Positions 1-64,000 of a stretch of 64,000 nucleotides of DNA are shown here, one piece after another. The first letter of the stretch is position 1. Every line of letters starts with the position of its first letter. The position numbers were made by a program, and so were the translations under genes. The notes below the pieces were generated by a model. It was not told the DNA's origin and did not search any database. It saw only the letters and a program-made list of their open reading frames with translations. The stretch comes from Actinokineospora xionganensis (GTDB lineage: Bacteria > Actinomycetota > Actinomycetes > Mycobacteriales > Pseudonocardiaceae), in NCBI RefSeq assembly GCF_014323725.1, contig NZ_JABVED010000006.1, positions 1-64,000 of the forward strand, given 5' to 3'.

Positions 1-36
1 GTGTCGCCCCGCACCCAACCTCCGTGGTCAGTACAC

Positions 37-612
37 CTAGGACAGGACTCCGTCCTGCCGCCCACCGAGTTGCTTCTGGAAGAACACGGACGGCTGGCCG
101 GCGACAATGCCCGTTCCGGTTTGGGTGAACCCGCGGCTGCGGTACAACGAGATCGCAGCGTGCTGGCGGGTCGTCGTGTCCAAGTAGAGTGAAGTGAAGC
201 CGAGTTCGACGGCCCGCCGCTCCAGGTAGTCGATGATCATCCTGCCGACGCCCCACCCTTGCCATCGGGGATGGACTCGCATCCGCTTGACCTCCGCGGT
301 TCCCGGCCGAACCGGGCGCAGCGCGCCCATCGCGACGATGCACCCGCCGAGAGTGCCGACCACGAACTCGCCGCCGGTGTCCAGGTAGTGGCTCTGGATG
401 TCCTCCAGATCATCGTCCCACTCCCCCGGCCCGGCGTTGGCTCCCGCCGCGTCGAGTGCCGCGTGGTGCAGCGCGACCACGGCGGGAGTGTCCGCCCGGG
501 TCACCTGTCGCAGCCGCACCGGCTCATCGGCCGACACCGGCGCGATTCGGCCCAACGCGCGATCTGCCGCCGCGGACGTTGCCTCGCCGTTTCCGAGCGC
601 TTCGTGGGACAC
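37..612 (-). CDS. GNAT family N-acetyltransferase
   Basis: Probable acetyl-CoA-dependent N-acetyltransferase; substrate unknown. The GNAT fold covers roughly the last 130 residues. The acetyl-CoA loop is visible as VHPRWQGWGVGRMIIDYL (motif A, R/Q-x-x-G-x-G/A), followed by a conserved C-terminal LYRSRGF segment. The start is uncertain: the frame is open to 708, but that would run into the divergent gene beginning at 675. GTG at 612 is chosen; GTG at 537 or 519 would remove a poorly conserved N-terminal extension. No good ribosome-binding site separates these options. Family call is firm, start is weak. Confidence 0.8.
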   Translation of the reverse strand: MSHEALGNGEATSAAADRALGRIAPVSADEPVRLRQVTRADTPAVVALHHAALDAAGANAGPGEWDDDLEDIQSHYLDTGGEFVVGTLGGCIVAMGALRPVRPGTAEVKRMRVHPRWQGWGVGRMIIDYLERRAVELGFTSLYLDTTTRQHAAISLYRSRGFTQTGTGIVAGQPSVFFQKQLGGRQDGVLS

Positions 613-674
613 GCGACCATCGTGCCCGAAAGTGTCCGGCCACAAACGGCGGACGGGACTGTACGGTTCCGGGC

Positions 675-1532
675 ATGACGCAGCCGCCGCACCGTCCGCA
701 GGGCGCACCGCAGCCGAACTGGCAGCCTGGTCAGCACCCCCAGTACGGCCAGTACCAGCCCCAACAGGACCCGTACTGGCAGGAGGAGCCGCGCCCGCGC
801 CAAGGCGACTACCGGTCGCAGGCGCCGCAGCGTCCCGACTACCAGGCGGCGCCGCAGCGGGTGCAGGCGCCGCGGCCGCCCGCGGCCCGGGCGGAGCCGC
901 CGTCGTCGTCCTCGGGGTTCCGGATTCCCGGCGTCGGGCTGATCCTGACGCTGCTGGGCACCGCGGTGCAGTTGCTGTGCCTGACGGTGCTGCCGTGGAT
1001 CAGCCAGGGCAACGACCCGCGGTCTCTCTTCGAGCTGTGGGAGGCGCTGTCCAACGGCGGCGCGAACAGCTTCGGCGACTGGTACGTCCTGCTGTTCACA
1101 TACCCACTGATGATCCTGGGTGTGCTGCTGTCATTCGCCGCGGTGCTCGAATCGGTCGCGATGAAGGTCGTCTGGGCCGGGCTGATGCTGCTCGGCATGG
1201 GCTACCTGCTGCTGCGCTACGGCCTGGGCCCGTTGACCGGCTCCTTTGGCGAGCAGAAGTTCGGCACGATGGAGATCGTCGTGGCGCTCGTGGCCGTCGC
1301 GGGCGTGGTGCTGGTGGTGTTCGTGCTCAAGACGGCGGTCAGCATGTTCCGCCGGGTGGCCGGGCTCGTCCTCATCGGACTGTCCGGTGTGCACGTGTTC
1401 GCGGTCATGGACCTGCAGAAGGCCTCGGACCTCAGCGACCTGAGCGTCGGCGCCTTCGGCCCGACACTCGGCTACCTGCTCGTCGGCGTCGCCGCCCTGA
1501 TCGGCCCACGGCGTCTGGTGTCGGGCATTTGA
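675..1532 (+). CDS. Pro/Gln-rich N-terminus multi-pass membrane protein
   Basis: A 285-residue protein of unknown function. The first ~75 residues are rich in Pro, Gln, Tyr and Arg (MTQPPHRPQGAPQPNWQPG) and look disordered and cytosolic. Five or six hydrophobic segments follow, beginning with IPGVGLILTLLGTAVQLL and ending with TLGYLLVGVAALIGP. This architecture is common in actinobacterial envelope proteins of unknown role. ATG 675 is chosen because the composition upstream of it changes to shadow-frame Arg/Pro sequence and because it leaves room for the divergent acetyltransferase. A large hairpin follows 19 nt after the stop. Confidence 0.75.
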   Translation: MTQPPHRPQGAPQPNWQPGQHPQYGQYQPQQDPYWQEEPRPRQGDYRSQAPQRPDYQAAPQRVQAPRPPAARAEPPSSSSGFRIPGVGLILTLLGTAVQLLCLTVLPWISQGNDPRSLFELWEALSNGGANSFGDWYVLLFTYPLMILGVLLSFAAVLESVAMKVVWAGLMLLGMGYLLLRYGLGPLTGSFGEQKFGTMEIVVALVAVAGVVLVVFVLKTAVSMFRRVAGLVLIGLSGVHVFAVMDLQKASDLSDLSVGAFGPTLGYLLVGVAALIGPRRLVSGI

Positions 1533-1551
1533 TCCACCCCGCTCGGTCGCG

Positions 1552-1625
1552 GTGACGTGTCGGGGGTCCCGCACGAACACGCCATCGAAGTTGGCAGTGT
1601 TCGTGCGGGACCCCCGACACGTCAC
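1552..1625. terminator. 29-bp perfect inverted repeat, terminator-like or mobile repeat
   Basis: Positions 1552-1580 and 1597-1625 are exact reverse complements (29 bp, starting GTGACGTGTCGG). The 16-nt loop contains an additional GCCA/TGGC pairing. It lies directly behind the membrane protein gene and so could act as a strong terminator without a U-tract. The perfect match is longer than usual for a simple terminator. A second perfect hairpin of the same style (30 bp, starting GAGCTGACATGC) lies at 19105-19176. A dispersed genomic repeat is the alternative. Confidence 0.75.
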
Positions 1626-1672
1626 CATCAAGGCGACCGAGCCGCGCCTGCGAAGCTGGCGCCACGTCACAG

Positions 1673-2530
1673 GACGGCGCGGGCCACGTCAGCGCACCCG
1701 CCGCCGAACGCGCACGGGAACTGACCGCCATGCTGACCGACCCGGACATCCGGGCGATCGTGCCGCCGTGGGGCGGCGAGACGGCGATCGACCTGCTCCC
1801 CCTGCTCGACTGGGACGCCATCCGAGCCGCGGAACCGACCTGGGTGGTCGGGTTCTCCGACATGTCCACGATCATCACCCCGCTGACCCTGCTGACCGGG
1901 GTCGCGACCATCCACGGCAACAACCTCATGGACACGCCCTACCGCTCCCCGTCGGGACTGCTGTCCTGGCTGGACATCGCCGCCCTACCCACCGGCTCGG
2001 CCTTCACCCAGTCCTCCCCCGGGCTGCACCGCGCGACCGGGTTCGACGACTACCAGGCGCACCCGGACGTCACCGAGTTCACCCTTGGCCAGTCCGGGCC
2101 CTGGGTCCGCCTCGACGGCGACGGCGAGGTGGACGTGTCCGGCAGGCTCATCGGCGGCTGCATCGATACCGTCTGCAACCTCATGGGCACCCGCTTCGGT
2201 GACACGTCAGCGATCCCCGGTGACCTGCTCGTCTATGTCGAAGCCTCCGGAGACGACGCGGCGACGATCTGTCGCAACCTCCACGGCATGCGGCTCGCCG
2301 GGTTCTTCGACCGGGCGAACGCCGTGCTGATCGGCCGGACCCGCGCGCCGGGCATCGCCTCGCTCACCCAGCACGAAGCGGTGGTCGACGCCCTTGGCGG
2401 GCTTGGGGTCCCGCTCATCGCCGACGTCGAGTGCGGCCACGTCCCGCCGTACCTGCCACTGGTCAACGGTGCTCTCGGCCGCGTCGTCCACAACGCGACC
2501 GAGAGCACCGTCACCCAAACCCTGGCCTAG
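1673..2530 (+). pseudogene. LD-carboxypeptidase (S66, MccF-like), 5' truncated
   Basis: Clear S66 peptidase family sequence (murein tetrapeptide carboxypeptidase/MccF type). It retains VPPWGGE, the nucleophile segment VVGFSDMST, the glutamate in VYVEASGD and the histidine in CGHVPP, so the Ser-Glu-His triad is present. The first in-frame ATG is at 1730, but homologous sequence (GHVSAPAAERARELTAM) continues upstream in frame to about 1673. There it meets the hairpin region, with an in-frame TGA at 1553 and no start codon in between. Roughly 60-80 N-terminal residues of a normal S66 protein are missing. A short product from 1730 (266 aa) is conceivable, but loss of function is more likely. It ends 3 nt from the convergent oxidase gene. 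Confidence 0.7.
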
Positions 2531-2533
2531 CCG

Positions 2534-4564
2534 CTATTCCGGCTGGTTGGGCGTGTCATGCCCGGCCACGAAGGTCGTGGTATAGCCCTCGTAGGACAGG
2601 TGCATGACCATTCCGAGCGCCGCGTGGTCGAGGTCGTGGCAGTGGTCCATCCACAGCCCCGGGTTGTCCGCCTTGAACATCACCTCGTACGTCTCTCCCG
2701 GATGGACAGTGACGGTGTCGAGCCATTGCGGGCTGCCGGACGCCCGCTTCCCGTTGCGGGACAACACAAGCGCGTGGTGGCCGTGCAGGTGCATCGGGTG
2801 GTCGACGAAGCTGCGGTTCACGAACCTCATCCGGACCAAATCGCCTTCGTTCACCATCACGGCGGGCACGTTCGGGAACAGGTCACCGTTGACCGTGTAG
2901 ACCATGGCGAACTTGCCGTCGTAGAAGCCGAGTCGGTTGTCCATCACCCATTCGACCGTTCGCTCGACCGGGGTGTCCGCACCGAAGTTCGTGGGCGCCG
3001 GAGCGCCGTAGCTGTTGGCGTCGAGTTCCGCGCCGTCGAACCTGGGCGCACGGTCGCCGGTGCCGTCGGGGCTCAGCAGCATCCCCGTGTCCGGATGGCC
3101 CATGGTGGCCAGCCGCACGGGCGCGTCCGGCATGGTGAACTCGACGTCGTACCGCGCGCCGCCGCCGAGGACTAGGACGTTGTCGGTGACCTCGGTAGGT
3201 CCGTTGACCGTTGTGCCGTCGATGGCGGTGACCTTGAACGATGTGCCGGTGAGGCTGAACCTGCGGGTCTGGCTGTCGGAGTTGACCAGCCGCAGCCGGG
3301 TCTTCGTGCCCGCGGGCACGGCCTTGCGGTCGAGCAGGTCGGTCCCGTTCATCACCTGGATCTGGTTCTTGAAGGTGTGCACCACCACGGGAATGTCGGT
3401 GACAGCGGCTTCCGGGGAGGGGGGATCGACGACGAACCCGCCGTAGAGGCCCGCGCGCACCTGCTCGGAGGAGACCTGGTGCGAGTGGTACCAGTAGCTG
3501 CCGACGTCCGGAGCGCGGAAGCGGTACACGTGCCTGCCGCCGGGGCGCACGGCGTCCTGGGTCAGGCCCGGCACGCCGTCCTCGGCGTTGGGCACGTCGA
3601 CCCCATGCCAGTGCAGCGTGACACCCACCTCGACATCGGCGTTGCGCAGCTCGACCTCCACGAGTTCGTGCTGCCGCACCCGAAGCAGCGGACCGGGAAC
3701 GGTTCCGTCGTAGGTCCAGCCCTGGATCTTCGCCCCGGACGGCAGGGTGAGCTCAGTGGTCCGCGCGGTCAGGGTGAACTTCTTGTCCGGCACGCCGTCC
3801 TTGGGCCCACTCAGCTCCGTGATCGGCTTGCCTGGCGCGGGGCTGTACGCGACCGGCGAGACACCACCGGACCCGTGACCGCCCGCGGCGTGCGCGACGC
3901 CGCCATGCTCGGCCATGTTGTAGCTGCCCGGGAGCCTGCTCGACGACGACCCCCACACGGAGCCGACGACCACCACCGCGACGAACGCCGTGACCTTGGC
4001 GCCGGTCCGCAGAAAGCGCACACCCAGCCCGGGAAACGGCGCGCCGGTGGTCAGCAGGCCGGACACCTTGCGCAGCTTGACGACCTGCAGCAGCGCCGCG
4101 ATCAGGAACAGGAAGCCGTAGACCACGATTTCGTCGAACAGCCCGCCGACCGGCTGCCTGAAGAAGCCCAGCCAGAAGGCGAAGACCGCGCCGATCGCCG
4201 TCAGCCGAGGCGGCAGGCCGACCTTCAGCTCCGCGAACCGCGCGCGGTCGTCCGGCTCGCGGAGCGCGGGGAACATCCAGACGTAGGTGAGCACGGCCGG
4301 AACCAGCAACATCGGCACGCCGAACACCAGATCGTTGGCGCCGAAATCCCAGCCGTGGTCCAGAAGCAGCGCGATCAGCACCGCTTTCGCCACCACCGGC
4401 ACACCGGCGAGGACCAGCAGCGCCCGCACCCGCTTCGCGCCCGACGCCCGCTTCCGGGCGTCGGGCTGCCTCACCAGGCTCCCGATCCGCCATGCCGCCA
4501 ACGCCCACAGGGCGATCAGCGCCACGTCGACCATGGTGTCCGACCCGACTAAAGCCTCGAACAT
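2534..4564 (-). CDS. multicopper oxidase fused to an N-terminal membrane domain
   Basis: A 676-residue protein. Residues 1-~215 hold about six hydrophobic segments (for example VPMLLVPAVLTYVWMFPAL and EIVVYGFLFLIAALLQVV). The remainder is an extracytoplasmic multicopper oxidase with cupredoxin-like domains. Copper motifs are complete: HWHG (~318), WYHSH (~358), HPMHLHG (~588) and HCHDLDHAALGM (~641), which gives the type 1, 2 and 3 ligands including the axial Met. This predicts an O2-reducing oxidase of phenolics or metal ions tethered to the membrane; the substrate cannot be read from sequence. The family usually has a cleavable signal instead of a six-helix anchor, which is the unusual part. 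It starts at ATG 4564 and is probably monocistronic. Confidence 0.92.
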   Translation of the reverse strand: MFEALVGSDTMVDVALIALWALAAWRIGSLVRQPDARKRASGAKRVRALLVLAGVPVVAKAVLIALLLDHGWDFGANDLVFGVPMLLVPAVLTYVWMFPALREPDDRARFAELKVGLPPRLTAIGAVFAFWLGFFRQPVGGLFDEIVVYGFLFLIAALLQVVKLRKVSGLLTTGAPFPGLGVRFLRTGAKVTAFVAVVVVGSVWGSSSSRLPGSYNMAEHGGVAHAAGGHGSGGVSPVAYSPAPGKPITELSGPKDGVPDKKFTLTARTTELTLPSGAKIQGWTYDGTVPGPLLRVRQHELVEVELRNADVEVGVTLHWHGVDVPNAEDGVPGLTQDAVRPGGRHVYRFRAPDVGSYWYHSHQVSSEQVRAGLYGGFVVDPPSPEAAVTDIPVVVHTFKNQIQVMNGTDLLDRKAVPAGTKTRLRLVNSDSQTRRFSLTGTSFKVTAIDGTTVNGPTEVTDNVLVLGGGARYDVEFTMPDAPVRLATMGHPDTGMLLSPDGTGDRAPRFDGAELDANSYGAPAPTNFGADTPVERTVEWVMDNRLGFYDGKFAMVYTVNGDLFPNVPAVMVNEGDLVRMRFVNRSFVDHPMHLHGHHALVLSRNGKRASGSPQWLDTVTVHPGETYEVMFKADNPGLWMDHCHDLDHAALGMVMHLSYEGYTTTFVAGHDTPNQPE

Positions 4565-4666
4565 CGAAATCCCCTCGCCGCGAACCGCGCCTGCCGCGCT
4601 CCCGGCATCACCCTCCCAGCGCGTTCCGCCGCGGACATCGGGGAACGTCCCTGGTTGGGGTCAGGG

Positions 4667-5983
4667 TCAGTCCCCTGAGGTCAGCTCCCGCAGGCCGTCG
4701 ACCAGGCGGTCGATGTGCTCGATCTTGGAGCCCAGGCCGACCGACGCGCGGACCGCGGTGGGCGGCAGCGTGCACTCGGCGGAACCCGCCTCGCGCAGCA
4801 GGCCGCGGGTGAGGGGGTGTGAGCAGAAGAGGCCGTCGCGCACGCCGATCCCGTAGCGCTTGGCGAGGAACGCGGACACGTCCGACGAGTCGTGTCCGGC
4901 CACGGCGAAGGTGACGATCCCGACCCGGTCGGCGTCCGTGCCGAAGATCGACAGCTCGCGCGCGCCCGGCACGGTGGCGAGTCCCTCGCGCAGGGTCGCG
5001 ACCAGCCGGTGCTCGTGGGCGGCCATCGCGTCCCAGTCGGCGTCGTCGAGCGCGGTGCAGACCGCGGCCATGGCGATCGCGCCGATGACGTTCGGACTGC
5101 CCGCCTCGTGCCTGCTCGGCGACGGGTGCCAGCTCACGTCGCCCGCGGCGTCGCCCACCAGCGCGCTCGCGCCGCCGCCCGCCAGGTACGGGGTGGCCGC
5201 GTCCATCCAGTCCGACCGGCCGGCGAGGATGCCCGCGCCGAACGGCGCGTAGAGCTTGTGCCCGGACAGAGCCAGGTAGTCGACGTCGAGTTCGGCCATG
5301 TCGACCCGGCGGTGCGGGGCCAACTGGGCGGCGTCGAGGGCGATGCGCGCGTCCACGCTCCGCGCGACCCGGGCGAGTTCGGCGACCGGCCACACCTCGC
5401 CGGTCACGTTCGAGGCGCCGGTCACGGCCAGCAGGATCGGGCCGGTGTGGGTGCGGCGCAGGTCGGTGAGCGCGGCCTCGGCGGAGGCGACCGCCTCGGC
5501 GGGCGTCGCGGGGACCGGCAGCCGGATCGGGTCGCGCCACGGCAGCAGGTTGGCGTGGTGCTCGCCGGCGAAGGTCACCACCTTCGCGTCCGCGGGGACG
5601 AGGTGGGCCAGCAGGTTGAGCGAGTCGGTGGTGCTGCGGGTGAACACCACCAGGTCCTCGGGACGGGCGCCGATGAACCAGCCCAGGGTCTGCCGGGCGT
5701 GCTCGAACCCGCGGGTGCACTTCTGCGACAGCGCTCCCGCGCCCCGGTGCACGCTGGCGTAGTACGGGAGGATCTCGTTGACCGCTTCCTGCGCGGCGAC
5801 CGCGCACGGCGCCGAGGCGGCGTAGTCGAGGTTGGCGTAGGTCAGCAGCCCGCGCGGTGTGTCGACGACGACATCCCCACCGAGCACGCGCGGGCCGGGC
5901 GGTCGTTCCTCCACCTGGCCCTCGGGCTGCAGGCGCCGGGTGCGGGTGGCGGCGATGGGGTTGGGCGGGGACTGCGTCGACAT
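4667..5983 (-). CDS. class V aminotransferase / cysteine desulfurase-like PLP enzyme
   Basis: 438 residues from ATG 5983, preceded by a GGGAGG ribosome-binding site. This is a fold-type I PLP enzyme of the NifS/SufS/CsdA superfamily: NLDYAASAP near the N-terminus, FTRSTTDSLNLL, DAAQLAPH (PLP-binding Asp), and the Schiff-base lysine in LSGHKLYAPFGAG (~240). The reaction is therefore transamination, desulfuration or a related PLP chemistry. It is transcribed divergently from the methionine-salvage operon that begins at 6245. That operon lacks an mtnE-type aminotransferase here, so a role in the final transamination is a possible but unproven link. Confidence 0.85.
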   Translation of the reverse strand: MSTQSPPNPIAATRTRRLQPEGQVEERPPGPRVLGGDVVVDTPRGLLTYANLDYAASAPCAVAAQEAVNEILPYYASVHRGAGALSQKCTRGFEHARQTLGWFIGARPEDLVVFTRSTTDSLNLLAHLVPADAKVVTFAGEHHANLLPWRDPIRLPVPATPAEAVASAEAALTDLRRTHTGPILLAVTGASNVTGEVWPVAELARVARSVDARIALDAAQLAPHRRVDMAELDVDYLALSGHKLYAPFGAGILAGRSDWMDAATPYLAGGGASALVGDAAGDVSWHPSPSRHEAGSPNVIGAIAMAAVCTALDDADWDAMAAHEHRLVATLREGLATVPGARELSIFGTDADRVGIVTFAVAGHDSSDVSAFLAKRYGIGVRDGLFCSHPLTRGLLREAGSAECTLPPTAVRASVGLGSKIEHIDRLVDGLRELTSGD

Positions 5984-6244
5984 GGGGTGGGTCCTCCCGG
6001 CAATCGTGCGGTACGCGTCGGGTTGTGCCCGACGACGCAACAACCTGGCACCTGCGCATCCCCGCGTACACAGCCATTCGGTGTGATCTTCACCGTTTCC
6101 AGGTTCACATCTCACGTCACAGGCGAACAGGGAACGCGGGTCGGAGCGCAGAAAGGAGGAATCCTCTCCTGTGGGACGCCCGAGGGCCAACTGCCGTCGC
6201 GCATTACAGTGGCCCCGGAATCGGACGACGAGCGGAACGGGGCC

Positions 6245-7231
6245 ATGGCGCGGTCGCTGGCATGGGAAGACGGCAGCGTTGTCGCGGTGGACCAATGCGC
6301 GTTGCCGCATGACTACCGTGAGCTTCGGCTGCGCACGGTCGACGAGGTCATCGACGCCATCAAGCGGCTCGCCATTCGCGGCGCTCCCGCCATCGGCGTC
6401 GCCGGCGCGCTCGCGGTGGCCATCTCCGCCGAGCTGCACACCGTCGACGGACGCTGCGACGTCGACGCCGTCCTGGCCGACGCCCGCCGGATCGCCGACG
6501 CGCGGCCGACCGCGGTCAACCTGAGCTGGGCGGTCGACCGGGTCGTGACGCACCTGCCCGGCGGCGCGCCCGCCGTGCTGGCCGAGGCGCTGGCCATCCT
6601 GGCCGAGGACGAGGACCGCAACCGTGCCGCCGCCGCGAACGCCGCCGAACTGGTGCTGCGGCTGTGCGAGCGCCGCCCGCTGCGGCTGCTGACCCACTGC
6701 AACACCGGCAGGCTGGCGACCGTGGCCTGGGGCACCGCGCTGGGCACCATCCGGACACTGGCCGAGGCCGGGCACGTCGAGGAAGTGTTGTTCGGCGAGA
6801 CCCGGCCGCTGCTGCAGGGCGCGCGGCTGACCGCGTGGGAGCTGGCGGAGGCTGGGATCGCGCACCGGCTGTGCGTCGACTCGGCGGGTCCCGCCGCGAT
6901 CGCCGCGGGCATGGTCGACTGCGTCCTCGTCGGCGCCGACCGGGTCTGCGCGAACGGGGACGTCGCCAACAAGATCGGGACTTACTCGCTGGCCCTCGCG
7001 GCGCGGCGCTCCAGTGTGCCGTTCATCGTCGTGGCTCCGGTCTCCACGCTCGACCCGTCGCTCGCGACCGGGGCCGACATCGAGATCGAGCAGCGCTCGG
7101 CCGACGAGGTCACGGTGTTCGGCGGTGTCGCGGTGGCGCCCGCGGGGACGGCCGTGTTCAACCCGGCCTTCGACGTCACACCCGCCGACCTGATCACCGC
7201 CGTCGTCACCGAGCAGGGGGCCTTCGGATGA
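6245..7231 (+). CDS. mtnA: S-methyl-5-thioribose-1-phosphate isomerase
   Basis: 328 residues. It isomerises 5-methylthioribose-1-phosphate to methylthioribulose-1-phosphate, the entry step of methionine salvage shown here. Family signatures include IRGAPAIGVAGALA near the N-terminus, THCNTGRLATVAWGTALG (catalytic Cys region), GETRPLLQGARLTAWEL, and VGADRVCANGDVANKIGTY with the catalytic Asp. The open frame extends far upstream, but ATG 6245 matches the family N-terminus (MARSLAWEDGSV). The 261-nt spacer to the divergent aminotransferase must hold both promoters; no recognisable SAM riboswitch core was found in it. First gene of a four-gene coupled operon. Confidence 0.95.
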   Translation: MARSLAWEDGSVVAVDQCALPHDYRELRLRTVDEVIDAIKRLAIRGAPAIGVAGALAVAISAELHTVDGRCDVDAVLADARRIADARPTAVNLSWAVDRVVTHLPGGAPAVLAEALAILAEDEDRNRAAAANAAELVLRLCERRPLRLLTHCNTGRLATVAWGTALGTIRTLAEAGHVEEVLFGETRPLLQGARLTAWELAEAGIAHRLCVDSAGPAAIAAGMVDCVLVGADRVCANGDVANKIGTYSLALAARRSSVPFIVVAPVSTLDPSLATGADIEIEQRSADEVTVFGGVAVAPAGTAVFNPAFDVTPADLITAVVTEQGAFG

Positions 7232-7818
7232 CAGATCTCGCAGCCATGTCCGCCCAGCTCTACGCGCGCGGCTGGATGGAGGGCACCGCGGGCAACATCT
7301 CGGTTCGCCTCGACGCCGAGACCGCGCTGATCACCGCCAGCGGGGTCAGCAAGGGCTCGCTGACCAGCGAGGACACCGTCCGGGTGCGGATCGCCGACGC
7401 CCGGCCGGTCGAGTCCGCGGGCCCGCGGCCGTCGGCTGAGACGTCCATCCACACCGCGCTCTACCAGGTGTTTCCCGACTGCGGCGCGGTCGTGCACGCG
7501 CACCCGCCCTATGCCACGGCGGTCGCCGCGCTGGCCACCCGGCGGGGGGCCGATGTCGAGGAGTTCGTCGGGCTGGAGATCATCAAGGGGTTGGGCGCCA
7601 CCGACAAGGTCCTGATCCCGGTCTTCGAGAACCACGCCGAGGTGCCGCGCATCGGCGCCGACGTCGCCGCCCGGCTCACCCCGGACGCTCCCCCGGCGCT
7701 GCTGATCGGCGCGCACGGCGCGACGACCTGGGGTCCGACGCTGGCGGCGGCGCGCAACCGGATGGAATGCCTCGAAATGCTGTGCAGGCTGCGGCTGCTG
7801 ATCGAAAGGAACGCGTGA
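7228..7818 (+). CDS. mtnB: methylthioribulose-1-phosphate dehydratase
   Basis: 196 residues, class II aldolase/adducin fold. It dehydrates methylthioribulose-1-phosphate to the diketo phosphate. Zinc-ligand histidines are visible in VVHAHPPYA and in the C-terminal GAHGATTWG. The family segment GTAGNISVRL lies near the N-terminus and ITASGVSKG follows it. ATG 7228 overlaps the mtnA stop by 4 nt (ATGA), so translation is coupled. The product feeds MtnC and MtnD, encoded next. Confidence 0.93.
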   Translation: MTDLAAMSAQLYARGWMEGTAGNISVRLDAETALITASGVSKGSLTSEDTVRVRIADARPVESAGPRPSAETSIHTALYQVFPDCGAVVHAHPPYATAVAALATRRGADVEEFVGLEIIKGLGATDKVLIPVFENHAEVPRIGADVAARLTPDAPPALLIGAHGATTWGPTLAAARNRMECLEMLCRLRLLIERNA

Positions 7819-8390
7819 TGACCCTGCTTCAGGTCATGCCGGAGGACGACGCCACGACGGTTCTGGTGCGCACCCGGGATTCCGCTGAGATCTCCGCGCA
7901 GCTCGCGCCGTTCGGCATCACGCTGGAGAACTGGGACACCGTCGACCTGCCCGCGGGCGCGGGCCAGGACGAGGTGCTCGCCGCCTACCGGTCGGAGGTG
8001 GACCGGGTGTCCAAGGAGGGGCCGTACCCGCTGGTCGACGTGGTCCGCCTGGTGCCCGACGACAGCGACCCGGACTGGCCGACGAAGGCCGCGGGCGCAC
8101 GGACCAAGTTCCTCGACGAGCACACCCACGACGAGGACGAGGTCCGCTTCTTCGTGGAGGGATCCGGCTGCTTCTACCTGCACCTCGACGGCAAGGTTTA
8201 TGCGGTGGTGTGCGAGGCAGGCGACCTGATGTCGGTCCCCGCCGGCACGACGCACTGGTTCGACATGGGCGAGCGGCCGCACTTCTGCGCGATCCGCTTC
8301 TTCCAGGAGGAGGACGGCTGGGTGGCGGGCTTCACCGGGTCGAAGATCTCCGCCGGGATGCCGACCCTCGACGAGCTGCTGGCCGCGTGA
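7818..8390 (+). CDS. mtnD: acireductone dioxygenase (ARD)
   Basis: 190 residues, cupin fold. It oxidises acireductone with O2 to the 2-keto acid precursor of methionine plus formate (Fe form). The metal site is visible in EHTHDEDEVRFF (HxHxxxE) and in the later TTHWFDMG histidine. It starts at ATG 7818, sharing one base with the mtnB stop. Encoded before the phosphatase mtnC although it acts after it; gene order does not follow reaction order. Confidence 0.95.
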   Translation: MTLLQVMPEDDATTVLVRTRDSAEISAQLAPFGITLENWDTVDLPAGAGQDEVLAAYRSEVDRVSKEGPYPLVDVVRLVPDDSDPDWPTKAAGARTKFLDEHTHDEDEVRFFVEGSGCFYLHLDGKVYAVVCEAGDLMSVPAGTTHWFDMGERPHFCAIRFFQEEDGWVAGFTGSKISAGMPTLDELLAA

Positions 8391-9073
8391 TCAGCTCCGT
8401 CGTCCTCGACATCGAGGGCACCACCAGCCCCCTGTCGGCCGTCCACGACATCCTGTTCCCCTATGCGCGGGAACGGATCGCGGACTGGATCCGCGACGAG
8501 CGCCCGGGCACCCCCGAGGTCAGCGACGGGGTTCGGGAACTGGCGGGCGCCGAGGTCGACGTGGTCGCCACCCTGCTCGACTGGCACGACCGGAACCTCA
8601 AGCACAGCCCACTCAAGACACTGCACGGGCTGATCTGGGAACGCGGCTTCCTCGCCGGGGACCTGCGCGGGGTGGTGTACCCGGACGTTCCGCCCGCGCT
8701 GGCGGAGTGGCGCGAACGCGGGGTGCGGATCTGGATCTACTCCTCGGGTTCCGTTCTGGCCCAGCGCCTCTGGTTCTCCCAGACCGATCAGGGCGACCTG
8801 CTGTCGTTGCTGGACGGGCACTTCGACACCGTCAGCGGCGGGCCGAAGAAGGAAGTTGCCTCCTACGAGCACATCGCGAGCGTCATCGGCGTGCCGCCGG
8901 GCGACATCCTGTTCCTGTCCGACGCCGTGGCCGAGCTCGACGCGGCGCGCGCGGCCGGGTGGCGGACCGCCGGCGTCAGCAGGCCCGAGGACGGGAATCC
9001 CGACGTGGGAACACATCCGGCGGTCGTGACGTTCGAAGCAGTTCCACGTGAGGAATTCCCACCGCAACCATGA
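8387..9073 (+). CDS. mtnC: acireductone synthase (enolase-phosphatase E1)
   Basis: 228 residues, HAD superfamily. It enolises and dephosphorylates the diketo-methylthiopentyl phosphate to acireductone. The HAD motifs are VVLDIEGTTS (nucleophile Asp; Glu in place of the usual second Asp, as in E1 enzymes), IYSSGSVLAQ, and DILFLSDAVAELDAA. It begins at GTG 8387, overlapping the mtnD stop by 4 nt. It is the last gene of the operon and is followed by a GC-rich hairpin at 9153. Confidence 0.95.
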   Translation: MISSVVLDIEGTTSPLSAVHDILFPYARERIADWIRDERPGTPEVSDGVRELAGAEVDVVATLLDWHDRNLKHSPLKTLHGLIWERGFLAGDLRGVVYPDVPPALAEWRERGVRIWIYSSGSVLAQRLWFSQTDQGDLLSLLDGHFDTVSGGPKKEVASYEHIASVIGVPPGDILFLSDAVAELDAARAAGWRTAGVSRPEDGNPDVGTHPAVVTFEAVPREEFPPQP

Positions 9074-9152
9074 GGACGTCACACCGAAGCCTTGTGCCGC
9101 ACCATTAGCGCACGGAAGGGCTTCGGTTCGCGGAAGCGGACCACCACCCGAT

Positions 9153-9184
9153 CACGGCCGGCGCCGCGAACGGCGCCGGTCGTG
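9153..9184. terminator. terminator hairpin between mtnC and the AraC gene
   Basis: CACGGCCGGCGCCG pairs with CGGCGCCGGTCGTG across a CGAA tetraloop, with one mismatch in 14 positions. It sits between two convergent genes, so it can serve both. No U-tract is present, as is normal for high-GC actinobacteria. Confidence 0.65.
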
Positions 9185-9195
9185 ACACCCGCGAG

Positions 9196-9966
9196 TCAGA
9201 CCGCGCGCAACCGGTGCGTGCGGCCGGTTCCGGCGCCGAGCATTTCCCGACGAGCCAGCGTGACGGCGATGGGCGGATCGGTGGGATCGAGTTCCCGCAT
9301 CCGCACGTCGACGTAGTCACCCGACCCGACGACCTCGCGCGGCGCGCCGATGAGGATCTCACCGGTCGCCGAACGGGCCAGTGCCACCACGTGCCAGCTT
9401 CCCTCGGGCACGCCGGAAATCGTGAACGAGGAGGCGCCCGAAGCCGCCACGTACCGGAACGCGACGGGCCCGCTCTGCGGGATCGCGTCGGCGAAGAGGC
9501 CGACCAGCACGTTGCCACGCATGCCTTCTGGCAGGGTGATCCGGCCGGACACGGAGTCCGGCCCGGAGACCAGCCCCACCTGCGGGCCGACGTCCTCCAG
9601 GGAGGGCAGCGCGAAGAAACCGGGTGCGACCGCCAGCAGCAGCTTCGCCACCTCCGGCGAGCGGTACTGGGTCGGGGTCAGGCCGACAGCCTTGGTGAAC
9701 CGGCTGGTGAACGTGCCGACACTGCTGTAGCCCACGCCGCAGACGATGTCCGAGACGGTCATCGAAGTGGTCAGCAGCAATCGCTTCGCCTCGAACAGCC
9801 GCACCGCCGTCAGGTATCTGCCCGGCGTCACCCCGGTCTCCTTGGAGAAGACGCGGGAGAAGTGGAACGGGCTGATGAACACCTCGGAAGCCAACTCGGT
9901 CAACGCGATCGGCTCGGCGTACCGAGCCCGGATCGCCGCGATCGCCTTGCGAATGACGGGTTTCAT
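9196..9966 (-). CDS. AraC-family transcriptional regulator
   Basis: 256 residues. The double helix-turn-helix is N-terminal (residues ~8-105), with the typical segments LASEVFISPFHFSRVFSKET and VCGVGYSSVGTFTSRFTKAV ending at TPTQYRSPE. The C-terminal ~150 residues form an unassigned domain rich in beta-prone sequence. This N-terminal DNA-binding arrangement is the reverse of classical AraC. It probably binds a small ligand through the C-terminal part. It is convergent with mtnC and not obviously tied to it. Confidence 0.85.
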   Translation of the reverse strand: MKPVIRKAIAAIRARYAEPIALTELASEVFISPFHFSRVFSKETGVTPGRYLTAVRLFEAKRLLLTTSMTVSDIVCGVGYSSVGTFTSRFTKAVGLTPTQYRSPEVAKLLLAVAPGFFALPSLEDVGPQVGLVSGPDSVSGRITLPEGMRGNVLVGLFADAIPQSGPVAFRYVAASGASSFTISGVPEGSWHVVALARSATGEILIGAPREVVGSGDYVDVRMRELDPTDPPIAVTLARREMLGAGTGRTHRLRAV

Positions 9967-10247
9967 GGCGCCCTCCTGTCTCGGGTCGTGAGACTGCGTT
10001 CGTGCAGCGGCTGATGCGCACTGTTGCCGGCCGGGGACCGTGTCACCCCCGTACTCTCCGCACCTACAGTGCTACGCACTGTTCGAGGCGTGGACGAAGC
10101 CAGGACTAACGCCACGTCCGGCCCATGCGTTGCGCATCCTCGCGGTGCCACCGACTCACCCGGACACTCGTGTGTTGATCACTAACGCCGCGCGCACGCG
10201 GGGACTACCGTCGAAGAACATGCGGCCGAGGGGAGGGGGCACCCACA

Positions 10248-11027
10248 GTGACCGGCGCGCGCGGAGACCAGGAGTTGGTCCGGTTCACCCTGTTGGGCCC
10301 GTTGGAGGTCCGCATGAACGACGTGGACTACGCACCCACCGGCCCCAAGGTCCTGCAACTGCTCGCACTGCTGCTGATGCGCGCGGGCCAGGTCGTGGAC
10401 TCCGAGACCATCATCCGCGAGTTATGGGCGCAGCACCCGCCGCGAAGCGTGCGCAAGACGATGCAGACCTACGTGTACCACCTGCGGCAGTGCATCGAGC
10501 GCAACGGCCTGGCCGGTTCGGACGTGCTGCGCACCAAGTCGCCCGGGTACGTGTTCAAAGTGGATCCGGAGCAGATCGACGTCTTCACCTTTCGCCGGAT
10601 GTTCCGCCAGGGCCGCGACCTGATGGCCGACGGCAGGCCCGCGGAAGCGGCCAGGATCCTGCGCTCGGCCTTGGCCCTGTGGACGGGCCCGGCGATGTCC
10701 AACGTCCCCTGCGGGCCGGTCCTGTCGGCCTACGCGGTCGACTTGGCGGAGCAGCAGCACGCGGCCAGGTACCTGCGCATCCAGGCCGAGATCGACGCGG
10801 GCCAACACCGCGACCTGATCGCCGAACTGCGCTCCCTGGTCACCGAGAACCCGCACGACGAGGGCCTGCACGGCCAACTCATGCGCGCGCTGGGCCTGAG
10901 CGGCAGACGCCTTGAGGCCCTGGAGATGTACCGGGAGCTACGGGCCAAGCTGAACGAGGAACTCGGCCTGGAACCCTGCGCGGACCTTCAGCGGTTACAA
11001 CAGGAACTCCTCTCCGTCGGCCGTTGA
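10248..11027 (+). CDS. SARP-type regulator (OmpR-like DNA-binding plus BTAD)
   Basis: 259 residues from GTG 10248. Residues ~10-100 form an OmpR-type winged helix (LLGPLEVRMNDVDY, LRQCIERNG, KSPGYVFKV). Residues ~105-255 form the bacterial transcriptional activation domain with TPR-like helices, ending ELRAKLNEELGLEPCADLQR, which is diagnostic for BTAD. SARPs activate pathway-specific, often secondary-metabolic, genes. No biosynthetic cluster lies beside it, so this copy may be orphaned or act elsewhere. Confidence 0.9.
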   Translation: MTGARGDQELVRFTLLGPLEVRMNDVDYAPTGPKVLQLLALLLMRAGQVVDSETIIRELWAQHPPRSVRKTMQTYVYHLRQCIERNGLAGSDVLRTKSPGYVFKVDPEQIDVFTFRRMFRQGRDLMADGRPAEAARILRSALALWTGPAMSNVPCGPVLSAYAVDLAEQQHAARYLRIQAEIDAGQHRDLIAELRSLVTENPHDEGLHGQLMRALGLSGRRLEALEMYRELRAKLNEELGLEPCADLQRLQQELLSVGR

Positions 11028-11117
11028 GTCGTCCCAAGTGGACACTCATGTGGTCATCCCCGGTTCGTGACCTCATCACTGTCTTTCACCCGAAAGTGTT
11101 GGCTATCGTTGCTTCAT

Positions 11118-11161
11118 GACACCGTCCGCTGCTGCGAACCACCTGCGCGGCGGGCGGTGTC
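11118..11161. terminator. hairpin at the right end of the decayed TnpB element
   Basis: GACACCGTCCGC (11118-11129) pairs with GCGGGCGGTGTC (11150-11161), one G-U position in 12. It lies just beyond the tnpB relic stop at 11166. It may be the subterminal hairpin expected at an IS200/IS605-type right end, or a simple terminator. Confidence 0.45.
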
Positions 11162-11165
11162 CCAT

Positions 11166-12535
11166 TCACGAAACGTGCGCAACCGTGTCGTGAGCCGCCG
11201 CCTCGCGGCACGGCGTTGACCTCGTGGGTCTTCCCGTGGCGGTACCCGGTGCCCGCGTGAAGCGGGTCTGACATGGGTTTCCTTCGGGCTCGTTTTGGGT
11301 CGCCCCGCAATTCGGGGAGGACATGCCACCGGTGACCTCGTCGACGAGGTGGGCGAGGTTGCGGGCGACGTTGAGATCGCGATCCAGGCTGAATCCGCAC
11401 TGGCCGCGGTGGAACGTCCGCTCGGACAGGCGCGGTTTGGCTTTCACCACGCCACAATCCGATCAGGTCTTCGATGACGGGAACCACCGGTCCACCAGGT
11501 GCACGCGGCCATCGGCCCATCCCGATTTGTAGATGATCTGCCTGCGCAGTTCACCCATCCCGATCCCGGCGATGTGCCGGCCAGACGACGGTTGCGGATC
11601 ATCCCGGCCACGTTGAGGTCTTCGATCACGATCACGCCGTGCGGGCGGACCAGACGGGTGGACAGTTGTGCAGCCCGTCGCGGCGAGCGTTCGCCACGTC
11701 CGCCTGAAGACGGACGATACGGGCTTGGGTCTTTCGCCACCGCTGGGAAGGGACCCGCCGGGTGCGTCGGTCCGGGCCGACCCGGCGGGCAGCCTGCAGC
11801 CCCAACCGGCGCAGTCCCCGCAACGCCACCTCGAGATGCCGGGGATTGGGAATCACCTCACCGGTCGAGAGCACGGCCAGCGACTTGATTCCCAGATCCA
11901 CACCCACAACGGAGTCCGCTCGGATCCTGGCGATCGACGTCCACGGAGAACGAGCAGAACCACCGCCCACCCTGATGGGTGATCGTGGCCGACCGGATCC
12001 TGGCGGTCCCACGCTCGACACGCCGGGCGAGTTTCCGGGTCGACTCGTGGGTGCGAACAACGCCGATGCGGGGCAGTTTCACATGCCTGCGGCCACCCCC
12101 GGACAAACCGAACGTGCCGGTGGTGAAGCGACACGACAAGCCGGCGCGCCTTCCTTTGAACCTGGGGAACCGCACGGTCGGCCCATTGCGCTTGCCTGCC
12201 TTCGAACTGCTCCAGTTGCCCAACGCCACCGCGAGATTCGCCAGACCCGAGGAGTAGGCCTCTTTGGAGTTCTCACCCCACCACGGCGCGGCGGCCTCCT
12301 TGGCTTGGTTCCACAGTTTCCGCAGGCTGAAGGCTGACCACGACACCGACGGCGTCCACTCCGCTTCTGGAATACCGTAGGACTTCTCGGCTACGCGTTG
12401 GTCGAGGTTGGCCTTGATCAGGGCCAAGCCCCAGTTATAGGCATAGCGCTGTCCACCACAATGCGACCGCAACACAGCCGCTTGGGCCGATGTCGGGTCC
12501 AACGCGAACCGATACGCCCGCAGCACCATGGTCAT
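11166..12535 (-). pseudogene. tnpB: tnpB of an IS605/IS1341-type element, multiply broken
   Basis: A recognisable TnpB spread over several frames. The N-terminal part (LRAYRFALDPTSAQAAVLRS) reads to about 11900. The RuvC-I segment SVVGVDLGIKSLAVLSTGE continues in another frame, the RuvC-II segment GVIVIEDLNVAGMIRNRRLA in a third, and the end (LDRDLNVARNLAHLVDEVTG) in a fourth stretch. All three catalytic acidic positions survive as codons. In the zinc finger the first Cys codon has become TGA (PSSKT-stop-SDCG) and a later Cys has become Arg (HRGQCG). No TnpA is present. The element is therefore inactive and ageing. Confidence 0.88.
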
Positions 12536-12705
12536 CACCGCGGACCGCAAGCACCACCACCGACAAAACGGGTAGTCACCGGGGTATCGATCGCCTGAAT
12601 CTCACGGCAGCAGGTCCACACACGTCTGGGCACCTCGAACGGTTCGCCGCCCCCGGGTTTACGATGCTGAGGCTGTTCGAAGCTCGCACGAGCAAGGGGA
12701 CCAAC

Positions 12706-13323
12706 GTGATCAGGGTGCTGCTCGCCGAGGACATGCACCTGGTCCGGGGTGCTCTCGTCGCGCTGCTCAACCTCGAACCGGACATCGAGGTCGTGGCCGA
12801 AGTCGCCGAGGGTGACAAGATCGTGCCCGCCGCGCGGGCGTCGAATCCGGATGTCGCCATTATCGACATCGACCTGCCCGGCAAAGACGGCCTGACGGCG
12901 GCGACCGAACTCCAGGTCGAGGTCCCCACCTGCCGCACCCTGATGCTGACCAGCCTGGGACGTCCCGCCACAGTCCGCCGCGCCCTGGCCGCGAAGGTCA
13001 ACGGCTTCATGCTCAAAGACGCTCCCGCGGACAAGCTGGCGAACGCCGTCCGCCAGATCGCCGCCGGTGAGCGGGTCGTGGACAGCCAACTGGCCCTCGC
13101 CGCCTGGGACATGCCCGACTGCCCGTTGACCGACCGCGAGACCGAGATCCTCCGCCTGGCGGCGGACGGCCACGACGCGGGCCAGATCGCCGGGAAGCTG
13201 TTCCTGTCGCCGGGGACGGTGCGGAACTACCTGGCCTCGATCGTCACGAAGCTAGGTGCCCGCAACCGGGTGGACGCCATCCGGATCGCCCGTGAAGCGG
13301 GCTGGCTCTCCTCATCCAGCTGA
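12706..13323 (+). CDS. NarL/DesR-type response regulator
   Basis: 205 residues from GTG 12706, which has a GGGGA ribosome-binding site; ATG 12664 would add a non-homologous leader. The receiver domain covers ~1-120: acidic pocket LLAEDMHL, phosphoacceptor Asp in DIDLPGKDG, Thr/Ser in MLTSLGRP and Lys in FMLKDAPADK. The LuxR-type helix-turn-helix is C-terminal (LTDRETEILRLAADGHDAGQ, LGARNRVDAIRIA). The N-terminal wording RVLLAEDMHLVRGALVALL is close to DesR-type regulators. No histidine kinase is adjacent. It lies just outside the decayed TnpB element. Confidence 0.9.
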   Translation: MIRVLLAEDMHLVRGALVALLNLEPDIEVVAEVAEGDKIVPAARASNPDVAIIDIDLPGKDGLTAATELQVEVPTCRTLMLTSLGRPATVRRALAAKVNGFMLKDAPADKLANAVRQIAAGERVVDSQLALAAWDMPDCPLTDRETEILRLAADGHDAGQIAGKLFLSPGTVRNYLASIVTKLGARNRVDAIRIAREAGWLSSSS

Positions 13324-13330
13324 CTCCGCC

Positions 13331-13635
13331 ATGGACCCGAACCCAGGCCCGTACAGCATCGGCAGCTCGACCTGGCCTGGCACCAGCCGGGTGATCGAGG
13401 AGACGGGCGAACTGACGCAGGTACTTGGCAAACTCATCGGCGCCGGCGGTCAGACAGATCATTGGGATGGGACGGACCTCCGCGAACGGCTGATCGCCGA
13501 GCTAGTGGCCCGTCCAGCAACGTGCGGGCGGCCCTGGACTTCTTCATCGCCGCCAACGACTCGCCGGTTTCCGCGATCAATTCGCGGGCCACACAGAAGC
13601 TCGCGGAGTATCAGGACCGACACCGACACCTCTGA
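13331..13635 (+). pseudogene. MazG-like nucleotide pyrophosphohydrolase, frameshifted
   Basis: It starts MDPNPGPYSIGSSTWPGT and contains the MazG-type acidic helix SRVIEETGELTQVLGKLIGA, ending at RERLIAEL near 13505. The family continuation then appears in another frame as VRAALDFFIAANDSPVSAIN and runs to a TGA at 13633-13635 (QKLAEYQDRHRHL). A small indel around 13505-13535 therefore breaks the gene. The unbroken protein would be ~100 residues. A sequencing error cannot be excluded from one sequence. Confidence 0.7.
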
Positions 13636-13643
13636 CTGATTGT

Positions 13644-15812
13644 TCACACTGGGAGCACCGTTACCGGAACTCCGCTGAACACAGCATTCCCAGACCCACG
13701 ATCAATCACCAACTCCGAAGTCAACACATTCGCGTTAACCCCAGCATGAGCAACAGCAACAGCCCCAGAAGGCGCTGAATGCCCCCACCCATGCGGCAAA
13801 CTCACCACTCCAGGCATGATCGAGTCGGTCACCTCGACATCCACCTCCACAGCCCCGGAAGCAGACCGCACCACAGCCCGATCACCAAGCCCCAACCGTG
13901 CGACGTCAACAGGATTCACCTGCAACGTGCACTGATTGCTCCCCCCGACCAACGACCGCACGTTATGCAGCCAGCTGTTGTTCGAGCGCAACTGCCGCCG
14001 CCCGATCAGCAGCAGGTCCGCGGGCGCCGCTGAAAGCCGGGAGAGCAGCCTCGCGACGTCGGCGACCAAGGGCGCGGGAGCGAGTTCGACCAGCCCCGAA
14101 GCCGTGCACAGCAACTCCCCGAACCGGGGCTCCAACGGCCCGAAGTCGATCCCGCTGGGCTTCTCCCGCAGTGAAGCGAGCGTCAGCCCATACGGCCCAA
14201 GCCGTAGAAGCGCGTCCAGCAGGACCTCGGGCCCGCTCGGCCCCTCCAACTCGGCGCGGACCGAGACCGGGTCCCGGCCGTGGATCGGTGTGCCGGGAAT
14301 GTTCACGAAGGCCTCGAGCAGGCCGCCGACGATCATCTCGTCCAGCACTGACGGGTCCGTGTCAGCGCTCTGGCCGCTCGCGATCAGCGTGAGGCGGGCC
14401 ATGATCTCCGCCTCCGACCGCTGGTCGGGCTCCAGCGGATGGATCGCCGGTGAGTAGCGGGCGTAGTTGCGCACCGCCACCGTCAGCTCCATCAGGTCGT
14501 AGTGCGGCGTCTGCAGGATCCTGGGCGGCGGCAGGATCACGTGGGCGTGCTTGGTGGTCTCGTTCAGATACGGGTCGACGCAGACCATGAAGTCGAGGTC
14601 GGCGAACGCCCGGTCCAGCCGCGGGCCGTTCGGGGCCGACAGGACCAGGTTGCCCGCGATGGTGATCATCGCGCGGACCTGGCCCTCCCCCGGCGTCTCG
14701 ATCTCGTCGGCGAGGGTGGCGACCGGGAACTCGCCCATGATCTCCGGCAGACCTCGGACCCGGCTGTGCCAGTTCCCCAGGGTGAACGGCTGCCGCGTGC
14801 GGAAGACCTCCAGCGCCGCCGTGCGGGTGAACATGACTCCGCCGGGGCGGTCGAAGTTGCCGGTGAGGATGTTGACCACGTCCACCAGCCACTGCGCGAC
14901 CGTGCCGAATTCCGCTGTGCTGGTGCCGATCCGGGCATACACCGCCGCGCTGGGGGCCGCGGCCAGCTCGCGGGCGAGGCGAGTGATCGTCTGGGCGGGG
15001 ACACCGCAGACCGGGGAGACGACGGCCGGGCTGAAGTCGGCGGCGAGCGCCCGCAGGTCGTCCAGGCCCGCGACATCGACGCCGATGGTCGTCAGGTCCT
15101 CGGCGAACAGGGTGTGGACGATGCCCAGCAGCAGGTACGGGTCCGTACCGGGGCGGACGGTCAGGTGCTCGTCGGCGATGGCCGCCGTGCGGGTGCGGCG
15201 CGGGTCCACCACGACCAGCTTGCCGCCGCGGGCGCGCAAAGCCTTGAGCCTGCCTGCGAAGTCGGGGGCGACGCACAGGGAACCGTTGGACACCACGGGG
15301 TTCGCGCCGAGGATGAGCAGGTAGTCCGTCCGGTCCAGGTCCGGCACGGGGAACGCCATCGCGTCGCCGAACATCAGGCCCGTGGACACGTGCTTGGGCA
15401 TCTGGTCGATGGTCGCGGCGGAGTAGATGTTCTTGCTCCCCAGCGACTGCGACAGCGGCTGGCGGTAGGTGAAGCCCGCCATCGTGTGATAGGTCGGATT
15501 GCCGAAGTAGACGGCGACCGCGTCGCGGCCGTGTTTGTCCCACACCCCGCGCAGGCCGGTCTCGACCGCGGCGAACGCCTCTTCCCAGCTGACCTCGTGC
15601 CACTCGTCACCCTTGCGCACCAACGGATGGCGCAGCCGGTCCGGGTCGGAGTCGATGTTGGCCAGGCTCGCCCCCTTGGGACACAGGTAGCCCTTGGACA
15701 GCGGGTCGTCCTGGTCGCCCTTGACCGAGGTCACCCGGTCGTCGTCGTCCAAGGTGAGCCGCAGGCCGCAGACGGCGTCACAGATGGGGCAGGTGCGGTG
15801 CGCGGTTCTCAT
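13644..15812 (-). CDS. molybdopterin-dependent oxidoreductase (bis-MGD, DMSO reductase family)
   Basis: 722 residues from ATG 15812. An N-terminal [4Fe-4S] motif, CPICDAVCGLRL followed by YLCPKGA, gives the four cysteines. Cofactor-binding segments follow (LILGANPVVSNGS, KLVVVDPRRTRTA, VCVDPYLNETTKHAHVILPP), with a C-terminal molybdopterin dinucleotide domain (LQVNPVDVARLGLGD, LPHGWGHS). There is no twin-arginine signal, so the enzyme is cytoplasmic. No electron-transfer subunit lies beside it; it belongs to the single-subunit group annotated broadly as formate dehydrogenase- or nitrate reductase-like. The substrate is not predictable. A hairpin separates it from aroF upstream. Confidence 0.88.
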   Translation of the reverse strand: MRTAHRTCPICDAVCGLRLTLDDDDRVTSVKGDQDDPLSKGYLCPKGASLANIDSDPDRLRHPLVRKGDEWHEVSWEEAFAAVETGLRGVWDKHGRDAVAVYFGNPTYHTMAGFTYRQPLSQSLGSKNIYSAATIDQMPKHVSTGLMFGDAMAFPVPDLDRTDYLLILGANPVVSNGSLCVAPDFAGRLKALRARGGKLVVVDPRRTRTAAIADEHLTVRPGTDPYLLLGIVHTLFAEDLTTIGVDVAGLDDLRALAADFSPAVVSPVCGVPAQTITRLARELAAAPSAAVYARIGTSTAEFGTVAQWLVDVVNILTGNFDRPGGVMFTRTAALEVFRTRQPFTLGNWHSRVRGLPEIMGEFPVATLADEIETPGEGQVRAMITIAGNLVLSAPNGPRLDRAFADLDFMVCVDPYLNETTKHAHVILPPPRILQTPHYDLMELTVAVRNYARYSPAIHPLEPDQRSEAEIMARLTLIASGQSADTDPSVLDEMIVGGLLEAFVNIPGTPIHGRDPVSVRAELEGPSGPEVLLDALLRLGPYGLTLASLREKPSGIDFGPLEPRFGELLCTASGLVELAPAPLVADVARLLSRLSAAPADLLLIGRRQLRSNNSWLHNVRSLVGGSNQCTLQVNPVDVARLGLGDRAVVRSASGAVEVDVEVTDSIMPGVVSLPHGWGHSAPSGAVAVAHAGVNANVLTSELVIDRGSGNAVFSGVPVTVLPV

Positions 15813-15889
15813 CGACACTCCTGGGCGCTGGCGTCGTCGGGCTTCCTCATCATGTCCCGCACGACCCCGCCGGAGATCTTCCGAAATGC

Positions 15890-15928
15890 GGACTGTCGGG
15901 CGCCCCCACCGGAGACACCCGACAGTCC
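15890..15928 (-). terminator. hairpin terminating the aroH-aroF transcript
   Basis: GGACTGTCGGG (15890-15900) and CCCGACAGTCC (15918-15928) form an 11-bp perfect stem with a 17-nt loop. It lies 9 nt beyond the aroF stop and upstream of the molybdopterin enzyme, so the two are probably separate transcription units. Confidence 0.6.
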
Positions 15929-15936
15929 ACAGAGGA

Positions 15937-16977
15937 TCAGCTCGCCAGCCACTCCTCGCGCTCACCGGGCGTGCGGCCCATGAACGCGGTGAGGTGCCGC
16001 AATGAGTGCGCGAGCGTCTGCAGGTCCTCCTTGACCAACGCCTGCGGGCCGTCGCACAGGGCCGCCTCCGGCTGCGGGTGCACGTCGATGATCAGGCCGT
16101 CGGCCCCAGCGACGATCGCGGCCCGGCTCAGCGGAAGCACCAGGTCGCGCCGACCGCCGGAGTGCGACGGGTCGACGATGACCGGAAGGTGCGAGAGCCG
16201 CTGCGCGACCGGGACCGCGGAGATGTCGAGCGTGTTGCGGGTCGCGGTCTCGAACGTGCGGATGCCGCGCTCACACAGCACGATGTCGAGGTTTCCGCGC
16301 TGGGCGATGTACTCCGCGGCCATCAGCCACTCCTCGATGGTGGCGTTCATGCCGCGCTTGAGGAGGACCGGCTTGCCGCACTCCCCGACCGCCTGCAGCA
16401 GCGGGAAGTTCTGCATGTTGCGGGTGCCGACCTGGAGCATGTCCGCGTAGTTCGCCACCACCTCGACGTCACGCGGCCCGACGACCTCGGTGACTACCGG
16501 CATTCCGGTGATCTTGCGGGTGTCGGCCAGGATCCGCAGGCCGTGGATCCCGAGCCCCTGGAAGGCGTACGGCGACGTGCGCGGCTTGAACGCGCCGCCA
16601 CGCAGGATCGTCGCGCCCGCCGCCTGCGCCATCCGGGCCGCGGCGAGGGTCTGCTCCGGGGTCTCCACCGCGCACGGCCCGGCGATCATGGTCACGGTGT
16701 GCGGCCCGATCGGCACACCGCCGACCTGCACCGTCGTGCGCGCCGGGTGATGCTCGCGGCTGACGAGCTTGTATCCGGCGGTGATCCGCCGGACGTTGCT
16801 CACGCCCTTGAGCCGGTCCAGGTCCATCTCGGCGAACCGGTCGACGTCGCCGACCAGTCCGATGATCGTGCGGCGCACTCCCCTGCTGACGAATGCCTGA
16901 CCGTCGACCGATTCGACCTGTTCGACGACCGCCGCGACATCCGCCTCGGTCGCGTCGGCCGTCATCACGATAACCAT
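15937..16977 (-). CDS. aroF: 3-deoxy-7-phosphoheptulonate synthase (DAHP synthase, type I-beta)
   Basis: 346 residues. It condenses phosphoenolpyruvate and erythrose-4-phosphate, the first committed step of the shikimate pathway. An N-terminal FDL-like regulatory segment (~1-70, MVIVMTADATEADVAAVV) precedes the catalytic barrel. Catalytic-barrel signatures: IAGPCAVET, RGGAFKPRTSPYAFQGLG, LLKRGMNATIEEWL, and VDPSHSGGRRDLV near the C-terminus. The short type I-beta form is standard for Gram-positives. It lies 25 nt behind the chorismate mutase gene on the same strand and is likely co-transcribed with it. Confidence 0.95.
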   Translation of the reverse strand: MVIVMTADATEADVAAVVEQVESVDGQAFVSRGVRRTIIGLVGDVDRFAEMDLDRLKGVSNVRRITAGYKLVSREHHPARTTVQVGGVPIGPHTVTMIAGPCAVETPEQTLAAARMAQAAGATILRGGAFKPRTSPYAFQGLGIHGLRILADTRKITGMPVVTEVVGPRDVEVVANYADMLQVGTRNMQNFPLLQAVGECGKPVLLKRGMNATIEEWLMAAEYIAQRGNLDIVLCERGIRTFETATRNTLDISAVPVAQRLSHLPVIVDPSHSGGRRDLVLPLSRAAIVAGADGLIIDVHPQPEAALCDGPQALVKEDLQTLAHSLRHLTAFMGRTPGEREEWLAS

Positions 16978-17002
16978 GAGCGTGGTTCCTCTCGTCCTTC
17001 CG

Positions 17003-17422
17003 TCACGCGGACAAGCTCGAGCCGCCGCGGGATTGCCGCTGCCGGGATTGGCGGGTGCCCGCGACCAGGTCCGGCCGCAGCCTCCCCGCGCCGCGCAGGT
17101 AGACGTGTTCGACGTCAGTGCGCGAGAGGTCGGTGTTCACGTGGGCGAGCACCCTGACGACCCGGCTGAGCGCGTTGGGCACGGCGATCTCGGTGGCGCA
17201 CATGAGGGGCACGTCCACCAGCCCGAGCTCACGAGCGGCCACTGCCGGGAATCCGCTCGCGAGATCGGGGGTCATGGTGAAGAAGAGGCTGATGATGTCG
17301 TCGGCCACGAGCCCGTTGCGGCTCATGAGCTCCACCAGCAGGGTGCCGGTGTCGGCGACGATGAGCGCCGCCTCGTCCCGGTCGATCTGGATAGCGCCGC
17401 GAATGGCCCGCACCGCTGTCAT
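17003..17422 (-). CDS. aroH: chorismate mutase, AroH type
   Basis: 139 residues from ATG 17422 (upstream ATG 17449 is less homologous). AroH-fold signatures: MTAVRAIRGAIQIDRDEAA at the start (active-site Arg), LFFTMTPDLASGFPAVAARE, VPLMCATEIAVPNALSRVVR, and VEHVYLRGAGRLRPDL. It converts chorismate to prephenate, the branch toward Phe and Tyr. Pairing with DAHP synthase next door suggests coordinated supply of aromatic precursors. An AroH-type enzyme is typical of Bacillus and of some actinobacteria. Confidence 0.92.
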   Translation of the reverse strand: MTAVRAIRGAIQIDRDEAALIVADTGTLLVELMSRNGLVADDIISLFFTMTPDLASGFPAVAARELGLVDVPLMCATEIAVPNALSRVVRVLAHVNTDLSRTDVEHVYLRGAGRLRPDLVAGTRQSRQRQSRGGSSLSA

Positions 17423-17531
17423 CCCGCCCACCGCCAAGATCGTCGACATCGTCCCGAACCCGTTGGGGGCGCGGAGACTCAGCGTCCCACCGTCGGTTTC
17501 GGATCGTCTTCTCCGGCAGTGCCCAGATGTG

Positions 17532-18558
17532 TCACCGATGCGATTGAGCGAGCATGGATACGTCACTCACGCGCAGCCGACCGTTACCAGCCGGCGGTTC
17601 CCGTCTTGCCCCATCGGCATGGTGCGGGATTGGCGTTTCACAGCCACCTGCCGGGCCAGTCCCGGTCTTCTGGTCGGCTCCACGCCCTGTTTTGGCGTCG
17701 CCCGGCCACTCCAGGTCGACGTAGTGCTTGAGGTTGATCGCGGCGTTGTGGTCCCGATCGGCGACCAGCCCACATCGCTCACACTTGAAGGTTCGGACCG
17801 CAAGGCCAAGTTTGGGTTTCACCAAGCCGCAGCTCGAGCACGTTTGGGAGGAGGGAAACCACCGGTCGGCAACAACCAGGTTCCCGCCATTCCACCGGGT
17901 CTTGTAGTCGAGTTGCCGCCTGAACTCACCGAACGAGGCATCGGCGATATGGCTTGCCAACGGGCGATTTCCGAGCATCCCGACAATGTTGAGGTCCTCG
18001 ACCACCACCGTGCGATAGCCGTCGGCAAGGGTGGTGGTGAGCTTGTGGATCGAATCCATGCGCAGGTTCGCCACCCGGGCATGAATGCGAGCGACGGCCT
18101 GCCGGGCGATGTCCCACCGTGTCAAGCACCGGGTTTGATGGAGGCTGTGATGTGCCCTGGGTTTTGCGGAGTCGGGGTACTGGACTTCATGCTGATCACC
18201 CCTAGGAGAGGTCAGCATGAAGTCCAGTAACCCGACTCCGCAAAACCCAGGGCACATCAATGTCTCCATCAAACCCGGTACGCAACACCTTGGAACATTC
18301 CGTCCACCACGGCGCCACCATGGCTTTGGCTTGGTTCCACGCCCGGCGCAACGCCGGGAGATTCCAGCCCAAGGTTGGAGTCAACATATCGGCGGCGACG
18401 CCGTAACTGGTCTCGGCTGCCCGTTGATCGAGGTTCGCCTTGACCGCGGCCAGCGCCCAATTGAACGCGAACCGGGCAGCACCAGCATGTCGCTCAAGGA
18501 CCCGGGCTTGGCTTGGGGTCGGGTCCAGGGCGAGCCGGTACGCCCGCACCACCGTCAC
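17532..18558 (-). pseudogene. tnpB: tnpB with central domain replaced by a palindrome
   Basis: Both ends of a TnpB remain. The N-terminus (TVVRAYRLALDPTPSQARVL to APWWTECSK, to about 18285) and the C-terminus (RWDIARQAVARIHARVANLR onward, from about 18120) are well preserved. The C-terminal part keeps RuvC-II VVVEDLNIVGM, an intact zinc finger (CSSCG and CERCG) and the last Asp in VADRDHNAAIN. The ~170 residues between, including RuvC-I with the first catalytic Asp, are missing. A 152-bp palindrome (18128-18279) occupies that place. The product cannot be active. Confidence 0.88.
18128..18279. repeat. 152-bp near-perfect palindrome inside tnpB relic
   Basis: The arms 18128-18195 and 18212-18279 (68 nt each) are reverse complements except for about four mismatches: a cluster within the GATGGAG-(5)-GATGTG block and one in GGGGTACT versus GGGTTACT. 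The 16-nt centre contains CCTAGG. Each arm reads ACCGGGTTTGATGGAG, then GTGCCCTGGGTTTTGCGGAG, then ACTGGACTTCATGCTGA. It looks like two opposed copies of one terminal sequence (a MITE-like element or fused IS ends) instead of ordinary tnpB sequence. Confidence 0.85.
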
Positions 18559-18791
18559 GATCCTTCACCCCCAACCTGTAGCCATCCCGACAATTCGCAG
18601 CCCGGGATCCCAGACAACCCATGCGAACCGACACGACCGACTACTCGAACTCGAATCTCGTGATCGACCACGGCGCACGACACCGTAACGTTGACGTCCG
18701 ACAGAATCTGCGAATGCGTCGAGGCGCCCGCCCGCCTGAGGCCTGCCTCGCACTCCGCATCCGAGGTGCGCCAGGCGATTACCCTGGAGGT

Positions 18792-19070
18792 ATGTGCCGC
18801 AACATTCGTGTCCTTCACAACTTCGAGCCGCCCGCGACCTCCGACGAGGTCCACGCGGCGGCCGTCCAGTACGTGCGCAAGGTCAGCGGCTCGACGAAGC
18901 CGTCGGCGGCCAACCGCGAAGCGTTCGACCGGGCCGTCGAGCAGGTGGCCGCGGTGACCCGCGAGCTGCTCGATTCCCTGGTCACCACCGCCTCCCCGCG
19001 CGACCGCGAGGTCGAGGCCGCGAAGGCAAAGGCCAGGGCCGCCGAACGCTACGGTGCGCGCGCGGAGTAA
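18792..19070 (+). CDS. DUF2277 family protein
   Basis: 92 residues from ATG 18792, with GGAGG positioned 2-8 nt upstream. The start MCRNIRVLHNFEPPATSDEV and the continuation QYVRKVSGSTKPS are the DUF2277 signature; the conserved Cys at position 2 is present. The function of the family is unknown. The rest is helical and charged. It stands alone between the second tnpB relic and a long hairpin. Confidence 0.88.
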   Translation: MCRNIRVLHNFEPPATSDEVHAAAVQYVRKVSGSTKPSAANREAFDRAVEQVAAVTRELLDSLVTTASPRDREVEAAKAKARAAERYGARAE

Positions 19071-19104
19071 CGGCGTCCCCTCCAGGGAGCCGTCACGCTC
19101 GGTC

Positions 19105-19176
19105 GAGCTGACATGCGAGAGGCCCGTGGACACGCGACGCAGTCGTCGTGTCCACGGGCCTCTCGCATGTCAGCTC
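19105..19176. terminator. 30-bp perfect inverted repeat between convergent genes
   Basis: 19105-19134 and 19147-19176 are exact reverse complements (30 bp, starting GAGCTGACATGCGAGAGG) around a 12-nt loop. It separates the convergent DUF2277 and secreted-protein genes and is suited to act in both directions. It resembles the perfect hairpin at 1552-1625 in size and in a TGACRTG core. Confidence 0.75.
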
Positions 19177-19217
19177 AAAAAGCGATCGAGCCGCGCCCCC
19201 GGAGGGGGCGCCATTAC

Positions 19218-19727
19218 TCAGCCGGTCGGGGCCGGGATGGGTGGCACCGGGACCGGAACCGGCGGCACTGGCACCGGAACCGGCAGGGGCAGCCCGCCCA
19301 GCAGGCCCGCCACCAGCGAGAGCACCAGCGTCAGCAGGGTCGAGACCAAGTCGGTCACCAAGGCGATCGGACTGGGCAGACCGGGCAGCATCTGGGGGTT
19401 CTGCTTGAGCTTCTCCTGGATCTGGGCGGACTTGTCGTCGGCCTCCTCCACGACGTGCAACGTGTTGTTGCTGCGGGCGATGTCGCGGACCTGGGCCAGG
19501 ACCGGACGCAACTCGGTCACCGAGCTGAGCAGGGCCTTGGGGTCGCCCGCTTTGTAAGCGGCGTCGATCTGGTCGTGCAGCTTTTGCAGCTGGGCGGCCG
19601 GCGCCGAGTTGGAAGCCTCCGCCGAGGCGGAAGTGGGCTGGGTCGCGGACGCCATACCTGCCCCGGCCATTGACAGCACGCTCACGGTCGCGACCGAGGC
19701 CACGAGCCGAACGAGGTGACGATTCAT
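19218..19727 (-). CDS. secreted protein with Pro-Val-rich tail, unknown function
   Basis: 169 residues. Residues 1-28 form a Sec signal peptide (MNRHLVRLVASVATVSVLSM, cleavage likely after ASA-TQ). The mature part is helical and charged (LQKLHDQIDAAYKAGDPKAL). A hydrophobic stretch follows (VSTLLTLVLSLVAGLLGGL), then a low-complexity tail of VPVPVPP repeats. The protein may stay in the envelope through the hydrophobic stretch. No family recognised. Confidence 0.75.
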   Translation of the reverse strand: MNRHLVRLVASVATVSVLSMAGAGMASATQPTSASAEASNSAPAAQLQKLHDQIDAAYKAGDPKALLSSVTELRPVLAQVRDIARSNNTLHVVEEADDKSAQIQEKLKQNPQMLPGLPSPIALVTDLVSTLLTLVLSLVAGLLGGLPLPVPVPVPPVPVPVPPIPAPTG

Positions 19728-19799
19728 CGAAAGGTCCTCTCCGGGTGTCTTCTACCGCTACTGCAGGGCTACCAGCCGGGACGGTAAGTCACCAAAGGA

Positions 19800-19955
19800 T
19801 CACCACTCGTCATCGCCCCAGGTCACACCTATCGTCACCCAGCGCACGCGGTCGAGATCCACGACAGCGTGAAGATCCTCGTCAATTAGCCACCAGAAGC
19901 GATCGGAACCGAGCCGAATCACCCACAGGAACACCAGGAACCACGTTCGGCTCAT
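19800..19955 (-). CDS. possible small Trp-rich protein
   Basis: A 51-residue frame from ATG 19955 (GTG 19982 is possible) reading MSRTWFLVFLWVIRLGSDRF and later VRWVTIGVTWGDDEW. The balanced composition with seven Trp and few Arg/Pro/Ala differs from typical high-GC shadow frames, and it ends with an acidic tail. No recognisable ribosome-binding site and no family match were found. Nothing else is seen in the 330-nt gap 19728-20057. Low confidence. Confidence 0.3.
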   Translation of the reverse strand: MSRTWFLVFLWVIRLGSDRFWWLIDEDLHAVVDLDRVRWVTIGVTWGDDEW

Positions 19956-20057
19956 TCTGTGCGGGTAATCTCGCAAAAACACTCGAAGGGGCTCTTGCTT
20001 TTTACTCCGTTCGCGCGCATACGCGCCCGAAATGGGTCGAAGCTGAACTTTTCCCAG

Positions 20058-20423
20058 TTACCACGAGGACTGGACCATCGGCCGAAGCGCGGAGTCCAGA
20101 TCGCGGAACAAAGCCACCGTCTCCGCCACGCCGGTGAGCTGCATCGTGCCGAGAACCGGGCCGGGCGGAACCGCCACGCGCAGCCGCCTGCCGCGGTGCA
20201 GACAGTGGTAATGCGCCCGCAACAGCAGCGGCGCGGTGCCCACGCTGAGGTACGTCACGCGCTCCAGGTCCACGACTACCAGCGCTTTGACCGAATCCTC
20301 GGCGCACGCGTCCTCGATCTGCTCCCGCCAGGGCTGCTCGGTCAGCAGGTCGATCCGACCCGCGGCGGCGACCACCACAGCCGAGCGGGTGCTTCGCGTG
20401 GTCACCTCCAGGGGTGGCGGCAC
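20058..20423 (-). CDS. STAS-domain protein (anti-sigma factor antagonist-like)
   Basis: 121 residues, almost entirely one STAS domain (VVVAAAGRIDLLTEQPWREQ, ALVVVDLERVTYLSVGTAPL, ETVALFRDLDSAL). These proteins normally bind anti-sigma kinases and are switched by phosphorylation of a Ser/Thr in a D-S-S/T-G loop. Here the equivalent loop reads YLSVGTAP, so the usual DS[ST]G motif is not present and control by phosphorylation may be altered. No anti-sigma kinase lies beside it. Confidence 0.8.
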   Translation of the reverse strand: MPPPLEVTTRSTRSAVVVAAAGRIDLLTEQPWREQIEDACAEDSVKALVVVDLERVTYLSVGTAPLLLRAHYHCLHRGRRLRVAVPPGPVLGTMQLTGVAETVALFRDLDSALRPMVQSSW

Positions 20424-20909
20424 GGCAGCCTCCGAGAATCAAGCACTAACGACGGTTTTGTCATCGTCGCCGGGCCGCGCGGACGCAATACACGCTGGTC
20501 GCCGTCGAGTTCGGGGCGACTATAACGGACCGAATGCATGGCCCTGACGCCGCCACGCGGAGGCGCGGGATCGAGCCCCGGAAATTCGGCGAACCGATGA
20601 ATTTCTCAGCTCATTCCCAGGCCATTCACCTGCGCTCGACCATTAATGATCATCGATGGGAGCGGAGGTCTCGGGCTTCTCCGGCTCGTCGCCTGCCGAG
20701 GCGTCGCGCTTGTCGCACGGGCGACGATCAAGGGTGATCTTGGACCAGACGAGGTCCCGCAGTTCGACGGACACACAAGATCAATCGACCGAATGGAGCA
20801 AGCTGTTACCGAAAGCGACATCGCGCCACCCGTTTGCCGTAGCGACCATCCGATCGGCCCAGCGGCCGTCCGTTGGCGGCGGATGGATCAGGCCGTCTAC
20901 CTTCTACCC
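20424..20909. other. 486-nt divergent intergenic region
   Basis: It separates the leftward STAS gene and the rightward Pr6Pr gene and must contain both promoters. It is locally less GC-rich around 20636-20656 (ACCATTAATGATCATCGATG). Open frames inside it have shadow-like composition. No RNA gene or clear repeat seen. Confidence 0.5.
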
Positions 20910-21551
20910 ATGACGATGCGAACCGCGGCCCGTACCTGGTTCGGGCTGACCGCGCTGGTGGTCCTCGCCGGACTGGTCACCCAGATCGCGGTGACATCGC
21001 AGGCCACCGAGGGCCACTTCACGACCGTGGCGGGGCGCGTGGCCAACGTGTTCTGCTTCTTCACGATCCAGTCCAACATCATCGTGATGGTCACGTGCGC
21101 GCTGCTCGCGCTCAACCCCGAGCGCCCGTCGACCGCACTGCGGGTGTTCCGGCTCGCGGGCCTGCTCGGCATCGCGATCACCGGTGTCGTCTACCACACG
21201 GTTCTGTCGAACCTCTACGAGCTGCACGGCGGCGCCGCGGTCGCGGACTTCCTGCTGCACACGATGTCCCCGCTGCTGACCATCACCGGCTGGCTGGTCT
21301 TCGGCCCGCGCGGTGGCATCGAGTACCGGGTCATCGGCCTCGCGGCGCTGTTCCCGATCGTGTGGCTGGTGTTCACCCTCGCACGCGGGCCGTTCGTCGA
21401 CTTCTACCCGTACCCGTTCGTCGACGTGCGGATACACGGCTACGTCGTCGTCATCTTCAACTGCGTGATCGTGGCGGTGTTGTTCCTGGTGCTCGCCCTC
21501 GGCGCCCGGGCGCTCGACCGCGTGCTGGTCAGGCGGACGGCCCCGGTGTAG
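20910..21551 (+). CDS. Pr6Pr family membrane protein
   Basis: 213 residues from ATG 20910 (ATG 20883 adds nine residues). Six predicted transmembrane helices, including FGLTALVVLAGLVTQIAVT, FFTIQSNIIVMVTCALLAL and HGYVVVIFNCVIVAVLFLVL. The segments FCFFTIQSNI, GVVYHTVLSNL, DFLLHTMSPLLTITGWLVFG and DFYPYPFVDV are typical of the Pr6Pr family, whose function is unknown. Its 3' end overlaps the convergent PPOX gene by 23 nt. Confidence 0.85.
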   Translation: MTMRTAARTWFGLTALVVLAGLVTQIAVTSQATEGHFTTVAGRVANVFCFFTIQSNIIVMVTCALLALNPERPSTALRVFRLAGLLGIAITGVVYHTVLSNLYELHGGAAVADFLLHTMSPLLTITGWLVFGPRGGIEYRVIGLAALFPIVWLVFTLARGPFVDFYPYPFVDVRIHGYVVVIFNCVIVAVLFLVLALGARALDRVLVRRTAPV

Positions 21552-22008
21552 CCACCCCAGGCGGGAAGCCGCCGGTGGCGATCGGACCCCAGCGGTCGAT
21601 CTCGATCCGGATCAGGCACTTGCCTTGGCTGACCATCGCCGCGCGGTACTCGTCCCAGTCCGGGTGCTCGCCGCGGATCGACCGGAAGTACTCGACGAGC
21701 GGTTCGACCGCCTCGGGCAGTTCCAGCACCTCGGCGCGGCCGTCGACCTGCACGTAGGGCCCGTCCCAGTCCTCGGAGAGCACGCAGAGCGTCGCGGCGG
21801 GGTCCCGACGCAGGTTGACCGCTTTGGCCCGCCGCGGGTACGTGGAGACCACCACACGGCCGCGCGCGTCGACCCCGTAGGTCACCGGGGACACCTGGAG
21901 GCTCCCGTCGGCCCGCCGGGTCGTCAGCACGCAGCGGGAGCGGGCGCGCAGGAAGTCGAGCAACTCGACGCGATCGGGGCGGCGGACCGTGGCGGTTCGG
22001 GGCGACAT
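21529..22008 (-). CDS. PPOX-class F420/FMN-dependent oxidoreductase
   Basis: 159 residues with the split beta-barrel fold: RCVLTTRRADGSLQVSPVTY, VVVSTYPRRAKAVNLRRDPA, GPYVQVDGRAEVLELPEAVE and a C-terminal strand IRIEIDRWGPI. Actinobacterial members bind F420 or flavin and reduce small substrates or serve in biliverdin or quinone reduction; the cofactor here is not certain. Stand-alone gene; a terminator hairpin for the gene behind it lies at 22086. Confidence 0.85.
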   Translation of the reverse strand: MSPRTATVRRPDRVELLDFLRARSRCVLTTRRADGSLQVSPVTYGVDARGRVVVSTYPRRAKAVNLRRDPAATLCVLSEDWDGPYVQVDGRAEVLELPEAVEPLVEYFRSIRGEHPDWDEYRAAMVSQGKCLIRIEIDRWGPIATGGFPPGVATPGPSA

Positions 22009-22085
22009 GCCCTCGAACCTAGTGACTCATCGAGACGAGCCACCAGGTCCTTCGGCAAACTCGACCCGCTGCGGATCGGCACCTA

Positions 22086-22119
22086 AGGGGACCGGGACGT
22101 CAGCCGTCCACGGTCCCCT
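22086..22119 (-). terminator. terminator of the desaturase gene
   Basis: AGGGGACCG (22086-22094) pairs with CGGTCCCCT (22111-22119). The stem continues inward with GGACG/CGTCC after a one-base bulge. It sits 60 nt beyond the desaturase stop. Confidence 0.6.
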
Positions 22120-22179
22120 GCCAACCGCACCATCACACGGCAGGTGACCACCGGGAGAAATTCCGGGGAGGCGGACCAG

Positions 22180-23124
22180 CTACTTGGCGAGTTTGGCCAA
22201 CCGCTGTGGCGTCGGCCAGCGGACTTCGCTGACCCAGCCGAACTTCTCGAACAGCCAGATGAGCCGGGCCGAGATGTCGATCTGACCGCGCTGGACGCCG
22301 TGGCGGGCGCTGGTCGGGTCGGCGTGGTGCAGGTTGTGCCAGGCCTCACCCATCGACAGGATCGCCAGCGGCCAGAAGTTGGTCGCCTTGTCGCGGGACT
22401 TGAACGGGCGGTTGCCCACGATGTGGCAGATCGAGTTGGTCGACCAGGTGACGTGGTGCAGGAACGACACGCGGACCAGGCTGGCCCAGAAGAACGCGGT
22501 GACCGCGCCCCACCAGGTCCAGGTGATGAGCCCGCCCAGCACCGGCGGCGCGAGCATGGTGACCGCGGTCCACATGCCGAACTGCTTGTCGATGCGGCGG
22601 ATGTCCGGGTCGGCGAGCATGTCCGGGGCGAAGCGCTCGGCGTTGGTCAGCTTGCGGTCGAAGATCCAGCCCATGTGGGCGTGCCAGAAGCCCTTGACCA
22701 GCGCGGCGGGCGAGGTGCCGAAGGCCCACGGGGAGTGCGGGTCGCCGTCGCGGTCGGCGAAGGCGTGGTGGCGGCGGTGGTCGGCGACCCAGTGCAGGAT
22801 CGGCCCCTGCAGCGACATGCTGCCGGAGATCGCGAGCCCGACGCGGACCGCGCGCTTGGCCTTGAACGCGCCATGGGTGAAGTAACGGTGGAATCCGACC
22901 GTCGTGCCCAGGCAGGTGAACGTGTAGAAGAACGCCGCCAGGCCGACGTCGACCCAGCCCAGGCCCCAGCCCCAGGCGAAGGGGACCGCGGCGATCAGGG
23001 CGACGAACGGAACGAGGATGAACAGGTACGTGCCGATCTGCGGCCACAGCCCGCGTGGCTCCCCGAACATGGGCTTGGGCCCATCCTGGTCCACTTGCGC
23101 GCTGCCCTCGACGGTCGCGGTCAT
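22180..23124 (-). CDS. acyl-CoA / fatty acid delta-9 desaturase
   Basis: 314 residues, integral-membrane di-iron desaturase. Three histidine boxes are complete: GFHRYFTHGAFK (HxxxxH), DHRRHHAFAD (HxxHH) and EAWHNLHHADPTSARHG (HxxHH with a further His). Four hydrophobic helices lie in two pairs, for example YLFILVPFVALIAAVPFAW and VTMLAPPVLGGLITWTWWG. It introduces a cis double bond into stearoyl- or palmitoyl-CoA and adjusts membrane fluidity; electrons would come from an oxidoreductase encoded elsewhere. Monocistronic with its own terminator. Confidence 0.93.
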   Translation of the reverse strand: MTATVEGSAQVDQDGPKPMFGEPRGLWPQIGTYLFILVPFVALIAAVPFAWGWGLGWVDVGLAAFFYTFTCLGTTVGFHRYFTHGAFKAKRAVRVGLAISGSMSLQGPILHWVADHRRHHAFADRDGDPHSPWAFGTSPAALVKGFWHAHMGWIFDRKLTNAERFAPDMLADPDIRRIDKQFGMWTAVTMLAPPVLGGLITWTWWGAVTAFFWASLVRVSFLHHVTWSTNSICHIVGNRPFKSRDKATNFWPLAILSMGEAWHNLHHADPTSARHGVQRGQIDISARLIWLFEKFGWVSEVRWPTPQRLAKLAK

Positions 23125-23357
23125 CTCTGCCCTCCGGCTCCTGGGTACTCACCCAGTGTGTCTGGGGGAATTAGTACCTGCTCAGCGATAAGCAAACCAG
23201 GCGTTCAGGCAGACACCAAGCATCGACGAGATGAGGCTTTGTCCGACATGCCGCTTCACGCGCGGCGCCGGGCCACAGCGAGACCCACGTCACAAACTTC
23301 GCGTACGCCCGGGCCGCGACGGCGGCTAAACGACCTGACTTCCTTACCGTGTCTACT

Positions 23358-24341
23358 TCAGGGTAGCTCGAAAAGGGCGATCGCTCGCTCGTTCAGGCTT
23401 CCCAGATACACAGTTCCCTCGTGCTCACGGACTCCGGTCACCATGTGGTAGTCCGGCGCCTTGCCGTAGAAGTCGTGCACGAGCCGCCCGGTCGCGCCAT
23501 CGACGGCCCGGACCCACACCACGCGCTTCTCCTTGGGCTGCAAGCGTTCCGGGACCCGCCAGAGCACCTGTCGGACCCGGGGCGGTGTGCGCAGCAGCAG
23601 GTCGACGACCGGGTCGCGTGGGGCCGCCATGGCGATCCAGATGAGGCCGTCGGACCCGGTGGAGATGTTGTCGGGGAACGCGGGCAGGTTGTCGACGAGC
23701 ACGTCGGACTCCCCCGCGCGGTCACCGGCGAGCCACAGCCGGTTAAGGCAGTACTCACCGGTCTGCGCGACCACGACGTAGGACTCGTCGGCGGCGAGCG
23801 CCACTCCGTTGGCGAAGTGCAAGCCATCGAGGAGGGTCTCGACCGACCCGTCCGGCGAGCGGCGCAGGAGCCTGCCGGTCCCGGAGTGCTCCAGGATGTC
23901 GGCCCGCCAGAACTCCAGGTCGAACCGGCTGGTGGAGTCGGTGAAGTAGATCGTCCCGTCCTTCGCGACCGCGGCGTTGTTGCACACCCGCAAGCCGGGC
24001 CCGGACGGGATCAGGACCTCGATCTCGCCGTTCTTCTTGTCGACCAGCAGCAGACCCTTGTCCGCGTCGCACACCAGCAGCCGCCCGTCCGGGTACAGCT
24101 CCAGGCCCAGTGGGCGGCCGCCGGTGTCGGTGATGGTGTCGAGGCGCCTGCCGTCGGCGGTGAGCCGCAGGACCCGGCCGTCCTCGACGCCGGTGAAGAC
24201 GTGGCCGTGCTCGTCGACCAGGACGTCCTCGGCGCCGGTCCCGGTCACCTGGCGGACCGTCAGCGACGGCAGCGACGCCTTCGGCTTGCGCCCGGGGCGG
24301 GGCGCCCGCCACACGACCGGTTCGATCCTCGGACGGCCCAT
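23358..24341 (-). CDS. SMP-30 / strictosidine-synthase-like beta-propeller protein
   Basis: 327 residues from ATG 24341. A six-bladed propeller is suggested by repeated strands such as EDVLVDEHGHVFTGVEDGRV, RLLVCDADKGLLLVD, GTIYFTDSTSRFDLEFW and ISTGSDGLIWIAMAAPRDPV. NNAAVAKDGTIYFTD and ANGVALAADESYVVV resemble strictosidine-synthase-like/APMAP proteins. Likely a Ca2+-dependent hydrolase or lactonase, but no substrate can be assigned. It lies 31 nt behind the histidine phosphatase gene on the same strand and could be the last gene of that operon. Confidence 0.8.
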   Translation of the reverse strand: MGRPRIEPVVWRAPRPGRKPKASLPSLTVRQVTGTGAEDVLVDEHGHVFTGVEDGRVLRLTADGRRLDTITDTGGRPLGLELYPDGRLLVCDADKGLLLVDKKNGEIEVLIPSGPGLRVCNNAAVAKDGTIYFTDSTSRFDLEFWRADILEHSGTGRLLRRSPDGSVETLLDGLHFANGVALAADESYVVVAQTGEYCLNRLWLAGDRAGESDVLVDNLPAFPDNISTGSDGLIWIAMAAPRDPVVDLLLRTPPRVRQVLWRVPERLQPKEKRVVWVRAVDGATGRLVHDFYGKAPDYHMVTGVREHEGTVYLGSLNERAIALFELP

Positions 24342-24372
24342 CGCCACTCCTGCCACTCGGTTCGCGGGTCGA

Positions 24373-25017
24373 TCAACGGTAGGTGAGGAGTTCCCGGTTC
24401 GCTCCCTCGAAATGCCCATGCTCGTTGAACGACACAAGCGACGCCCCGGAACGCCCGACGACGATCTTGGTGATCGCCGCGTTCACCACAACCCGGTTGA
24501 CCGCCACCACGCCCGCGCCCATCAGCCGCGAGCAGAGCGCGGCGATCACGCCGCCCGAGGTGAACACGAGCGCGTCACCGCCCGCCGCCACCTCGGTGAG
24601 CGCGGCGAACGCTCGGTCGGCGAAGTCGGTGTAGGTGCCGGTGCCGCCGACTTCGAGCCCGTTGCCGATCCAGTCCTGCAGCGCCCGGTCGAGCAGGGCC
24701 TGGAAGTCCCGGGGCGAGACGGGGGCGTCGACCTGCTCGCGGGCGGCGAGGGCCTGGACGAGGCCGAGGTGGTCGTACTCGTCCCACCGCCCGTCCGTCC
24801 CGCGGTCGAGGTCGATGCCCGCCGCGGCCAGCGTGGCCGTGGCGGTGTCCCGTTGGCGCGCGAGGGTGCCCGCCCAGACCTGCGCGGGTTTGACGCCTCT
24901 GGCGCGCAGTTCCTCGCCCAGCACCTTGGCCTGCTGGTGTCCGACCGGCGAGAGGACGTCGTAGTCCGCCGCGCCGAAGGAAGCCTGCCCGTGGCGCAGC
25001 AGGTAGACGACGGTCAC
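24373..25017 (-). CDS. histidine phosphatase family protein
   Basis: 214 residues from GTG 25017, which overlaps the upstream kinase stop by 4 nt (GTGA). The phosphoglycerate-mutase-like catalytic motif VYLLRHGQASFG (RHG) is at the N-terminus, with a second His expected in the C-terminal half (LVFTSGGVIAALC replaces the usual SHG, so the second catalytic His is not obvious). Acidic residue in WDEYDH. Phosphatase acting on a small phosphorylated metabolite is plausible given the kinase encoded next to it. Confidence 0.85.
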   Translation of the reverse strand: MTVVYLLRHGQASFGAADYDVLSPVGHQQAKVLGEELRARGVKPAQVWAGTLARQRDTATATLAAAGIDLDRGTDGRWDEYDHLGLVQALAAREQVDAPVSPRDFQALLDRALQDWIGNGLEVGGTGTYTDFADRAFAALTEVAAGGDALVFTSGGVIAALCSRLMGAGVVAVNRVVVNAAITKIVVGRSGASLVSFNEHGHFEGANRELLTYR

Positions 25018-26060
25018 TTGGCGATCACCTGGCGGCAGCGCCATTCCAGGTAGCCCGCGAACATCCAGAAGTCCTTGAACGCCGGGTTGTGCGTCTGGCC
25101 GTGGTGGTAGCGGTAATAGATCTGCTGCATGATCACCGCCAGCCGGAACAGGCCGAACGCCTCGTACCAGGACCAGTTCGCGGGCTTGAACCCCATCCGG
25201 TCGCAGTAGTAGTCGACGATCTCGGCGCGGGTCAGCATCCCCGGCAGGTGCGACGGCTGCCTGCGCGCCACCTTGAACACGTCGTCGTCATCGGCCTGGA
25301 TCCAGTAGGCGACGGCGCCGCCGAGGTCCATCAGCGGGTCGCCGAGCGTCGACATCTCCCAGTCGAGGACGCCGACGATGTTCCGGTCGTCGTCGAGCAC
25401 GACGTTGTCGAAGCGCCAGTCGTTGTGGATGACCACAGTGGACACGTCGTCTGGCTGGTTCGCGTCGAGCCAGGCCATGACCTCGACGAAGTCGGGAACG
25501 TTCTCGGTGCGCGCGTTGCGGAAACGCTCCGACCAGCCCTTGACCTGCCTGCCGACGTAGCCCGCGCCCTTGCCCAGGTCGGTGAGACCAGCGGCGGCCG
25601 GGTCGACCTGGTGCAGGTCGACCAGCCGGTCGATGAGCTTCGTCGACAAGGCGCGCGCCTCGGCCTCGCTCAGCGTCATGCCCTCGGGCAGGTCGCCGCG
25701 CAGGATGGTGCCCGGAATCCGTTCCATGACATAGAAATCGGACCCGAGCACCGACTCGTCCGTGCACAGGCCGAGCACCGTCGGGACATACGGGTACACC
25801 GGCCTGAGCGCCTGCTGGACCCGAAACTCGCGCTTCATGTCGTGCGCGGAGGCGGCCTTCTTGCCGACCGGGGGCCGCCGCAGGATCAGCTCGCGGTCGG
25901 GGTAGGTCAGCAGATAGGTCAGGTTCGAGGCGCCGCCGGGAAACTGGCGCACCGTGGGCTCGTCGACCAGTCCATCCACAATGGACGATAGCCAGCTGTG
26001 GACCGCCACGGCGTCGAAGCTGTCCTCCGACCGGACCTCCCGGGTCTCGTCCACGGTCAT
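25014..26060 (-). CDS. APH-type phosphotransferase (ACAD10/11 or LvaA-like kinase)
   Basis: 348 residues from ATG 26060, overlapping the SDR stop by 4 nt. Protein-kinase-like fold: RQFPGGASNLTYLLTY, ELILRRPP (nucleotide Lys/Arg region), catalytic loop VVIHNDWRFDNVVLD and metal-binding GVLDWEMSTLGDPLMDLG. These segments match the phosphotransferase subgroup that includes the kinase domains of human ACAD10/11 and bacterial LvaA, which phosphorylate hydroxyacyl-CoA. Its operon contains an acyl-CoA dehydrogenase, which strengthens that reading. Not an antibiotic-resistance enzyme by context. Confidence 0.88.
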   Translation of the reverse strand: MTVDETREVRSEDSFDAVAVHSWLSSIVDGLVDEPTVRQFPGGASNLTYLLTYPDRELILRRPPVGKKAASAHDMKREFRVQQALRPVYPYVPTVLGLCTDESVLGSDFYVMERIPGTILRGDLPEGMTLSEAEARALSTKLIDRLVDLHQVDPAAAGLTDLGKGAGYVGRQVKGWSERFRNARTENVPDFVEVMAWLDANQPDDVSTVVIHNDWRFDNVVLDDDRNIVGVLDWEMSTLGDPLMDLGGAVAYWIQADDDDVFKVARRQPSHLPGMLTRAEIVDYYCDRMGFKPANWSWYEAFGLFRLAVIMQQIYYRYHHGQTHNPAFKDFWMFAGYLEWRCRQVIAK

Positions 26061-26806
26061 GACAGCTTGGCCACCAGGCTCAGCGGCAGGTTGCGCATCG
26101 CGAAGCCCATCAGTGTCCACGGCCACGCGGGCGTGCACGCCTCGGCCGACTCCTTCTCGATCGCCTTCACCATCGACCGCACGCCGGGCACGGTGTCGAC
26201 CATCAGCGGGGTCTTCTTGACCTTCTCGTTCATCTCCGAGCGGATGTAGCCCGGGTAGATGGTGGAGACGTTGATCGGCGACTTGAGCAGGTCGGCCCGG
26301 ATGCCCTCGGCGAGCGCGGCGACACCGGCCTTCGTCGCGGCGTAGGTCGACAGGTTGCCGCCCAGGCCGCGCATGGCGCTCATCGACGAGATGACCACCA
26401 GGTGGCCCGCGTTCTGCTCGCGGAAGATCTCCATCGACGCCTCACACTGGGCGAGCGCGGAGACGAAGTTGGTCACCGCGGTCTGCTTGTTGGCCTCGAA
26501 GAAGCCCGTGCCCAGCGGCTGTCCCTTGCCCAGACCGGCGTTGACGATCACCCGGTCGATGGTCCCGAGCTCGGATTTGAACTCGCCGAAAACCTTGAAC
26601 ACCGCGTCGTGATCGTTGACGTCGAGCGCGCGGATGACGACTTTGATGCCCGGGTTCGCCTTGAGCAACTCCGTGCGCAGCGTCTCCAGCCGGTCGGTGC
26701 GCCGCGCGGCGAGCGCCAGGTTGCGGCCGAGCGCGGCGAACTGGCGGGCCATCTCCTCGCCGAGGCCCGAACTGGCGCCGGTGATGAGGATGTTCTTACG
26801 AGTCAC
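26057..26806 (-). CDS. short-chain dehydrogenase/reductase
   Basis: 249 residues. Classical SDR: cofactor motif LITGASSGLGEEMAR (TGxxxGxG), NAGLG, catalytic Ser in VVISSMSAMRG and YxxxK in YAATKAG. The C-terminal sequence (WTLMGFAMRNLPLSLVAKLS) is hydrophobic, suggesting membrane association. Redox of a hydroxy- or keto-acyl substrate is likely. It should be the third gene of the operon that begins with the acyl-CoA dehydrogenase at 30095, but a TnpB element now separates it from its upstream partner. Confidence 0.9.
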   Translation of the reverse strand: MTRKNILITGASSGLGEEMARQFAALGRNLALAARRTDRLETLRTELLKANPGIKVVIRALDVNDHDAVFKVFGEFKSELGTIDRVIVNAGLGKGQPLGTGFFEANKQTAVTNFVSALAQCEASMEIFREQNAGHLVVISSMSAMRGLGGNLSTYAATKAGVAALAEGIRADLLKSPINVSTIYPGYIRSEMNEKVKKTPLMVDTVPGVRSMVKAIEKESAEACTPAWPWTLMGFAMRNLPLSLVAKLS

Positions 26807-26850
26807 TCTGTCTCCTGGTTTTGTCGGTGGTGGTCGCTAGTTTGATCGGC

Positions 26851-28044
26851 ATGTCCCGTTTCCGTCTTCAACCGACTCCCACCCAGGAGCGGGTATTGTT
26901 GGAGCACTGCGGGCATGCGCGGTTTGTGTGGAATCTCGCCGTGGAGCAGCACGCGCACTGGCGGTCGGGGCGCAAGGCGGCCCCTGGGTACACCGAGCAG
27001 TGTCGTCAGTTGACGCAGGCTCGGACGGCGAACCCGTGGTTGGCGGCTGGGTCGGTGATCGTTCAGCAGCAGGCGTTGAAGGATTTTGCCCAGGCGATGG
27101 CGAACTTCTTCGGCCGGACCCACCGGCGGCCCACTTGGCGCAGGCGCGGGCGCAATGAAGGTTTCCGGATCGTGGCGGCCAAACTGAGCGATGTGCGCCG
27201 GGTCTCCCGCAACGTCGGTGAGGTCAAGGTGCCCAAGATCGGCTGGGTCCGATTCTGGTGGTCGCGTGCGGTCGCCGCGGGTGTGAAATCCTATCGGATC
27301 ACCCGAGATCGAGCGGGCCGCTGGCATGTGGCGTTCCCGGTCGTGCCCGAGCCCATCTCCGGACCGGGCGCAGGTGCGGTCGTAGGCGTGGATCGAGGCG
27401 TCGCGGTGTCGGCGGCGTTGTCCACCGGGGAACTCTTGTCCGTGCCCGCACTGCGCGCCGGCGAGAAAGCGAGGCTGCTGCGGTTGCAACGCAAGCTCGC
27501 CCGGGCGCAACGCGGCTCCATTCGGCGCGGCAAGGTCAAAACAGCGATGGCGAGGCTCAGTGCTCGCGAAACCGACCGGCGCAAGGACTGGGTCGAGAAG
27601 ACCAGCACCCGCCTGGCTCGCGAGTTCGACGTGATCGGCGTCGAAGATCTCAAGATCAGCAACATGACCCGGTCGGCAAAAGGCACGGTCGAGGCGCCCG
27701 GCCGGGGTGTGCGGCAGAAGGCGGGCCTGAACCGGGGAATCCTCGCCAATGGGTGGGGCCTGCTCGTGACCCGTGTGGAGCAGAAGGCTCCGGGTCGGGT
27801 GGTGAAGGTCGACCCGCGGGTCACCAGTCAGCGTTGTTCGGCGAGTGGGGTCGTGGATCGGGAGGCGCGCGAGAGCCAAGCCGCCTTCCGGTGCCGGTCC
27901 TGCGGTTTCGCCACCAACGCGGATGTGAACGCGGCTTTGAATATTCGATGCGCGGCAGGGCATGCCGTGGCTGCACGGGGAGGCCCGCCGTTGGGTGAGC
28001 CTGCGAACCGTGAACCTCAACGCGACCTCCTCCTCGTGCGGTAG
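26851..28044 (+). CDS. tnpB: TnpB RNA-guided nuclease-like transposon protein
   Basis: 397 residues from ATG 26851 (TTG 26821 is possible). Intact reading frame. N-terminal FRLQPTPTQERVLLEHCGHA, RuvC-I Asp in VVGVDRGVAVSAALSTGE, RuvC-II Glu in VIGVEDLKISNMTRSAKG, and final Asp in FATNADVNAALNI. The zinc finger reads RCSASG and CRSCG, so one of the four usual Cys is Ser. TnpB proteins are guided by an omega RNA made from the 3' end of the gene and the right end. Divergent from the two other TnpB relics in this window, so a separate lineage. Confidence 0.92.
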   Translation: MSRFRLQPTPTQERVLLEHCGHARFVWNLAVEQHAHWRSGRKAAPGYTEQCRQLTQARTANPWLAAGSVIVQQQALKDFAQAMANFFGRTHRRPTWRRRGRNEGFRIVAAKLSDVRRVSRNVGEVKVPKIGWVRFWWSRAVAAGVKSYRITRDRAGRWHVAFPVVPEPISGPGAGAVVGVDRGVAVSAALSTGELLSVPALRAGEKARLLRLQRKLARAQRGSIRRGKVKTAMARLSARETDRRKDWVEKTSTRLAREFDVIGVEDLKISNMTRSAKGTVEAPGRGVRQKAGLNRGILANGWGLLVTRVEQKAPGRVVKVDPRVTSQRCSASGVVDREARESQAAFRCRSCGFATNADVNAALNIRCAAGHAVAARGGPPLGEPANREPQRDLLLVR

Positions 28045-28057
28045 TTGCTGTTGGAAT

Positions 28058-28074
28058 CCCGGCCTCAGGCCGGG
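28058..28074. ncRNA. right-end hairpin, part of presumed omega RNA region
   Basis: CCCGGCC-TCA-GGCCGGG forms a perfect 7-bp stem directly behind tnpB and is followed by GGGATGTCAA. In IS200/IS605 elements this is the position of the subterminal hairpin and of the guide-RNA scaffold end. It may also terminate transcription of the SDR gene that ends at 28081. RNA function is inferred from family knowledge. Confidence 0.5.
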
Positions 28075-28080
28075 GGGATG

Positions 28081-28899
28081 TCAAGGGTTTTCCTTCTCCA
28101 TCTTGGGCCGCAGCTTGGCCCAGTACTTGGCGACCTGCTTGTCCACCAGCCACGGCGCGAGCCGCTTGAGCCGCTGCGCGCGCCTGCCGTCGGCGTGCGT
28201 GTGGACGAGGAACCGCTTGGCCGCCACCGCGTCGAACACCTGCTTGGCCACGTCTTCGGGGGTCACCTTGGACGAGGCCATCAGCTTCTGGCTGACCTTG
28301 AGCGCGGCCGGGTCCGGCGTGCGCATGCGGTCGTTGAGATTGGTCTGCACGAACGCCGGGCACACCACGGTGGTGTTGATCCCGTGCGGTTCGAGTTCGT
28401 AGCGAAGGGTCTGCGACAGCGCGAGGACGCCCGCCTTGGTGACGTTGTAGGACGACATCCCGGGCAGGTTCATGATCGCGGCCAGCGACGCGACGTTGAC
28501 CAGGTGGCCGGAGCCCTGGGCTTTGAACATCGGGGTGAAGGTCGCGCAGCCGCGCACCACACCCTTGAGGTTGATCTCCCAGATCCAGTCCCAGTCGGCC
28601 ATCGGGATGCGGTCGATCCGCCCACCCGAGGCCACACCCGCGTTGTTGACCAGCACGTCGAGCCCACCCCAGTGCTCCTCGCACCACTCGCGGGCGGCGG
28701 CCCAGGACTCGTCCTTGGTCACGTCGAGAGCCAGGTGCTCGGCGTCGATCTCCTTGGCGGAAATCTCCTTGGCGGCGGTCTCAGCGGCAGTGACGTCAAT
28801 GTCGGTGACGAGCACGCGCCAGCCAGCTTTCGCGTAGTGCGCCGCCATGGCCTTGCCCAAGCCGGAACCCGATCCGGTGATCAGAATTCGCCGGTTCAT
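28081..28899 (-). CDS. short-chain dehydrogenase/reductase
   Basis: 272 residues from ATG 28899, which overlaps the acyl-CoA dehydrogenase stop by 4 nt. SDR motifs: LITGSGSGLGKAMAAHYA, NNAGVASGG, VNVASLAAIMN (Ser) and YNVTKAG (YxxxK). The C-terminal tail is basic and carries no further domain. In the operon it would oxidise or reduce the acyl intermediate handled by the dehydrogenase and kinase. Its stop lies only 7 nt beyond the TnpB right-end hairpin, so the insertion lies immediately behind this gene. Confidence 0.9.
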   Translation of the reverse strand: MNRRILITGSGSGLGKAMAAHYAKAGWRVLVTDIDVTAAETAAKEISAKEIDAEHLALDVTKDESWAAAREWCEEHWGGLDVLVNNAGVASGGRIDRIPMADWDWIWEINLKGVVRGCATFTPMFKAQGSGHLVNVASLAAIMNLPGMSSYNVTKAGVLALSQTLRYELEPHGINTTVVCPAFVQTNLNDRMRTPDPAALKVSQKLMASSKVTPEDVAKQVFDAVAAKRFLVHTHADGRRAQRLKRLAPWLVDKQVAKYWAKLRPKMEKENP

Positions 28900-30095
28900 G
28901 CGGTGTACTTCTTGAGCTCGATGCGGGAGACGACGCCGCGGTGGACCTCGTCCGGGCCGTCGGCCAAGCGCAACGAGCGGGCGCCCGCGTAGGCCGCGGC
29001 CAGCGGGAAGTCGTCGGTCATGCCCGCGCCGCCGTGCAGCTGGATGGACATGTCGATCACGTCCAGCGCCATGTTCGGCACCACCACCTTGATCTGCGAG
29101 ACCTCCGAGAGCGCGCCCTTGAGCCCGTAGGTGTCCAGCTTCCACGCGGCGTTGAGGACGAGCAAGCGGGCCTGCTCGATGGCGATTCGCGCGTCGGCGA
29201 TGCGCTCGCGGTTGCCGCCGAGGTTGGCCAGCGGCTTGCCGAACGCCTCGCGCTGGGTGGCGCGCTCGCAGGCGAGTTCGAGGGCCTTCTCGGCGAGGCC
29301 GATCAGGCGCATGCAGTGGTGGATGCGGCCGGGGCCGAGCCTGCCCTGGGCGATCTCGAAACCGCGGCCGGGACCGGCGATGACGGCGTCGAGCGGCAGG
29401 CGGACGTCGGTGAAGCTGACCTCGCCGTGGCCGAAGGGCTCGTCGTGACGACCGAAGACCGGCAGCATCCGCTCCAGCTTGAAACCGGGGGTGTCCAAGG
29501 GAACCAGGACCATCGAGTGCCGCGCGTACTTGTGCGCGTCCGGGTCGGTCAGGCCCATGAAGATGGCGACCTTGCAGTTCGGGTGGCCGATGCCGGTGGA
29601 GAACCACTTGCGGCCGTTGAGGACGATCTCGTCGTTCTTGACCACCGCCGTGGCCGCCATGTTCGTCGCGTCCGAGGAGGCGACGCCCGGCTCGGTCATG
29701 CAGAAGGCGGAGCGGATCTCGCCGCGCAGCAGCGGTTCGAGCCAGCGCTGCTTCTGCTCGTCGCTGCCGTACATGTGCAGGACTTCCATGTTCCCGGTGT
29801 CCGGGGCGTTGCAGTTGAAGACCTCGGGGGCGATGAAGGACCGCCCCATCAGCTCGGCGAGCGGCGCGTACTCGACGTTGGCCAGGCCGGATTCGTCCTT
29901 GAGGAAGAGGTTCCAGAGACCGGCCGCGCGGGCCTTGGCCTTGAGCTCCTCGATGACCGGCAGGACCACCCACGGGTCGTCCAGCGCGGCGAGCTCACGG
30001 TGGTAGTCGGCCTCGACCGGCTCGATCTCGGTGCGGATGAAGTCCCCGACCCTGGCGAGATAGTCGGCCGCTTTGGCCGAGTGCGCGAAGTCCAC
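28896..30095 (-). CDS. acyl-CoA dehydrogenase (ACAD10/11-like or LvaC-like)
   Basis: 399 residues, flavoprotein. Signatures: AFCMTEPGVASSDATNMAAT, LNGRKWFSTGIGHPNCKVAI, RIHHCMRLIGLAEKALELAC, REAFGKPLA and QLHGGAGMTDDFPLA. These match the long-chain ACAD subgroup whose relatives carry or sit beside APH-type kinases. First gene of the leftward operon, divergent from tetR with the duplicated operator between them. A role in handling hydroxyacyl-CoA is inferred from the kinase encoded downstream. Confidence 0.92.
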   Translation of the reverse strand: MDFAHSAKAADYLARVGDFIRTEIEPVEADYHRELAALDDPWVVLPVIEELKAKARAAGLWNLFLKDESGLANVEYAPLAELMGRSFIAPEVFNCNAPDTGNMEVLHMYGSDEQKQRWLEPLLRGEIRSAFCMTEPGVASSDATNMAATAVVKNDEIVLNGRKWFSTGIGHPNCKVAIFMGLTDPDAHKYARHSMVLVPLDTPGFKLERMLPVFGRHDEPFGHGEVSFTDVRLPLDAVIAGPGRGFEIAQGRLGPGRIHHCMRLIGLAEKALELACERATQREAFGKPLANLGGNRERIADARIAIEQARLLVLNAAWKLDTYGLKGALSEVSQIKVVVPNMALDVIDMSIQLHGGAGMTDDFPLAAAYAGARSLRLADGPDEVHRGVVSRIELKKYTA

Positions 30096-30106
30096 GTCGC
30101 CTCCTA

Positions 30107-30152
30107 TTGAGCGTTGCTCAACAAGGTACCCTGCCTATCGAGCAACGCTCAA
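30107..30152. promoter_or_regulatory. duplicated TetR-type operator
   Basis: TTGAGCGTTGCTCAA (30107-30121) is a perfect dyad of 6+3+6. A second copy, TCGAGCAACGCTCAA (30138-30152), follows 16 nt later with one mismatch. Both lie in the 76-nt gap between the divergent acyl-CoA dehydrogenase and tetR genes, so the encoded repressor probably controls both directions. Confidence 0.85.
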
Positions 30153-30171
30153 CAGGTCCGAGGAGTGACGT

Positions 30172-30741
30172 ATGTCCGAAGCACCCACCAGGGTCCGCCG
30201 CACGGCGGCCGACCGGCGCAAGCAGCTGATCGGGATCGGTCTGCGGATGCTCACCGTGCGCCCGATCCACCAGGTCACGGTGGACGAGGTGGCCGCCGAG
30301 GCGGGCATCTCACGCAGTCTGCTGTTCCACTACTTCCCCACCAAGCAGGACTACTACGTCGAGGTCGTCCGCGCCGCGGGCCGCCGCCTCCTGCGCTCGG
30401 CCCAGCCCGGGGACGACGCCCGCGCGATCGTCGAGGGCTATGTCGCCTTCATCGAACGCCGCCGCACGCAGTACGTCGGCCTGTTCCGCGCCTCCGGGCT
30501 CGACGACTGGGTCAAGGAGATCCACGACGAGACGCAGGACGAGTTGAGCGTGCGGGTGATGTCGGCGCTGGGCCTGGTCGAGCCGCCGGAGCCGGTGGTG
30601 TTGGCGGTGCGGGCGTGGTGGGCGTTCGCGGAGGAACTGACGATCGAGTGGACCGGCCGGGAGCGAACGGACCGGGAGGCCCTGGTCGGCTTGCTGCTCA
30701 GCGCGCTGGACAACGTGGTGCTGTTGGCGCGGGACATCTGA
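30172..30741 (+). CDS. TetR-family transcriptional regulator
   Basis: 189 residues. N-terminal helix-turn-helix (VTVDEVAAEAGISRSLLFHY, FPTKQDYYVEV) and a C-terminal ligand domain of mixed helices. It lies divergently from the acyl-CoA dehydrogenase operon and immediately behind two operator copies, the standard arrangement for an autoregulated local repressor. An acyl-CoA or hydroxyacyl-CoA inducer is a reasonable guess. A terminator follows at 30789. Confidence 0.93.
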   Translation: MSEAPTRVRRTAADRRKQLIGIGLRMLTVRPIHQVTVDEVAAEAGISRSLLFHYFPTKQDYYVEVVRAAGRRLLRSAQPGDDARAIVEGYVAFIERRRTQYVGLFRASGLDDWVKEIHDETQDELSVRVMSALGLVEPPEPVVLAVRAWWAFAEELTIEWTGRERTDREALVGLLLSALDNVVLLARDI

Positions 30742-30788
30742 GGGCCTGCCCTTTCGGTCCGGAGGCACGGGCGAGGCAGCGACGAGAC

Positions 30789-30827
30789 ACCGATGGGGCC
30801 AGGCGCGAGGTGCCGGGCCCCATCGGT
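30789..30827. terminator. bidirectional terminator between tetR and the protease gene
   Basis: ACCGATGGGGCC (30789-30800) and GGCCCCATCGGT (30816-30827) form a 12-bp perfect stem; the loop adds GGC/GCC pairing. It stands between convergent genes. Confidence 0.75.
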
Positions 30828-30837
30828 TGTTCTCAGG

Positions 30838-32013
30838 TCACGCCTTGAGCAGCAGGTTCACCGTGTCGGGGCTGATCCCGCCGATCTTGTCCTTCGTCGC
30901 CGCGGCGGTGATCGCCTCCGCGACGGCCGACGGGGTGGCGTCGGGGTTGGCCGCCAGGTACAGGGCGACCGCGCCCGCCACGTGCGGGGTGGCCATCGAC
31001 GTGCCGCTGATCGTCTTGGTCTCCCCGCCGATCCACGCCGACGTGATGTCCACGCCGGGCGCGTAGAGGTCGACGACCTTGCCGAAGCTGGAGAACTCGG
31101 CCTGCTTGTCGGCGTTGTCCGAAGCCGCGATCGTCAGCGCCTCGGGAACGCGCGCCGGCGAGCTGTTGCCCGCGTCGTCGGAGCTGTTGCCCGCCGCCAC
31201 CGCGAAGGTGACACCGGACTCGATCGCCGCCCGCACGGCCTTGTCCAGCGCCTCGTCGGCGCCGCCGCCCAGGCTCATGTTCGCCACCGACGGGCCCTGG
31301 TGGTTCTTGGCGACCCAGTCGATGCCCGCGATGACGCCTTCGGTCGTGCCGCTGCCCTGCGCGTCGAGGACCCGCACCGGGACGATCTTCACGCCCTTGG
31401 CGACGCCGTATTCCGCACTGCCGATCGTGCCCGCCACGTGCGTGCCGTGGCCGTGCTCGTCCTCGGGCTTGTCGTCGTTGTCGACGGCGTCGAAGCCGCC
31501 CGACACCCGCCCGCCGAGCGCGGGGTGGTCGGCCTGGACGCCGGTGTCGATGACGAACGCGGTGACGTTGTCAGCCTTGCCGCTGTAGGTGAACGACTTG
31601 TCCAGCGGCAGGTCGGCCTGGTCGATCCGGTCGAGTCCCCAGGACGGCGGATTCGGCTGGACATCGAGCGCCCGAATTTTCTGGTTGGCTTGCACGAATT
31701 CGACCGCGTCGTCGGCCGCGAGTTTGCGAGCCTGCGATTCCGACATTGTGGCCGAGAATCCCTTGATAGAACTTTCGTAGGTTGCGCGAACCTTTCCACC
31801 GTAGTTATGGGCGACCTCCGCGGACTGGCTGCGCGAGCCGTCCTTGAGCACCACGATGTAGCTGCCCTCAACCGCGTCCGGGCTCCCTGCCAGCAGGATC
31901 TCACCCTCCTGCGCCTGTGCGGGAGCAGCCAACGCGACAACTGTCGCCGCCGAGCCGATGAGTGCGAAGCCGATTGCGAGTCGGCCCCGACGACCTTCGC
32001 GCCTCAGTGTCAT
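30838..32013 (-). CDS. secreted subtilisin-like serine protease (S8) with I9 propeptide
   Basis: 391 residues from ATG 32013, with a GAAAGGAA ribosome-binding site. Signal peptide 1-~35 (twin Arg-rich start, then AIGFALIGSAATVVALAAPAQA). Inhibitor I9 propeptide ~45-115 (YIVVLKDGSRSQSAEVAHNY). Catalytic triad: Asp in AFVIDTGVQADHP, His in HGHGTHVAGTIG and Ser in SGTSMATPHVAGA, with oxyanion Asn in VAAGNSSDDAG. Extracellular proteinase K-like enzyme, matured by propeptide removal. Monocistronic. Confidence 0.95.
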   Translation of the reverse strand: MTLRREGRRGRLAIGFALIGSAATVVALAAPAQAQEGEILLAGSPDAVEGSYIVVLKDGSRSQSAEVAHNYGGKVRATYESSIKGFSATMSESQARKLAADDAVEFVQANQKIRALDVQPNPPSWGLDRIDQADLPLDKSFTYSGKADNVTAFVIDTGVQADHPALGGRVSGGFDAVDNDDKPEDEHGHGTHVAGTIGSAEYGVAKGVKIVPVRVLDAQGSGTTEGVIAGIDWVAKNHQGPSVANMSLGGGADEALDKAVRAAIESGVTFAVAAGNSSDDAGNSSPARVPEALTIAASDNADKQAEFSSFGKVVDLYAPGVDITSAWIGGETKTISGTSMATPHVAGAVALYLAANPDATPSAVAEAITAAATKDKIGGISPDTVNLLLKA

Positions 32014-32148
32014 GAAAGGTGTTCCTTTCTTGTTCGGAAATGCCATGCAATGACGTTTCGACAAGAAAGGGCAACAGTTGCCACTTGCCACTGTTACTCC
32101 GACCAGACCAGACACATGGTCTGTTCAGTGCGGCTGGCCTCGGGATCT

Positions 32149-33777
32149 TCAGCCCATTTCGCGTAGCTGCTTTCGGACAACTTTTCCGGTCGCGTTGCGG
32201 GGCAGCTCGTCGACGAAGACGACATCGCGCGGGACCTTGAAGCGGGCCAGGTTCGACTTCACGTGCTCGCGCAACTCGTCCGCGGTGACGTCGGTGTCCA
32301 CCACGACGTAGGCCTTGAGCCGCTGGCCGAACTCGGGATCCTCGGTGCCGAGCACGGCCGCCTCGACCACGCCCGGGTACTCCACGAGCAGGTTCTCGAC
32401 CTCGGCCGGGAAGACGTTCTCGCCGCCGGAGACGATCATGTCGTCGTCGCGGCCGTCGATGAACAGCCTGCCCTCGGCGTCGAAGTGACCGACGTCACCG
32501 ATGGACAGCAGGCCGTCGATGATCTCCTTGTTGCGCCCGTCGGTGTACCCGCCGAAGCTCAGGCCGCTGCCGACGAAGATCCGCCCGGTGACGTTGGGCT
32601 GGGTGATCCGCCCGCCCTCGGCGTCATAGAGCCGCACCTGACAACCGACCGGCGGCCTGCCCACGGTGCCCGGCGCGGCGCGCCAGTCCTCGGGCGTGGC
32701 GACCGTCGCGACGGCGACCTCGGTCGAGCCGTACAGGTTGTGGACCACGTCGCCGAACGCGCGGGTCGCGCGGTTGCCCAGCTCCGGCGAGAGGGCCGAG
32801 CCCGCGGTGAACAAGATGCGCAGCGAGCTCGTGTCGTAGCGGGCCAGAACCTCCGGGCCGAGGTCGAGCACGCGCTGCAGCATCGTCGGAACCAGCACCA
32901 GCGTGGTCGCCTTGTTGTCCTGGATCATCTTCAGGATCTGCTCGGGATCGAACTTGCGGCGCATCACGACCGCGGAGCCCAGGGCGAAGCTGATGATGAA
33001 CTGCGAGAGCCCGGTTCCGTGGAACAGCGGCGCTCCCAGCACGGTGCTCTCCCCCGCGCGAAGCGGGATGCGGTCGAGGAACTGCGCGGCGGCCAGCGGC
33101 GAGCGCACCTGGCGCGGCGCGCCCTTTGGTGTTCCAGTGGTTCCGCTGGTCAGCAGCACCATGCCGCCCGGCTCCGACGGCGCGGGAACCGGCCGGTCGT
33201 CGGTGTTCGCGATGAGTTCCTCAAGGGTGCGCGCGTCTTCGACCGTGGTGTCGGTCCAGGCGATGAACCGCGGGATCTCGGGCGGCAGCGCCGTGGCGAG
33301 CTCGCTGAACTCCTGGTCGTGGATGAACACGGAGACGCCCTCGCGCTTGGCCACGTCTGCCAGCTGCGGCTTCGCGAAACCGGTGTTCATCAGCAGCAGC
33401 CGGGCACCGAGCTTGCCCGCGGCGAGCATGGTCTCCACCGCGCCGCGGTGGTCGCGAGCGAGCAACGCGACCACGGACTTCTCCGTGACACCGCGCTGGG
33501 CCAGCGCCCGGGCGAGCGCGTTGGATCGGGTGTCGAGCTGGCGGAAGGTCAGCGGCCCGAGTTCGTCGACGAGGCCGACGGCCCGGTGGTCCCGGTTCGC
33601 AGCCACCCGAGCGGCGCCCGCGATCGGCCCCAGCTGGCGCACGGCGATCATCGACTTGACCACGTGATCCGGCCGGGACATCGGAACCAGCCCGGCCCGG
33701 CGCATCACATCGACACTGCGGACAACCGTCGGCACCTTGCCCGCCAGATCGCGCACCAGGGTCATGTAGTCGCTCAA
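32149..33777 (-). CDS. AMP-binding acyl-CoA synthetase
   Basis: 542 residues. Adenylate-forming enzyme: P-loop LLTSGTTGTPKGAP, NLYGSTEVAVATVAT, GDVGHFDAEGRLFIDGRDDD, VSGGENVFPAEVENLLVEYP and C-terminal catalytic Lys in LPRNATGKVVRKQL. It activates a fatty or other carboxylic acid to acyl-CoA. Close relatives in actinobacteria are FadD-type enzymes. It may feed the acyl-CoA dehydrogenase/kinase operon 2 kb away, although the protease gene separates them. A palindrome lies in its upstream region at 33832. Confidence 0.92.
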   Translation of the reverse strand: MSDYMTLVRDLAGKVPTVVRSVDVMRRAGLVPMSRPDHVVKSMIAVRQLGPIAGAARVAANRDHRAVGLVDELGPLTFRQLDTRSNALARALAQRGVTEKSVVALLARDHRGAVETMLAAGKLGARLLLMNTGFAKPQLADVAKREGVSVFIHDQEFSELATALPPEIPRFIAWTDTTVEDARTLEELIANTDDRPVPAPSEPGGMVLLTSGTTGTPKGAPRQVRSPLAAAQFLDRIPLRAGESTVLGAPLFHGTGLSQFIISFALGSAVVMRRKFDPEQILKMIQDNKATTLVLVPTMLQRVLDLGPEVLARYDTSSLRILFTAGSALSPELGNRATRAFGDVVHNLYGSTEVAVATVATPEDWRAAPGTVGRPPVGCQVRLYDAEGGRITQPNVTGRIFVGSGLSFGGYTDGRNKEIIDGLLSIGDVGHFDAEGRLFIDGRDDDMIVSGGENVFPAEVENLLVEYPGVVEAAVLGTEDPEFGQRLKAYVVVDTDVTADELREHVKSNLARFKVPRDVVFVDELPRNATGKVVRKQLREMG

Positions 33778-33831
33778 CGGAGCCTCCCGTGGACGTTCGT
33801 GTTACCGCCGAGCCACGTTGCCGCACAAGTT

Positions 33832-33841
33832 ACTCGCGAGT
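33832..33841. promoter_or_regulatory. palindromic operator candidate
   Basis: ACTCGCGAGT is a perfect 10-bp palindrome, extended as GTT-ACTCGCGAGT-C-AAC. It lies between the divergent acyl-CoA synthetase and DNA polymerase genes, 54 nt ahead of the synthetase start. Palindromes of this kind often bind TetR-type regulators of fatty acid genes. Confidence 0.45.
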
Positions 33842-33884
33842 CAACTGCCGGTATCTGTCAGTGGGATGGCGCAGAATCGCCGGT

Positions 33885-35537
33885 GTGCGGATCGCGGTGG
33901 TGCCGGAGGGTGATGGGGCTGGTCGGGCCCGGGTTCTCGACGGCCCGACCGAGACCGTGGGCGACCTCGCGGCCTGGATGGGCGAGCAGCAGCGGCGCCA
34001 TGACGTGCGGTGGGTGCTTCCGTCCACCGAGGAGCTTTACCCGGCGCTGCTGCGGGCGGGCGTGCGACTCGACCGGTGTCACGACCTCGCCCTCGCCGAA
34101 GGCATCCTGCTGGCGTTCGAGGAGCGGCCCCACCGCCCCCGGAACCTGGGTGCGGCCTGGGCCCGGACGCGGGGTCTGCCCGAGCCCGCCGACCCGCGTC
34201 CGCAGACCCGCGGGGAGCAGCCCACCCTGTTCGAGGCCGACCGCGGCACCACCCCGGCCGGAGCCGACCCACTCGACGCCGCCGTCGCCGTCCTCGCCGA
34301 CCAGGAGCGGCGGATCGCCGCCACCGCCCAGCCCGACCGGCTGCGCCTGCTGGTCGCCGCCGAGTCCGCGGGGGCCTTGGCGGCGGCGGAGATGTCGCAC
34401 CACGGCCTGCCTTGGCGCACCGACGTCCACCTGGCCATGCTCGAAGACCTGCTCGGCCCCCGCACCGCTCCCGGCGTCCGCCCGGCGAAACTCGCCGAAC
34501 TCGCCGACCGGATCAGCGCCGCGTTCGCCGGCAGGCCGGTCAACCCCGACCACCCACCCAGCATCGTGCGGGCCTTCGCCCGCGAAGGTGTGGAGATCCC
34601 GTCGGCCCGGGCCTGGGTGATCAAGGAACTCGACCACCCAGCCGTCGCCCCGATCTTGGAGTACAAGGAGCTGTCGCGCCTCTATGTCGCCCACGGCTGG
34701 TCCTGGCTCGACAGCTGGGTCGACGGCGGCCGCTTCCGCCCGGAATACGTCGTCGGCGGTGTCGTCTCCGGCCGCTGGGCCACTCGCGGCGGCGCGGCCC
34801 TGCAACTGCCGCGGACCCTGCGGACGGCCGTCCGATCGGATCCGGGCTGGGTCCTGGTGTGCGCGGACGCGTCCCAGTTGGAGCCCCGGGTGCTGGGAGC
34901 ACTGTCGGGAGACGGCCGCTTCGCGGAGGTGTCGGCGTCTTCGGACCTGTACACCAGCCTCGCCGCGGACGCCTTCGACGGCGACCGGGGAAGGGCCAAG
35001 ATCGCGATGCTGTCAGCCATGTACGGCGGCACCAGCGGCGAAGCCGGACCACTGCTCGCGGTGCTGCGCAAGCGTTTTCCGCAAGCAGTGGAGTACGTCG
35101 AACAGGCGGCACGCGCGGGCGAGCAAGGCCGAGTCGTCCGGTCGAGACTGGGTAGAACCAGCCCACCCCCCAGCGAAGCCTGGCGGGAACTGACGTCAGA
35201 CCACGACGGCGAACAAGCAGAGAAACGCGGCCGACAGGCGGCCCGCGAATGGGGCCGGTTCACCCGGAATTTCGTAGTCCAAGCCAGCGCCGCCGACTGG
35301 GCACTGACAATGCTGGCCACACTCCGCAAAACCCTGGCCGTCTCGGCACCGGAAGCGCAAATCGTGTTCTTCCAACACGACGAGGTCATCGTCCACTGCC
35401 CAGAGGATTCAGCGGCGGCAGTGTCGGCGGACGTGTCGAAGGCAGCCGAACAGGCCAGCACCCTCGTCTTCGGCGCGACCCCGGTGCGCTTTCCCTTGGA
35501 GGCCAAGACAGTCCGCTCCTACGCCGACGCGAAGTGA
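33885..35537 (+). CDS. bifunctional 3'-5' exonuclease/DNA polymerase (family A)
   Basis: 550 residues from GTG 33885. The C-terminal half has family A polymerase motifs: motif A VLVCADASQLEPRVLGAL, motif B region RGRAKIAMLSAMYGGTSG and motif C IVFFQHDEVIVHCP. The N-terminal half is a degenerate exonuclease domain (RIAVVPEGDGAGRARVLD, ADQERRIAATAQPDRLRLLV) lacking an obvious full acidic set. This ~550-aa form is widespread in actinobacteria beside PolA and is a presumed repair or translesion polymerase. It stands alone. Confidence 0.88.
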   Translation: MRIAVVPEGDGAGRARVLDGPTETVGDLAAWMGEQQRRHDVRWVLPSTEELYPALLRAGVRLDRCHDLALAEGILLAFEERPHRPRNLGAAWARTRGLPEPADPRPQTRGEQPTLFEADRGTTPAGADPLDAAVAVLADQERRIAATAQPDRLRLLVAAESAGALAAAEMSHHGLPWRTDVHLAMLEDLLGPRTAPGVRPAKLAELADRISAAFAGRPVNPDHPPSIVRAFAREGVEIPSARAWVIKELDHPAVAPILEYKELSRLYVAHGWSWLDSWVDGGRFRPEYVVGGVVSGRWATRGGAALQLPRTLRTAVRSDPGWVLVCADASQLEPRVLGALSGDGRFAEVSASSDLYTSLAADAFDGDRGRAKIAMLSAMYGGTSGEAGPLLAVLRKRFPQAVEYVEQAARAGEQGRVVRSRLGRTSPPPSEAWRELTSDHDGEQAEKRGRQAAREWGRFTRNFVVQASAADWALTMLATLRKTLAVSAPEAQIVFFQHDEVIVHCPEDSAAAVSADVSKAAEQASTLVFGATPVRFPLEAKTVRSYADAK

Positions 35538-35569
35538 CCTAAGTAGACAGATCCCCCACCGACCGCAAG

Positions 35570-35700
35570 GGGCCGATCCAAACAGGCACCCAGCCAAGCC
35601 CCGCCCGACCCAGACAGGCACCCCAGCCGGCCCCGCTTGCCCAAGCAGGCGCCCCAGCCAAGCCCCGCCGGCAAACCACCCGACAGGCGCCCCAACCAGC
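35570..35700. repeat. degenerate C-rich tandem repeat
   Basis: About four imperfect copies of a 25-35 nt unit such as ACAGGCGCCCCAGCCAAGCC. The pattern occupies nearly the whole gap between the DNA polymerase and hydroxy-acid oxidase stops. It shows a purine/pyrimidine strand bias (C-rich on +). No hairpin or coding sense seen. Confidence 0.55.
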
Positions 35701-35704
35701 CGTC

Positions 35705-36868
35705 CTAGCCAGACAGACGAACAGACCCAAGCCCGAGATCATCCGGGCACCGAGAACCAGCCAACCCGAGAGTCAGATCAAAGTCGGCAAGCAACGACCG
35801 CACCGCATGCCGAACCCCATCCTCCCCACCCAAAGCCAACCCATAGACATAAGGCCGCCCGACCAACACCGCCGAAGCCCCCAGCGCCAACGCCTTGAAC
35901 ACATCGGCACCAGTCCGAACCCCAGAGTCGAACAGCACCTCAACCTGGTCCCCGACAGCCGCGGCGATCTCCGGCAGGACCTCCAACGACCCGATGGCCC
36001 CATCCACCTGGCGCCCGCCGTGGTTCGACACCACGATGCCGTCCATCCCGGCGTCAGCGGCCCGGCGCGCGTCGACGACGTGCTGGATTCCTTTGAGGAC
36101 GATCGGCCCGTCCCAGTGCGACCGCAGGAACGACAGCCTGCTCCAGCTCTTGTCGGTACCGGTGAACAGCGACACCCACCGCAACACCGCCATCCCCGGG
36201 TCCTCCGCGGGCGACTTCTCCAGCTCCGCCAGGAAAGCCGGGTCGGTGAACGCGTTGGCCACGCCGATCCCGCGCAGGAACGGCAGATACGACTGGTCGA
36301 GATCACGGGGACGCCACGCCAGCGTCCACGTGTCGAGCGTGACCACCAGGGCCGTGTACCCCGCGGCCTTGGCCCGCTCCAGCAGGCTCACGCAGACCGC
36401 GTCCTCGTTCGGCCAGTACAGCTGGAACCACCGCGGCCCGTCGCCGTTGGCCTCGGCGACGTCCTCAAGCGGGTACGACGACGCCGTGGACAGCACCATC
36501 GGCACGCCGAGGGAGGCGGCCGCGCGGGCGGTGGCGAGTTCGCCGTCGGGGTGCACGATCGACTGGACGCCGATCGGCGCCAGCAGCACCGGCGCGGGCA
36601 TCTTGGTCCCCAGGACGGTCACGCTGGTGTCGCGCTCGGTGGCGTCGCACAGCATCCGCGGGACGATGCGCCAGCGGGCGAAGGCGTCGAGGTTGGCCCG
36701 CATGGTGTCGCCGGACCCGGCGCCACCGGCGACGTAGCCGAACGGCCCGGGCTCCATCGCCTTCTCGGCGACGGCTTCCAGTCGGGTCGCGTCGGTGGTG
36801 AACGGTGGGAGCTGATCGCCGAGCCCCTGGAGATAGATCTCGTTCTGGTACCCGGCGTGCTGTCCCAC
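35705..36868 (-). CDS. FMN-dependent alpha-hydroxy-acid oxidase (lactate 2-monooxygenase-like)
   Basis: 387 residues. FMN barrel signatures: GGAGSGDTMRANLDAFARWR, LLAPIGVQSIVHPDGELATA, FQLYWPNEDAV, GPIVLKGIQHVVDARRAADA and the catalytic SNHGGRQVDGAIGSLEVLPE, then ALGASAVLVGRPYVYGLALG. It oxidises L-lactate, mandelate or a related 2-hydroxy acid with O2. The insert around DLDQSYLPFLRGIGVANAF resembles lactate 2-monooxygenases. It is preceded by a duplicated 72-nt sequence that may hold its promoter. Confidence 0.92.
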   Translation of the reverse strand: MGQHAGYQNEIYLQGLGDQLPPFTTDATRLEAVAEKAMEPGPFGYVAGGAGSGDTMRANLDAFARWRIVPRMLCDATERDTSVTVLGTKMPAPVLLAPIGVQSIVHPDGELATARAAASLGVPMVLSTASSYPLEDVAEANGDGPRWFQLYWPNEDAVCVSLLERAKAAGYTALVVTLDTWTLAWRPRDLDQSYLPFLRGIGVANAFTDPAFLAELEKSPAEDPGMAVLRWVSLFTGTDKSWSRLSFLRSHWDGPIVLKGIQHVVDARRAADAGMDGIVVSNHGGRQVDGAIGSLEVLPEIAAAVGDQVEVLFDSGVRTGADVFKALALGASAVLVGRPYVYGLALGGEDGVRHAVRSLLADFDLTLGLAGSRCPDDLGLGSVRLSG

Positions 36869-36872
36869 TGGT

Positions 36873-37021
36873 CCGCCTCCCCGAAATTTGAGATTCGGTT
36901 GCCTAGCCTGTCATAGGCACGTCTGGTGGGCACCGTGGTCGGGTCTGGCCCGCCTCCCCGAAATCCTGATCTGGTCGCCCAGCGACTCATGGTCGCGTCT
37001 GGTGGGCACCCGTGGTCGGGT
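36873..37021. repeat. diverged 77-bp tandem duplication upstream of the oxidase
   Basis: Copies at 36873-36944 and 36950-37021, each beginning CCGCCTCCCCGAAAT and ending with CGTCTGGTGGGCACC and GTGGTCGGGT. The middle ~30 nt have diverged. It occupies the region just upstream of the leftward oxidase gene, so it may duplicate a promoter or operator. Confidence 0.75.
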
Positions 37022-37119
37022 TTCGTCGCGGTCCCCGTAGGTGCAGTCAGGTGGGGGGCGAGCGTGGCCCCTCGCGGGTCGGGCTCAGTCTGGACTGCCC
37101 GACCCGCGCGAGAACTGGG

Positions 37120-37338
37120 TCAGGCCTGCTCGGTCTGCGGCGCCTCGGCGGGCTTCTTTCCCATCGCCACCGTCACCAGGAGCGCGACCAGCCCGAGACC
37201 GCCGATGGCCAGCCCCGCCGCGGGCTGGTATTCGTCGAGGAAGGCAAGAATCGTGAGGTGGTAGTCGGCGAAGTACAAGCCCGCGGACACGAACCCGATG
37301 GCCATCAGGAACACGGCGATACGGCGAAGGATCTCCAT
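37120..37338 (-). CDS. small two-helix membrane protein
   Basis: 72 residues from ATG 37338. Two hydrophobic segments, IAVFLMAIGFVSAGLYFA and LAIGGLGLVALLVTVAMG, are separated by a short polar link with DEYQPA. The tail is charged and polar (KKPAEAPQTEQA). Function unknown. The gene lies 88 nt downstream of the TPR membrane protein on the same strand. Confidence 0.7.
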   Translation of the reverse strand: MEILRRIAVFLMAIGFVSAGLYFADYHLTILAFLDEYQPAAGLAIGGLGLVALLVTVAMGKKPAEAPQTEQA

Positions 37339-37426
37339 TGGTCTTCCGCTAGTGAGCACAAGAACGCGCCGGCGAACGGGGCAAGATCGCCGCCGTTCGG
37401 CCCCCCATCCGAGAGGGTGCGCCACC

Positions 37427-38428
37427 CTAACGGGTGAATGCGCGCATCCGCCAGAGTCCGTACCAGCCGACTATCGCCGACCCGACCGCGCAGACCAGGG
37501 CGGGCGTGAGCAGCTGCATCCCGCGCGCCCCGAGCGCGAGGGCCAAGGTCCACACGGCGAGCAGCAGGGCGCCGAGTCCGAGCAGGACCGCGCCGAACGC
37601 GAACAGCGGCTCGCGGCGTAGAAGCATCGCCGGTCTCGGGTACCGGCCGTGCGGCAGGGCAAGCACGCCCATCGTCGCGATGCCCGCCACGGTCAGCACC
37701 AGGGCCAGGGCGAACCACACCAGCAGCGGGCTCGGCGTCGGCATCCCGGCGATCATCAGCACGAACGAGCCGACGGCCAGCCACGCGGAGCACCGCCGAA
37801 GCACCAGCCATAAGGCGATCCGGTGCGCGCGTCCGAACTTCGAGTCGCGCGGCCGGGACGACGGTTCCGCGCGCACACCCGCGAGGCGGGACAGCTCTTC
37901 GCGGACCACCTCGTTGCCGGGGTCCAACCGTAAGGAGTCGGCGAAAGCCCGCTTGGCCGCGGGGAAGTCGCGCACCCGGACGGCGGCCATGCCCAGGACC
38001 TCGTACACACGGGCCTCGTCCGGCGCGGTGATCACGGCCCGACGGGCGGCCTCGAGCGCCTCGCGCGGCGCGACCGGCCCGAGTGCCTCGGCCAGCGTCA
38101 CATGGTTGCGCCAGTCGCTCGGGTCGCGGCGCGCGGCCTCCCGGGCCGACACCGCGGCCTCATCGTGGCGACCCAGTTCGGTCAGGGCGAGGCTGGCGAG
38201 CCGGTGCGCCCACGACCGCTCCCCCAGGGTGATCGCCCGCTTGGCGGCGTCGAGGCAGTGCCGCGGCTCGTCCGCGTCGAGCAGCGCGGCGGCGAGCCTG
38301 CACCACGCCTCGGTGTTGTCCGGGTGCGCGGTGAGCACCGGCCGCAGGATGTCGATCGCGACCTCCGGGCGTCCCGCCGCGGTCAACTCGGCGGCCTTGA
38401 TCAGCACCGCGTCGATCGACTCGGCCAT
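37427..38428 (-). CDS. TPR-repeat membrane protein
   Basis: 333 residues from ATG 38428. Residues ~1-185 form five or so tetratricopeptide repeats (AIDILRPVLTAHPDNTEAWC, ARRDPSDWRNHVTLAEALG, LRLDPGNEVVREELSRLAG). Residues ~205-333 hold about four transmembrane helices, for example LLVWFALALVLTVAGIATMG and FGAVLLGLGALLLAVWTLAL. Probably a cytoplasmic protein-interaction domain attached to the membrane. No family name beyond TPR. It is divergent from the MFS gene at 38605. Confidence 0.82.
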   Translation of the reverse strand: MAESIDAVLIKAAELTAAGRPEVAIDILRPVLTAHPDNTEAWCRLAAALLDADEPRHCLDAAKRAITLGERSWAHRLASLALTELGRHDEAAVSAREAARRDPSDWRNHVTLAEALGPVAPREALEAARRAVITAPDEARVYEVLGMAAVRVRDFPAAKRAFADSLRLDPGNEVVREELSRLAGVRAEPSSRPRDSKFGRAHRIALWLVLRRCSAWLAVGSFVLMIAGMPTPSPLLVWFALALVLTVAGIATMGVLALPHGRYPRPAMLLRREPLFAFGAVLLGLGALLLAVWTLALALGARGMQLLTPALVCAVGSAIVGWYGLWRMRAFTR

Positions 38429-38604
38429 GGTCACCCCCTCCCGCATGTCGCGGCCCAGTGTGTCAAGGGACCCGATCGGGGTGGCGGTTATCCGCCCGCG
38501 TGTCTTGTGCGGATAACACACCGATGTGCGCACGGTGCAACAAGGATTCGCCACCTCAGTGGATGGCGACTCGTCTTGAACGCTGTTTTCCATAGACTGA
38601 TCGG

Positions 38605-39924
38605 GTGAAGTCCTCACCCATTCCGGGCAAAGCCCGGCTGGCCCTCATCCTGGGTGGGCTGAGTGCTTTCGGACCCCTGTCGATCGACATGTACCTGCCC
38701 GCGTTCCCCGCGATGGCCGAACAGTTGGGCACCGGACAGGCGAAGATCCAGATCACCCTCACCGCGTTCATGATCGGGCTGGCGGGCGGGCAGATCATCG
38801 CCGGACCGCTGTCGGACGCCTACGGCAGGCGCAGGCCGCTCCTGATCGGCTTGGCGCTCTACACACTGAGCTCACTCGCCTGCGCGATCGCGCCGTCGGT
38901 GCTGGCACTGGTCTTCCTCCGGCTCGGGCAGGGCGTCAGCGCCGCCGCGGGGATCGTGATCGCCCGGGCCGCGGTGCGCGACATGTTCTCGGGGGCCGCG
39001 CTCGCCCGCTTCTTCTCGCTGATGCTCCTGGTCAACGGCCTCGGTCCGATCCTCGCGCCGGTCATCGGCGGCCAGGTCCTGCGGTTCACGCGGTGGCCGG
39101 GGATCTTCATCGTGCTGGCGGGCTTCGGGGTGGTGCTGTTCCTGGTCACCGCGTTCGCCCTGCCGGAAACCCTCGCGCCACTGGGCAGGCGGCCCGCGCG
39201 GCTCGGTCACGTGCTGCGCACCTACCGGCGGATCGGCACCGACCGGACGTTCATCGCCTACGCCGCCGCGGCCGGGTTCGTCATGGGCGCGATGTTCGCC
39301 TACATCGCCGGGTCGTCGTTCGTGCTGCAGGAGTTGCACGGGCTGAGTGCGCAGAACTACAGCTTCCTGTTCGCCGCCAACGCGCTGGGCATCGTGATCA
39401 TGGCCCAGGTCAACGGCCTGCTGCTGCGCCGGTTCGCCCCGCGCAGGCTGCTGATCGTCGGCCTGCTGACCTCGGCGACCGGCGGGTTGGCCGTGCTCAC
39501 GACGACGTATCTCGATCTGGGCCTGCCGCATCTGCTGCCCGGGTTGTTCGTCGTGGTCGCCAGCGTGGGCATGGTGACGCCGAACTCGACCGCCCTGGCG
39601 ATGGCCGATCACGGCCACCGCGCGGGCACGGCCTCGGCGCTGCTCGGCCTGGTGCAGTTCATCATCGGTGGGCTCGCCGCGCCGCTGGTCGGGCTCGGCA
39701 ATCCGTCGACGGCGCTGCCGATGGGCGTGGTGATCGCGACGCTGTCGATGCTCGGGCTCGCGTCGTTCGCCCTGACCCGGCCCACCAAGAACCGGCCCGG
39801 CCGCTACCAGACCCTGCGCGACGCCGACACCCAGCCGATCCCCGGGTTGCCCATCCCGGACGTCGCCCGGCACGAGGGCGACCTGTGGGACGCCCCGACG
39901 GCGGACTCGGTCCGGTTCAGATGA
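38605..39924 (+). CDS. MFS drug efflux transporter, Bcr/CflA family
   Basis: 439 residues with 12 predicted transmembrane helices. Bcr/CflA signatures: SIDMYLPAFPAMAEQLGTG in the first periplasmic loop, LAGGQIIAGPLSDAYGRRRP (motif A) and FLRLGQGVSAAAGIVIARAA. Proton-driven export of drugs such as bicyclomycin or chloramphenicol is the family role; the substrate here is unknown. The 3' end overlaps the convergent FAD reductase gene by 8 nt. Confidence 0.93.
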   Translation: MKSSPIPGKARLALILGGLSAFGPLSIDMYLPAFPAMAEQLGTGQAKIQITLTAFMIGLAGGQIIAGPLSDAYGRRRPLLIGLALYTLSSLACAIAPSVLALVFLRLGQGVSAAAGIVIARAAVRDMFSGAALARFFSLMLLVNGLGPILAPVIGGQVLRFTRWPGIFIVLAGFGVVLFLVTAFALPETLAPLGRRPARLGHVLRTYRRIGTDRTFIAYAAAAGFVMGAMFAYIAGSSFVLQELHGLSAQNYSFLFAANALGIVIMAQVNGLLLRRFAPRRLLIVGLLTSATGGLAVLTTTYLDLGLPHLLPGLFVVVASVGMVTPNSTALAMADHGHRAGTASALLGLVQFIIGGLAAPLVGLGNPSTALPMGVVIATLSMLGLASFALTRPTKNRPGRYQTLRDADTQPIPGLPIPDVARHEGDLWDAPTADSVRFR

Positions 39925-41149
39925 GGTCGGCCAAGGGCTTGGTGCGCAGGTCGTCAGCCGAGACCTCGCCGCGCTGGTCCACCAGGGCCTGAAGAGCGTC
40001 GCCGTCGTCCCACTGGTTCACGTTCATCGCGGCGAGCACGCGGCCACCGCGGGTCCAGAACGCGGTGAACTCGCGGGCCGCCAGGTCGCCGCGCACCACC
40101 AGGTCGTCGGTGAAGGGATTGGCCAGACCGCGGACCTCCATGCCGAGGTCGTACTGGTCGGAGAAGAAGTACGGGCTGGCCGTGTACGGCTCGGCGGCGC
40201 CGAGCAGGTTGCCCGCGACATGACTGCCCTGGTCCTTGGCGTTGGCCCAGTGCTCGACCCGCACGCGCCTGCCGTAGCGCGGGTGGAAGTGCGCGGCGAT
40301 GTCGCCGATGGCGTAGACGTCCGGCGCGGAGGTGCGCAGCGTCGCGTCCACGTCGACACCGCTGCCCGGCACCGAGTCCGACAACTCCAGCCCGGCGCCC
40401 TTCGCCAACTCGAGCCTCGGCGCCGCGCCGACCCCGACGACCACGACGTCGGCCGGGAGGGTGACACCGTCGCTGAGGTGCACGGATCGCACCACACCCT
40501 CGTCGCCGGTGAAGGCGTCCACCCCGATGCCCAGGTGCCAGGTGACGCCGTTGGCGGCGTGCAGGTCGCGGAACATTTCGGCGACCGTGTCGCCGAGTGT
40601 CTTGTGCAGCGGCAGGGGAAGCGGGTCGACGACGGTGACCTCGGCGCCGTGCTTGCGGGCCGCCGCGGCGACCTCGCAGCCGATCCAGCCCGCCCCGACG
40701 ATCACGACCCGGACACCGGGCGCGAGCGTCGCGCGCAGGGTCAGGGAGTCCTCCCAGGTCCGCAGGGTGTGCAGGCCGTGGAGATCGCCGCCGGGCACCG
40801 GCAGGGCGCGCGGCGTGGCGCCGGTGGCGAGGACGAGCCGGTCGTAGGGGATGCGGGTCCCCTCGCCGTCGACCACGGCGCGCTCACCGAGGTGAAGCTC
40901 GCGGATGTCGGTGCCGGTACGCAGATCGATGTCCTTGTCCGCGTAGAACTTCTCCTCGTGCACCCAGTCGGGTTCCTCGGCCTCGCCGAGCAGCACCGCC
41001 TTCGACAGCGGGGGCAGCGCGTAGGGGCGGTGCGGCGAGTGGCCGACGAGGGTGATCTCGCCGTCGAACCCCCGTTCACGCAGTTCACCGGCGGCGGTGC
41101 CGCCCGCCAGACCGGTTCCGACGATCACGATCCGCCGCGCTGGCGCCAT
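39917..41149 (-). CDS. FAD/NAD(P)-dependent ferredoxin reductase-like protein
   Basis: 410 residues from ATG 41149, with a GGAGGAC ribosome-binding site. Two Rossmann motifs, IVIVGTGLAGGTAAGELRER (FAD) and VVIVGAGWIGCEVAAAARKH (NAD), plus LATGATPR, VYAIGDIAAHFHPRYGRR and the C-terminal reductase domain. It matches the ferredoxin reductases that serve cytochrome P450s and dioxygenases (rubredoxin/putidaredoxin reductase class). No ferredoxin or P450 gene is adjacent, so its partner is unlinked. Confidence 0.92.
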   Translation of the reverse strand: MAPARRIVIVGTGLAGGTAAGELRERGFDGEITLVGHSPHRPYALPPLSKAVLLGEAEEPDWVHEEKFYADKDIDLRTGTDIRELHLGERAVVDGEGTRIPYDRLVLATGATPRALPVPGGDLHGLHTLRTWEDSLTLRATLAPGVRVVIVGAGWIGCEVAAAARKHGAEVTVVDPLPLPLHKTLGDTVAEMFRDLHAANGVTWHLGIGVDAFTGDEGVVRSVHLSDGVTLPADVVVVGVGAAPRLELAKGAGLELSDSVPGSGVDVDATLRTSAPDVYAIGDIAAHFHPRYGRRVRVEHWANAKDQGSHVAGNLLGAAEPYTASPYFFSDQYDLGMEVRGLANPFTDDLVVRGDLAAREFTAFWTRGGRVLAAMNVNQWDDGDALQALVDQRGEVSADDLRTKPLADLI

Positions 41150-41334
41150 GGCGTGTCCTCCTGGGCGACCGGGTGCTTCTTCTGTTTTTTCGACGTTAGT
41201 CCTCCACCCGAAGGACCGCCCATCACGAAAATCTTGAGATCCCGTCACCTTCTGCCGTCACGGCTCGTTACCGTGCGCGTCATTACTTGTGACAAGGCAA
41301 CGACCGCCGGGGCGGGTCGAGAGGGTGGACACCA

Positions 41335-41535
41335 GTGAGCAACAGCAAGGAGTGGTCGGTCAGCTGTCGTGATATCGCGGGCCGCAGACGCGACGTCACG
41401 ATCTTCGTCCGACAGGGCAGGGTCGTTCTCGTGGCGCCGCCAGGCGAGACCGCGATCCTGTCGCCACTCGACGTCGGCAGGCTGCGCGCGGCGCTGCGTG
41501 ACGCCGTCGTGGACGCCTCAGTTGAGGCGGGCTGA
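41335..41535 (+). CDS. small hypothetical protein
   Basis: 66 residues from GTG 41335. Sequence MSNSKEWSVSCRDIAGRRRD, a short beta-rich middle (VTIFVRQGRVVLVAPPGETA) and a helical end (VGRLRAALRDAVVDAS). Composition is coding-like and similar short proteins are common in actinobacteria, but no function is known. It lies 62 nt ahead of the acyl reductase gene; a palindrome falls between them. Confidence 0.6.
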   Translation: MSNSKEWSVSCRDIAGRRRDVTIFVRQGRVVLVAPPGETAILSPLDVGRLRAALRDAVVDASVEAG

Positions 41536-41552
41536 CAAAAATCTCGCTTTCC

Positions 41553-41568
41553 TACCGACCAGTAGGTA
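41553..41568. promoter_or_regulatory. imperfect palindrome upstream of the acyl reductase gene
   Basis: TACCGACCAGTAGGTA is an imperfect dyad (TACC/GGTA outer half-sites), 30 nt ahead of the ATG at 41598. The sequence around it is locally AT-rich. TetR-type operators of lipid genes have this form. No regulator gene is adjacent. Confidence 0.5.
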
Positions 41569-41597
41569 AGGTTTCGCTGGTATTCGGAGGAGGCAGG

Positions 41598-43517
41598 ATG
41601 ACGACGTACTTCGTGACCGGCGCGACGGGGTTCCTCGGCCGCAGGCTGGTCGAGCGGCTGCTTTCCCGACCGGACTGCGACACCGTGCACGTCCTCGTGC
41701 GGCAGCGGTCGATGGAGAAGTTCACCGAAGCGGCCACACACTGGTCGCGGCCCGAACTCGTGGTACCTGTCGTCGGCGACCTGTCCGAGCCCGGCCTCGG
41801 CATCGATCCGGCGACCCTGCCCTACGGTGTCGACCACGTCGTGCACCTGGGCGCGATCTACGACTTCACCGCCTCGAATGAGGCCAACCGCACCGCCAAT
41901 GTCGTCGGCACCGCCCACGCCATCGACTTCGCCGCCGCGGTCGGGGCCTCGCTGTTCCACCACGTCTCCTCGATCGCCGTCGCGGGCGACCACCGCGGCC
42001 GGTTCACCGAGGCCGACTTCGACCTCGGCCAGCACCACCACTCGCCCTACCACGCGACGAAGTTCGAAGCCGAACGGCTCGTGCGCGCGCAGGATCAGGT
42101 TCCGCACCGGATCTACCGGCCCGCCGCGGTCGTCGGCGATTCGCGGACCGGCGAGATGGACAAGATCGACGGCCCGTACTACTTCCTGCCCGCGCTGACC
42201 CGCCTCGCCCGGCTCCCTGCCGCGCTGCCCCTGGTGGCGCCGGGCCTCGGCGGCACCAACATCGTCCCAGTCGACTACGTCGTCGACGCGATGGCGCACC
42301 TGATGCACGTGGACGCGCCGTCGGGCCAGACCTACCATCTGACCGAAAACGGGCGCCAGCGCGTCGTGGACGTGTTCAACGCCCTCGCGGCCGCGGTGGG
42401 CGCACCCCAGATCAAGGCCACCCTGCCGTTGCGGCTCCCACCCGCGCGCCGGGTCGGTCCGGTGCCCGCCGCGATCCTGGCCGAACTCGGCATCCCGGCC
42501 GAGGTCGTCCCGCACCTGGACCTGCCCACCGTCTTCGACTCCACCGCGACGGTCGCCGCGCTCGCGGGCAGCGGTGTCACCCTCCCGCCACTGCGCTCGT
42601 ACGCGCGCGTTCTCGTCGAGTACTGGGCCGAGCACCTCGATCCGGAGCGTGCCTGGCTGCACGCGGGTTCCTTGCGCGGCAAGCGGATCGCCATCACCGG
42701 GGCGTCCTCCGGCATCGGCAAGGCCACGGCGTTGGCCGCCGCCCGCAAGGGCGCGACCGTGCTGCTGGTGGCCCGACGGCAGCCGGAGCTCGAGCGGTTG
42801 CGGGACACCATCGAAGCCGCGGGCGGCACGGCCGAGGTGCATCCCTGCGACCTCACCGACACCGACTCCGTCGACGCCCTGGTCAAGAACCTGGGCGTGG
42901 TCGACATGCTGGTCAACAACGCGGGCCGCTCGATCCGCCGCTCGGTCCACCTGTCGGTCGACCGCATCCACGACTTCGAACGCACCATGTCTCTGAACTA
43001 CTTCGCGCCGCTGCGGCTCACACTCGGTCTGCTGCCGGGTATGCGCGCGCGTGGATTCGGCCGGATCGTGAACGTCACGACCATGGGGCTGCAGACCGAC
43101 ACCCCGCGCTTCTCGGCGTACCTGGCGTCCAAGGGCGCTCTGGAGTCGTTCAGCCGGTCCGCCGGGCGGGAGTTGCTGACCGACGGCATCACGATCGCGT
43201 CGGTGCGGATGCCCCTGGTCAGGACCCCGATGATCGGCGCCACGAAGGCGTACTCCCGGATGCCCGCCAGCTCCCCGCGTGCGGCGGCGGACCTGGTGAT
43301 CCGCGCGCTGCAGGGTCGCGGGGAAGTCGTCCAGCGGGCGGAGGGCTTCGCCATGGAGCTGCTGCGGGTGTTCGCGCCCGGAGTCGCACGGCAGCTGATG
43401 AACGTGGCGTACCGGGTGATGCCGGAGTCGGCGCCGGAAGCCCGCCGCCGCCCGGAGCGCCCGCTGGCGGTGCTGGCGTCGGCAGTGGTCCGCCCGATCT
43501 GGCGGGGTCTGCGCTAG
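41598..43517 (+). CDS. acyl-CoA reductase / SDR fusion protein (AcrA1-like)
   Basis: 639 residues, two reductase domains. Residues ~1-350 form an extended SDR/thioester-reductase-like domain (TTYFVTGATGFLGRRLVERL, VVHLGAIYDF, YHATKFEAERLV, NIVPVDYVVDAMAHLM). Residues ~355-600 form a classical SDR (IAITGASSGIGKATALAAAR, LVNNAGRS, catalytic Tyr/Lys in FSAYLASKGALE). This order matches mycobacterial acyl-CoA reductases such as AcrA1 (Rv3391), which make fatty alcohols for wax esters or related lipids. The start is preceded by GGAGGAGG. It overlaps the convergent regulator stop by 4 nt. Confidence 0.88.
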   Translation: MTTYFVTGATGFLGRRLVERLLSRPDCDTVHVLVRQRSMEKFTEAATHWSRPELVVPVVGDLSEPGLGIDPATLPYGVDHVVHLGAIYDFTASNEANRTANVVGTAHAIDFAAAVGASLFHHVSSIAVAGDHRGRFTEADFDLGQHHHSPYHATKFEAERLVRAQDQVPHRIYRPAAVVGDSRTGEMDKIDGPYYFLPALTRLARLPAALPLVAPGLGGTNIVPVDYVVDAMAHLMHVDAPSGQTYHLTENGRQRVVDVFNALAAAVGAPQIKATLPLRLPPARRVGPVPAAILAELGIPAEVVPHLDLPTVFDSTATVAALAGSGVTLPPLRSYARVLVEYWAEHLDPERAWLHAGSLRGKRIAITGASSGIGKATALAAARKGATVLLVARRQPELERLRDTIEAAGGTAEVHPCDLTDTDSVDALVKNLGVVDMLVNNAGRSIRRSVHLSVDRIHDFERTMSLNYFAPLRLTLGLLPGMRARGFGRIVNVTTMGLQTDTPRFSAYLASKGALESFSRSAGRELLTDGITIASVRMPLVRTPMIGATKAYSRMPASSPRAAADLVIRALQGRGEVVQRAEGFAMELLRVFAPGVARQLMNVAYRVMPESAPEARRRPERPLAVLASAVVRPIWRGLR

Positions 43518-44878
43518 GCCAACCGCTCGTCGACCTGGCTGGCCCCACAATCGCGTGCCCGCCGCCGCAACGCCTTGACACGCTCCGCAATGCGCTCGGA
43601 GGCGATACCGTCATTGAGATCGAGAGCGGCGGCGATGGTCCGGTCAGCCTGGTCGTGCTCGCCCAACTCCAGATACGCGGCGGCGATGTGGATGCGGGTC
43701 TTGACCTGCGAGGTCACCCGGCTCTTGGGAAGCGAGGACAACGCCCGTTCCAGCATCGCGACACCCTGACGAGGGCGACCGGTGTCCCGGAGGCACTGAC
43801 CGATATCGGAGGTCAGATCGACTTCACCGTAGTGGCCCAGCCAGCCGGGTTCATCGCCAGGCCCGCGATCGAAGGCCCGGCGGGCGGCATCGAGGGCATC
43901 GGACGTCCCCTGCCGATCACCGAGAAGGCTCAGGCTGCGGGCCTCGATGGCGTGGAGATACGCGGAAACGGTGGGTGTCGCCCGCTCCCCGATCACATGC
44001 AGCGCCGACCTCGCCAGGGATGTCGCGCGCTGCCCGGCTTGATCCGCTTCCTCTCGATCAGGGCTGTTCGCCCCGATATCGATCGTCACCCGACTCATCT
44101 CGGACAACACGTTGGCGCAGAAGGACTGATCCCCCGCCCGCATCGCGAGCCCAAGCGACTGCGCGTAGTACCGCTGTCCGAGCGCGTGCCGCCCGCTGTC
44201 CACTGTGGTCAGACCGGCGAGGAATGTGGCTTCGGCGAGTGCGCCTGCCAGATCCCGACCCACCGCTTCGCCATAGTTGCCGTCGCGCATTTTGCGGCTC
44301 TGCTGATGGACCAGTTGCACGACCTGCTCCCGCACCCGGCCGCCGCCGTGCAGCCGGTGCAGCTTCTCGAAGTGCCGCACGGTCGACCGCAGGACATCCA
44401 CGTCGGGACGACCGATCCGCCCGCCATCGGCGAGACCATCGCCCGGCGCGGCTGTCATGGCCATCCATGCGGGCTCGGCGAACGCGGCTGCGGCGAAGGT
44501 CGACCCGAGCATGAAGTTGCGCCGACTGAGATCCCGTCCCGACAGTTCCGCCACGGTGGCGATAGTGCCACTTAACGTCACCGAGGTCCGCAATCCGTCG
44601 AACGTGTCGCCGGTCGGCGTGCGGTCGGCGAACCCGCAGTCAGCGACCGTGACCCGATATCCCAGTCGTCTGGACAGCACTCCCGCGACCAGCAGCGGCA
44701 CCGGTGACCTGGGCTGACAGCCGTCGAGCATCCGTCTGACCGACGTTGTGGTGGTGCCCAGGTGGACTCCTTTCTGCCTGCCTTCGGCCACCACGGCGTT
44801 GGCCAAGGCCTTGTTGCTCAGCTCCGCGTCAGCCATCAGGAGGCGGAGCGCCGGATTGCCGTCGAGTTCGGCGGCCAT
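43514..44878 (-). CDS. NsdA-like TPR regulator
   Basis: 454 residues from ATG 44878. N-terminal ~80 residues look like a helix-turn-helix segment (ALRLLMADAELSNKALANAV, GTTTTSVRRMLDGCQPRSPV). An internal twin-arginine-like stretch (DLSRRNFMLGSTFAAAAFAE, ~125-145) is typical of actinomycete regulators of this type. The rest is tetratricopeptide-like (YYAQSLGLAMRAGDQSFCAN, GVAMLERALSSLPKS). Related proteins, including Streptomyces NsdA, affect sporulation and antibiotic production. It is divergent from the Cys-tailed protein gene. Confidence 0.78.
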   Translation of the reverse strand: MAAELDGNPALRLLMADAELSNKALANAVVAEGRQKGVHLGTTTTSVRRMLDGCQPRSPVPLLVAGVLSRRLGYRVTVADCGFADRTPTGDTFDGLRTSVTLSGTIATVAELSGRDLSRRNFMLGSTFAAAAFAEPAWMAMTAAPGDGLADGGRIGRPDVDVLRSTVRHFEKLHRLHGGGRVREQVVQLVHQQSRKMRDGNYGEAVGRDLAGALAEATFLAGLTTVDSGRHALGQRYYAQSLGLAMRAGDQSFCANVLSEMSRVTIDIGANSPDREEADQAGQRATSLARSALHVIGERATPTVSAYLHAIEARSLSLLGDRQGTSDALDAARRAFDRGPGDEPGWLGHYGEVDLTSDIGQCLRDTGRPRQGVAMLERALSSLPKSRVTSQVKTRIHIAAAYLELGEHDQADRTIAAALDLNDGIASERIAERVKALRRRARDCGASQVDERLA

Positions 44879-45082
44879 CGCCCCTCCTGAACGGTAGTCA
44901 CTCGGTCGCTCACAGTAGCGATAGTTCGCCCCGCGGCACACCTGATCTGCGTCGATCCACAGAAGTAGGACCCAAGTGAGACCCCTGGCGGCCGAGTGAT
45001 CGTTCTGCCCAGGTTCTGGGACTGCCTGATCCACGCGCGAGGCGATTCGCTGGAAGCAACTCCCCTCATGGAAGGACCGCAG

Positions 45083-45532
45083 ATGACCGACACCCTCCAA
45101 GCGACCACCGGACGGTCGCTCGTCCCCGAACGCCTCTTCGCCAAGCTCTCCGCCCGTGTCGAACGCGACGGGCACCATCCGCCGACGCGCGCGGACCGGA
45201 TCGTCGATCAAGCCCTCGCGTTCCTGGGAGCCCGCGGCACGAACCTCGGCGAGCCGCTCGCTCCCAGCGCGATCGTCGACGAGGGCTGGCACGCCTTCCT
45301 CCTGTACACCCGCGAGTACGCGGAGTTCTGCCGCATGCTGGCAGGCCGGTTCATCCACCACCGGCCCGGCGACGGCACCCGTCGAGCTGAGATCGACATC
45401 AAACGGTCGGTACGCGCGATGCGTGCCGCCGGATTCGTGGTGGACCTACCGCTGTGGTTGCCTACCGAGGCCAAGTGCACCCAGTGCCACGGCGGCTGCC
45501 ACGACGATCCGCCGCCACCGCCTGCCTGCTGA
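45083..45532 (+). CDS. small conserved protein with Cys-rich C-terminus
   Basis: 149 residues from ATG 45083 (GGAAGGA ribosome-binding site; ATG 45068 possible). The core VDEGWHAFLLYTREYAEFCR followed by AGRFIHHRP resembles the glycine-rich domain-containing (DUF1399-like) proteins found in many streptomycetes. The C-terminus is striking: CTQCHGGCHDD then a PPPPP stretch and a terminal Cys. The Cys and His residues could bind metal. Function unknown. It lies 9 nt ahead of a kinase-like gene and divergent from the TPR regulator. Confidence 0.8.
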   Translation: MTDTLQATTGRSLVPERLFAKLSARVERDGHHPPTRADRIVDQALAFLGARGTNLGEPLAPSAIVDEGWHAFLLYTREYAEFCRMLAGRFIHHRPGDGTRRAEIDIKRSVRAMRAAGFVVDLPLWLPTEAKCTQCHGGCHDDPPPPPAC

Positions 45533-45541
45533 AGAGATCCG

Positions 45542-46375
45542 ATGAGCCGCCTCGCCTGGAGTGACCTTCCCGCCCCGGTCCGCGCCGCGGTCGCGGCCGA
45601 GTGCGGCACGGTGACCGACGCCGATCATCCCGGTGTCGGTCGCCAATCGGACTTCACCGCGACCCTCAGGACCGACGCCGGTCAGGTGTTCTGCAAAGGC
45701 ATCCGCACCGATAGCCCAAGAGCGGCGATGCATCGGCACGAAGCCGGTATCAACGCGTTCTTGCCGCCCGCCGCTCCCCGACTGCTCTGGCAGGTCGAAA
45801 CCGAGGGGTGGCTGGTCCTCGGCTTCGAGCACGTCGAGGGCGGCCATGCCGATCTCGCTCCGGGCTCTCCCGATGTCGATGCGGTGGTCCGCGCGATTCA
45901 TGAGCTGCGAAGTCCCGCGCCGGCGAGTTGCACGGCGTTGGCCGACCAGTGGGCGCGGCTCGCCGCGTGGCGGCGACTGCGTGTTCGGATGGAGGTCCCC
46001 GACCAGTACGTGGCCTGGGAGTCGCGGGCCGTGGACCTCCTCCGAGGCGACTCGTTGCTGCACACGGACATCCATGCCCTGAACCTTCTGATCGACACTC
46101 GGGTGCGAGTCGTGGATTGGGCATGGGCGAGGCAGGGGGCGCACTGGGTTGATCGCGCGTTCCTGCTGATCCGGCTCATCGAAGCGGGACACCGGCCCGA
46201 GGAGGCGCAGCGTCTGGTCGGGGCACTGCCCAAGGCTGGGGCCACCACGTTCGCCGTCGCTGTCCTGGGGATCTGGACCTATCTCGAGCACACCGACCCG
46301 CTCCCCCACCGGCCATCGCTCACCGCAGCCGCCCGCGCGTGGGTCGACCTACGACTGTGGGCTGAGAGGTCCTAG
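45542..46375 (+). CDS. APH-family phosphotransferase
   Basis: 277 residues. Kinase-like fold: catalytic loop SLLHTDIHALNLLID (HxDxxxxN) and metal motif VRVVDWAWARQGAHWVD; an N-terminal Lys region GQVFCKGIRTDSPRA. Substrate unknown; the family phosphorylates small molecules. Gene spacing (9 nt) with the Cys-tailed protein suggests one transcript and a shared task. Antibiotic resistance is possible but not implied by context. Confidence 0.85.
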   Translation: MSRLAWSDLPAPVRAAVAAECGTVTDADHPGVGRQSDFTATLRTDAGQVFCKGIRTDSPRAAMHRHEAGINAFLPPAAPRLLWQVETEGWLVLGFEHVEGGHADLAPGSPDVDAVVRAIHELRSPAPASCTALADQWARLAAWRRLRVRMEVPDQYVAWESRAVDLLRGDSLLHTDIHALNLLIDTRVRVVDWAWARQGAHWVDRAFLLIRLIEAGHRPEEAQRLVGALPKAGATTFAVAVLGIWTYLEHTDPLPHRPSLTAAARAWVDLRLWAERS

Positions 46376-46390
46376 GACCAAAGGAGGAGG

Positions 46391-46921
46391 GTGGCGCACG
46401 CCGATTCCAGGCAGACTGGGGGCGTGGACAACACCGAGTGGCGGCTCCGGGCGCCGGCGAACCTGGTCAGCAAGCGGGCGATTCTGCATTGGACGCTGAG
46501 TGCGCTCATCGGTTGGGTGATCGTGCTCGGCGGGCAGGGGATCCATCTGCTGGTCAACGACGACCCGCCCGCCGTGGCGCAGACCGTGGCGATCGTGAGT
46601 GTCGTGGTGGCGCTGGTGCACGTGCTGGTCATGCCGCGTTGGCGGTACGCGGTGCACCGGTGGGAGACGAACCCGGACGCGGTGTTCACCCGCAGCGGGT
46701 GGATCAACCAGGAGTGGCGGCTCGCGCCGGTCTCGCGCATCCAGACGGTCGACACCGTGCGGGGACCGTTGCAGCAGCTGCTCAAGCTGGCGACGGTCAC
46801 GGTCACCACGGCGTCCGCGGCCGGACCGGTGAAGATCGAGAACCTGGACGCCAGCGTCGCCGCGCGGCTCTCCGACGAGTTGGCCTCGACCACCCAGGCG
46901 ACCCCGGGGGACGCCACATGA
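46391..46921 (+). CDS. PH-domain membrane protein (YdbS-like)
   Basis: 176 residues from GTG 46391; GTG 46424 is an alternative, as the AAGGAGG at 46381 is rather close to the first. Two transmembrane helices (ILHWTLSALIGWVIVLG and VAIVSVVVALVHVLVM) are followed by a bacterial PH (bPH2/DUF304) domain, WRLAPVSRIQTVDTVRGPLQ. YdbS/YdbT-type pairs act at the membrane in protection against certain peptides in Bacillus. The stop overlaps the next start by 4 nt. Confidence 0.85.
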   Translation: MAHADSRQTGGVDNTEWRLRAPANLVSKRAILHWTLSALIGWVIVLGGQGIHLLVNDDPPAVAQTVAIVSVVVALVHVLVMPRWRYAVHRWETNPDAVFTRSGWINQEWRLAPVSRIQTVDTVRGPLQQLLKLATVTVTTASAAGPVKIENLDASVAARLSDELASTTQATPGDAT

Positions 46922-48435
46922 CCGAGTTTCCGGCCGCGCCGCCGGTTGTGGAGCCGAGCCACGAGTGGGGCAGGCTCGACCCGCGGATGATCATCGTGCG
47001 GCCGCTCAACGAGCTGATGGGCCTGCTCATCCCGCTGTTCATCCTGATGTTCGCGGGCAACGGCGACACCTGGCGGATCGTCGCGGGCGGCGCCACAGTC
47101 GGGGCACTCGTCCTCTACGGGCTGTTCAGTTGGGTCTCCACGAAGTACCGGATCACCGAGACCCAGGTCGAACTCCACAAAGGACTCCTGCACCGCCAGC
47201 GTTTGGCCATCCCCCGCGACCGCATCCGCACGGTGGACCTGACGGCCAAGCTCGGCCACCGGCTGTTCGGTCTCTCCGCCGTCCGCGTCGGCACCGGCGA
47301 GCAGAGCCGCTCCTCCACCGACGGGGTCGTCCTCGACGCGGTCACCGCCGCCGAGGCCGACCGTCTGCGCCAAGTGTTCCTGCGGCGTGCGGCCACGGCC
47401 GAGACGGTTGTCGGCGAGGACGACAGCACGTCGATCTCGCAACTCGACAAACGCTGGTACCGGTACGCGCCGCTGACCATGTCCGGGCTGCTGACGATCG
47501 GTCTCGCGGCGGGCTTCGGGATGAACCTCGCCCGCGAACTGAAACTGGAGTTCTCCGAAACGGGACTGATCCGGTCGGTGTTCCACTGGGTGCTCAACAC
47601 GAGCCCGCTCGCGGTGATCCCGGTGGTGGCGGGCTTGGTGCTGGTGGTCTCGGTGCTGCTCTCGCTGCTCGCATACCTGTTGCAGAACCACGACTTCCGC
47701 CTCACCCGCAACACCGACGGCACCGTCCGAGTCCGGCGCGGCCTGCTCACGACCCGCTCCGTGTCGGTCGAGGAGCAGCGCCTGCGCGGGGTCTCGCTGC
47801 ACGAACCCCTCCTGCTGCGCGCGGGCCGGGGCGCCCGGCTGACCGCGGTGACCACCGGGCTGGGCCGGGCCAGCGGCAGCAGCCTCCTGCTCCCGCCCGC
47901 CCCACGCGGCGAGGCACATCGGGTGGCCGAGCAGGTGCTGCTGGCCGACCCGACGTCCGCCCAGTTGACCCGCCACCCCGCGGCGGCAAGATCACGCAGG
48001 CTGTTCCGTGCCATCAGCCCGAACGTGGCGGCGGCCGTGACCCTGCTCCTGCTCGCCGCCTTCGCCGAGTGGCCCCACTGGCCATGGATCGTGGCGACAT
48101 GTCTGCTCCCGGTGTCCGTCCTCATCGGACTGGACCGCTATCGCAACCTGGGCCACGCACTGACCGACCGCTACCTCGTCAGCCGATCCGGGTCACTCGA
48201 CCGGGAGACCGTGGCACTGCAGCGCACCGGAATCATCGGCTGGAACATCAGGCAAACACTCTTCCAGCGCCGGGCAGGGTTGTTATCGGTCACCGCGATC
48301 ACGGCCGCGGGCAAGGGCGGCTACACGGTCGTCGACGTCGACGAGAGCAACGGCCTCAAACTCGCCGACGCCGCCATCCCCGACTTACTCCGGCCGTTCC
48401 TGCAGTCGTCACAAGAAAGGCCAGACGGCTCTTAG
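46918..48435 (+). CDS. PH-domain membrane protein (YdbT-like)
   Basis: 505 residues from ATG 46918, coupled to the preceding gene. Three bPH2 domains alternate with paired transmembrane helices: the first contains AIPRDRIRTVDLTAKLGHRL, the second RRGLLTTRSVSVEEQRLRGV, the third RSGSLDRETVALQRTGIIGW. Helices such as VIPVVAGLVLVVSVLLSLLA separate them. With the YdbS-like partner it should form a membrane complex. No regulator is adjacent. Confidence 0.88.
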   Translation: MTEFPAAPPVVEPSHEWGRLDPRMIIVRPLNELMGLLIPLFILMFAGNGDTWRIVAGGATVGALVLYGLFSWVSTKYRITETQVELHKGLLHRQRLAIPRDRIRTVDLTAKLGHRLFGLSAVRVGTGEQSRSSTDGVVLDAVTAAEADRLRQVFLRRAATAETVVGEDDSTSISQLDKRWYRYAPLTMSGLLTIGLAAGFGMNLARELKLEFSETGLIRSVFHWVLNTSPLAVIPVVAGLVLVVSVLLSLLAYLLQNHDFRLTRNTDGTVRVRRGLLTTRSVSVEEQRLRGVSLHEPLLLRAGRGARLTAVTTGLGRASGSSLLLPPAPRGEAHRVAEQVLLADPTSAQLTRHPAAARSRRLFRAISPNVAAAVTLLLLAAFAEWPHWPWIVATCLLPVSVLIGLDRYRNLGHALTDRYLVSRSGSLDRETVALQRTGIIGWNIRQTLFQRRAGLLSVTAITAAGKGGYTVVDVDESNGLKLADAAIPDLLRPFLQSSQERPDGS

Positions 48436-48560
48436 CCGCGGAATAGCCGATACCCAGCATCGACCGTCGTCGAAAGCAGCAGGCCAAGGGCTCAGCCACA
48501 GCTGCCCCCGACCTGCTTCAACCTTCTCTCACTCCCCTTGGCAAGACCAAGTCCCCACCC

Positions 48561-50039
48561 TCAGGAGATCGGCCAGGTGTGGACGGGTTCGTTGCTGTGC
48601 ATGAACTTCGCATAGCGGCGGGTCATCTCGCGCAGAGCCTGTTCGCGGTTGACCGAGGTGTTGGCCTCCAGCCCGCGCACGACGTCCACCTGCCAGGTGG
48701 CGCCGTTGCGGCCGGTGATGCAGCGCTGCTCGATCACCCCGAGCAGCCGGTCACGGTCGGCGGGGGCGACACCCCACGCGTCGAGGCCGTCGTGGGCCAT
48801 GGGAAGGAGCCTGCGCAGGACCAGTTCGGCGGCGGGCACCTCCCCCACACCGGGCCAGTAGACACGCGAGTCGATGCCGTTGCGGGCGGCCGCGTGGAAG
48901 TTGTCGGCGGCGGCGGAGAAGCTCATCTGTGTCCACAGTGGCCGATCCTGGTCGGCCAACGCCCGGACCAGGCCGAAGTAGAGGGCGCCGTTGGCCATGG
49001 TGTCCACCACCGACGGCCCCGCGGGCAGGACCCGGTTCTCCACCCGCAGATGCGGGCGGCCGTGCACCACGTCGTAGATCGGACGGTTCCAGCGGTAGAT
49101 GGTCCCGTTGTGCAGCCGCAGTTCGTGCAGCTCCGGCGTGTCACCGCGGGCGAGGACCTCCGCCGGGTCCTCGTCGTCGGTCAGCGGCAGCAGCGCCGAG
49201 TAGTACTGCACGTTCTCCTCGAACAGGTCGAAGATCGACGTGATCCACCGGTCGCCGAACCACACCCGAGGCCGCACCCCCTGCGCCTTGAGCTCGTCCG
49301 GACGGGTGTCCGTGGCCTGCTCGAACAGGGCGATCCGGGTCTCGGCCCACAGCTGCTTGCCGAACAGGTACGGCGCGTTCGCGCCCATCGCGAGCTGGAT
49401 CGAGGAGATCGCCTGGCTGGCGTTCCAGAACTTCGCGAAGTCCTCCGGCGCCACCTGCAGGTGGTACTGCACGCTGGTGCACGCACTTTCCGGCGCGATC
49501 GAGTCGGCCTGGGTCACCAACCGCTCCGGGCCGCCGATGTTGATCTCCAGGTCCTCCCCGCGGGCGGCGAAGACCTGTTCGTTGAGCAGCTTGTACCGGG
49601 GATTGGCCGACAGCGTGTCCACCGAGATGTGGGTGCGGCGCAACGTCGGCAGGATCCCGACCATCACGATGTGCGAGTTGGCCTTGCTGGCCTTCGCCTC
49701 AGCCTCGTTGAGACTCGCGCGGACCAGGTCCTCGAACGCCGCCAGGCCGTTCGGCTTCAACCGCTGCGGGGGCAGGTTGATCTCGATGTTGAACTGGCCC
49801 AGCTCGGTCTGGAACGCCGGGTCCGAGATCGCGGCCAGCACCTCCGCGTTGCGCATGGACGGGTCGCCCGCGTCGTCGACCAGGTTGAGCTCGATCTCCA
49901 GCCCGGCCATCGGCCGCTCCGACTCGAACCGCGACTCGGAGAGCATCTGGGCGAACACGTCCAGGCAGCGTCGGACCTTCTGCCGGAACCGCTGACGATC
50001 GGCGCGGGTGAACTCAGTCGACTCGACATCCTTACCCAT
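48561..50039 (-). CDS. glutamate-cysteine ligase family protein
   Basis: 492 residues from ATG 50039. Glutamate-cysteine ligase-like fold: MAGLEIELNLVDDAGDPSMR (Mg/ATP Glu residues), LGQFNIEINLPPQRLKPNG, TSVQYHLQV, LRVENRVLPAGPSVVDTMAN and a long helical C-terminus. Members ligate an amino acid through an acyl-phosphate. Actinobacteria make mycothiol and not glutathione, so the role may be in ergothioneine (EgtA-like) or another gamma-glutamyl compound. It differs in length from classical EgtA, so no symbol is assigned. Confidence 0.82.
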   Translation of the reverse strand: MGKDVESTEFTRADRQRFRQKVRRCLDVFAQMLSESRFESERPMAGLEIELNLVDDAGDPSMRNAEVLAAISDPAFQTELGQFNIEINLPPQRLKPNGLAAFEDLVRASLNEAEAKASKANSHIVMVGILPTLRRTHISVDTLSANPRYKLLNEQVFAARGEDLEINIGGPERLVTQADSIAPESACTSVQYHLQVAPEDFAKFWNASQAISSIQLAMGANAPYLFGKQLWAETRIALFEQATDTRPDELKAQGVRPRVWFGDRWITSIFDLFEENVQYYSALLPLTDDEDPAEVLARGDTPELHELRLHNGTIYRWNRPIYDVVHGRPHLRVENRVLPAGPSVVDTMANGALYFGLVRALADQDRPLWTQMSFSAAADNFHAAARNGIDSRVYWPGVGEVPAAELVLRRLLPMAHDGLDAWGVAPADRDRLLGVIEQRCITGRNGATWQVDVVRGLEANTSVNREQALREMTRRYAKFMHSNEPVHTWPIS

Positions 50040-50078
50040 GCCCCAAGCGTGGTGGATCGGCGCGCCTGGCGCCACAGG

Positions 50079-51614
50079 TCACCGCCTGCGTGTGCCGAAC
50101 ACCCCACGCGTGATCTCACGGCCCAACGCGCTCGCCGCCGACCGGAAGAACGACTTGACCGCGCTGTTGCCCATGACCTGCTCGATGAACCCGGGCTCTT
50201 CCTTCTCCCTGGCGGGCGCGGACTGCTCCGGCGGCTGCTCGGCCCGCGGCTGCTCGGCGGGCGGCGCCATCTTCTGCGCCATCATCTCGTAGGCGGACTC
50301 GCGGTCGACGGCCTGCGAGTACTTGCCGTGCAGCTCGGAGGCGGCGGCGGCCTGCTTGATGGCGTCGTCGCCGATGGTGTCCATCAGGGAGCGCGGCGCG
50401 CGCAGCCTGGTCCACGCGACCGGCGTCGGGGCGCCCTTCTCGCTGAGCACCGTGACGATCGCCTCACCGATGCCCAGCGAGGTCAACGCCTTGTCCAACT
50501 CGTAGTGCGGGGTCGTCGGGTACGTCTTGACCGTCTGGGTCAGCGCCTTCTGGTCGTCCGGGGTGAACGCCCGCAAGGCGTGCTGCACGCGCGCGCCGAG
50601 CTGCGAGAGGACCGCGTTGGGCACGTCGGTCGGCAGCTGTGTGCAGAAGAACACACCGACACCTTTGGACCGGATGAGCTTCACGGTCTGCTCGATGCGG
50701 TCGAGGAACGCCTTCGACGCGTCATGGAAGAGCAGGTGCGCCTCGTCGAAGAAGAACACCAGCTTGGGCGCGTCCAGGTCGCCCTCCTCGGGCAGCTCCT
50801 CGAACAGCTCAGCCAGCAGCCACATCAGGAAGGTCGAGAACAGCGCGGGCTTGCCCTGCAGGTTGCCCAGCTCCAACAGGCTGATGACGCCCTTGCCGTC
50901 GGTCTGGCGGATCAGATCGGCCACGACCAGCTCGGGCTCGCCGAAGAACTCGTTGCCGCCCTGGGCATCCAAATTGGACAGTGCACGCAGGATCACACCC
51001 GCGGTGGCCGACGACACACCGCCGATGCCCTGCAGGTCAGCCTTGCCCGCGTCGCTGGTCAGGTGCGTGATCACCGAGCGGAGATCCTTGGTGTCGAGCA
51101 GCGGCAGACCCTTCGAGTCCGCCCAGTGGAAGATCAAGCCGAGCGTCGACTCCTGAGTGTCGTTGAGGCCGAGCACCTTCGACAACAGGATCGGCCCGAA
51201 CCCACTGATCGTCGCCCGCACCGGCACCCCGATGCCACTGGTCCCCAACGACAGGAACTGCACGGGGTACGCGGTCGGCGCCCAGTCGTCCCCCGTGTCC
51301 GCGGCCCGCGCCGTCACCTTGTCATTCGACGCGCCCGGATGCGACAGCCCCGAAAGATCACCCTTGACGTCAGCCATCACCACCGGCACCCCGGCATTCG
51401 ACAACTGCTCCGCGAGACCCTGCAAAGTCTTCGTCTTGCCCGTGCCCGTCGCCCCCGCGACCAACCCATGCCGGTTCATCATCGCCAACGGAATCCGCAC
51501 CCGGGCCCCCGCGTCGACCTGGCCGTCCACGACCACCGACCCCAACTCGACCGCGTTCCCGGACGTTGCGTAACCGGCCGCGATCTCCTGGGCCGGACTC
51601 GACTGCTCAGGCAT
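50079..51614 (-). CDS. HerA-like ATPase / DUF853 helicase
   Basis: 511 residues. Walker A in LVAGATGTGKTKTLQGLAEQ, Walker B region in PKLVFFFDEAHLLF, followed by sensor segments GVFFCTQLPTDVPNAVL. The C-terminal ~60 residues are Pro/Glu-rich and probably flexible (AEQPRAEQPPEQSAPAREKE). The family includes E. coli YjgR. Its function is unknown; HerA relatives act as DNA translocases, some within anti-phage systems, but no NurA or other partner lies here. Confidence 0.9.
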   Translation of the reverse strand: MPEQSSPAQEIAAGYATSGNAVELGSVVVDGQVDAGARVRIPLAMMNRHGLVAGATGTGKTKTLQGLAEQLSNAGVPVVMADVKGDLSGLSHPGASNDKVTARAADTGDDWAPTAYPVQFLSLGTSGIGVPVRATISGFGPILLSKVLGLNDTQESTLGLIFHWADSKGLPLLDTKDLRSVITHLTSDAGKADLQGIGGVSSATAGVILRALSNLDAQGGNEFFGEPELVVADLIRQTDGKGVISLLELGNLQGKPALFSTFLMWLLAELFEELPEEGDLDAPKLVFFFDEAHLLFHDASKAFLDRIEQTVKLIRSKGVGVFFCTQLPTDVPNAVLSQLGARVQHALRAFTPDDQKALTQTVKTYPTTPHYELDKALTSLGIGEAIVTVLSEKGAPTPVAWTRLRAPRSLMDTIGDDAIKQAAAASELHGKYSQAVDRESAYEMMAQKMAPPAEQPRAEQPPEQSAPAREKEEPGFIEQVMGNSAVKSFFRSAASALGREITRGVFGTRRR

Positions 51615-51722
51615 GGGGCGCCTCCCTCAGACAAGCCGTCAGAACCACGCGGAAGCCTAGAACGACTTCCCGCGGCGCGCCGGGCCAACGAACCCCACGG
51701 TCGGGGGAGATAAGCTCGCCTG

Positions 51723-52331
51723 GTGACGGACCGCCTGGTATGGATCGACTGCGAGATGACAGGGCTCGACCTCGGCAAAGACGCCCTGATCGAGATCGCC
51801 GCCCTGGTCACCGACTCCGAACTCAACGTCCTGGGCCCCGGGGTGGACCTCGTGATCCACACCGACGACGCCACCCTCGACGGCATGCCCGACGTAGTCC
51901 GCGAAATGCACGCGCGCTCCGGCCTCACCGAAGAAGTCCGGGCCAGCACCCTGACCCTCGCCGAAGCCGAACGGCAAGTCCTCGACTACGTCAAACAATG
52001 GGTCCCCGACATCCGCACCGCCCCCCTGTGCGGCAACTCGATCGCGACCGACCGCGGCTTCCTCGCCCGCGACATGCCCGAACTCGACAACCACCTGCAC
52101 TACCGGATGATCGACGTCTCCTCGATCAAAGAACTCTGCAGGCGCTGGTACCCAAGGATCTACTACGCGCAGCCCGACAAAGGCCTCGCCCACCGCGCCC
52201 TCGCCGACATCCAAGAGTCGATCCGCGAACTGCGCTACTACCGGGGAACCGCCTTCGTGGCCCAACCAGGACCCACGACCGAAGAGGCGAAAGCAGTCGC
52301 CGAATCAGTCATGCCGACCCCCAACACATAA
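51723..52331 (+). CDS. orn: oligoribonuclease
   Basis: 202 residues from GTG 51723. DEDDh exonuclease: [20 protein letters not shown] (DxE), [19 protein letters not shown] (Asp) and [18 protein letters not shown] (His and Asp). It degrades 2-5-nt RNA and pGpG and is usually essential in actinobacteria. A tRNA-His gene follows 64 nt later. Confidence 0.95.
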
Positions 52332-52395
52332 CCCATTTCAACCCCACCCAACCGACACGCTACGATGTTCCAGCACCGGGTGACCGGTGCACATG

Positions 52396-52471
52396 GTGGG
52401 TGTAGCTCAGCTGGTAGAGCACCTGGTTGTGGTCCAGGATGCCGCGGGTTCAAGTCCCGTCACTCACCCCA
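52396..52471 (+). tRNA. tRNA-His (anticodon GTG)
   Basis: Cloverleaf with acceptor GTGGGTG pairing with CACTCAC (one G-U), D-loop GTAGCTCAGCTGGTAGAGC, anticodon loop TTGTGGT giving GTG, T-loop GGGTTCAAGTCCC and encoded CCA at 52469-52471. A G lies at 52395, as expected for the extra G-1 of tRNA-His. Confidence 0.95.
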
Positions 52472-52476
52472 TTGGG

Positions 52477-52511
52477 CCCCCCTTGCCTGCGGAAAGCGCA
52501 GGCGAGGGGGG
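52477..52511 (+). terminator. tRNA-His terminator
   Basis: CCCCCCTTGCCTGCG (52477-52491) pairs with CGCAGGCGAGGGGGG (52497-52511), one G-U in 15, loop of 5 nt. It is followed by TTCGTCATTTGT. Confidence 0.8.
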
Positions 52512-52524
52512 TTCGTCATTTGTC

Positions 52525-52543
52525 CCGGGGGGCGACCCCCCGG
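52525..52543 (+). terminator. second GC hairpin ahead of the repeat array
   Basis: CCGGGGGG-CGA-CCCCCCGG, a perfect 8-bp stem. It lies 7 nt ahead of the first copy of the 92-bp repeat, so transcription from the tRNA side is doubly blocked before the array. Confidence 0.55.
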
Positions 52544-52550
52544 ACCCCCA

Positions 52551-53349
52551 CGGTGCGATCGGTGGCCACACCAGCCCTGTCCGATCAACGGGGCTCGCGC
52601 CGCGCACAACGGGTGTGTAACCGGTAGGCACGACGCCGCCCGCGGTGCGATCGGTGGCCACACCAGCCCTGTCCGATCAACGGGGCTCGCGCCGCGCGCA
52701 TCGGGTGTGTAACCGGTAGGCACGACGCCGCCCGCGGTGCGATCGGTGGCCACACCAGCCCTGTCCGATCAACGGGGCTCGCGCCGCGCGCATCGGGTGT
52801 GTAACCGGTAGGCACGACGCCGCCCGCGGTGCGATCGGTGGCCACACCAGCCCTGTCCGATCAACGGGGCTCGCGCCGCGCGCATCGGGTGTGTAACCGG
52901 TAGGCACGACGCCGCCCGCGGTGCGATCGGTGGCCACACCAGCCCTGTCCGATCAACGGGGCTCGCGCCGCGCGCATCGGGTGTGTAACCGGTAGGCACG
53001 ACGCCGCCCGCGGTGCGATCGGTGGCCACACCAGCCCTGTCCGATCAACGGGGCTCGCGCCGCGCGCATCGGGTGTGTAACCGGTAGGCACGACGCCGCC
53101 CGCGGTGCGATCGGTGGCCACACCAGCCCTGTCCGATCAACGGGGCTCGCGCCGCGCGCATCGGGTGTGTAACCGGTAGGCACGACGCCGCCCGCGGTGC
53201 GATCGGTGGCCACACCAGCCCTGTCCGATCAACGGGGCTCGCGCCGCGCGCATCGGGTGTGTAACCGGTAGGCACGACGCCGCCCGCGGTGCGATCGGTG
53301 GCCACACCAGCCCTGTCCGATCAACGGGGCTCGCGCCGCGCACAACGGG
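52551..53349. repeat. 92-bp tandem repeat, eight full copies plus one partial
   Basis: Copies start at 52551, 52643, 52735, 52827, 52919, 53011, 53103, 53195 and 53287. Each begins CGGTGCGATCGGTGGCCACA. Copies 2-8 look identical; copies 1 and 9 share a variant (CGCACAACGGG in place of CGCGCATCGGG), and copy 9 is cut off at about 63 nt. Each unit holds GATCGG and CCGATC spaced 18 nt apart, plus ACCGGT. The length is not a multiple of three, so the weak ORFs across it are shadows. No spacers exist, which excludes CRISPR. Confidence 0.95.
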
Positions 53350-53899
53350 ATGATCGCCAAACGCTGGTCGCCAACAGTGGGATCAGTGACTCTTCCCAGC
53401 CATGCTGGGCCAGGCAACCCCCACCCAGCGCACCCCGGACGGTCGCCGGGTCAGCTGCCCTCGCCCGCCAGGCCGGGCCAACAGAGCCACCCAGCCACCC
53501 CAGCTGGACCCGGTGCGATCAGTGACCCTCCCCAACCCTGCCTGCCGGCCCCACCCAACCGCCCGGGACATGCCATCAGAGCCGGTCACCCACGTTCCGA
53601 TCAGGCACCATCCCCGACGCAGGCCGGTTGGGTTGCTCTTGGCACTTGTCCCTGCAGTTCCCCCTGCACCCTCGTCACCCAAAGGGAGCCACCAGCCACC
53701 AAAGGTGCCGACCAAGCCCCGAAAAGCCCACTACCAGCCGAGCGAGTCACCGACGCGAACCCACTGGCCACAACTGGTAACCGGGAAATCGCTGTTGGTA
53801 ACTGGTGATTACCTCCTGTGGGTGTTCAACAGGGTCGACTTATACCTAGTTTCTCCTTGTTGCCGGGTCGAGGGACCGGCACGAAAGGAGAAGCACCTC
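53350..53899. other. 550-nt non-coding region between the repeat array and the protease gene
   Basis: C-rich sequence on the + strand with degenerate echoes of the array: GATCAGTGACTCTTCCCAGC near 53377, CGGTGCGATCAGTGACCCTC at 53511 and GTTCCGATCAGGCACCATCC near 53593. These share the GATC-centred block of the 92-bp unit. The last ~100 nt, with TGGTAAC copies near 53775 and 53796, should hold the promoter of the secreted protease. Open frames are of shadow composition. Confidence 0.55.
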
Positions 53900-54661
53900 A
53901 TGAAGGTTCGTTCCCTGCTAGTCGGACTCATGGCGGCCGCCGCGATGGTGGCCGGGTCCGGCGCCACGGCGTCCGCTGACGACGTCAGCCCGATGATCGT
54001 GGGTGGTGGCAACGCCACCCAGACCTACAGCTTCATGGTGTCCCTGCAGTCCACCAGCGGCGGCCACTTCTGCGGCGGCTCGCTGATCAAGGCCAACTGG
54101 GTCGTGACCGCCGCCCACTGCGTCTCGGGCAAATCCGCCAGCAGCATCCAGGCGCGCATCGGGACGACCAACCGCACCAGTGGCGGAAGCGTCGCCCGGG
54201 CGTCGCGCGTCATCATCCACCCGAGCTACCGGGGCCCGTACGATATCGCGCTGGTCCAGCTCAGCACCAGCGTCAGCCAGGCACCGGTGGCGATCGCCAG
54301 TGCGTCGGGCGCCGTCGGCACCCGCACCCGCATCATCGGGTGGGGTCAGACCTGCCCGATCCGGGGAGCCTGCGGCGCCCCGGTGACCCTGCAGCAGCTC
54401 GACACGTCGATCGTCGCCGACAACGAGTGCAGCGGGATCAGTGGATCCATCGAGATCTGCACCGACAACCCCAACAACAACTCGGGCGCCTGCTACGGCG
54501 ACTCAGGTGGTCCGCAGATCAAGGCCGTGAATGGCGTGTGGCAGCTCATCGGCGCCACCAGCCGCTCCGGTGGCGGATCGCAGTGCGCGGTGGCCCCGTC
54601 GATCTACACCGACGTCCCCGCGTTCCGCAGCTGGATCCAGCAGTACACCGGAGCCCTGTAG
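53900..54661 (+). CDS. secreted trypsin-like serine protease (S1)
   Basis: 253 residues from ATG 53900, with GAAAGGAG upstream. Signal peptide 1-~26 (LVGLMAAAAMVAGSGATASA), short propeptide, then the mature N-terminus IVGGGNATQTYSFMVSLQST. Catalytic triad: His in VVTAAHCVSG, Asp in PYDIALVQLS and Ser in CYGDSGGPQI; disulphide cysteines are in place. The specificity pocket position six residues before the Ser is Asn in NNNSGAC, so Arg/Lys preference is not assured. Extracellular, monocistronic, with a strong terminator. Confidence 0.95.
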   Translation: MKVRSLLVGLMAAAAMVAGSGATASADDVSPMIVGGGNATQTYSFMVSLQSTSGGHFCGGSLIKANWVVTAAHCVSGKSASSIQARIGTTNRTSGGSVARASRVIIHPSYRGPYDIALVQLSTSVSQAPVAIASASGAVGTRTRIIGWGQTCPIRGACGAPVTLQQLDTSIVADNECSGISGSIEICTDNPNNNSGACYGDSGGPQIKAVNGVWQLIGATSRSGGGSQCAVAPSIYTDVPAFRSWIQQYTGAL

Positions 54662-54671
54662 TCCGGTGACC

Positions 54672-54709
54672 GGCAGCGCCCCCACCTGGTCCCGGGTGGG
54701 GGCGCTGCC
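54672..54709 (+). terminator. terminator of the secreted protease gene
   Basis: GGCAGCGCCCCCACC pairs with GGTGGGGGCGCTGCC, a 15-bp perfect stem with an 8-nt loop, 11 nt beyond the stop. Confidence 0.85.
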
Positions 54710-54731
54710 ACGTCCGCGCGATGATTAGCGG

Positions 54732-54944
54732 ATGCGGGACATCGAGATCAAAGACGACATGATCAGGCTCGGCCAGCTGCTCAAGCTTGCCGGCCTGGCC
54801 GACGACGGCACCCACGCCAAGAACCTCCTCGACGCCGACGAGGTCGCGGTGAACGGCGAACCCGAACACCGGCGCGGCAGGCAGGTGCACCCTGGCGACA
54901 TCGTCACCGTGGGCCCCGAGGAGATCCGGGTTGCGAGCCGCTAG
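54732..54944 (+). CDS. S4-domain RNA-binding protein
   Basis: 70 residues, a single S4 domain: IRLGQLLKLAGLADDGTHAK, LLDADEVAVNGEPEHRRGRQ and VHPGDIVTVG. Related to YaaA/RlbA-type proteins thought to bind rRNA. Exact target unknown. The last 4 nt overlap the convergent L,D-transpeptidase gene. Confidence 0.88.
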   Translation: MRDIEIKDDMIRLGQLLKLAGLADDGTHAKNLLDADEVAVNGEPEHRRGRQVHPGDIVTVGPEEIRVASR

Positions 54945-56161
54945 CGTTTGCCGCCCGCTTTCCAGGTCTCCCAAGGGATCTGCCACACGCTGAGGCCGTC
55001 CCATGGCTCCAGCACCGGGCCGCCGGTGTTCTGCACGGTGATGACGTCGCCCTTGTTGGAGATGCTCTGCAGCCAGGCGGCGTTCTCCGTGGACATGTTG
55101 ATGCAGCCGTGGCTGACGTTGCGGACGCCCTGATCGCGCAGCGACCACGGGGCCGAGTGGTAGAAGATGCCGCTGTTCGACATCCGGCTGGCCACCGCGA
55201 CCTTCGTCCGGTACCCCGCCGAGGAGTCGACCGGGACACCGTACGTCGAGGAGTCCATCGTGTAGTTGGTGTGCTCGCTCATGACCACGTAGGTGCCGAC
55301 GGGCGTCTCGTGTGCCTTCTTGCCCATCGAGATCGCGATCGTGCGCGCCACGGCGCCGTTGACCGTCACCGTCATCTGGTGGGTGGCGCCGTCGGCCACC
55401 GCGACTACGGAGTCGCCGATGGTGACGGTCGCCTTGCGGTCCTCACGGCCGAAGACACCGTTGCCGAAGTGTCTGCCGTAGACAGCCGCGTCGACCGTGA
55501 CCGTGGTGCCCGCCTTCCAGTACTCCTTGGGGCGCCAGTGGACTTCCTTCTCGCCGAACCAGTAGAACGCGCCCTCGGTCTCCGGCGTCGCGGTGATCTT
55601 GATCGCCTTCTCCACGGCCGCCTTGTCGGCGATGTTCGCGTCGAAGTAGAACGCGAACGGCTGGCCCACACCGACCTTCTGCCCGTCGAGCGGGTTCATC
55701 GACAGCGCGGTCTGCCGCTTCGCCTTGGCCGTGGTGAACGTCGACGCGGACGTCACCGCGGCGCCCGCGGGGTCCTTGCCGGTGGCGGCGAGCGTGTATG
55801 TCTTGCCGTACCCCAGCTTCTCCGACGAAGTCCACGACTTGCCGTCGGCAGCGAGCGCGCCCGCGACCTGCTTGCCGTCCTGGCCCTTGAGGAGCACCTC
55901 GGTGACCGTCCCACCGGTCGCGGCCACGGTGACCGGCTCGCCCGGCGCCACGTCGGCCGCCTTATCCGCGGGCGTCAACGCCAGCGCGAGCGGCGCGGAA
56001 GGCGTGGTGGACACCTCCGATGTGAGCGTCGCCTCACCGGAGGGCCCCTCAGTCTGCGCGGCCGGTGCGGTCACCGTGCACCCCGCCGCGAACGCCACGA
56101 CAGCAACTACCGCCGCGACGACCCGCACACCGAGTAGCGGCGCACGTCCTCCCCTGGTCAT
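54941..56161 (-). CDS. L,D-transpeptidase lipoprotein (Ldt, YkuD domain)
   Basis: 406 residues. Lipobox signal VVAFAAGC near residue 28 gives membrane anchoring outside the cell. Two Ig-like/Big-5-type domains (LALTPADKAADVAPGEPVTV; MNPLDGQKVGVGQPFAFYFD) precede the YkuD catalytic domain with HSAPWSLRDQ and the active-site NVSHGCINMSTENAAW (HxxxxxSHGCxN). It makes 3-3 cross-links in peptidoglycan, like mycobacterial LdtMt2. Stand-alone gene. Confidence 0.95.
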   Translation of the reverse strand: MTRGGRAPLLGVRVVAAVVAVVAFAAGCTVTAPAAQTEGPSGEATLTSEVSTTPSAPLALALTPADKAADVAPGEPVTVAATGGTVTEVLLKGQDGKQVAGALAADGKSWTSSEKLGYGKTYTLAATGKDPAGAAVTSASTFTTAKAKRQTALSMNPLDGQKVGVGQPFAFYFDANIADKAAVEKAIKITATPETEGAFYWFGEKEVHWRPKEYWKAGTTVTVDAAVYGRHFGNGVFGREDRKATVTIGDSVVAVADGATHQMTVTVNGAVARTIAISMGKKAHETPVGTYVVMSEHTNYTMDSSTYGVPVDSSAGYRTKVAVASRMSNSGIFYHSAPWSLRDQGVRNVSHGCINMSTENAAWLQSISNKGDVITVQNTGGPVLEPWDGLSVWQIPWETWKAGGKR

Positions 56162-56333
56162 ACCGACCTTCCATCCTGCTCACAAACGGGCCCCGACCTC
56201 TGGAACACAGTGTGCCCGACCGGAGCGGCCTTCCGGTCCAACTCTGACCAACCTGAGACCTACCCCCCGATTTCTTCCGGAGGGACACCCTGTGCTAACT
56301 TTTCTCCCGTCAGAGCGGGAGAACATCCCGCGA

Positions 56334-56409
56334 GCGTCGCTAGCTCAACTGGCAGAGCAGCTGGCTCTTAACCAGCGGGTTCGGGGTTCGAGTCCCTGGC
56401 GGCGCACCA
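56334..56409 (+). tRNA. tRNA-Lys (anticodon CTT)
   Basis: Acceptor GCGTCGC pairs with GCGGCGC (one U-G). D-arm TAGCTCAACTGGCAGAGC, anticodon loop CTCTTAA (CTT) in a CTGG/CCAG stem, T-loop GGGGTTCGAGTCCC and encoded CCA at 56407-56409. Confidence 0.95.
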
Positions 56410-56411
56410 CC

Positions 56412-56447
56412 AATCCCCAGGTCAACTTCTATGTTGACCTGGGGATT
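56412..56447 (+). terminator. tRNA-Lys terminator
   Basis: AATCCCCAGGTCAAC and GTTGACCTGGGGATT form a 15-bp perfect stem with loop TTCTAT, followed by TGTTGTTT. Canonical intrinsic terminator. Confidence 0.9.
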
Positions 56448-56650
56448 TGTTGTTTCACGGGGATCGTACCCACCGCCGCCGTCTGTCCCTTATGGACTAA
56501 CTTGCGCCCGAGACGAGCCCGAGAATGCAAGCCGAGTGCACGAGATGATCCACATCGCCCGACCTGCAATTCCGGCCGCGAACCAGACGGGAGCACATCG
56601 CGGCCAGCGGCCGGAAGCCACCTACGGCGAATCCGCATCCTGGCCCACTG

Positions 56651-56998
56651 CTACAACCCACGAGTACATCGCTGCCACGTGGGCGAGTACCCCCGGCGCT
56701 GCCTGGCCAGGGCGTTCCGGGCGAACACGCGTGCGCCAGCCATCCGCATCTGGGCGAACTGCTCGCTAACTCCGAACTCGCACGCGACCTGCTCGTTGGT
56801 CTTCTCGTCGAAGGCTGCGCGAACGGCGGCCTTCCACGGGATCAGCAACTCGCCGGACAGAAACTTGGTCTGCTTCTCCTTCTCGCCATCGAAGCGACGA
56901 CAACCTTCCTCGGTCAGCAGAATGGTGTCGAACTGGTGCTCGATCAGGTAGTGGCCCGGCGCCGCCTGCGCCCCACACCGCGGGGCATGCAGACTGGG
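56651..56998 (-). pseudogene. ImmA/IrrE-family metallopeptidase fragment
   Basis: The frame reads GHYLIEHQFDTILLTEEGCR, then RRFDGEKEKQTKFLSGELLI, then ACEFGVSEQFAQMRMAGARV, the C-terminal two thirds of the ImmA/IrrE (COG2856) family. The residues that should form HExxH read AAPGH, so His and Glu are gone. There is no start codon ahead of the conserved part apart from TTG 56848, and the upstream N-terminal part is absent. The sequence after NALARQ diverges to an unrelated tail. A decayed remnant, possibly of a phage-type or integrative-element regulator. Confidence 0.7.
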
Positions 56999-57228
56999 CG
57001 TGCCGACCGTGTCCCGCGTGCTCGCCGCGTGACCAGTCGCGGCAGATGGGTTCCGGACTGCGTGGAGTCGTCGGCGCGCTCGCGGTGGTGGCGGCCACCG
57101 TGGGGATGGCTGTGCTGCCGACGAGGGTTACCCGATCCAGCTCCGGGGCCCAGTTCACAGCGCGGCGCGGTGGGCGCAGTTGCGCCATATCAACCGGCAG
57201 GGCCGAAGCGGCTTCACCCCGGGGACGC
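56999..57228. other. gap between the ImmA relic and a terminator
   Basis: A rightward frame from ATG 57046 begins like a signal peptide (MGSGLRGVVGALAVVAATVG) but then becomes Arg/Ser-rich and runs through the next gene in antisense, so it is not accepted as a gene. No other element seen. Confidence 0.35.
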
Positions 57229-57262
57229 GATCGGCCGCGTCCCGTACGGGGCGCGGCCGATC
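57229..57262 (-). terminator. terminator of the secreted-protein gene
   Basis: GATCGGCCGCGTCCCG (57229-57244) pairs with CGGGGCGCGGCCGATC (57247-57262), one G-U in 16, with only a TA loop. It lies 17 nt beyond the stop of the leftward gene. Confidence 0.8.
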
Positions 57263-57278
57263 TTGGTGACTTGGATTG

Positions 57279-57836
57279 TCAGGCTTTGACTCGACTGTTG
57301 AGGTACTCCCAGAGGTCGTTGAAGAGCTCCCCCACGCTTGACCAGCCGATCTCGAAGATCGCTTCCTTCAGCCAGTCGGACAGACCGTTGAACCAGTTCT
57401 TGAAGGCCACGAGCCCTCGCCATACCGCGTTGACGCAGTCGTCCCAGTACGAGCCCGCGCCTTTCAGCAACTGCTTCAGCACGTCGATCCAACCGGTCGC
57501 GGTGGCCTCGCTCAGTGCGGTCGATTCCTCCAGTCCAACCGAGAGAGCACGCACGGCGACGTCGCGGTAGTAGAGATAGAGATCCCGCTCGTCCGTGCCC
57601 GCCACCGGCCTGCAGTCGAACGCCGCCGCGGCGGAGGTGGCCACGTACCAGACTCCGGTCGCCGTGCACTGGATGTTGTTCGGGTACCGCCCCTCGCGGA
57701 CCCATCCCTCGATGTCGAGCGGGTTCGACAACGAGGGCTCGGTCGCGGGCGCCGCGGTCGCCGTGCCGGTGGCGACGCCGGTGAGAGCAATGGCTGTGGT
57801 CGCGATGGTCGCGATGAGCCTGGTCCGCATGTTCAT
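57279..57836 (-). CDS. secreted protein of unknown function, divergent from the nSTAND gene
   Basis: 185 residues from ATG 57836 (ATG 57830 possible). Signal peptide to ~residue 28 (LIATIATTAIALTGVATGTA), with an Ala-rich cleavage area. Mature N-terminal part has two Cys in CTATGVWYVATS and FDCRPVAG, followed by acidic helices (DLYLYYRDVAVRALSVGLEE) and a Trp-rich amphipathic C-terminus (FKNWFNGLSDWLKEAIFEIG). No family recognised. The Trp-rich helices could insert into a membrane. It shares a 145-nt divergent promoter region with the HTH-nSTAND-WD40 gene. Confidence 0.75.
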   Translation of the reverse strand: MNMRTRLIATIATTAIALTGVATGTATAAPATEPSLSNPLDIEGWVREGRYPNNIQCTATGVWYVATSAAAAFDCRPVAGTDERDLYLYYRDVAVRALSVGLEESTALSEATATGWIDVLKQLLKGAGSYWDDCVNAVWRGLVAFKNWFNGLSDWLKEAIFEIGWSSVGELFNDLWEYLNSRVKA

Positions 57837-57981
57837 GGGGATCGCTTGTCCTTCGATGGTGGGTTTGTTGTTCGTCGACACCCGCGTGGACTCATCCGCT
57901 GTCGTAACGTTCCGCTCATCGGGCGTCACAAGAAGCATCAGAGCCCACCAGGGCCCACTGGAAGGGGTTGACCGTCTCCCG

Positions 57982-60900
57982 ATGAGCGGGAAACCATGGG
58001 AAACGCCTGGTCACGGCGTCGACGAGCCGGTCGGCGCCTCGTTCGGCGAGGAGCTTCGGCGGTGGCGGACCAAGCGTGAGTTGTCGCTGTCCGGTCTCGC
58101 GCGGCTGGTGCACTACAGCAAGGGCTACCTGAGCAAGCTGGAGAACGGGGAGAAGCCGCCCAACGCGGACATCGCCCGGTACTGCGACGAGGCATTGGAG
58201 ACGGGCGGCGCGCTGGCCGCGTTGATACCCGCCGCGGTGGCGATCCCCAGTCAGGCGGGCACGCCGGATTCCGGTCTGTGCCCGTTCCGGGGCCTGGCCG
58301 CCTTCACCGCGGAGGACGCCCGCTGGTTCTTCGGCCGGGAGTCGGCCGTGGCCGAACTGGTCGAGCGGATGGCCGACTGCCTGGACAAGGGCGTGCCGGT
58401 CACGGTGGTCGCGCCGTCCGGGGCCGGAAAGTCGTCCCTGCTGCGGGCGGGGCTGCTGCCTGCTCTGGCTCGCGGCGTGCTGCCCCGGCCCGGTGCCCGG
58501 GAGTGGCCGGTGGTGGTCTGCACCCCGACCTCGGATCCGCCCGCGGCGCTGAAGCGCGGCCTCGCTCAGGTCGATGACAACCGGTTCGTCCTGGTGATCG
58601 ACCAGTTCGAGGAGGCGTTCGCCCTCTGCCAGGACAACGCCGTGCGGCAGGGTTTCCTCGACGAGGTATGCGCATTGGCGCGGCGGGGCCCGGTGGTGCT
58701 CGGGGTACGCGCCGACTTCTACGGCAGGATGCTCGCCCACCCCGGCTTGGCGCGCTCGTTGCGCGAGGGGCAGGTCGCCCTGGGCCCGATGAGTTCCGAT
58801 GACTTGCGGACCGCGATCACCCGCCCCGCCGTGCTGGCCGGGCTCGGTTGGGAACCAGGATTGGTGGAGGTGCTGCTCAGCGACCTCGGGGTCGACCCGG
58901 ACGGCACCGATTCCTACGAGCCAGGCGCGTTGCCGCTGCTCGCCCACGCGCTGCTGACGACTTGGCAGAACCGTGAAGGCGCGGTCCTCACCGTCGCGGG
59001 CTACCGGCGCACCGGCGGCCTGCGTGCCGCTGTCGCCGCGACCGCCGAACGCGTCTACGCCAAGTTCGATGACGACGGCAAGGACACCGCGCGGCGCTTG
59101 TTGCTCAGGCTTGTTCAGGTGGGCCGCGACGCGGGCCAGACCCGCCGCCGGGCGAGCATGGACCAGCTGTCCCGGCACCTGCCCGGCGCGACCCTGGGGG
59201 CGGTCGTCGCGGAGTTCGTGCGCGCGCGGCTGCTGACCACCGACAGCGGCGGGGTCGAGATCACCCACGAGGCACTGCTCAGCGCGTGGCCGCGGCTGCG
59301 GGACTGGATCGAGGCCGACCGCGCCGGACTGCACGTACAACAGCGGCTCGCCGAGGCCGCCGAGGCGTGGGAGGAGCGGGGCCACGGCCACGATGCCCTC
59401 TACCAAGGCGCATCCCTCGCGGTCGCCACGGCGTGGTCGGCTGACCATCCCGACGAGCTGACCCCCGTCGAACGGGCTTTCCTCGCCGAGAGCACCCGGG
59501 AACGGCGGCGCGGGATCCGCAGGCTGCGCAGGCTGGTCGCGTCGCTGAGCGTGCTGGTCGTGCTGGCGGTCGCGGCGACCGGCGTCGCGCTCTGGCAAGG
59601 CGACCGAGCCGCGCGCAGCCTCGACGCCGCCGTGTCGCAGCGGGTGGCCGGGCGCGCCGCCGGCCTGCGCGAATCCGACCCGGCACTGGCCGCGCAGCTC
59701 GCGCTCGCCGCCCACCGCCTGTCCGACACCCTGGAATCGCGCGGCGCGGTGCTCAGCTCGGCCTCACCGTTGCCGTCCCGGTACAGCACCGGCGGTGACT
59801 GGGTGCGGTCCGTGGCCCCCAGTTCGGACGGCAGGCTGCTGGCGATCAGCGCGGCCGACGGCGACGTACAGCTCTGGGACCTGACCCAGCCTCGGCCCAC
59901 ACGTCCGCTCGGCAAGGTCCCGGCGTCCGGTCGCGTTCCGCGGGTCGCCTTCCGGCCCGGATTCCCGAGCGAACTGCTGGTCGTCGACCGCGACGGCGCC
60001 CGGCTCTGGAACGTCGCAGGACCGCCGACCGAAGTCGCGTCCTTCCCCAGCCGCGGCACCGCCGATGCCGGTTTCAGCGCCGACGGCGGCCTGCTGGCGA
60101 CGACCACGCGCGCGGACAGCACGGCGCGGGTGTGGCGGCTGAGCGAGCCAGGTCACCCTATCGCCACGATCCACCCGACTGACTACCGCGCTGGCGTGGG
60201 GACCGCGGTCGCGCTCAGTCCGGACGGCGCCACGCTGCTCACCGGCGGCGGAGACGGCCGGTACGCGCTGTGGGACATCGCCACCGCGACTCGGATCGCA
60301 GCCGACCGACATGGCGGCGATCACCTGCGGCGGGTCGCGTTCAGCCCGGACGGACACCGCATAGCCATAAGCGACACCGGCTACGAGGTCTGGCTGCACG
60401 AGCTGGACGCGGGCCGAGTACCCGGGCCCGCGGTTCGCCTCGGCGTGGGCAGCCAGGTGTGGGAGTCCGTGTTCAGCCCGGATTCGACGGTCTTGGCCAC
60501 CAGCTCCAACGACCGGGCGGTCCGGCTGTGGGACACCCGAACAGGCACGGAACTGGCTCGGCTTCCGCACCCCCGGCGCGTACCCAGCGTGGCCTTCACC
60601 CACGACGGTTCGAGTCTGATCGCGGGTGGCATGAACGGCGCGTTCCACCTGTGGCCCGACCCGCTCGCCCGAATCGCGGTCCGCGACGACGCCATCCGCG
60701 GCCTGACGGTTGATCGTGACCGTCTGTTGGCCGTGACCACGGGAACGACGAGCGCGCACCTCTGGGACATCGCCGACCCGACCCGGCACCGCTACCTCGG
60801 GCGGACTCCGCCGGTTCCGATCCGCCGGGCCATGGGCGCCACCGCGATCAGCACCGACCGCGCGTCGCTGGCCACGATCGACTACGGCGCGGGTGTCGTG

Positions 60901-61671
60901 CTGTGGGATATCCGCGACCCCCACGCCCCGCTGCCACTGTCCCGACGGGACATTCCCGACGCGAACACGGTCGCCTTCGCCCCCGGCGGCAAACTGATGG
61001 TGACCGGGGACAACCTGGGGCTGGCGATCATCTGGGACATCCGCGATCCACACGCGCCCAACAGGATCGCCACCCTCGCCGACGACTTCGACGACATCAA
61101 CGCGATCGCGTTCACCGCGGACGGCAAGACCATGGCCACCGCCGACACCAGCGGCGGCGTCCGGCTGTGGGACATGACCGACCCCGCCGCACCCAGACAG
61201 ACGGCGCACCACGGCGACCACACCGAGGCGGTCGTCGGCCTCCGGTTCACCCCGGACGAGCGGACACTGATCAGCACGAGCTACGACTGGACCATCCGGG
61301 TCTGGGATCTCACCACCATGAACCGCACCGTCCTCACCGGACACTCCGGCGCCGTCTCCGCCCCGGACATCAGCCCCGACGGCCGCACCCTGCTCACCAC
61401 CGGCGGCGACGGCACGACTCGACTCTGGGACATCGCCAACCCACGCACACCGCTCCCGACAGCCACACTCGCGGGCCGCGGGCGGGGCGGCGCCACCTTC
61501 GCCGCGGACGGGCAGACGATCCTGTCCACCGGACCGCACACATTCCACACCTGGACCACGGACGCCGCGGCCGCCGCCGACCGCATCTGCGCCACCGCGG
61601 GTACCACCCTGACCGATATCGAATGGGCCGAACACTTCGGTGATCTGCCCTACGACCCGCCCTGCCCCTGA
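57982..61671 (+). CDS. HTH - nSTAND1 NTPase - WD40 repeat protein
   Basis: 1229 residues from ATG 57982. Domains: XRE-type helix-turn-helix at ~12-70 (LSGLARLVHYSKGYLSKLEN); nSTAND1 NTPase at ~90-500 with CPFRGLAAFTAEDARWFFGR, Walker A in VVAPSGAGKSSLLRAG (~144) and Walker B in FVLVIDQFEEAF (~200); one transmembrane helix at ~519 (LVASLSVLVVLAVAATGVAL); then a WD40 propeller region (~590-1200) with repeated LWDI/LWDT/VWDL ends and FSPDG-type turns. STAND proteins oligomerise on ligand recognition. The DNA-binding head with a membrane helix suggests a sensor that reaches DNA from the membrane. Common in actinobacteria, role unknown. Confidence 0.9.
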   Translation: MSGKPWETPGHGVDEPVGASFGEELRRWRTKRELSLSGLARLVHYSKGYLSKLENGEKPPNADIARYCDEALETGGALAALIPAAVAIPSQAGTPDSGLCPFRGLAAFTAEDARWFFGRESAVAELVERMADCLDKGVPVTVVAPSGAGKSSLLRAGLLPALARGVLPRPGAREWPVVVCTPTSDPPAALKRGLAQVDDNRFVLVIDQFEEAFALCQDNAVRQGFLDEVCALARRGPVVLGVRADFYGRMLAHPGLARSLREGQVALGPMSSDDLRTAITRPAVLAGLGWEPGLVEVLLSDLGVDPDGTDSYEPGALPLLAHALLTTWQNREGAVLTVAGYRRTGGLRAAVAATAERVYAKFDDDGKDTARRLLLRLVQVGRDAGQTRRRASMDQLSRHLPGATLGAVVAEFVRARLLTTDSGGVEITHEALLSAWPRLRDWIEADRAGLHVQQRLAEAAEAWEERGHGHDALYQGASLAVATAWSADHPDELTPVERAFLAESTRERRRGIRRLRRLVASLSVLVVLAVAATGVALWQGDRAARSLDAAVSQRVAGRAAGLRESDPALAAQLALAAHRLSDTLESRGAVLSSASPLPSRYSTGGDWVRSVAPSSDGRLLAISAADGDVQLWDLTQPRPTRPLGKVPASGRVPRVAFRPGFPSELLVVDRDGARLWNVAGPPTEVASFPSRGTADAGFSADGGLLATTTRADSTARVWRLSEPGHPIATIHPTDYRAGVGTAVALSPDGATLLTGGGDGRYALWDIATATRIAADRHGGDHLRRVAFSPDGHRIAISDTGYEVWLHELDAGRVPGPAVRLGVGSQVWESVFSPDSTVLATSSNDRAVRLWDTRTGTELARLPHPRRVPSVAFTHDGSSLIAGGMNGAFHLWPDPLARIAVRDDAIRGLTVDRDRLLAVTTGTTSAHLWDIADPTRHRYLGRTPPVPIRRAMGATAISTDRASLATIDYGAGVVLWDIRDPHAPLPLSRRDIPDANTVAFAPGGKLMVTGDNLGLAIIWDIRDPHAPNRIATLADDFDDINAIAFTADGKTMATADTSGGVRLWDMTDPAAPRQTAHHGDHTEAVVGLRFTPDERTLISTSYDWTIRVWDLTTMNRTVLTGHSGAVSAPDISPDGRTLLTTGGDGTTRLWDIANPRTPLPTATLAGRGRGGATFAADGQTILSTGPHTFHTWTTDAAAAADRICATAGTTLTDIEWAEHFGDLPYDPPCP

Positions 61672-61799
61672 CTGGATGACGCATGCGATCAGTGCCACTC
61701 ACCGCCACGTGACACCCACGCTTCTCAGACGCGGGACTTGATCGAGTCCTCACCGGGGCGGCCCGCAGCGGCAACCCGACATGGCCGACGCGATCGGGC

Positions 61800-62183
61800 T
61801 GGACGTGAGCGGCCACGATTGCCACCACCTGTCGCGAATAACATGATCCGAGGTGTGCCTGTGCGCTTCCCGGATCCGGTCGCAATCTCTGCGCGCGCCT
61901 GCGTTGGATAGCGCTTCCCGCACGAGTTTCAACGCCATGATCGCGTCGTCGGGTTCCAGGCGGTGGCCGTTTCGGTATCGTCGATGAGTCGACCAACCTG
62001 ATGACCGCGGCGAGGACCTCTCCCAGATCCGCGGGCAAATGGGAGCCGTCGGGGCCGAGGCGTCCGTCGAAAGGCTTGATAGGGACTCTGTCGGATCGTG
62101 GCGAGGTCGCCGATGACCGCTGATAGCGGTTGCAGGGTCACACCTCGGTGTGAGGCGGTCGCCCGGAGCGCGGCACGCATCAT
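61800..62183 (-). pseudogene. unknown gene, broken by two frameshifts
   Basis: On the minus strand coding-like sequence jumps between frames: MMRAALRATASHRGVTLQPL to about 62070, then PADLGEVLAAVIRLVDSSTI, then DDAIMALKLVREALSNAGAR to about 61870. The pieces are collinear and would join into one ~120-residue helical protein. No family recognised. The rest of 61672-61800 holds nothing clear. Confidence 0.45.
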
Positions 62184-62289
62184 GGCGCAGCCAATGGTGT
62201 GCCTGCCAGTGAGTGTGTACAGATCGGCATAGTCTCAAACCCTGGTGTTGGCCTCACCAAGAGCGATCGCTGTGCTTGCCTTCTCGGAG

Positions 62290-62599
62290 AGCACCGTCTC
62301 AAGCGGATAGCCGAGCACTGGCACTGCCAGTCGGGCGGCCACGGCACCGTCACCGTCCACACCGGACACAGTGACATCCGGGTCTAGGTCGTCGAAGACG
62401 GCCCGGGAATCGCGGCCGAGGACTGGCCGCACCTGTTCGACCGGTTCTACCGCGCGGAGAAGTCACATAGCCGCGGCGGCAGCGGGCTGGGGCTGGCACC
62501 ACCCGCGGTCTCGTCGCGGCGGGCGGCGGGTCCGCGGAGGTCGTCAGCGTCGGGGGTCACGGAGGCCCTGGTCGATTGCGGGTGAAGACGTTCCAGTGA
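62290..62599 (+). pseudogene. sensor histidine kinase C-terminal remnant
   Basis: The ATPase end of a histidine kinase: GGHGTVTVH, then after an in-frame stop (TAG near 62385) [20 protein letters not shown] and [17 protein letters not shown] (N-, G1-, F- and G2-box parts). After a small indel the next frame gives [19 protein letters not shown] to a TGA at 62597-62599. Upstream DHp and sensor regions are absent. Its 3' end overlaps the convergent CPBP gene. Confidence 0.75.
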
Positions 62600-63425
62600 T
62601 GTCCTTGCGCGCGGCGAGCCAGGTGATGAGCGCGGCGAATGCGAGATGGCCGCCGATGGTCACGATCATTTCCCGTGGCGTGCTCTGGGTGGCGCCCTGC
62701 TCGGTGTGGACGCCGCTCATCAGGCTCACGGTGAGGGCGAGCAGGTTGTTGATGGAGTGGTAGGCGACGGCGGCTTCGAGACCGCCGGTGCGCAGGGTGA
62801 TCCAGACCAGGGTCAGGGAGAACACGACGAACTCGGCGATGATCATCGGATCGCTGTAGTCGTGGGCGAGGCCGAACAGCGCGGTGGAGATCAGCGCACC
62901 GATCCAGGGGGTACGGAACCATGAGGCGAAGGACTGGATGAGCAGACCGCGAAAGACGTACTCCTCCCCGGCGGCCTGAAACACGATGAACGGGAGGTAG
63001 ACGAGCACCGGGGCCAGTTTGAGTGGCGTGACGGACGACCATTCGAGAGCCTCGCCCCTGATCAGGAGGTTCGCGACGAGCGTCAGCGCCGCGATCAGGA
63101 GGCACCAGCCCAGCCACGGCAGGCGAATCCGGCCGAGGACGCTGGAGACGGTGCCGCCGGGCCGGCGGTCGACGACTCGGGCGATCAGCATGACCCCGGG
63201 GACGAGGGTCAAGGCCAGCCCGGCGACCAGGGGCAGCATGCCCCAGGGCAGCGACCCTTCCGGCAGACCGAACATCACCTGGAGCACCAGGCTCAGGAGT
63301 TGGCCGAGCACGAACACCACGGACACAAGCACCAGTGCGAGCAGAGGTTTCCACCAGCGGTACGCCGCTGTCTTCGCCTGCAGGTGATAGGGCGTACCGG
63401 GCGCCTGTTCGATACGTGTGGCCAT
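62544..63425 (-). CDS. CPBP family intramembrane metalloprotease (CAAX-like)
   Basis: 293 residues from ATG 63425. About eight transmembrane helices. Conserved CPBP motifs: EE-x3-R in [25 protein letters not shown] (second motif His) and [15 protein letters not shown] (third, H-x3-N). Roles in the family include prenyl-protein processing and bacteriocin immunity or maturation; here no peptide gene is seen. Downstream it runs into the histidine kinase remnant. Confidence 0.92.
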
Positions 63426-63904
63426 AAGGAATGTATAGGGCAATACCGAACCTGGCACGCGGCACGGTTGCCGGTATCACTCAAACGAGGCTTATCCGCT
63501 GGACGAATTCACCGGAGAGCACCGTCTTTCCAGCGAACACTGTCCGACTTTGAGCAATCCTCGCATCCGAGCTTACGTGCGTCGCGCCCCTTGGCAACAG
63601 TGGTAGGACGCTTCAGGCTGCGCTGGAGCAGGATCGACAGTGTGATCTTCGATCTCCAGTCGGTGGTTGCCGGTCCTGCCAGGCATGGGGAATTCGCGTA
63701 TTCCGGTCCGCCCCGATGCGGGTTGTCCCGAATTCCGCAGTTCCAGCCGATCGGCTGGAACTTCCATCCGCTTGGCGACGAACCCGAATAGCCCATGCAA
63801 CTCCACCGGTATCACCACTCCGTGCGGGATCCGGGTGACCTGTCGCATCCACGGACGCGTGAATACCCCATAAGAGCCCTCGACAGCGGGCCGATCGCCA
63901 GGCG
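63426..63904. other. 479-nt intergenic region with palindromes
   Basis: It lies between the CPBP gene start and the stop of the LuxR-type gene. The frames on both strands are short and do not resemble families. The notable content is the 24-bp palindrome at 63739-63762 and a near-palindrome GGAATTCGCGTATTCC near 63689. No RNA gene recognised. Confidence 0.45.
63739..63762. promoter_or_regulatory. 24-bp perfect palindrome, operator candidate
   Basis: AGTTCCAGCCGA followed directly by its reverse complement TCGGCTGGAACT, with no loop. The length and lack of loop suit a dimeric protein-binding site more than a terminator. Confidence 0.55.
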
Positions 63905-64000
63905 TCAGTCGTGTTCGGACGGCGACCTGCGGGCGACGACCCAGGAGGCGATCTGCGCGCGGTTGTGCAACTCCAGCTTGGTCAGGATGTGGTCGACGTG
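63905..64000 (-). CDS. LuxR-type regulator, 3' end only
   Basis: The last 31 codons of a LuxR/NarL helix-turn-helix protein, running off the window edge. It reads HVDHILTKLELHNRAQIASW, the recognition helix and final helix of the domain, then VVARRSPSEHD and TGA at 63907-63905. Whether a receiver or ATPase domain precedes cannot be seen. Confidence 0.8.
   Translation of the reverse strand, partial: HVDHILTKLELHNRAQIASWVVARRSPSEHD

Follow-up and report, generated by a model that had tools for sequence, protein, structure and literature searches.

The window analysed here is a stretch of 64,000 nucleotides from Actinokineospora xionganensis (contig NZ_JABVED010000006.1, positions 1 to 64,000), and it contains a tandem array behind a tRNA-His gene (Table 1). 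TRF reported the array at 52547-53349 with a period of 92, 8.7 copies, a match of 99% and a score of 1571, and the remaining seven TRF rows of the window scored 113 or less. Another small tandem repeat is found at 35573-35669 (3 x 32 bp, 77% match). The copy starts are spaced by 92 bp, beginning at 52551. The first-pass annotation had counted nine copies at this spacing; the spacing is correct, but the array consists of eight full 92-bp copies and a ninth that extends over 63 bp only. Copies 2-8 are the same in all letters and differ from copy 1 at two bases. Copy 9 matches copy 1 over its 63 bp and diverges from position 53350, in agreement with the annotated identity of the inner copies and the common variant of the outermost ones. 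Recent expansion by unequal crossing-over, as had been proposed, is compatible with the seven identical copies, which are most simply explained by late unequal crossing-over. Since the genome assembly is a 70-contig draft and short reads give an unreliable count of identical copies of 92 bp, the copy number may be wrong. The array was described as non-coding, and this holds: the small ORFs within it are repeats of the 92-bp unit, and we found no reason to count them as genes. A CRISPR array was rejected, as before, because there are no differing spacers and copies 2-8 are identical over 92 bp. The unit is non-palindromic, and the array indeed lies 3' of a terminator and a GC hairpin. The loop GCGGAAAGCGC of the first of these hairpins recurs at many sister sites.

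Table 1. Positions of the array, its proposed parts and related loci
Feature	Position	Strand	Basis
tRNA-His (GTG)	52396..52471	+	ARAGORN; Rfam RF00005
First hairpin of tRNA-His transcript, intrinsic-terminator-like, loop GCGGAAAGCGC	52474..52511	+	sequence, by eye
Second GC hairpin CCGGGGGG-CGA-CCCCCCGG, left arm (B) of proposed attB	52525..52543	+	sequence; compensatory pair changes over 88 sites
Conserved core GACCCCCACGGTGCG	52543..52557	+	core matches; junctions of two elements
Proposed crossover CA	52549-52550	+	junctions of two elements
Eight 92-bp units, each proposed as B' arm, body (~64 bp) and P-arm-like tail (28 bp)	52549..53284	+	
First P-arm-like tail GTGTGTAACCGGTAGGCACGACGCCGCC	52613..52640	+	sequence
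Further GTGTGTAACCGGTAGGCACGACGCCGCC tails	starts at 52705, 52797, 52889, 52981, 53073, 53165, 53257	+	
Truncated ninth copy, with B' arm and body but no P tail	53285..53349	+	
Unit family in the window genome besides tRNA-His	tRNA-Ala(CGC), tRNA-Glu, tRNA-Leu(CAG), 5S rRNA end, tmRNA, two RNA-like loci		
Class A candidate RNAs: L009 (C30), L172, L179, L192, L203, L210, L216, L232, L242	~100-200 bp upstream of core		
Class B candidate RNAs: L014 (C67), L175, L197, L209, L214, L227, L244, L315	upstream of core		
Class C loci: L189, L202, L246, L282	upstream of core		

The arrays that we read begin at a common module, which consists of a GC hairpin followed by GACCCCCACGGTGCG or a near variant and lies ~74 nt behind an RNA gene. 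The exceptions are two unit sets, one at 685 kb of G001 and one on contig 38 of G009, that are both split from their hairpin. The exact core occurs in 94/297 genomes of the family and in 16/16 genomes of the genus, with 4-15 exact matches per genus genome, while the reversed core used as a control gave one match overall across the family genomes. The core is also present behind the tRNA-His gene of some other Pseudonocardiaceae. When we fetched 80 core sites from 11 genus genomes (a set that stands apart from the window genome and G009, G012, G014 and G015), tRNA or tmRNA was located upstream of the core at 58 sites, and the core followed at 73-79 nt in 53 of these, with a range of 61-89. Seventeen of the other 22 sites belong to three RNA-like classes assigned by eye (A, 8; B, 6; C, 3), one has a tRNA-like 3' end, three have a protein gene or are unclear, and one was fetched without its upstream side. 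Rfam at gathering scores gave no match in 20 of those non-tRNA loci. The window genome carries the module at nine loci, eight of them with the exact core, and 50 of its 57 tRNA predictions have no core inside 300 nt.

Because the core was the search bait, its conservation among the sites found with it is uninformative. When four genomes were searched for the hairpin pattern without the core, the core or a near variant came next in 28 of 29 matches, and the 29th match is the attL site of the G001 element described below. Across 88 sites, the hairpin showed compensatory changes from U-A to C-G in 18 cells of one pair, and from G-C to C-G in 22 cells and to U-A in one cell of another pair; these 41 cells compare with 12.1 in shuffles and were reached by 0/500 shuffles. 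On the same 88 sites, neither the number of pairs with compensatory change nor the number of pair types was above the shuffles, and RNAalifold chose a different pairing, of the first G run with the second C run, in which no pair covaried. The hairpin and core, which are kept in 13 genus genomes without the integrase, might also serve the host as a back-up terminator. Behind tRNA-Thr/Met at L154, a module-like GC hairpin GGGGGCGGAGCCCCC without the core is followed by a second similar hairpin. At L291, L297, L283 and L184, the core and its terminator module are directly preceded by tRNA-like 3' ends; ARAGORN called no whole tRNA for these ends, and they are perhaps split or partial tRNA genes.

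The RNA-like classes were also inspected by themselves. In class A, the terminator module is preceded by a conserved, RNA-like sequence that contains a strong hairpin (GGCCGCCCGGCATCGAGCGCACCGACATGCCGGGCGGCC and variants); class B shares the module and has a conserved hairpin of its own (CGGCCCGCTCCCAGTGACCCCCAGGCTGGTTGAGCGGGCCG and variants). Class A gave no Rfam match at gathering in its nine loci, nor did class B in its scanned loci (all listed except L315), and we regard both as candidate small RNAs. Class C contains two hairpins with C-rich loops that resemble 6C RNA by eye only; it had no Rfam match at gathering, and L189, L202 and L246 had no 6C match even at E<=1. The follow-up of class C with Rfam at E<=1 over six loci gave two chance-level matches, to other families. 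These findings highlight candidate small RNAs that have a common terminator module and, where scanned, no Rfam family.

Besides tRNA-His, the unit family was found at seven places in the window genome; the 5S rRNA end was identified by eye, and the two RNA-like loci had no Rfam match. TRF gave 8.3 x 89 bp behind tRNA-Ala, 8.2 x 92 bp behind tRNA-Glu, 3.4 x 94 bp behind tRNA-Leu and 2.8 x 89 bp on contig 30. The first-pass annotation had suggested looking for the unit in related genomes, and a sequence-only model of 31 units matched 14/16 genus genomes, with 37 matches in the window genome and 39 in G009, partial ones included. The GATCGG-N18-CCGATC dyad that it had pointed out is present in the window unit but is missing in all six sister loci checked; the dyad is thus not conserved, and its reading as a protein-binding dyad was rejected. 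A conserved RNA fold of the unit was rejected as well, since folding z-scores ranged from -1.63 to +1.71 in seven units and RNAalifold found 0 covarying pairs.

The units group by genome or close group of genomes and not by RNA gene. Their mean identity reached 0.764 when different loci of one genome were compared (86 array pairs), against 0.612 for arrays that lie behind the same RNA but come from different genomes (19 pairs). In a tree of 33 units, those of G013 stood apart and those of G005, G008 and G009 were intermixed, with weak inner forks (16/30). We compared 38 arrays, hand-picked from unit-model matches and earlier sites, at a cut-off of 95%. Three of them, G005 Ser(TGA), G008 Ser and the G001 array beside the element, yielded no unit; the window-genome tmRNA and Asp sites and the G009 class B site, where no full unit was read, were left out, and further unit-model matches lie outside this set, for example in G009, G012 and G015. 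Whole units are shared between loci. In the window genome, the first unit of the Leu array is the same as the Ala unit, and the second the same as unit 1 of the Glu array; in G009, units 1-2 are common, in order, to the Gly array and to the element-side units at Ser(TGA); and further sharing was observed in G005, G008, G013 and G015. Likeness to the units of other arrays was higher for the unit nearest to the hairpin (0.922, n=21) than for later units (0.856, n=61), with p=0.014 on data that are non-independent owing to copies inside one array. When we examined insertion next to the hairpin by comparing the last B' flank and the first unit for their likeness to unit-less orthologs, the result was a tie, with 11 loci each and 1 equal, or 39 vs 33 of 77 pairs, in a count that takes as unit-less G009 tRNA-Lys and G001 tmRNA, which both hold units, and G002 sites with other repeats.

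Tandem repeats of other kinds are also frequent at the module. A TRF score of at least 80 was obtained inside 500 bp at 5/9 sites of the window genome and at 30/77 sites of other species, compared with 0/48 tRNAs without the module and 4/274 other 500-bp windows as controls. Among the other species' repeats behind the core (period >=28, score >=80), the unit contains the core ACGGTGCG in only 2/22, so that amplification in other species needs no att hybrid. One example is an array of 9.1 x 64 bp in G002; at L173, L179, L181 and L182 of this genome, arrays of 64-65 and 106 bp lie behind the module with units that lack the core. Since repeats of several materials occur at the module, this is a point against any single cause.

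In two relatives, G001 and G009, an element of ~10 kb that encodes a large serine integrase is inserted exactly at GACCCCCA^CGGTGCG. Both hairpin-less unit sets border on the start codon of a gene for a large serine recombinase; the G001 and G009 integrases are 77% identical and have the Pfam Resolvase and Recombinase domains. The hairpins missing from the array side were found ~10 kb away, at the other ends of the elements. In G001 (L315), a class B RNA, a terminator and the hairpin up to GACCCCCA are followed by an inverted unit tail, and in G009 (L317), behind tRNA-Ser(TGA), hairpin-GACCCCCA is likewise followed by an inverted unit tail. The junctions are near 685,631/695,708 in G001 and 7,776/17,387 in G009. 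The window genome represents an empty site for the G001 element, at a class B locus and not at tRNA-His: the array-side flank matches at 92.6% over 2,850 bp, including an alanine-dehydrogenase-like protein that is 97% identical, the RNA-side flank matches at 95.2% over 1,773 bp, and the element interior has no match in the window genome. The RNA-side flank of the G009 element matches the tRNA-Ser(TGA) loci of G005 (85.9% over 814 bp) and G008 (91.0% over 711 bp), and its array-side flank matches these relatives only via repeats. The features that mark a serine-integrase site are thus present, namely a junction exactly at the site in two elements, an empty site in a relative and an adjacent integrase gene in both G001 and G009. 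The domain scan covered 10 ORFs of both elements in total and found a PF01580 (FtsK-type) protein in G009, while the integrase and four other ORFs scanned in G001 included no FtsK/TraB-type match. The G009 element encodes an Imm1-domain (immunity) protein besides the FtsK-type one (L338:716-1411 and L299:6220-8997).

The distribution of the integrase was then compared with that of the sites. The window genome has no homolog of the G001/G009 integrase at E<=1e-3, and 13/16 genus genomes have none at E<=1e-60 and all have the core. Among 30 integrase loci, only the two closest (100 and 77%) have the P tail and the core beside the gene. At the other 28, where flanks of up to 1.5 kb were examined, there was no P tail (<=4 mismatches in 21) and 8 had isolated core-like or short P-like matches only; the integrases of these 28 loci are at most 63% identical, apart from one with 80% over a 158-residue fragment. 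The G010 homolog (59%) sits in a different site. A phage origin of the close integrase was rejected, as 299 phage records match it, all below 60% identity, and the ten listed are at 27-31%.

We read the attachment sites from the junctions as hairpin-GACCCC-CA-CGGTGCG for attB, hairpin-GACCCC-CA-GGCGACACGCCCATTGGTTACACAC for attL and GTATGTAACCAATAGGCATGTCGCC-CA-CGGTGCG for attR, and these assignments are well supported by the sequences. The attP site has two inverted arms, which are alike at 24/28 positions in G001 and 20/28 in G009, and the unit tail GTGTAACCAATAGGCATGTCGCC corresponds to such an arm. The unit tail at tRNA-Ala of the window genome matches both G001 P arms at 25/28, and the unit tails of G008, G009 and G013 match the G001 arms at 22-25/28 and the G009 arms at 19-24/28. 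The unit tail is similar to all four P arms of the two elements; the two arms on the hairpin side are inverted. At tRNA-His, the 28-mer that starts 3 bases before the P-arm-like tail matches both G001 arms at 21/28 and the G009 arms at 19/28 and 18/28, whereas one G001 P arm matches at most 18/28 elsewhere in the window; judged by the 21/28 to the G001 arms, the P arms of the window are decayed. Based on the element junctions and the likeness between unit tail and attP arm, the hairpin with the core would be an attB site, and the unit boundary an attR-like hybrid of P and B'. We therefore propose from these alignments the anatomy B-(B'P)n-B' for the array, in which each unit begins with a B' arm and its flank and ends in a P arm. 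The ninth copy in the window has no P arm, as this anatomy demands. The boundary of window units 2-9 reads CG, where attB has CA.

Taken together, the arrays are probably relics of serine-integrase traffic that were later amplified and spread. This reading draws on the two insertions at the core, the empty site, the likeness of the unit tail to attP arms and the sharing of units, all visible in the sequences. The hairpin and core behind the tRNA would serve as the chromosomal attB for the large serine integrase of ~10-kb integrative elements, with the crossover at CA within GACCCC-CA-CGGTGCG, so that the boundary P-CA-B' would be the attR-like hybrid. Integration and loss at the tRNA-His site would have left one B'-P fusion, which was afterwards multiplied, and ordinary unequal crossing-over or slippage would have been the last step in the window, giving the seven identical copies. 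Units would also move between RNA loci, whole or in blocks, and become alike inside one genome, either through integrase-driven, cassette-like transfer or through gene conversion and unequal crossing-over. Catalysis of recombination at the sites is an inference, and so are the way in which the first fusion came about and the route by which the units would move. To our knowledge, no canonical serine-integrase reaction gives a B'-P fusion in one step. Counting against the relic reading are the absence of the integrase from the window genome, the decayed P arms, the CG boundaries and the limitation to two elements, of which that of G009 has an array-side flank matched only via repeats. The tie in the ortholog comparison also counts against it, since insertion next to the hairpin should make the last B' flank more like unit-less orthologs than the first unit is, and so does the presence of the core in only 2/22 repeat units of other species.

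The sharing of units also raises the possibility, somewhat doubtful in our view, that the large serine integrase operates the arrays as a system of cassettes. If a resident element has a single attL and several attR sites, it could excise at a downstream attR and take units with it, and integration elsewhere followed by excision at the nearest attR would leave the units at a new RNA locus. Cassettes of 74-94 bp would hop in this way between RNA terminators, entering at the hairpin end. If true, this would explain the sharing of whole units and of ordered blocks (G009 Gly/Ser(TGA)) as well as the likeness within a genome.

Other explanations dispense with the integrase as the source of the units. 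The arrays might be a neutral satellite, in which a slippage-prone stretch next to the hairpin expands and is homogenised by RecA-dependent gene conversion, and the likeness to att would stem from capture of a host repeat end by the element. The enrichment of repeats at the module over both controls, the absence of the core from 20/22 repeats of other species and the identity of copies 2-8 speak for such a satellite, but it is rather unlikely, given that the unit tail is like all four P arms, including the two inverted ones on the hairpin side, and that the shared units are whole units. We consider it rather unlikely, too, that the host device came first, with hairpin, core and units forming a transcription-end device that an element later used as att. 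Such a device could be a back-up terminator or an insulator behind stable RNA genes, and the units would be extra stops or protein sites. It would fit the core in all genus genomes, including the 13 without the integrase, and in about a third of the family genomes, the near-fixed distance behind RNA genes and the compensatory changes of the hairpin. It accounts well for the hairpin and core but leaves unexplained the attP arm at the unit end and the sharing of whole units; moreover, the units lack a conserved fold, most tRNA predictions of the window genome lack the core nearby, and RNAalifold preferred another pairing without covariation.

Tandem repeats behind a tRNA gene are known from E. 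coli tyrT (Rfam family rtT), and the position and strand of the array behind the tRNA would suit a repeated small RNA or RNA sponge made from the tRNA-His promoter. This is very improbable, because two hairpins precede the array, the unit has no conserved fold, and Rfam on 52300-54000 returned the tRNA and one chance match (E 0.79); in this region the rtT model was not matched. REP/BIME sequences with RAYT are also dispersed repeats near transcript ends. That the arrays are of this type and were moved by a RAYT (Y1) transposase has almost no chance of being right, and we rejected it: PF01797 had 0 matches in the draft window genome while 5/14 control genomes were positive, the unit is non-palindromic and the anatomy is different. 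The comparison thus supports none of the three possibilities that the first-pass annotation had listed, a protein-binding array, a repeated small RNA or a replication site. The case that it had named as contrary evidence, a known insertion-sequence end, came near the mark, although the element is of the serine-integrase type and not an insertion sequence.

We then compared the arrays with known systems. As in large serine integrase systems and AICEs, the recombinase gene lies beside att, attP has inverted arms and the element is ~10 kb; among the ORFs scanned, the G009 element also has an FtsK-type protein. AICEs have a serine or tyrosine integrase, and both elements carry one, which is a statement about the elements and not about the window array. 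Unlike in those systems, the site here is located within a terminator-linked hairpin, ~74 nt downstream of stable RNA genes, and there are 4-15 exact core matches per genus genome. Ghinet et al. (PMC3218068) call serine-recombinase integration into tRNA genes rare, although in one group of 8 from Mycobacterium the target is a tRNA-Leu gene; serine integrases occur in 19/144 of their AICEs. AICE/CIME accretion, as outlined in PMC9513070, involves successive elements with common att sites at one RNA locus, with remnants left. The present loci would be similar in their successive elements, common att sites and remnants at one RNA locus, but the repeated unit here is only ~74-94 bp and no gene was seen in it. 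Integron cassette arrays consist of head-to-tail units bounded by recombination sites and common to several arrays. Our arrays share this order and the sharing across arrays; they differ in the recombinase class and in units without genes, and capture would be hypothetical. A literature search, mostly outside subscription journals, gave no paper that we recognised as describing these arrays.

The relic reading offers an origin for an otherwise orphan tandem array, which would be built from recombinase half-sites. It also implies that each of the 16 genus genomes examined has a likely attB at several places, which genetic tools could readily use as a landing pad provided that the integrase is functional. 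We suggest that these loci provide a testable case in which mobile elements may turn the terminators of RNA genes into growing arrays that become alike within a genome.
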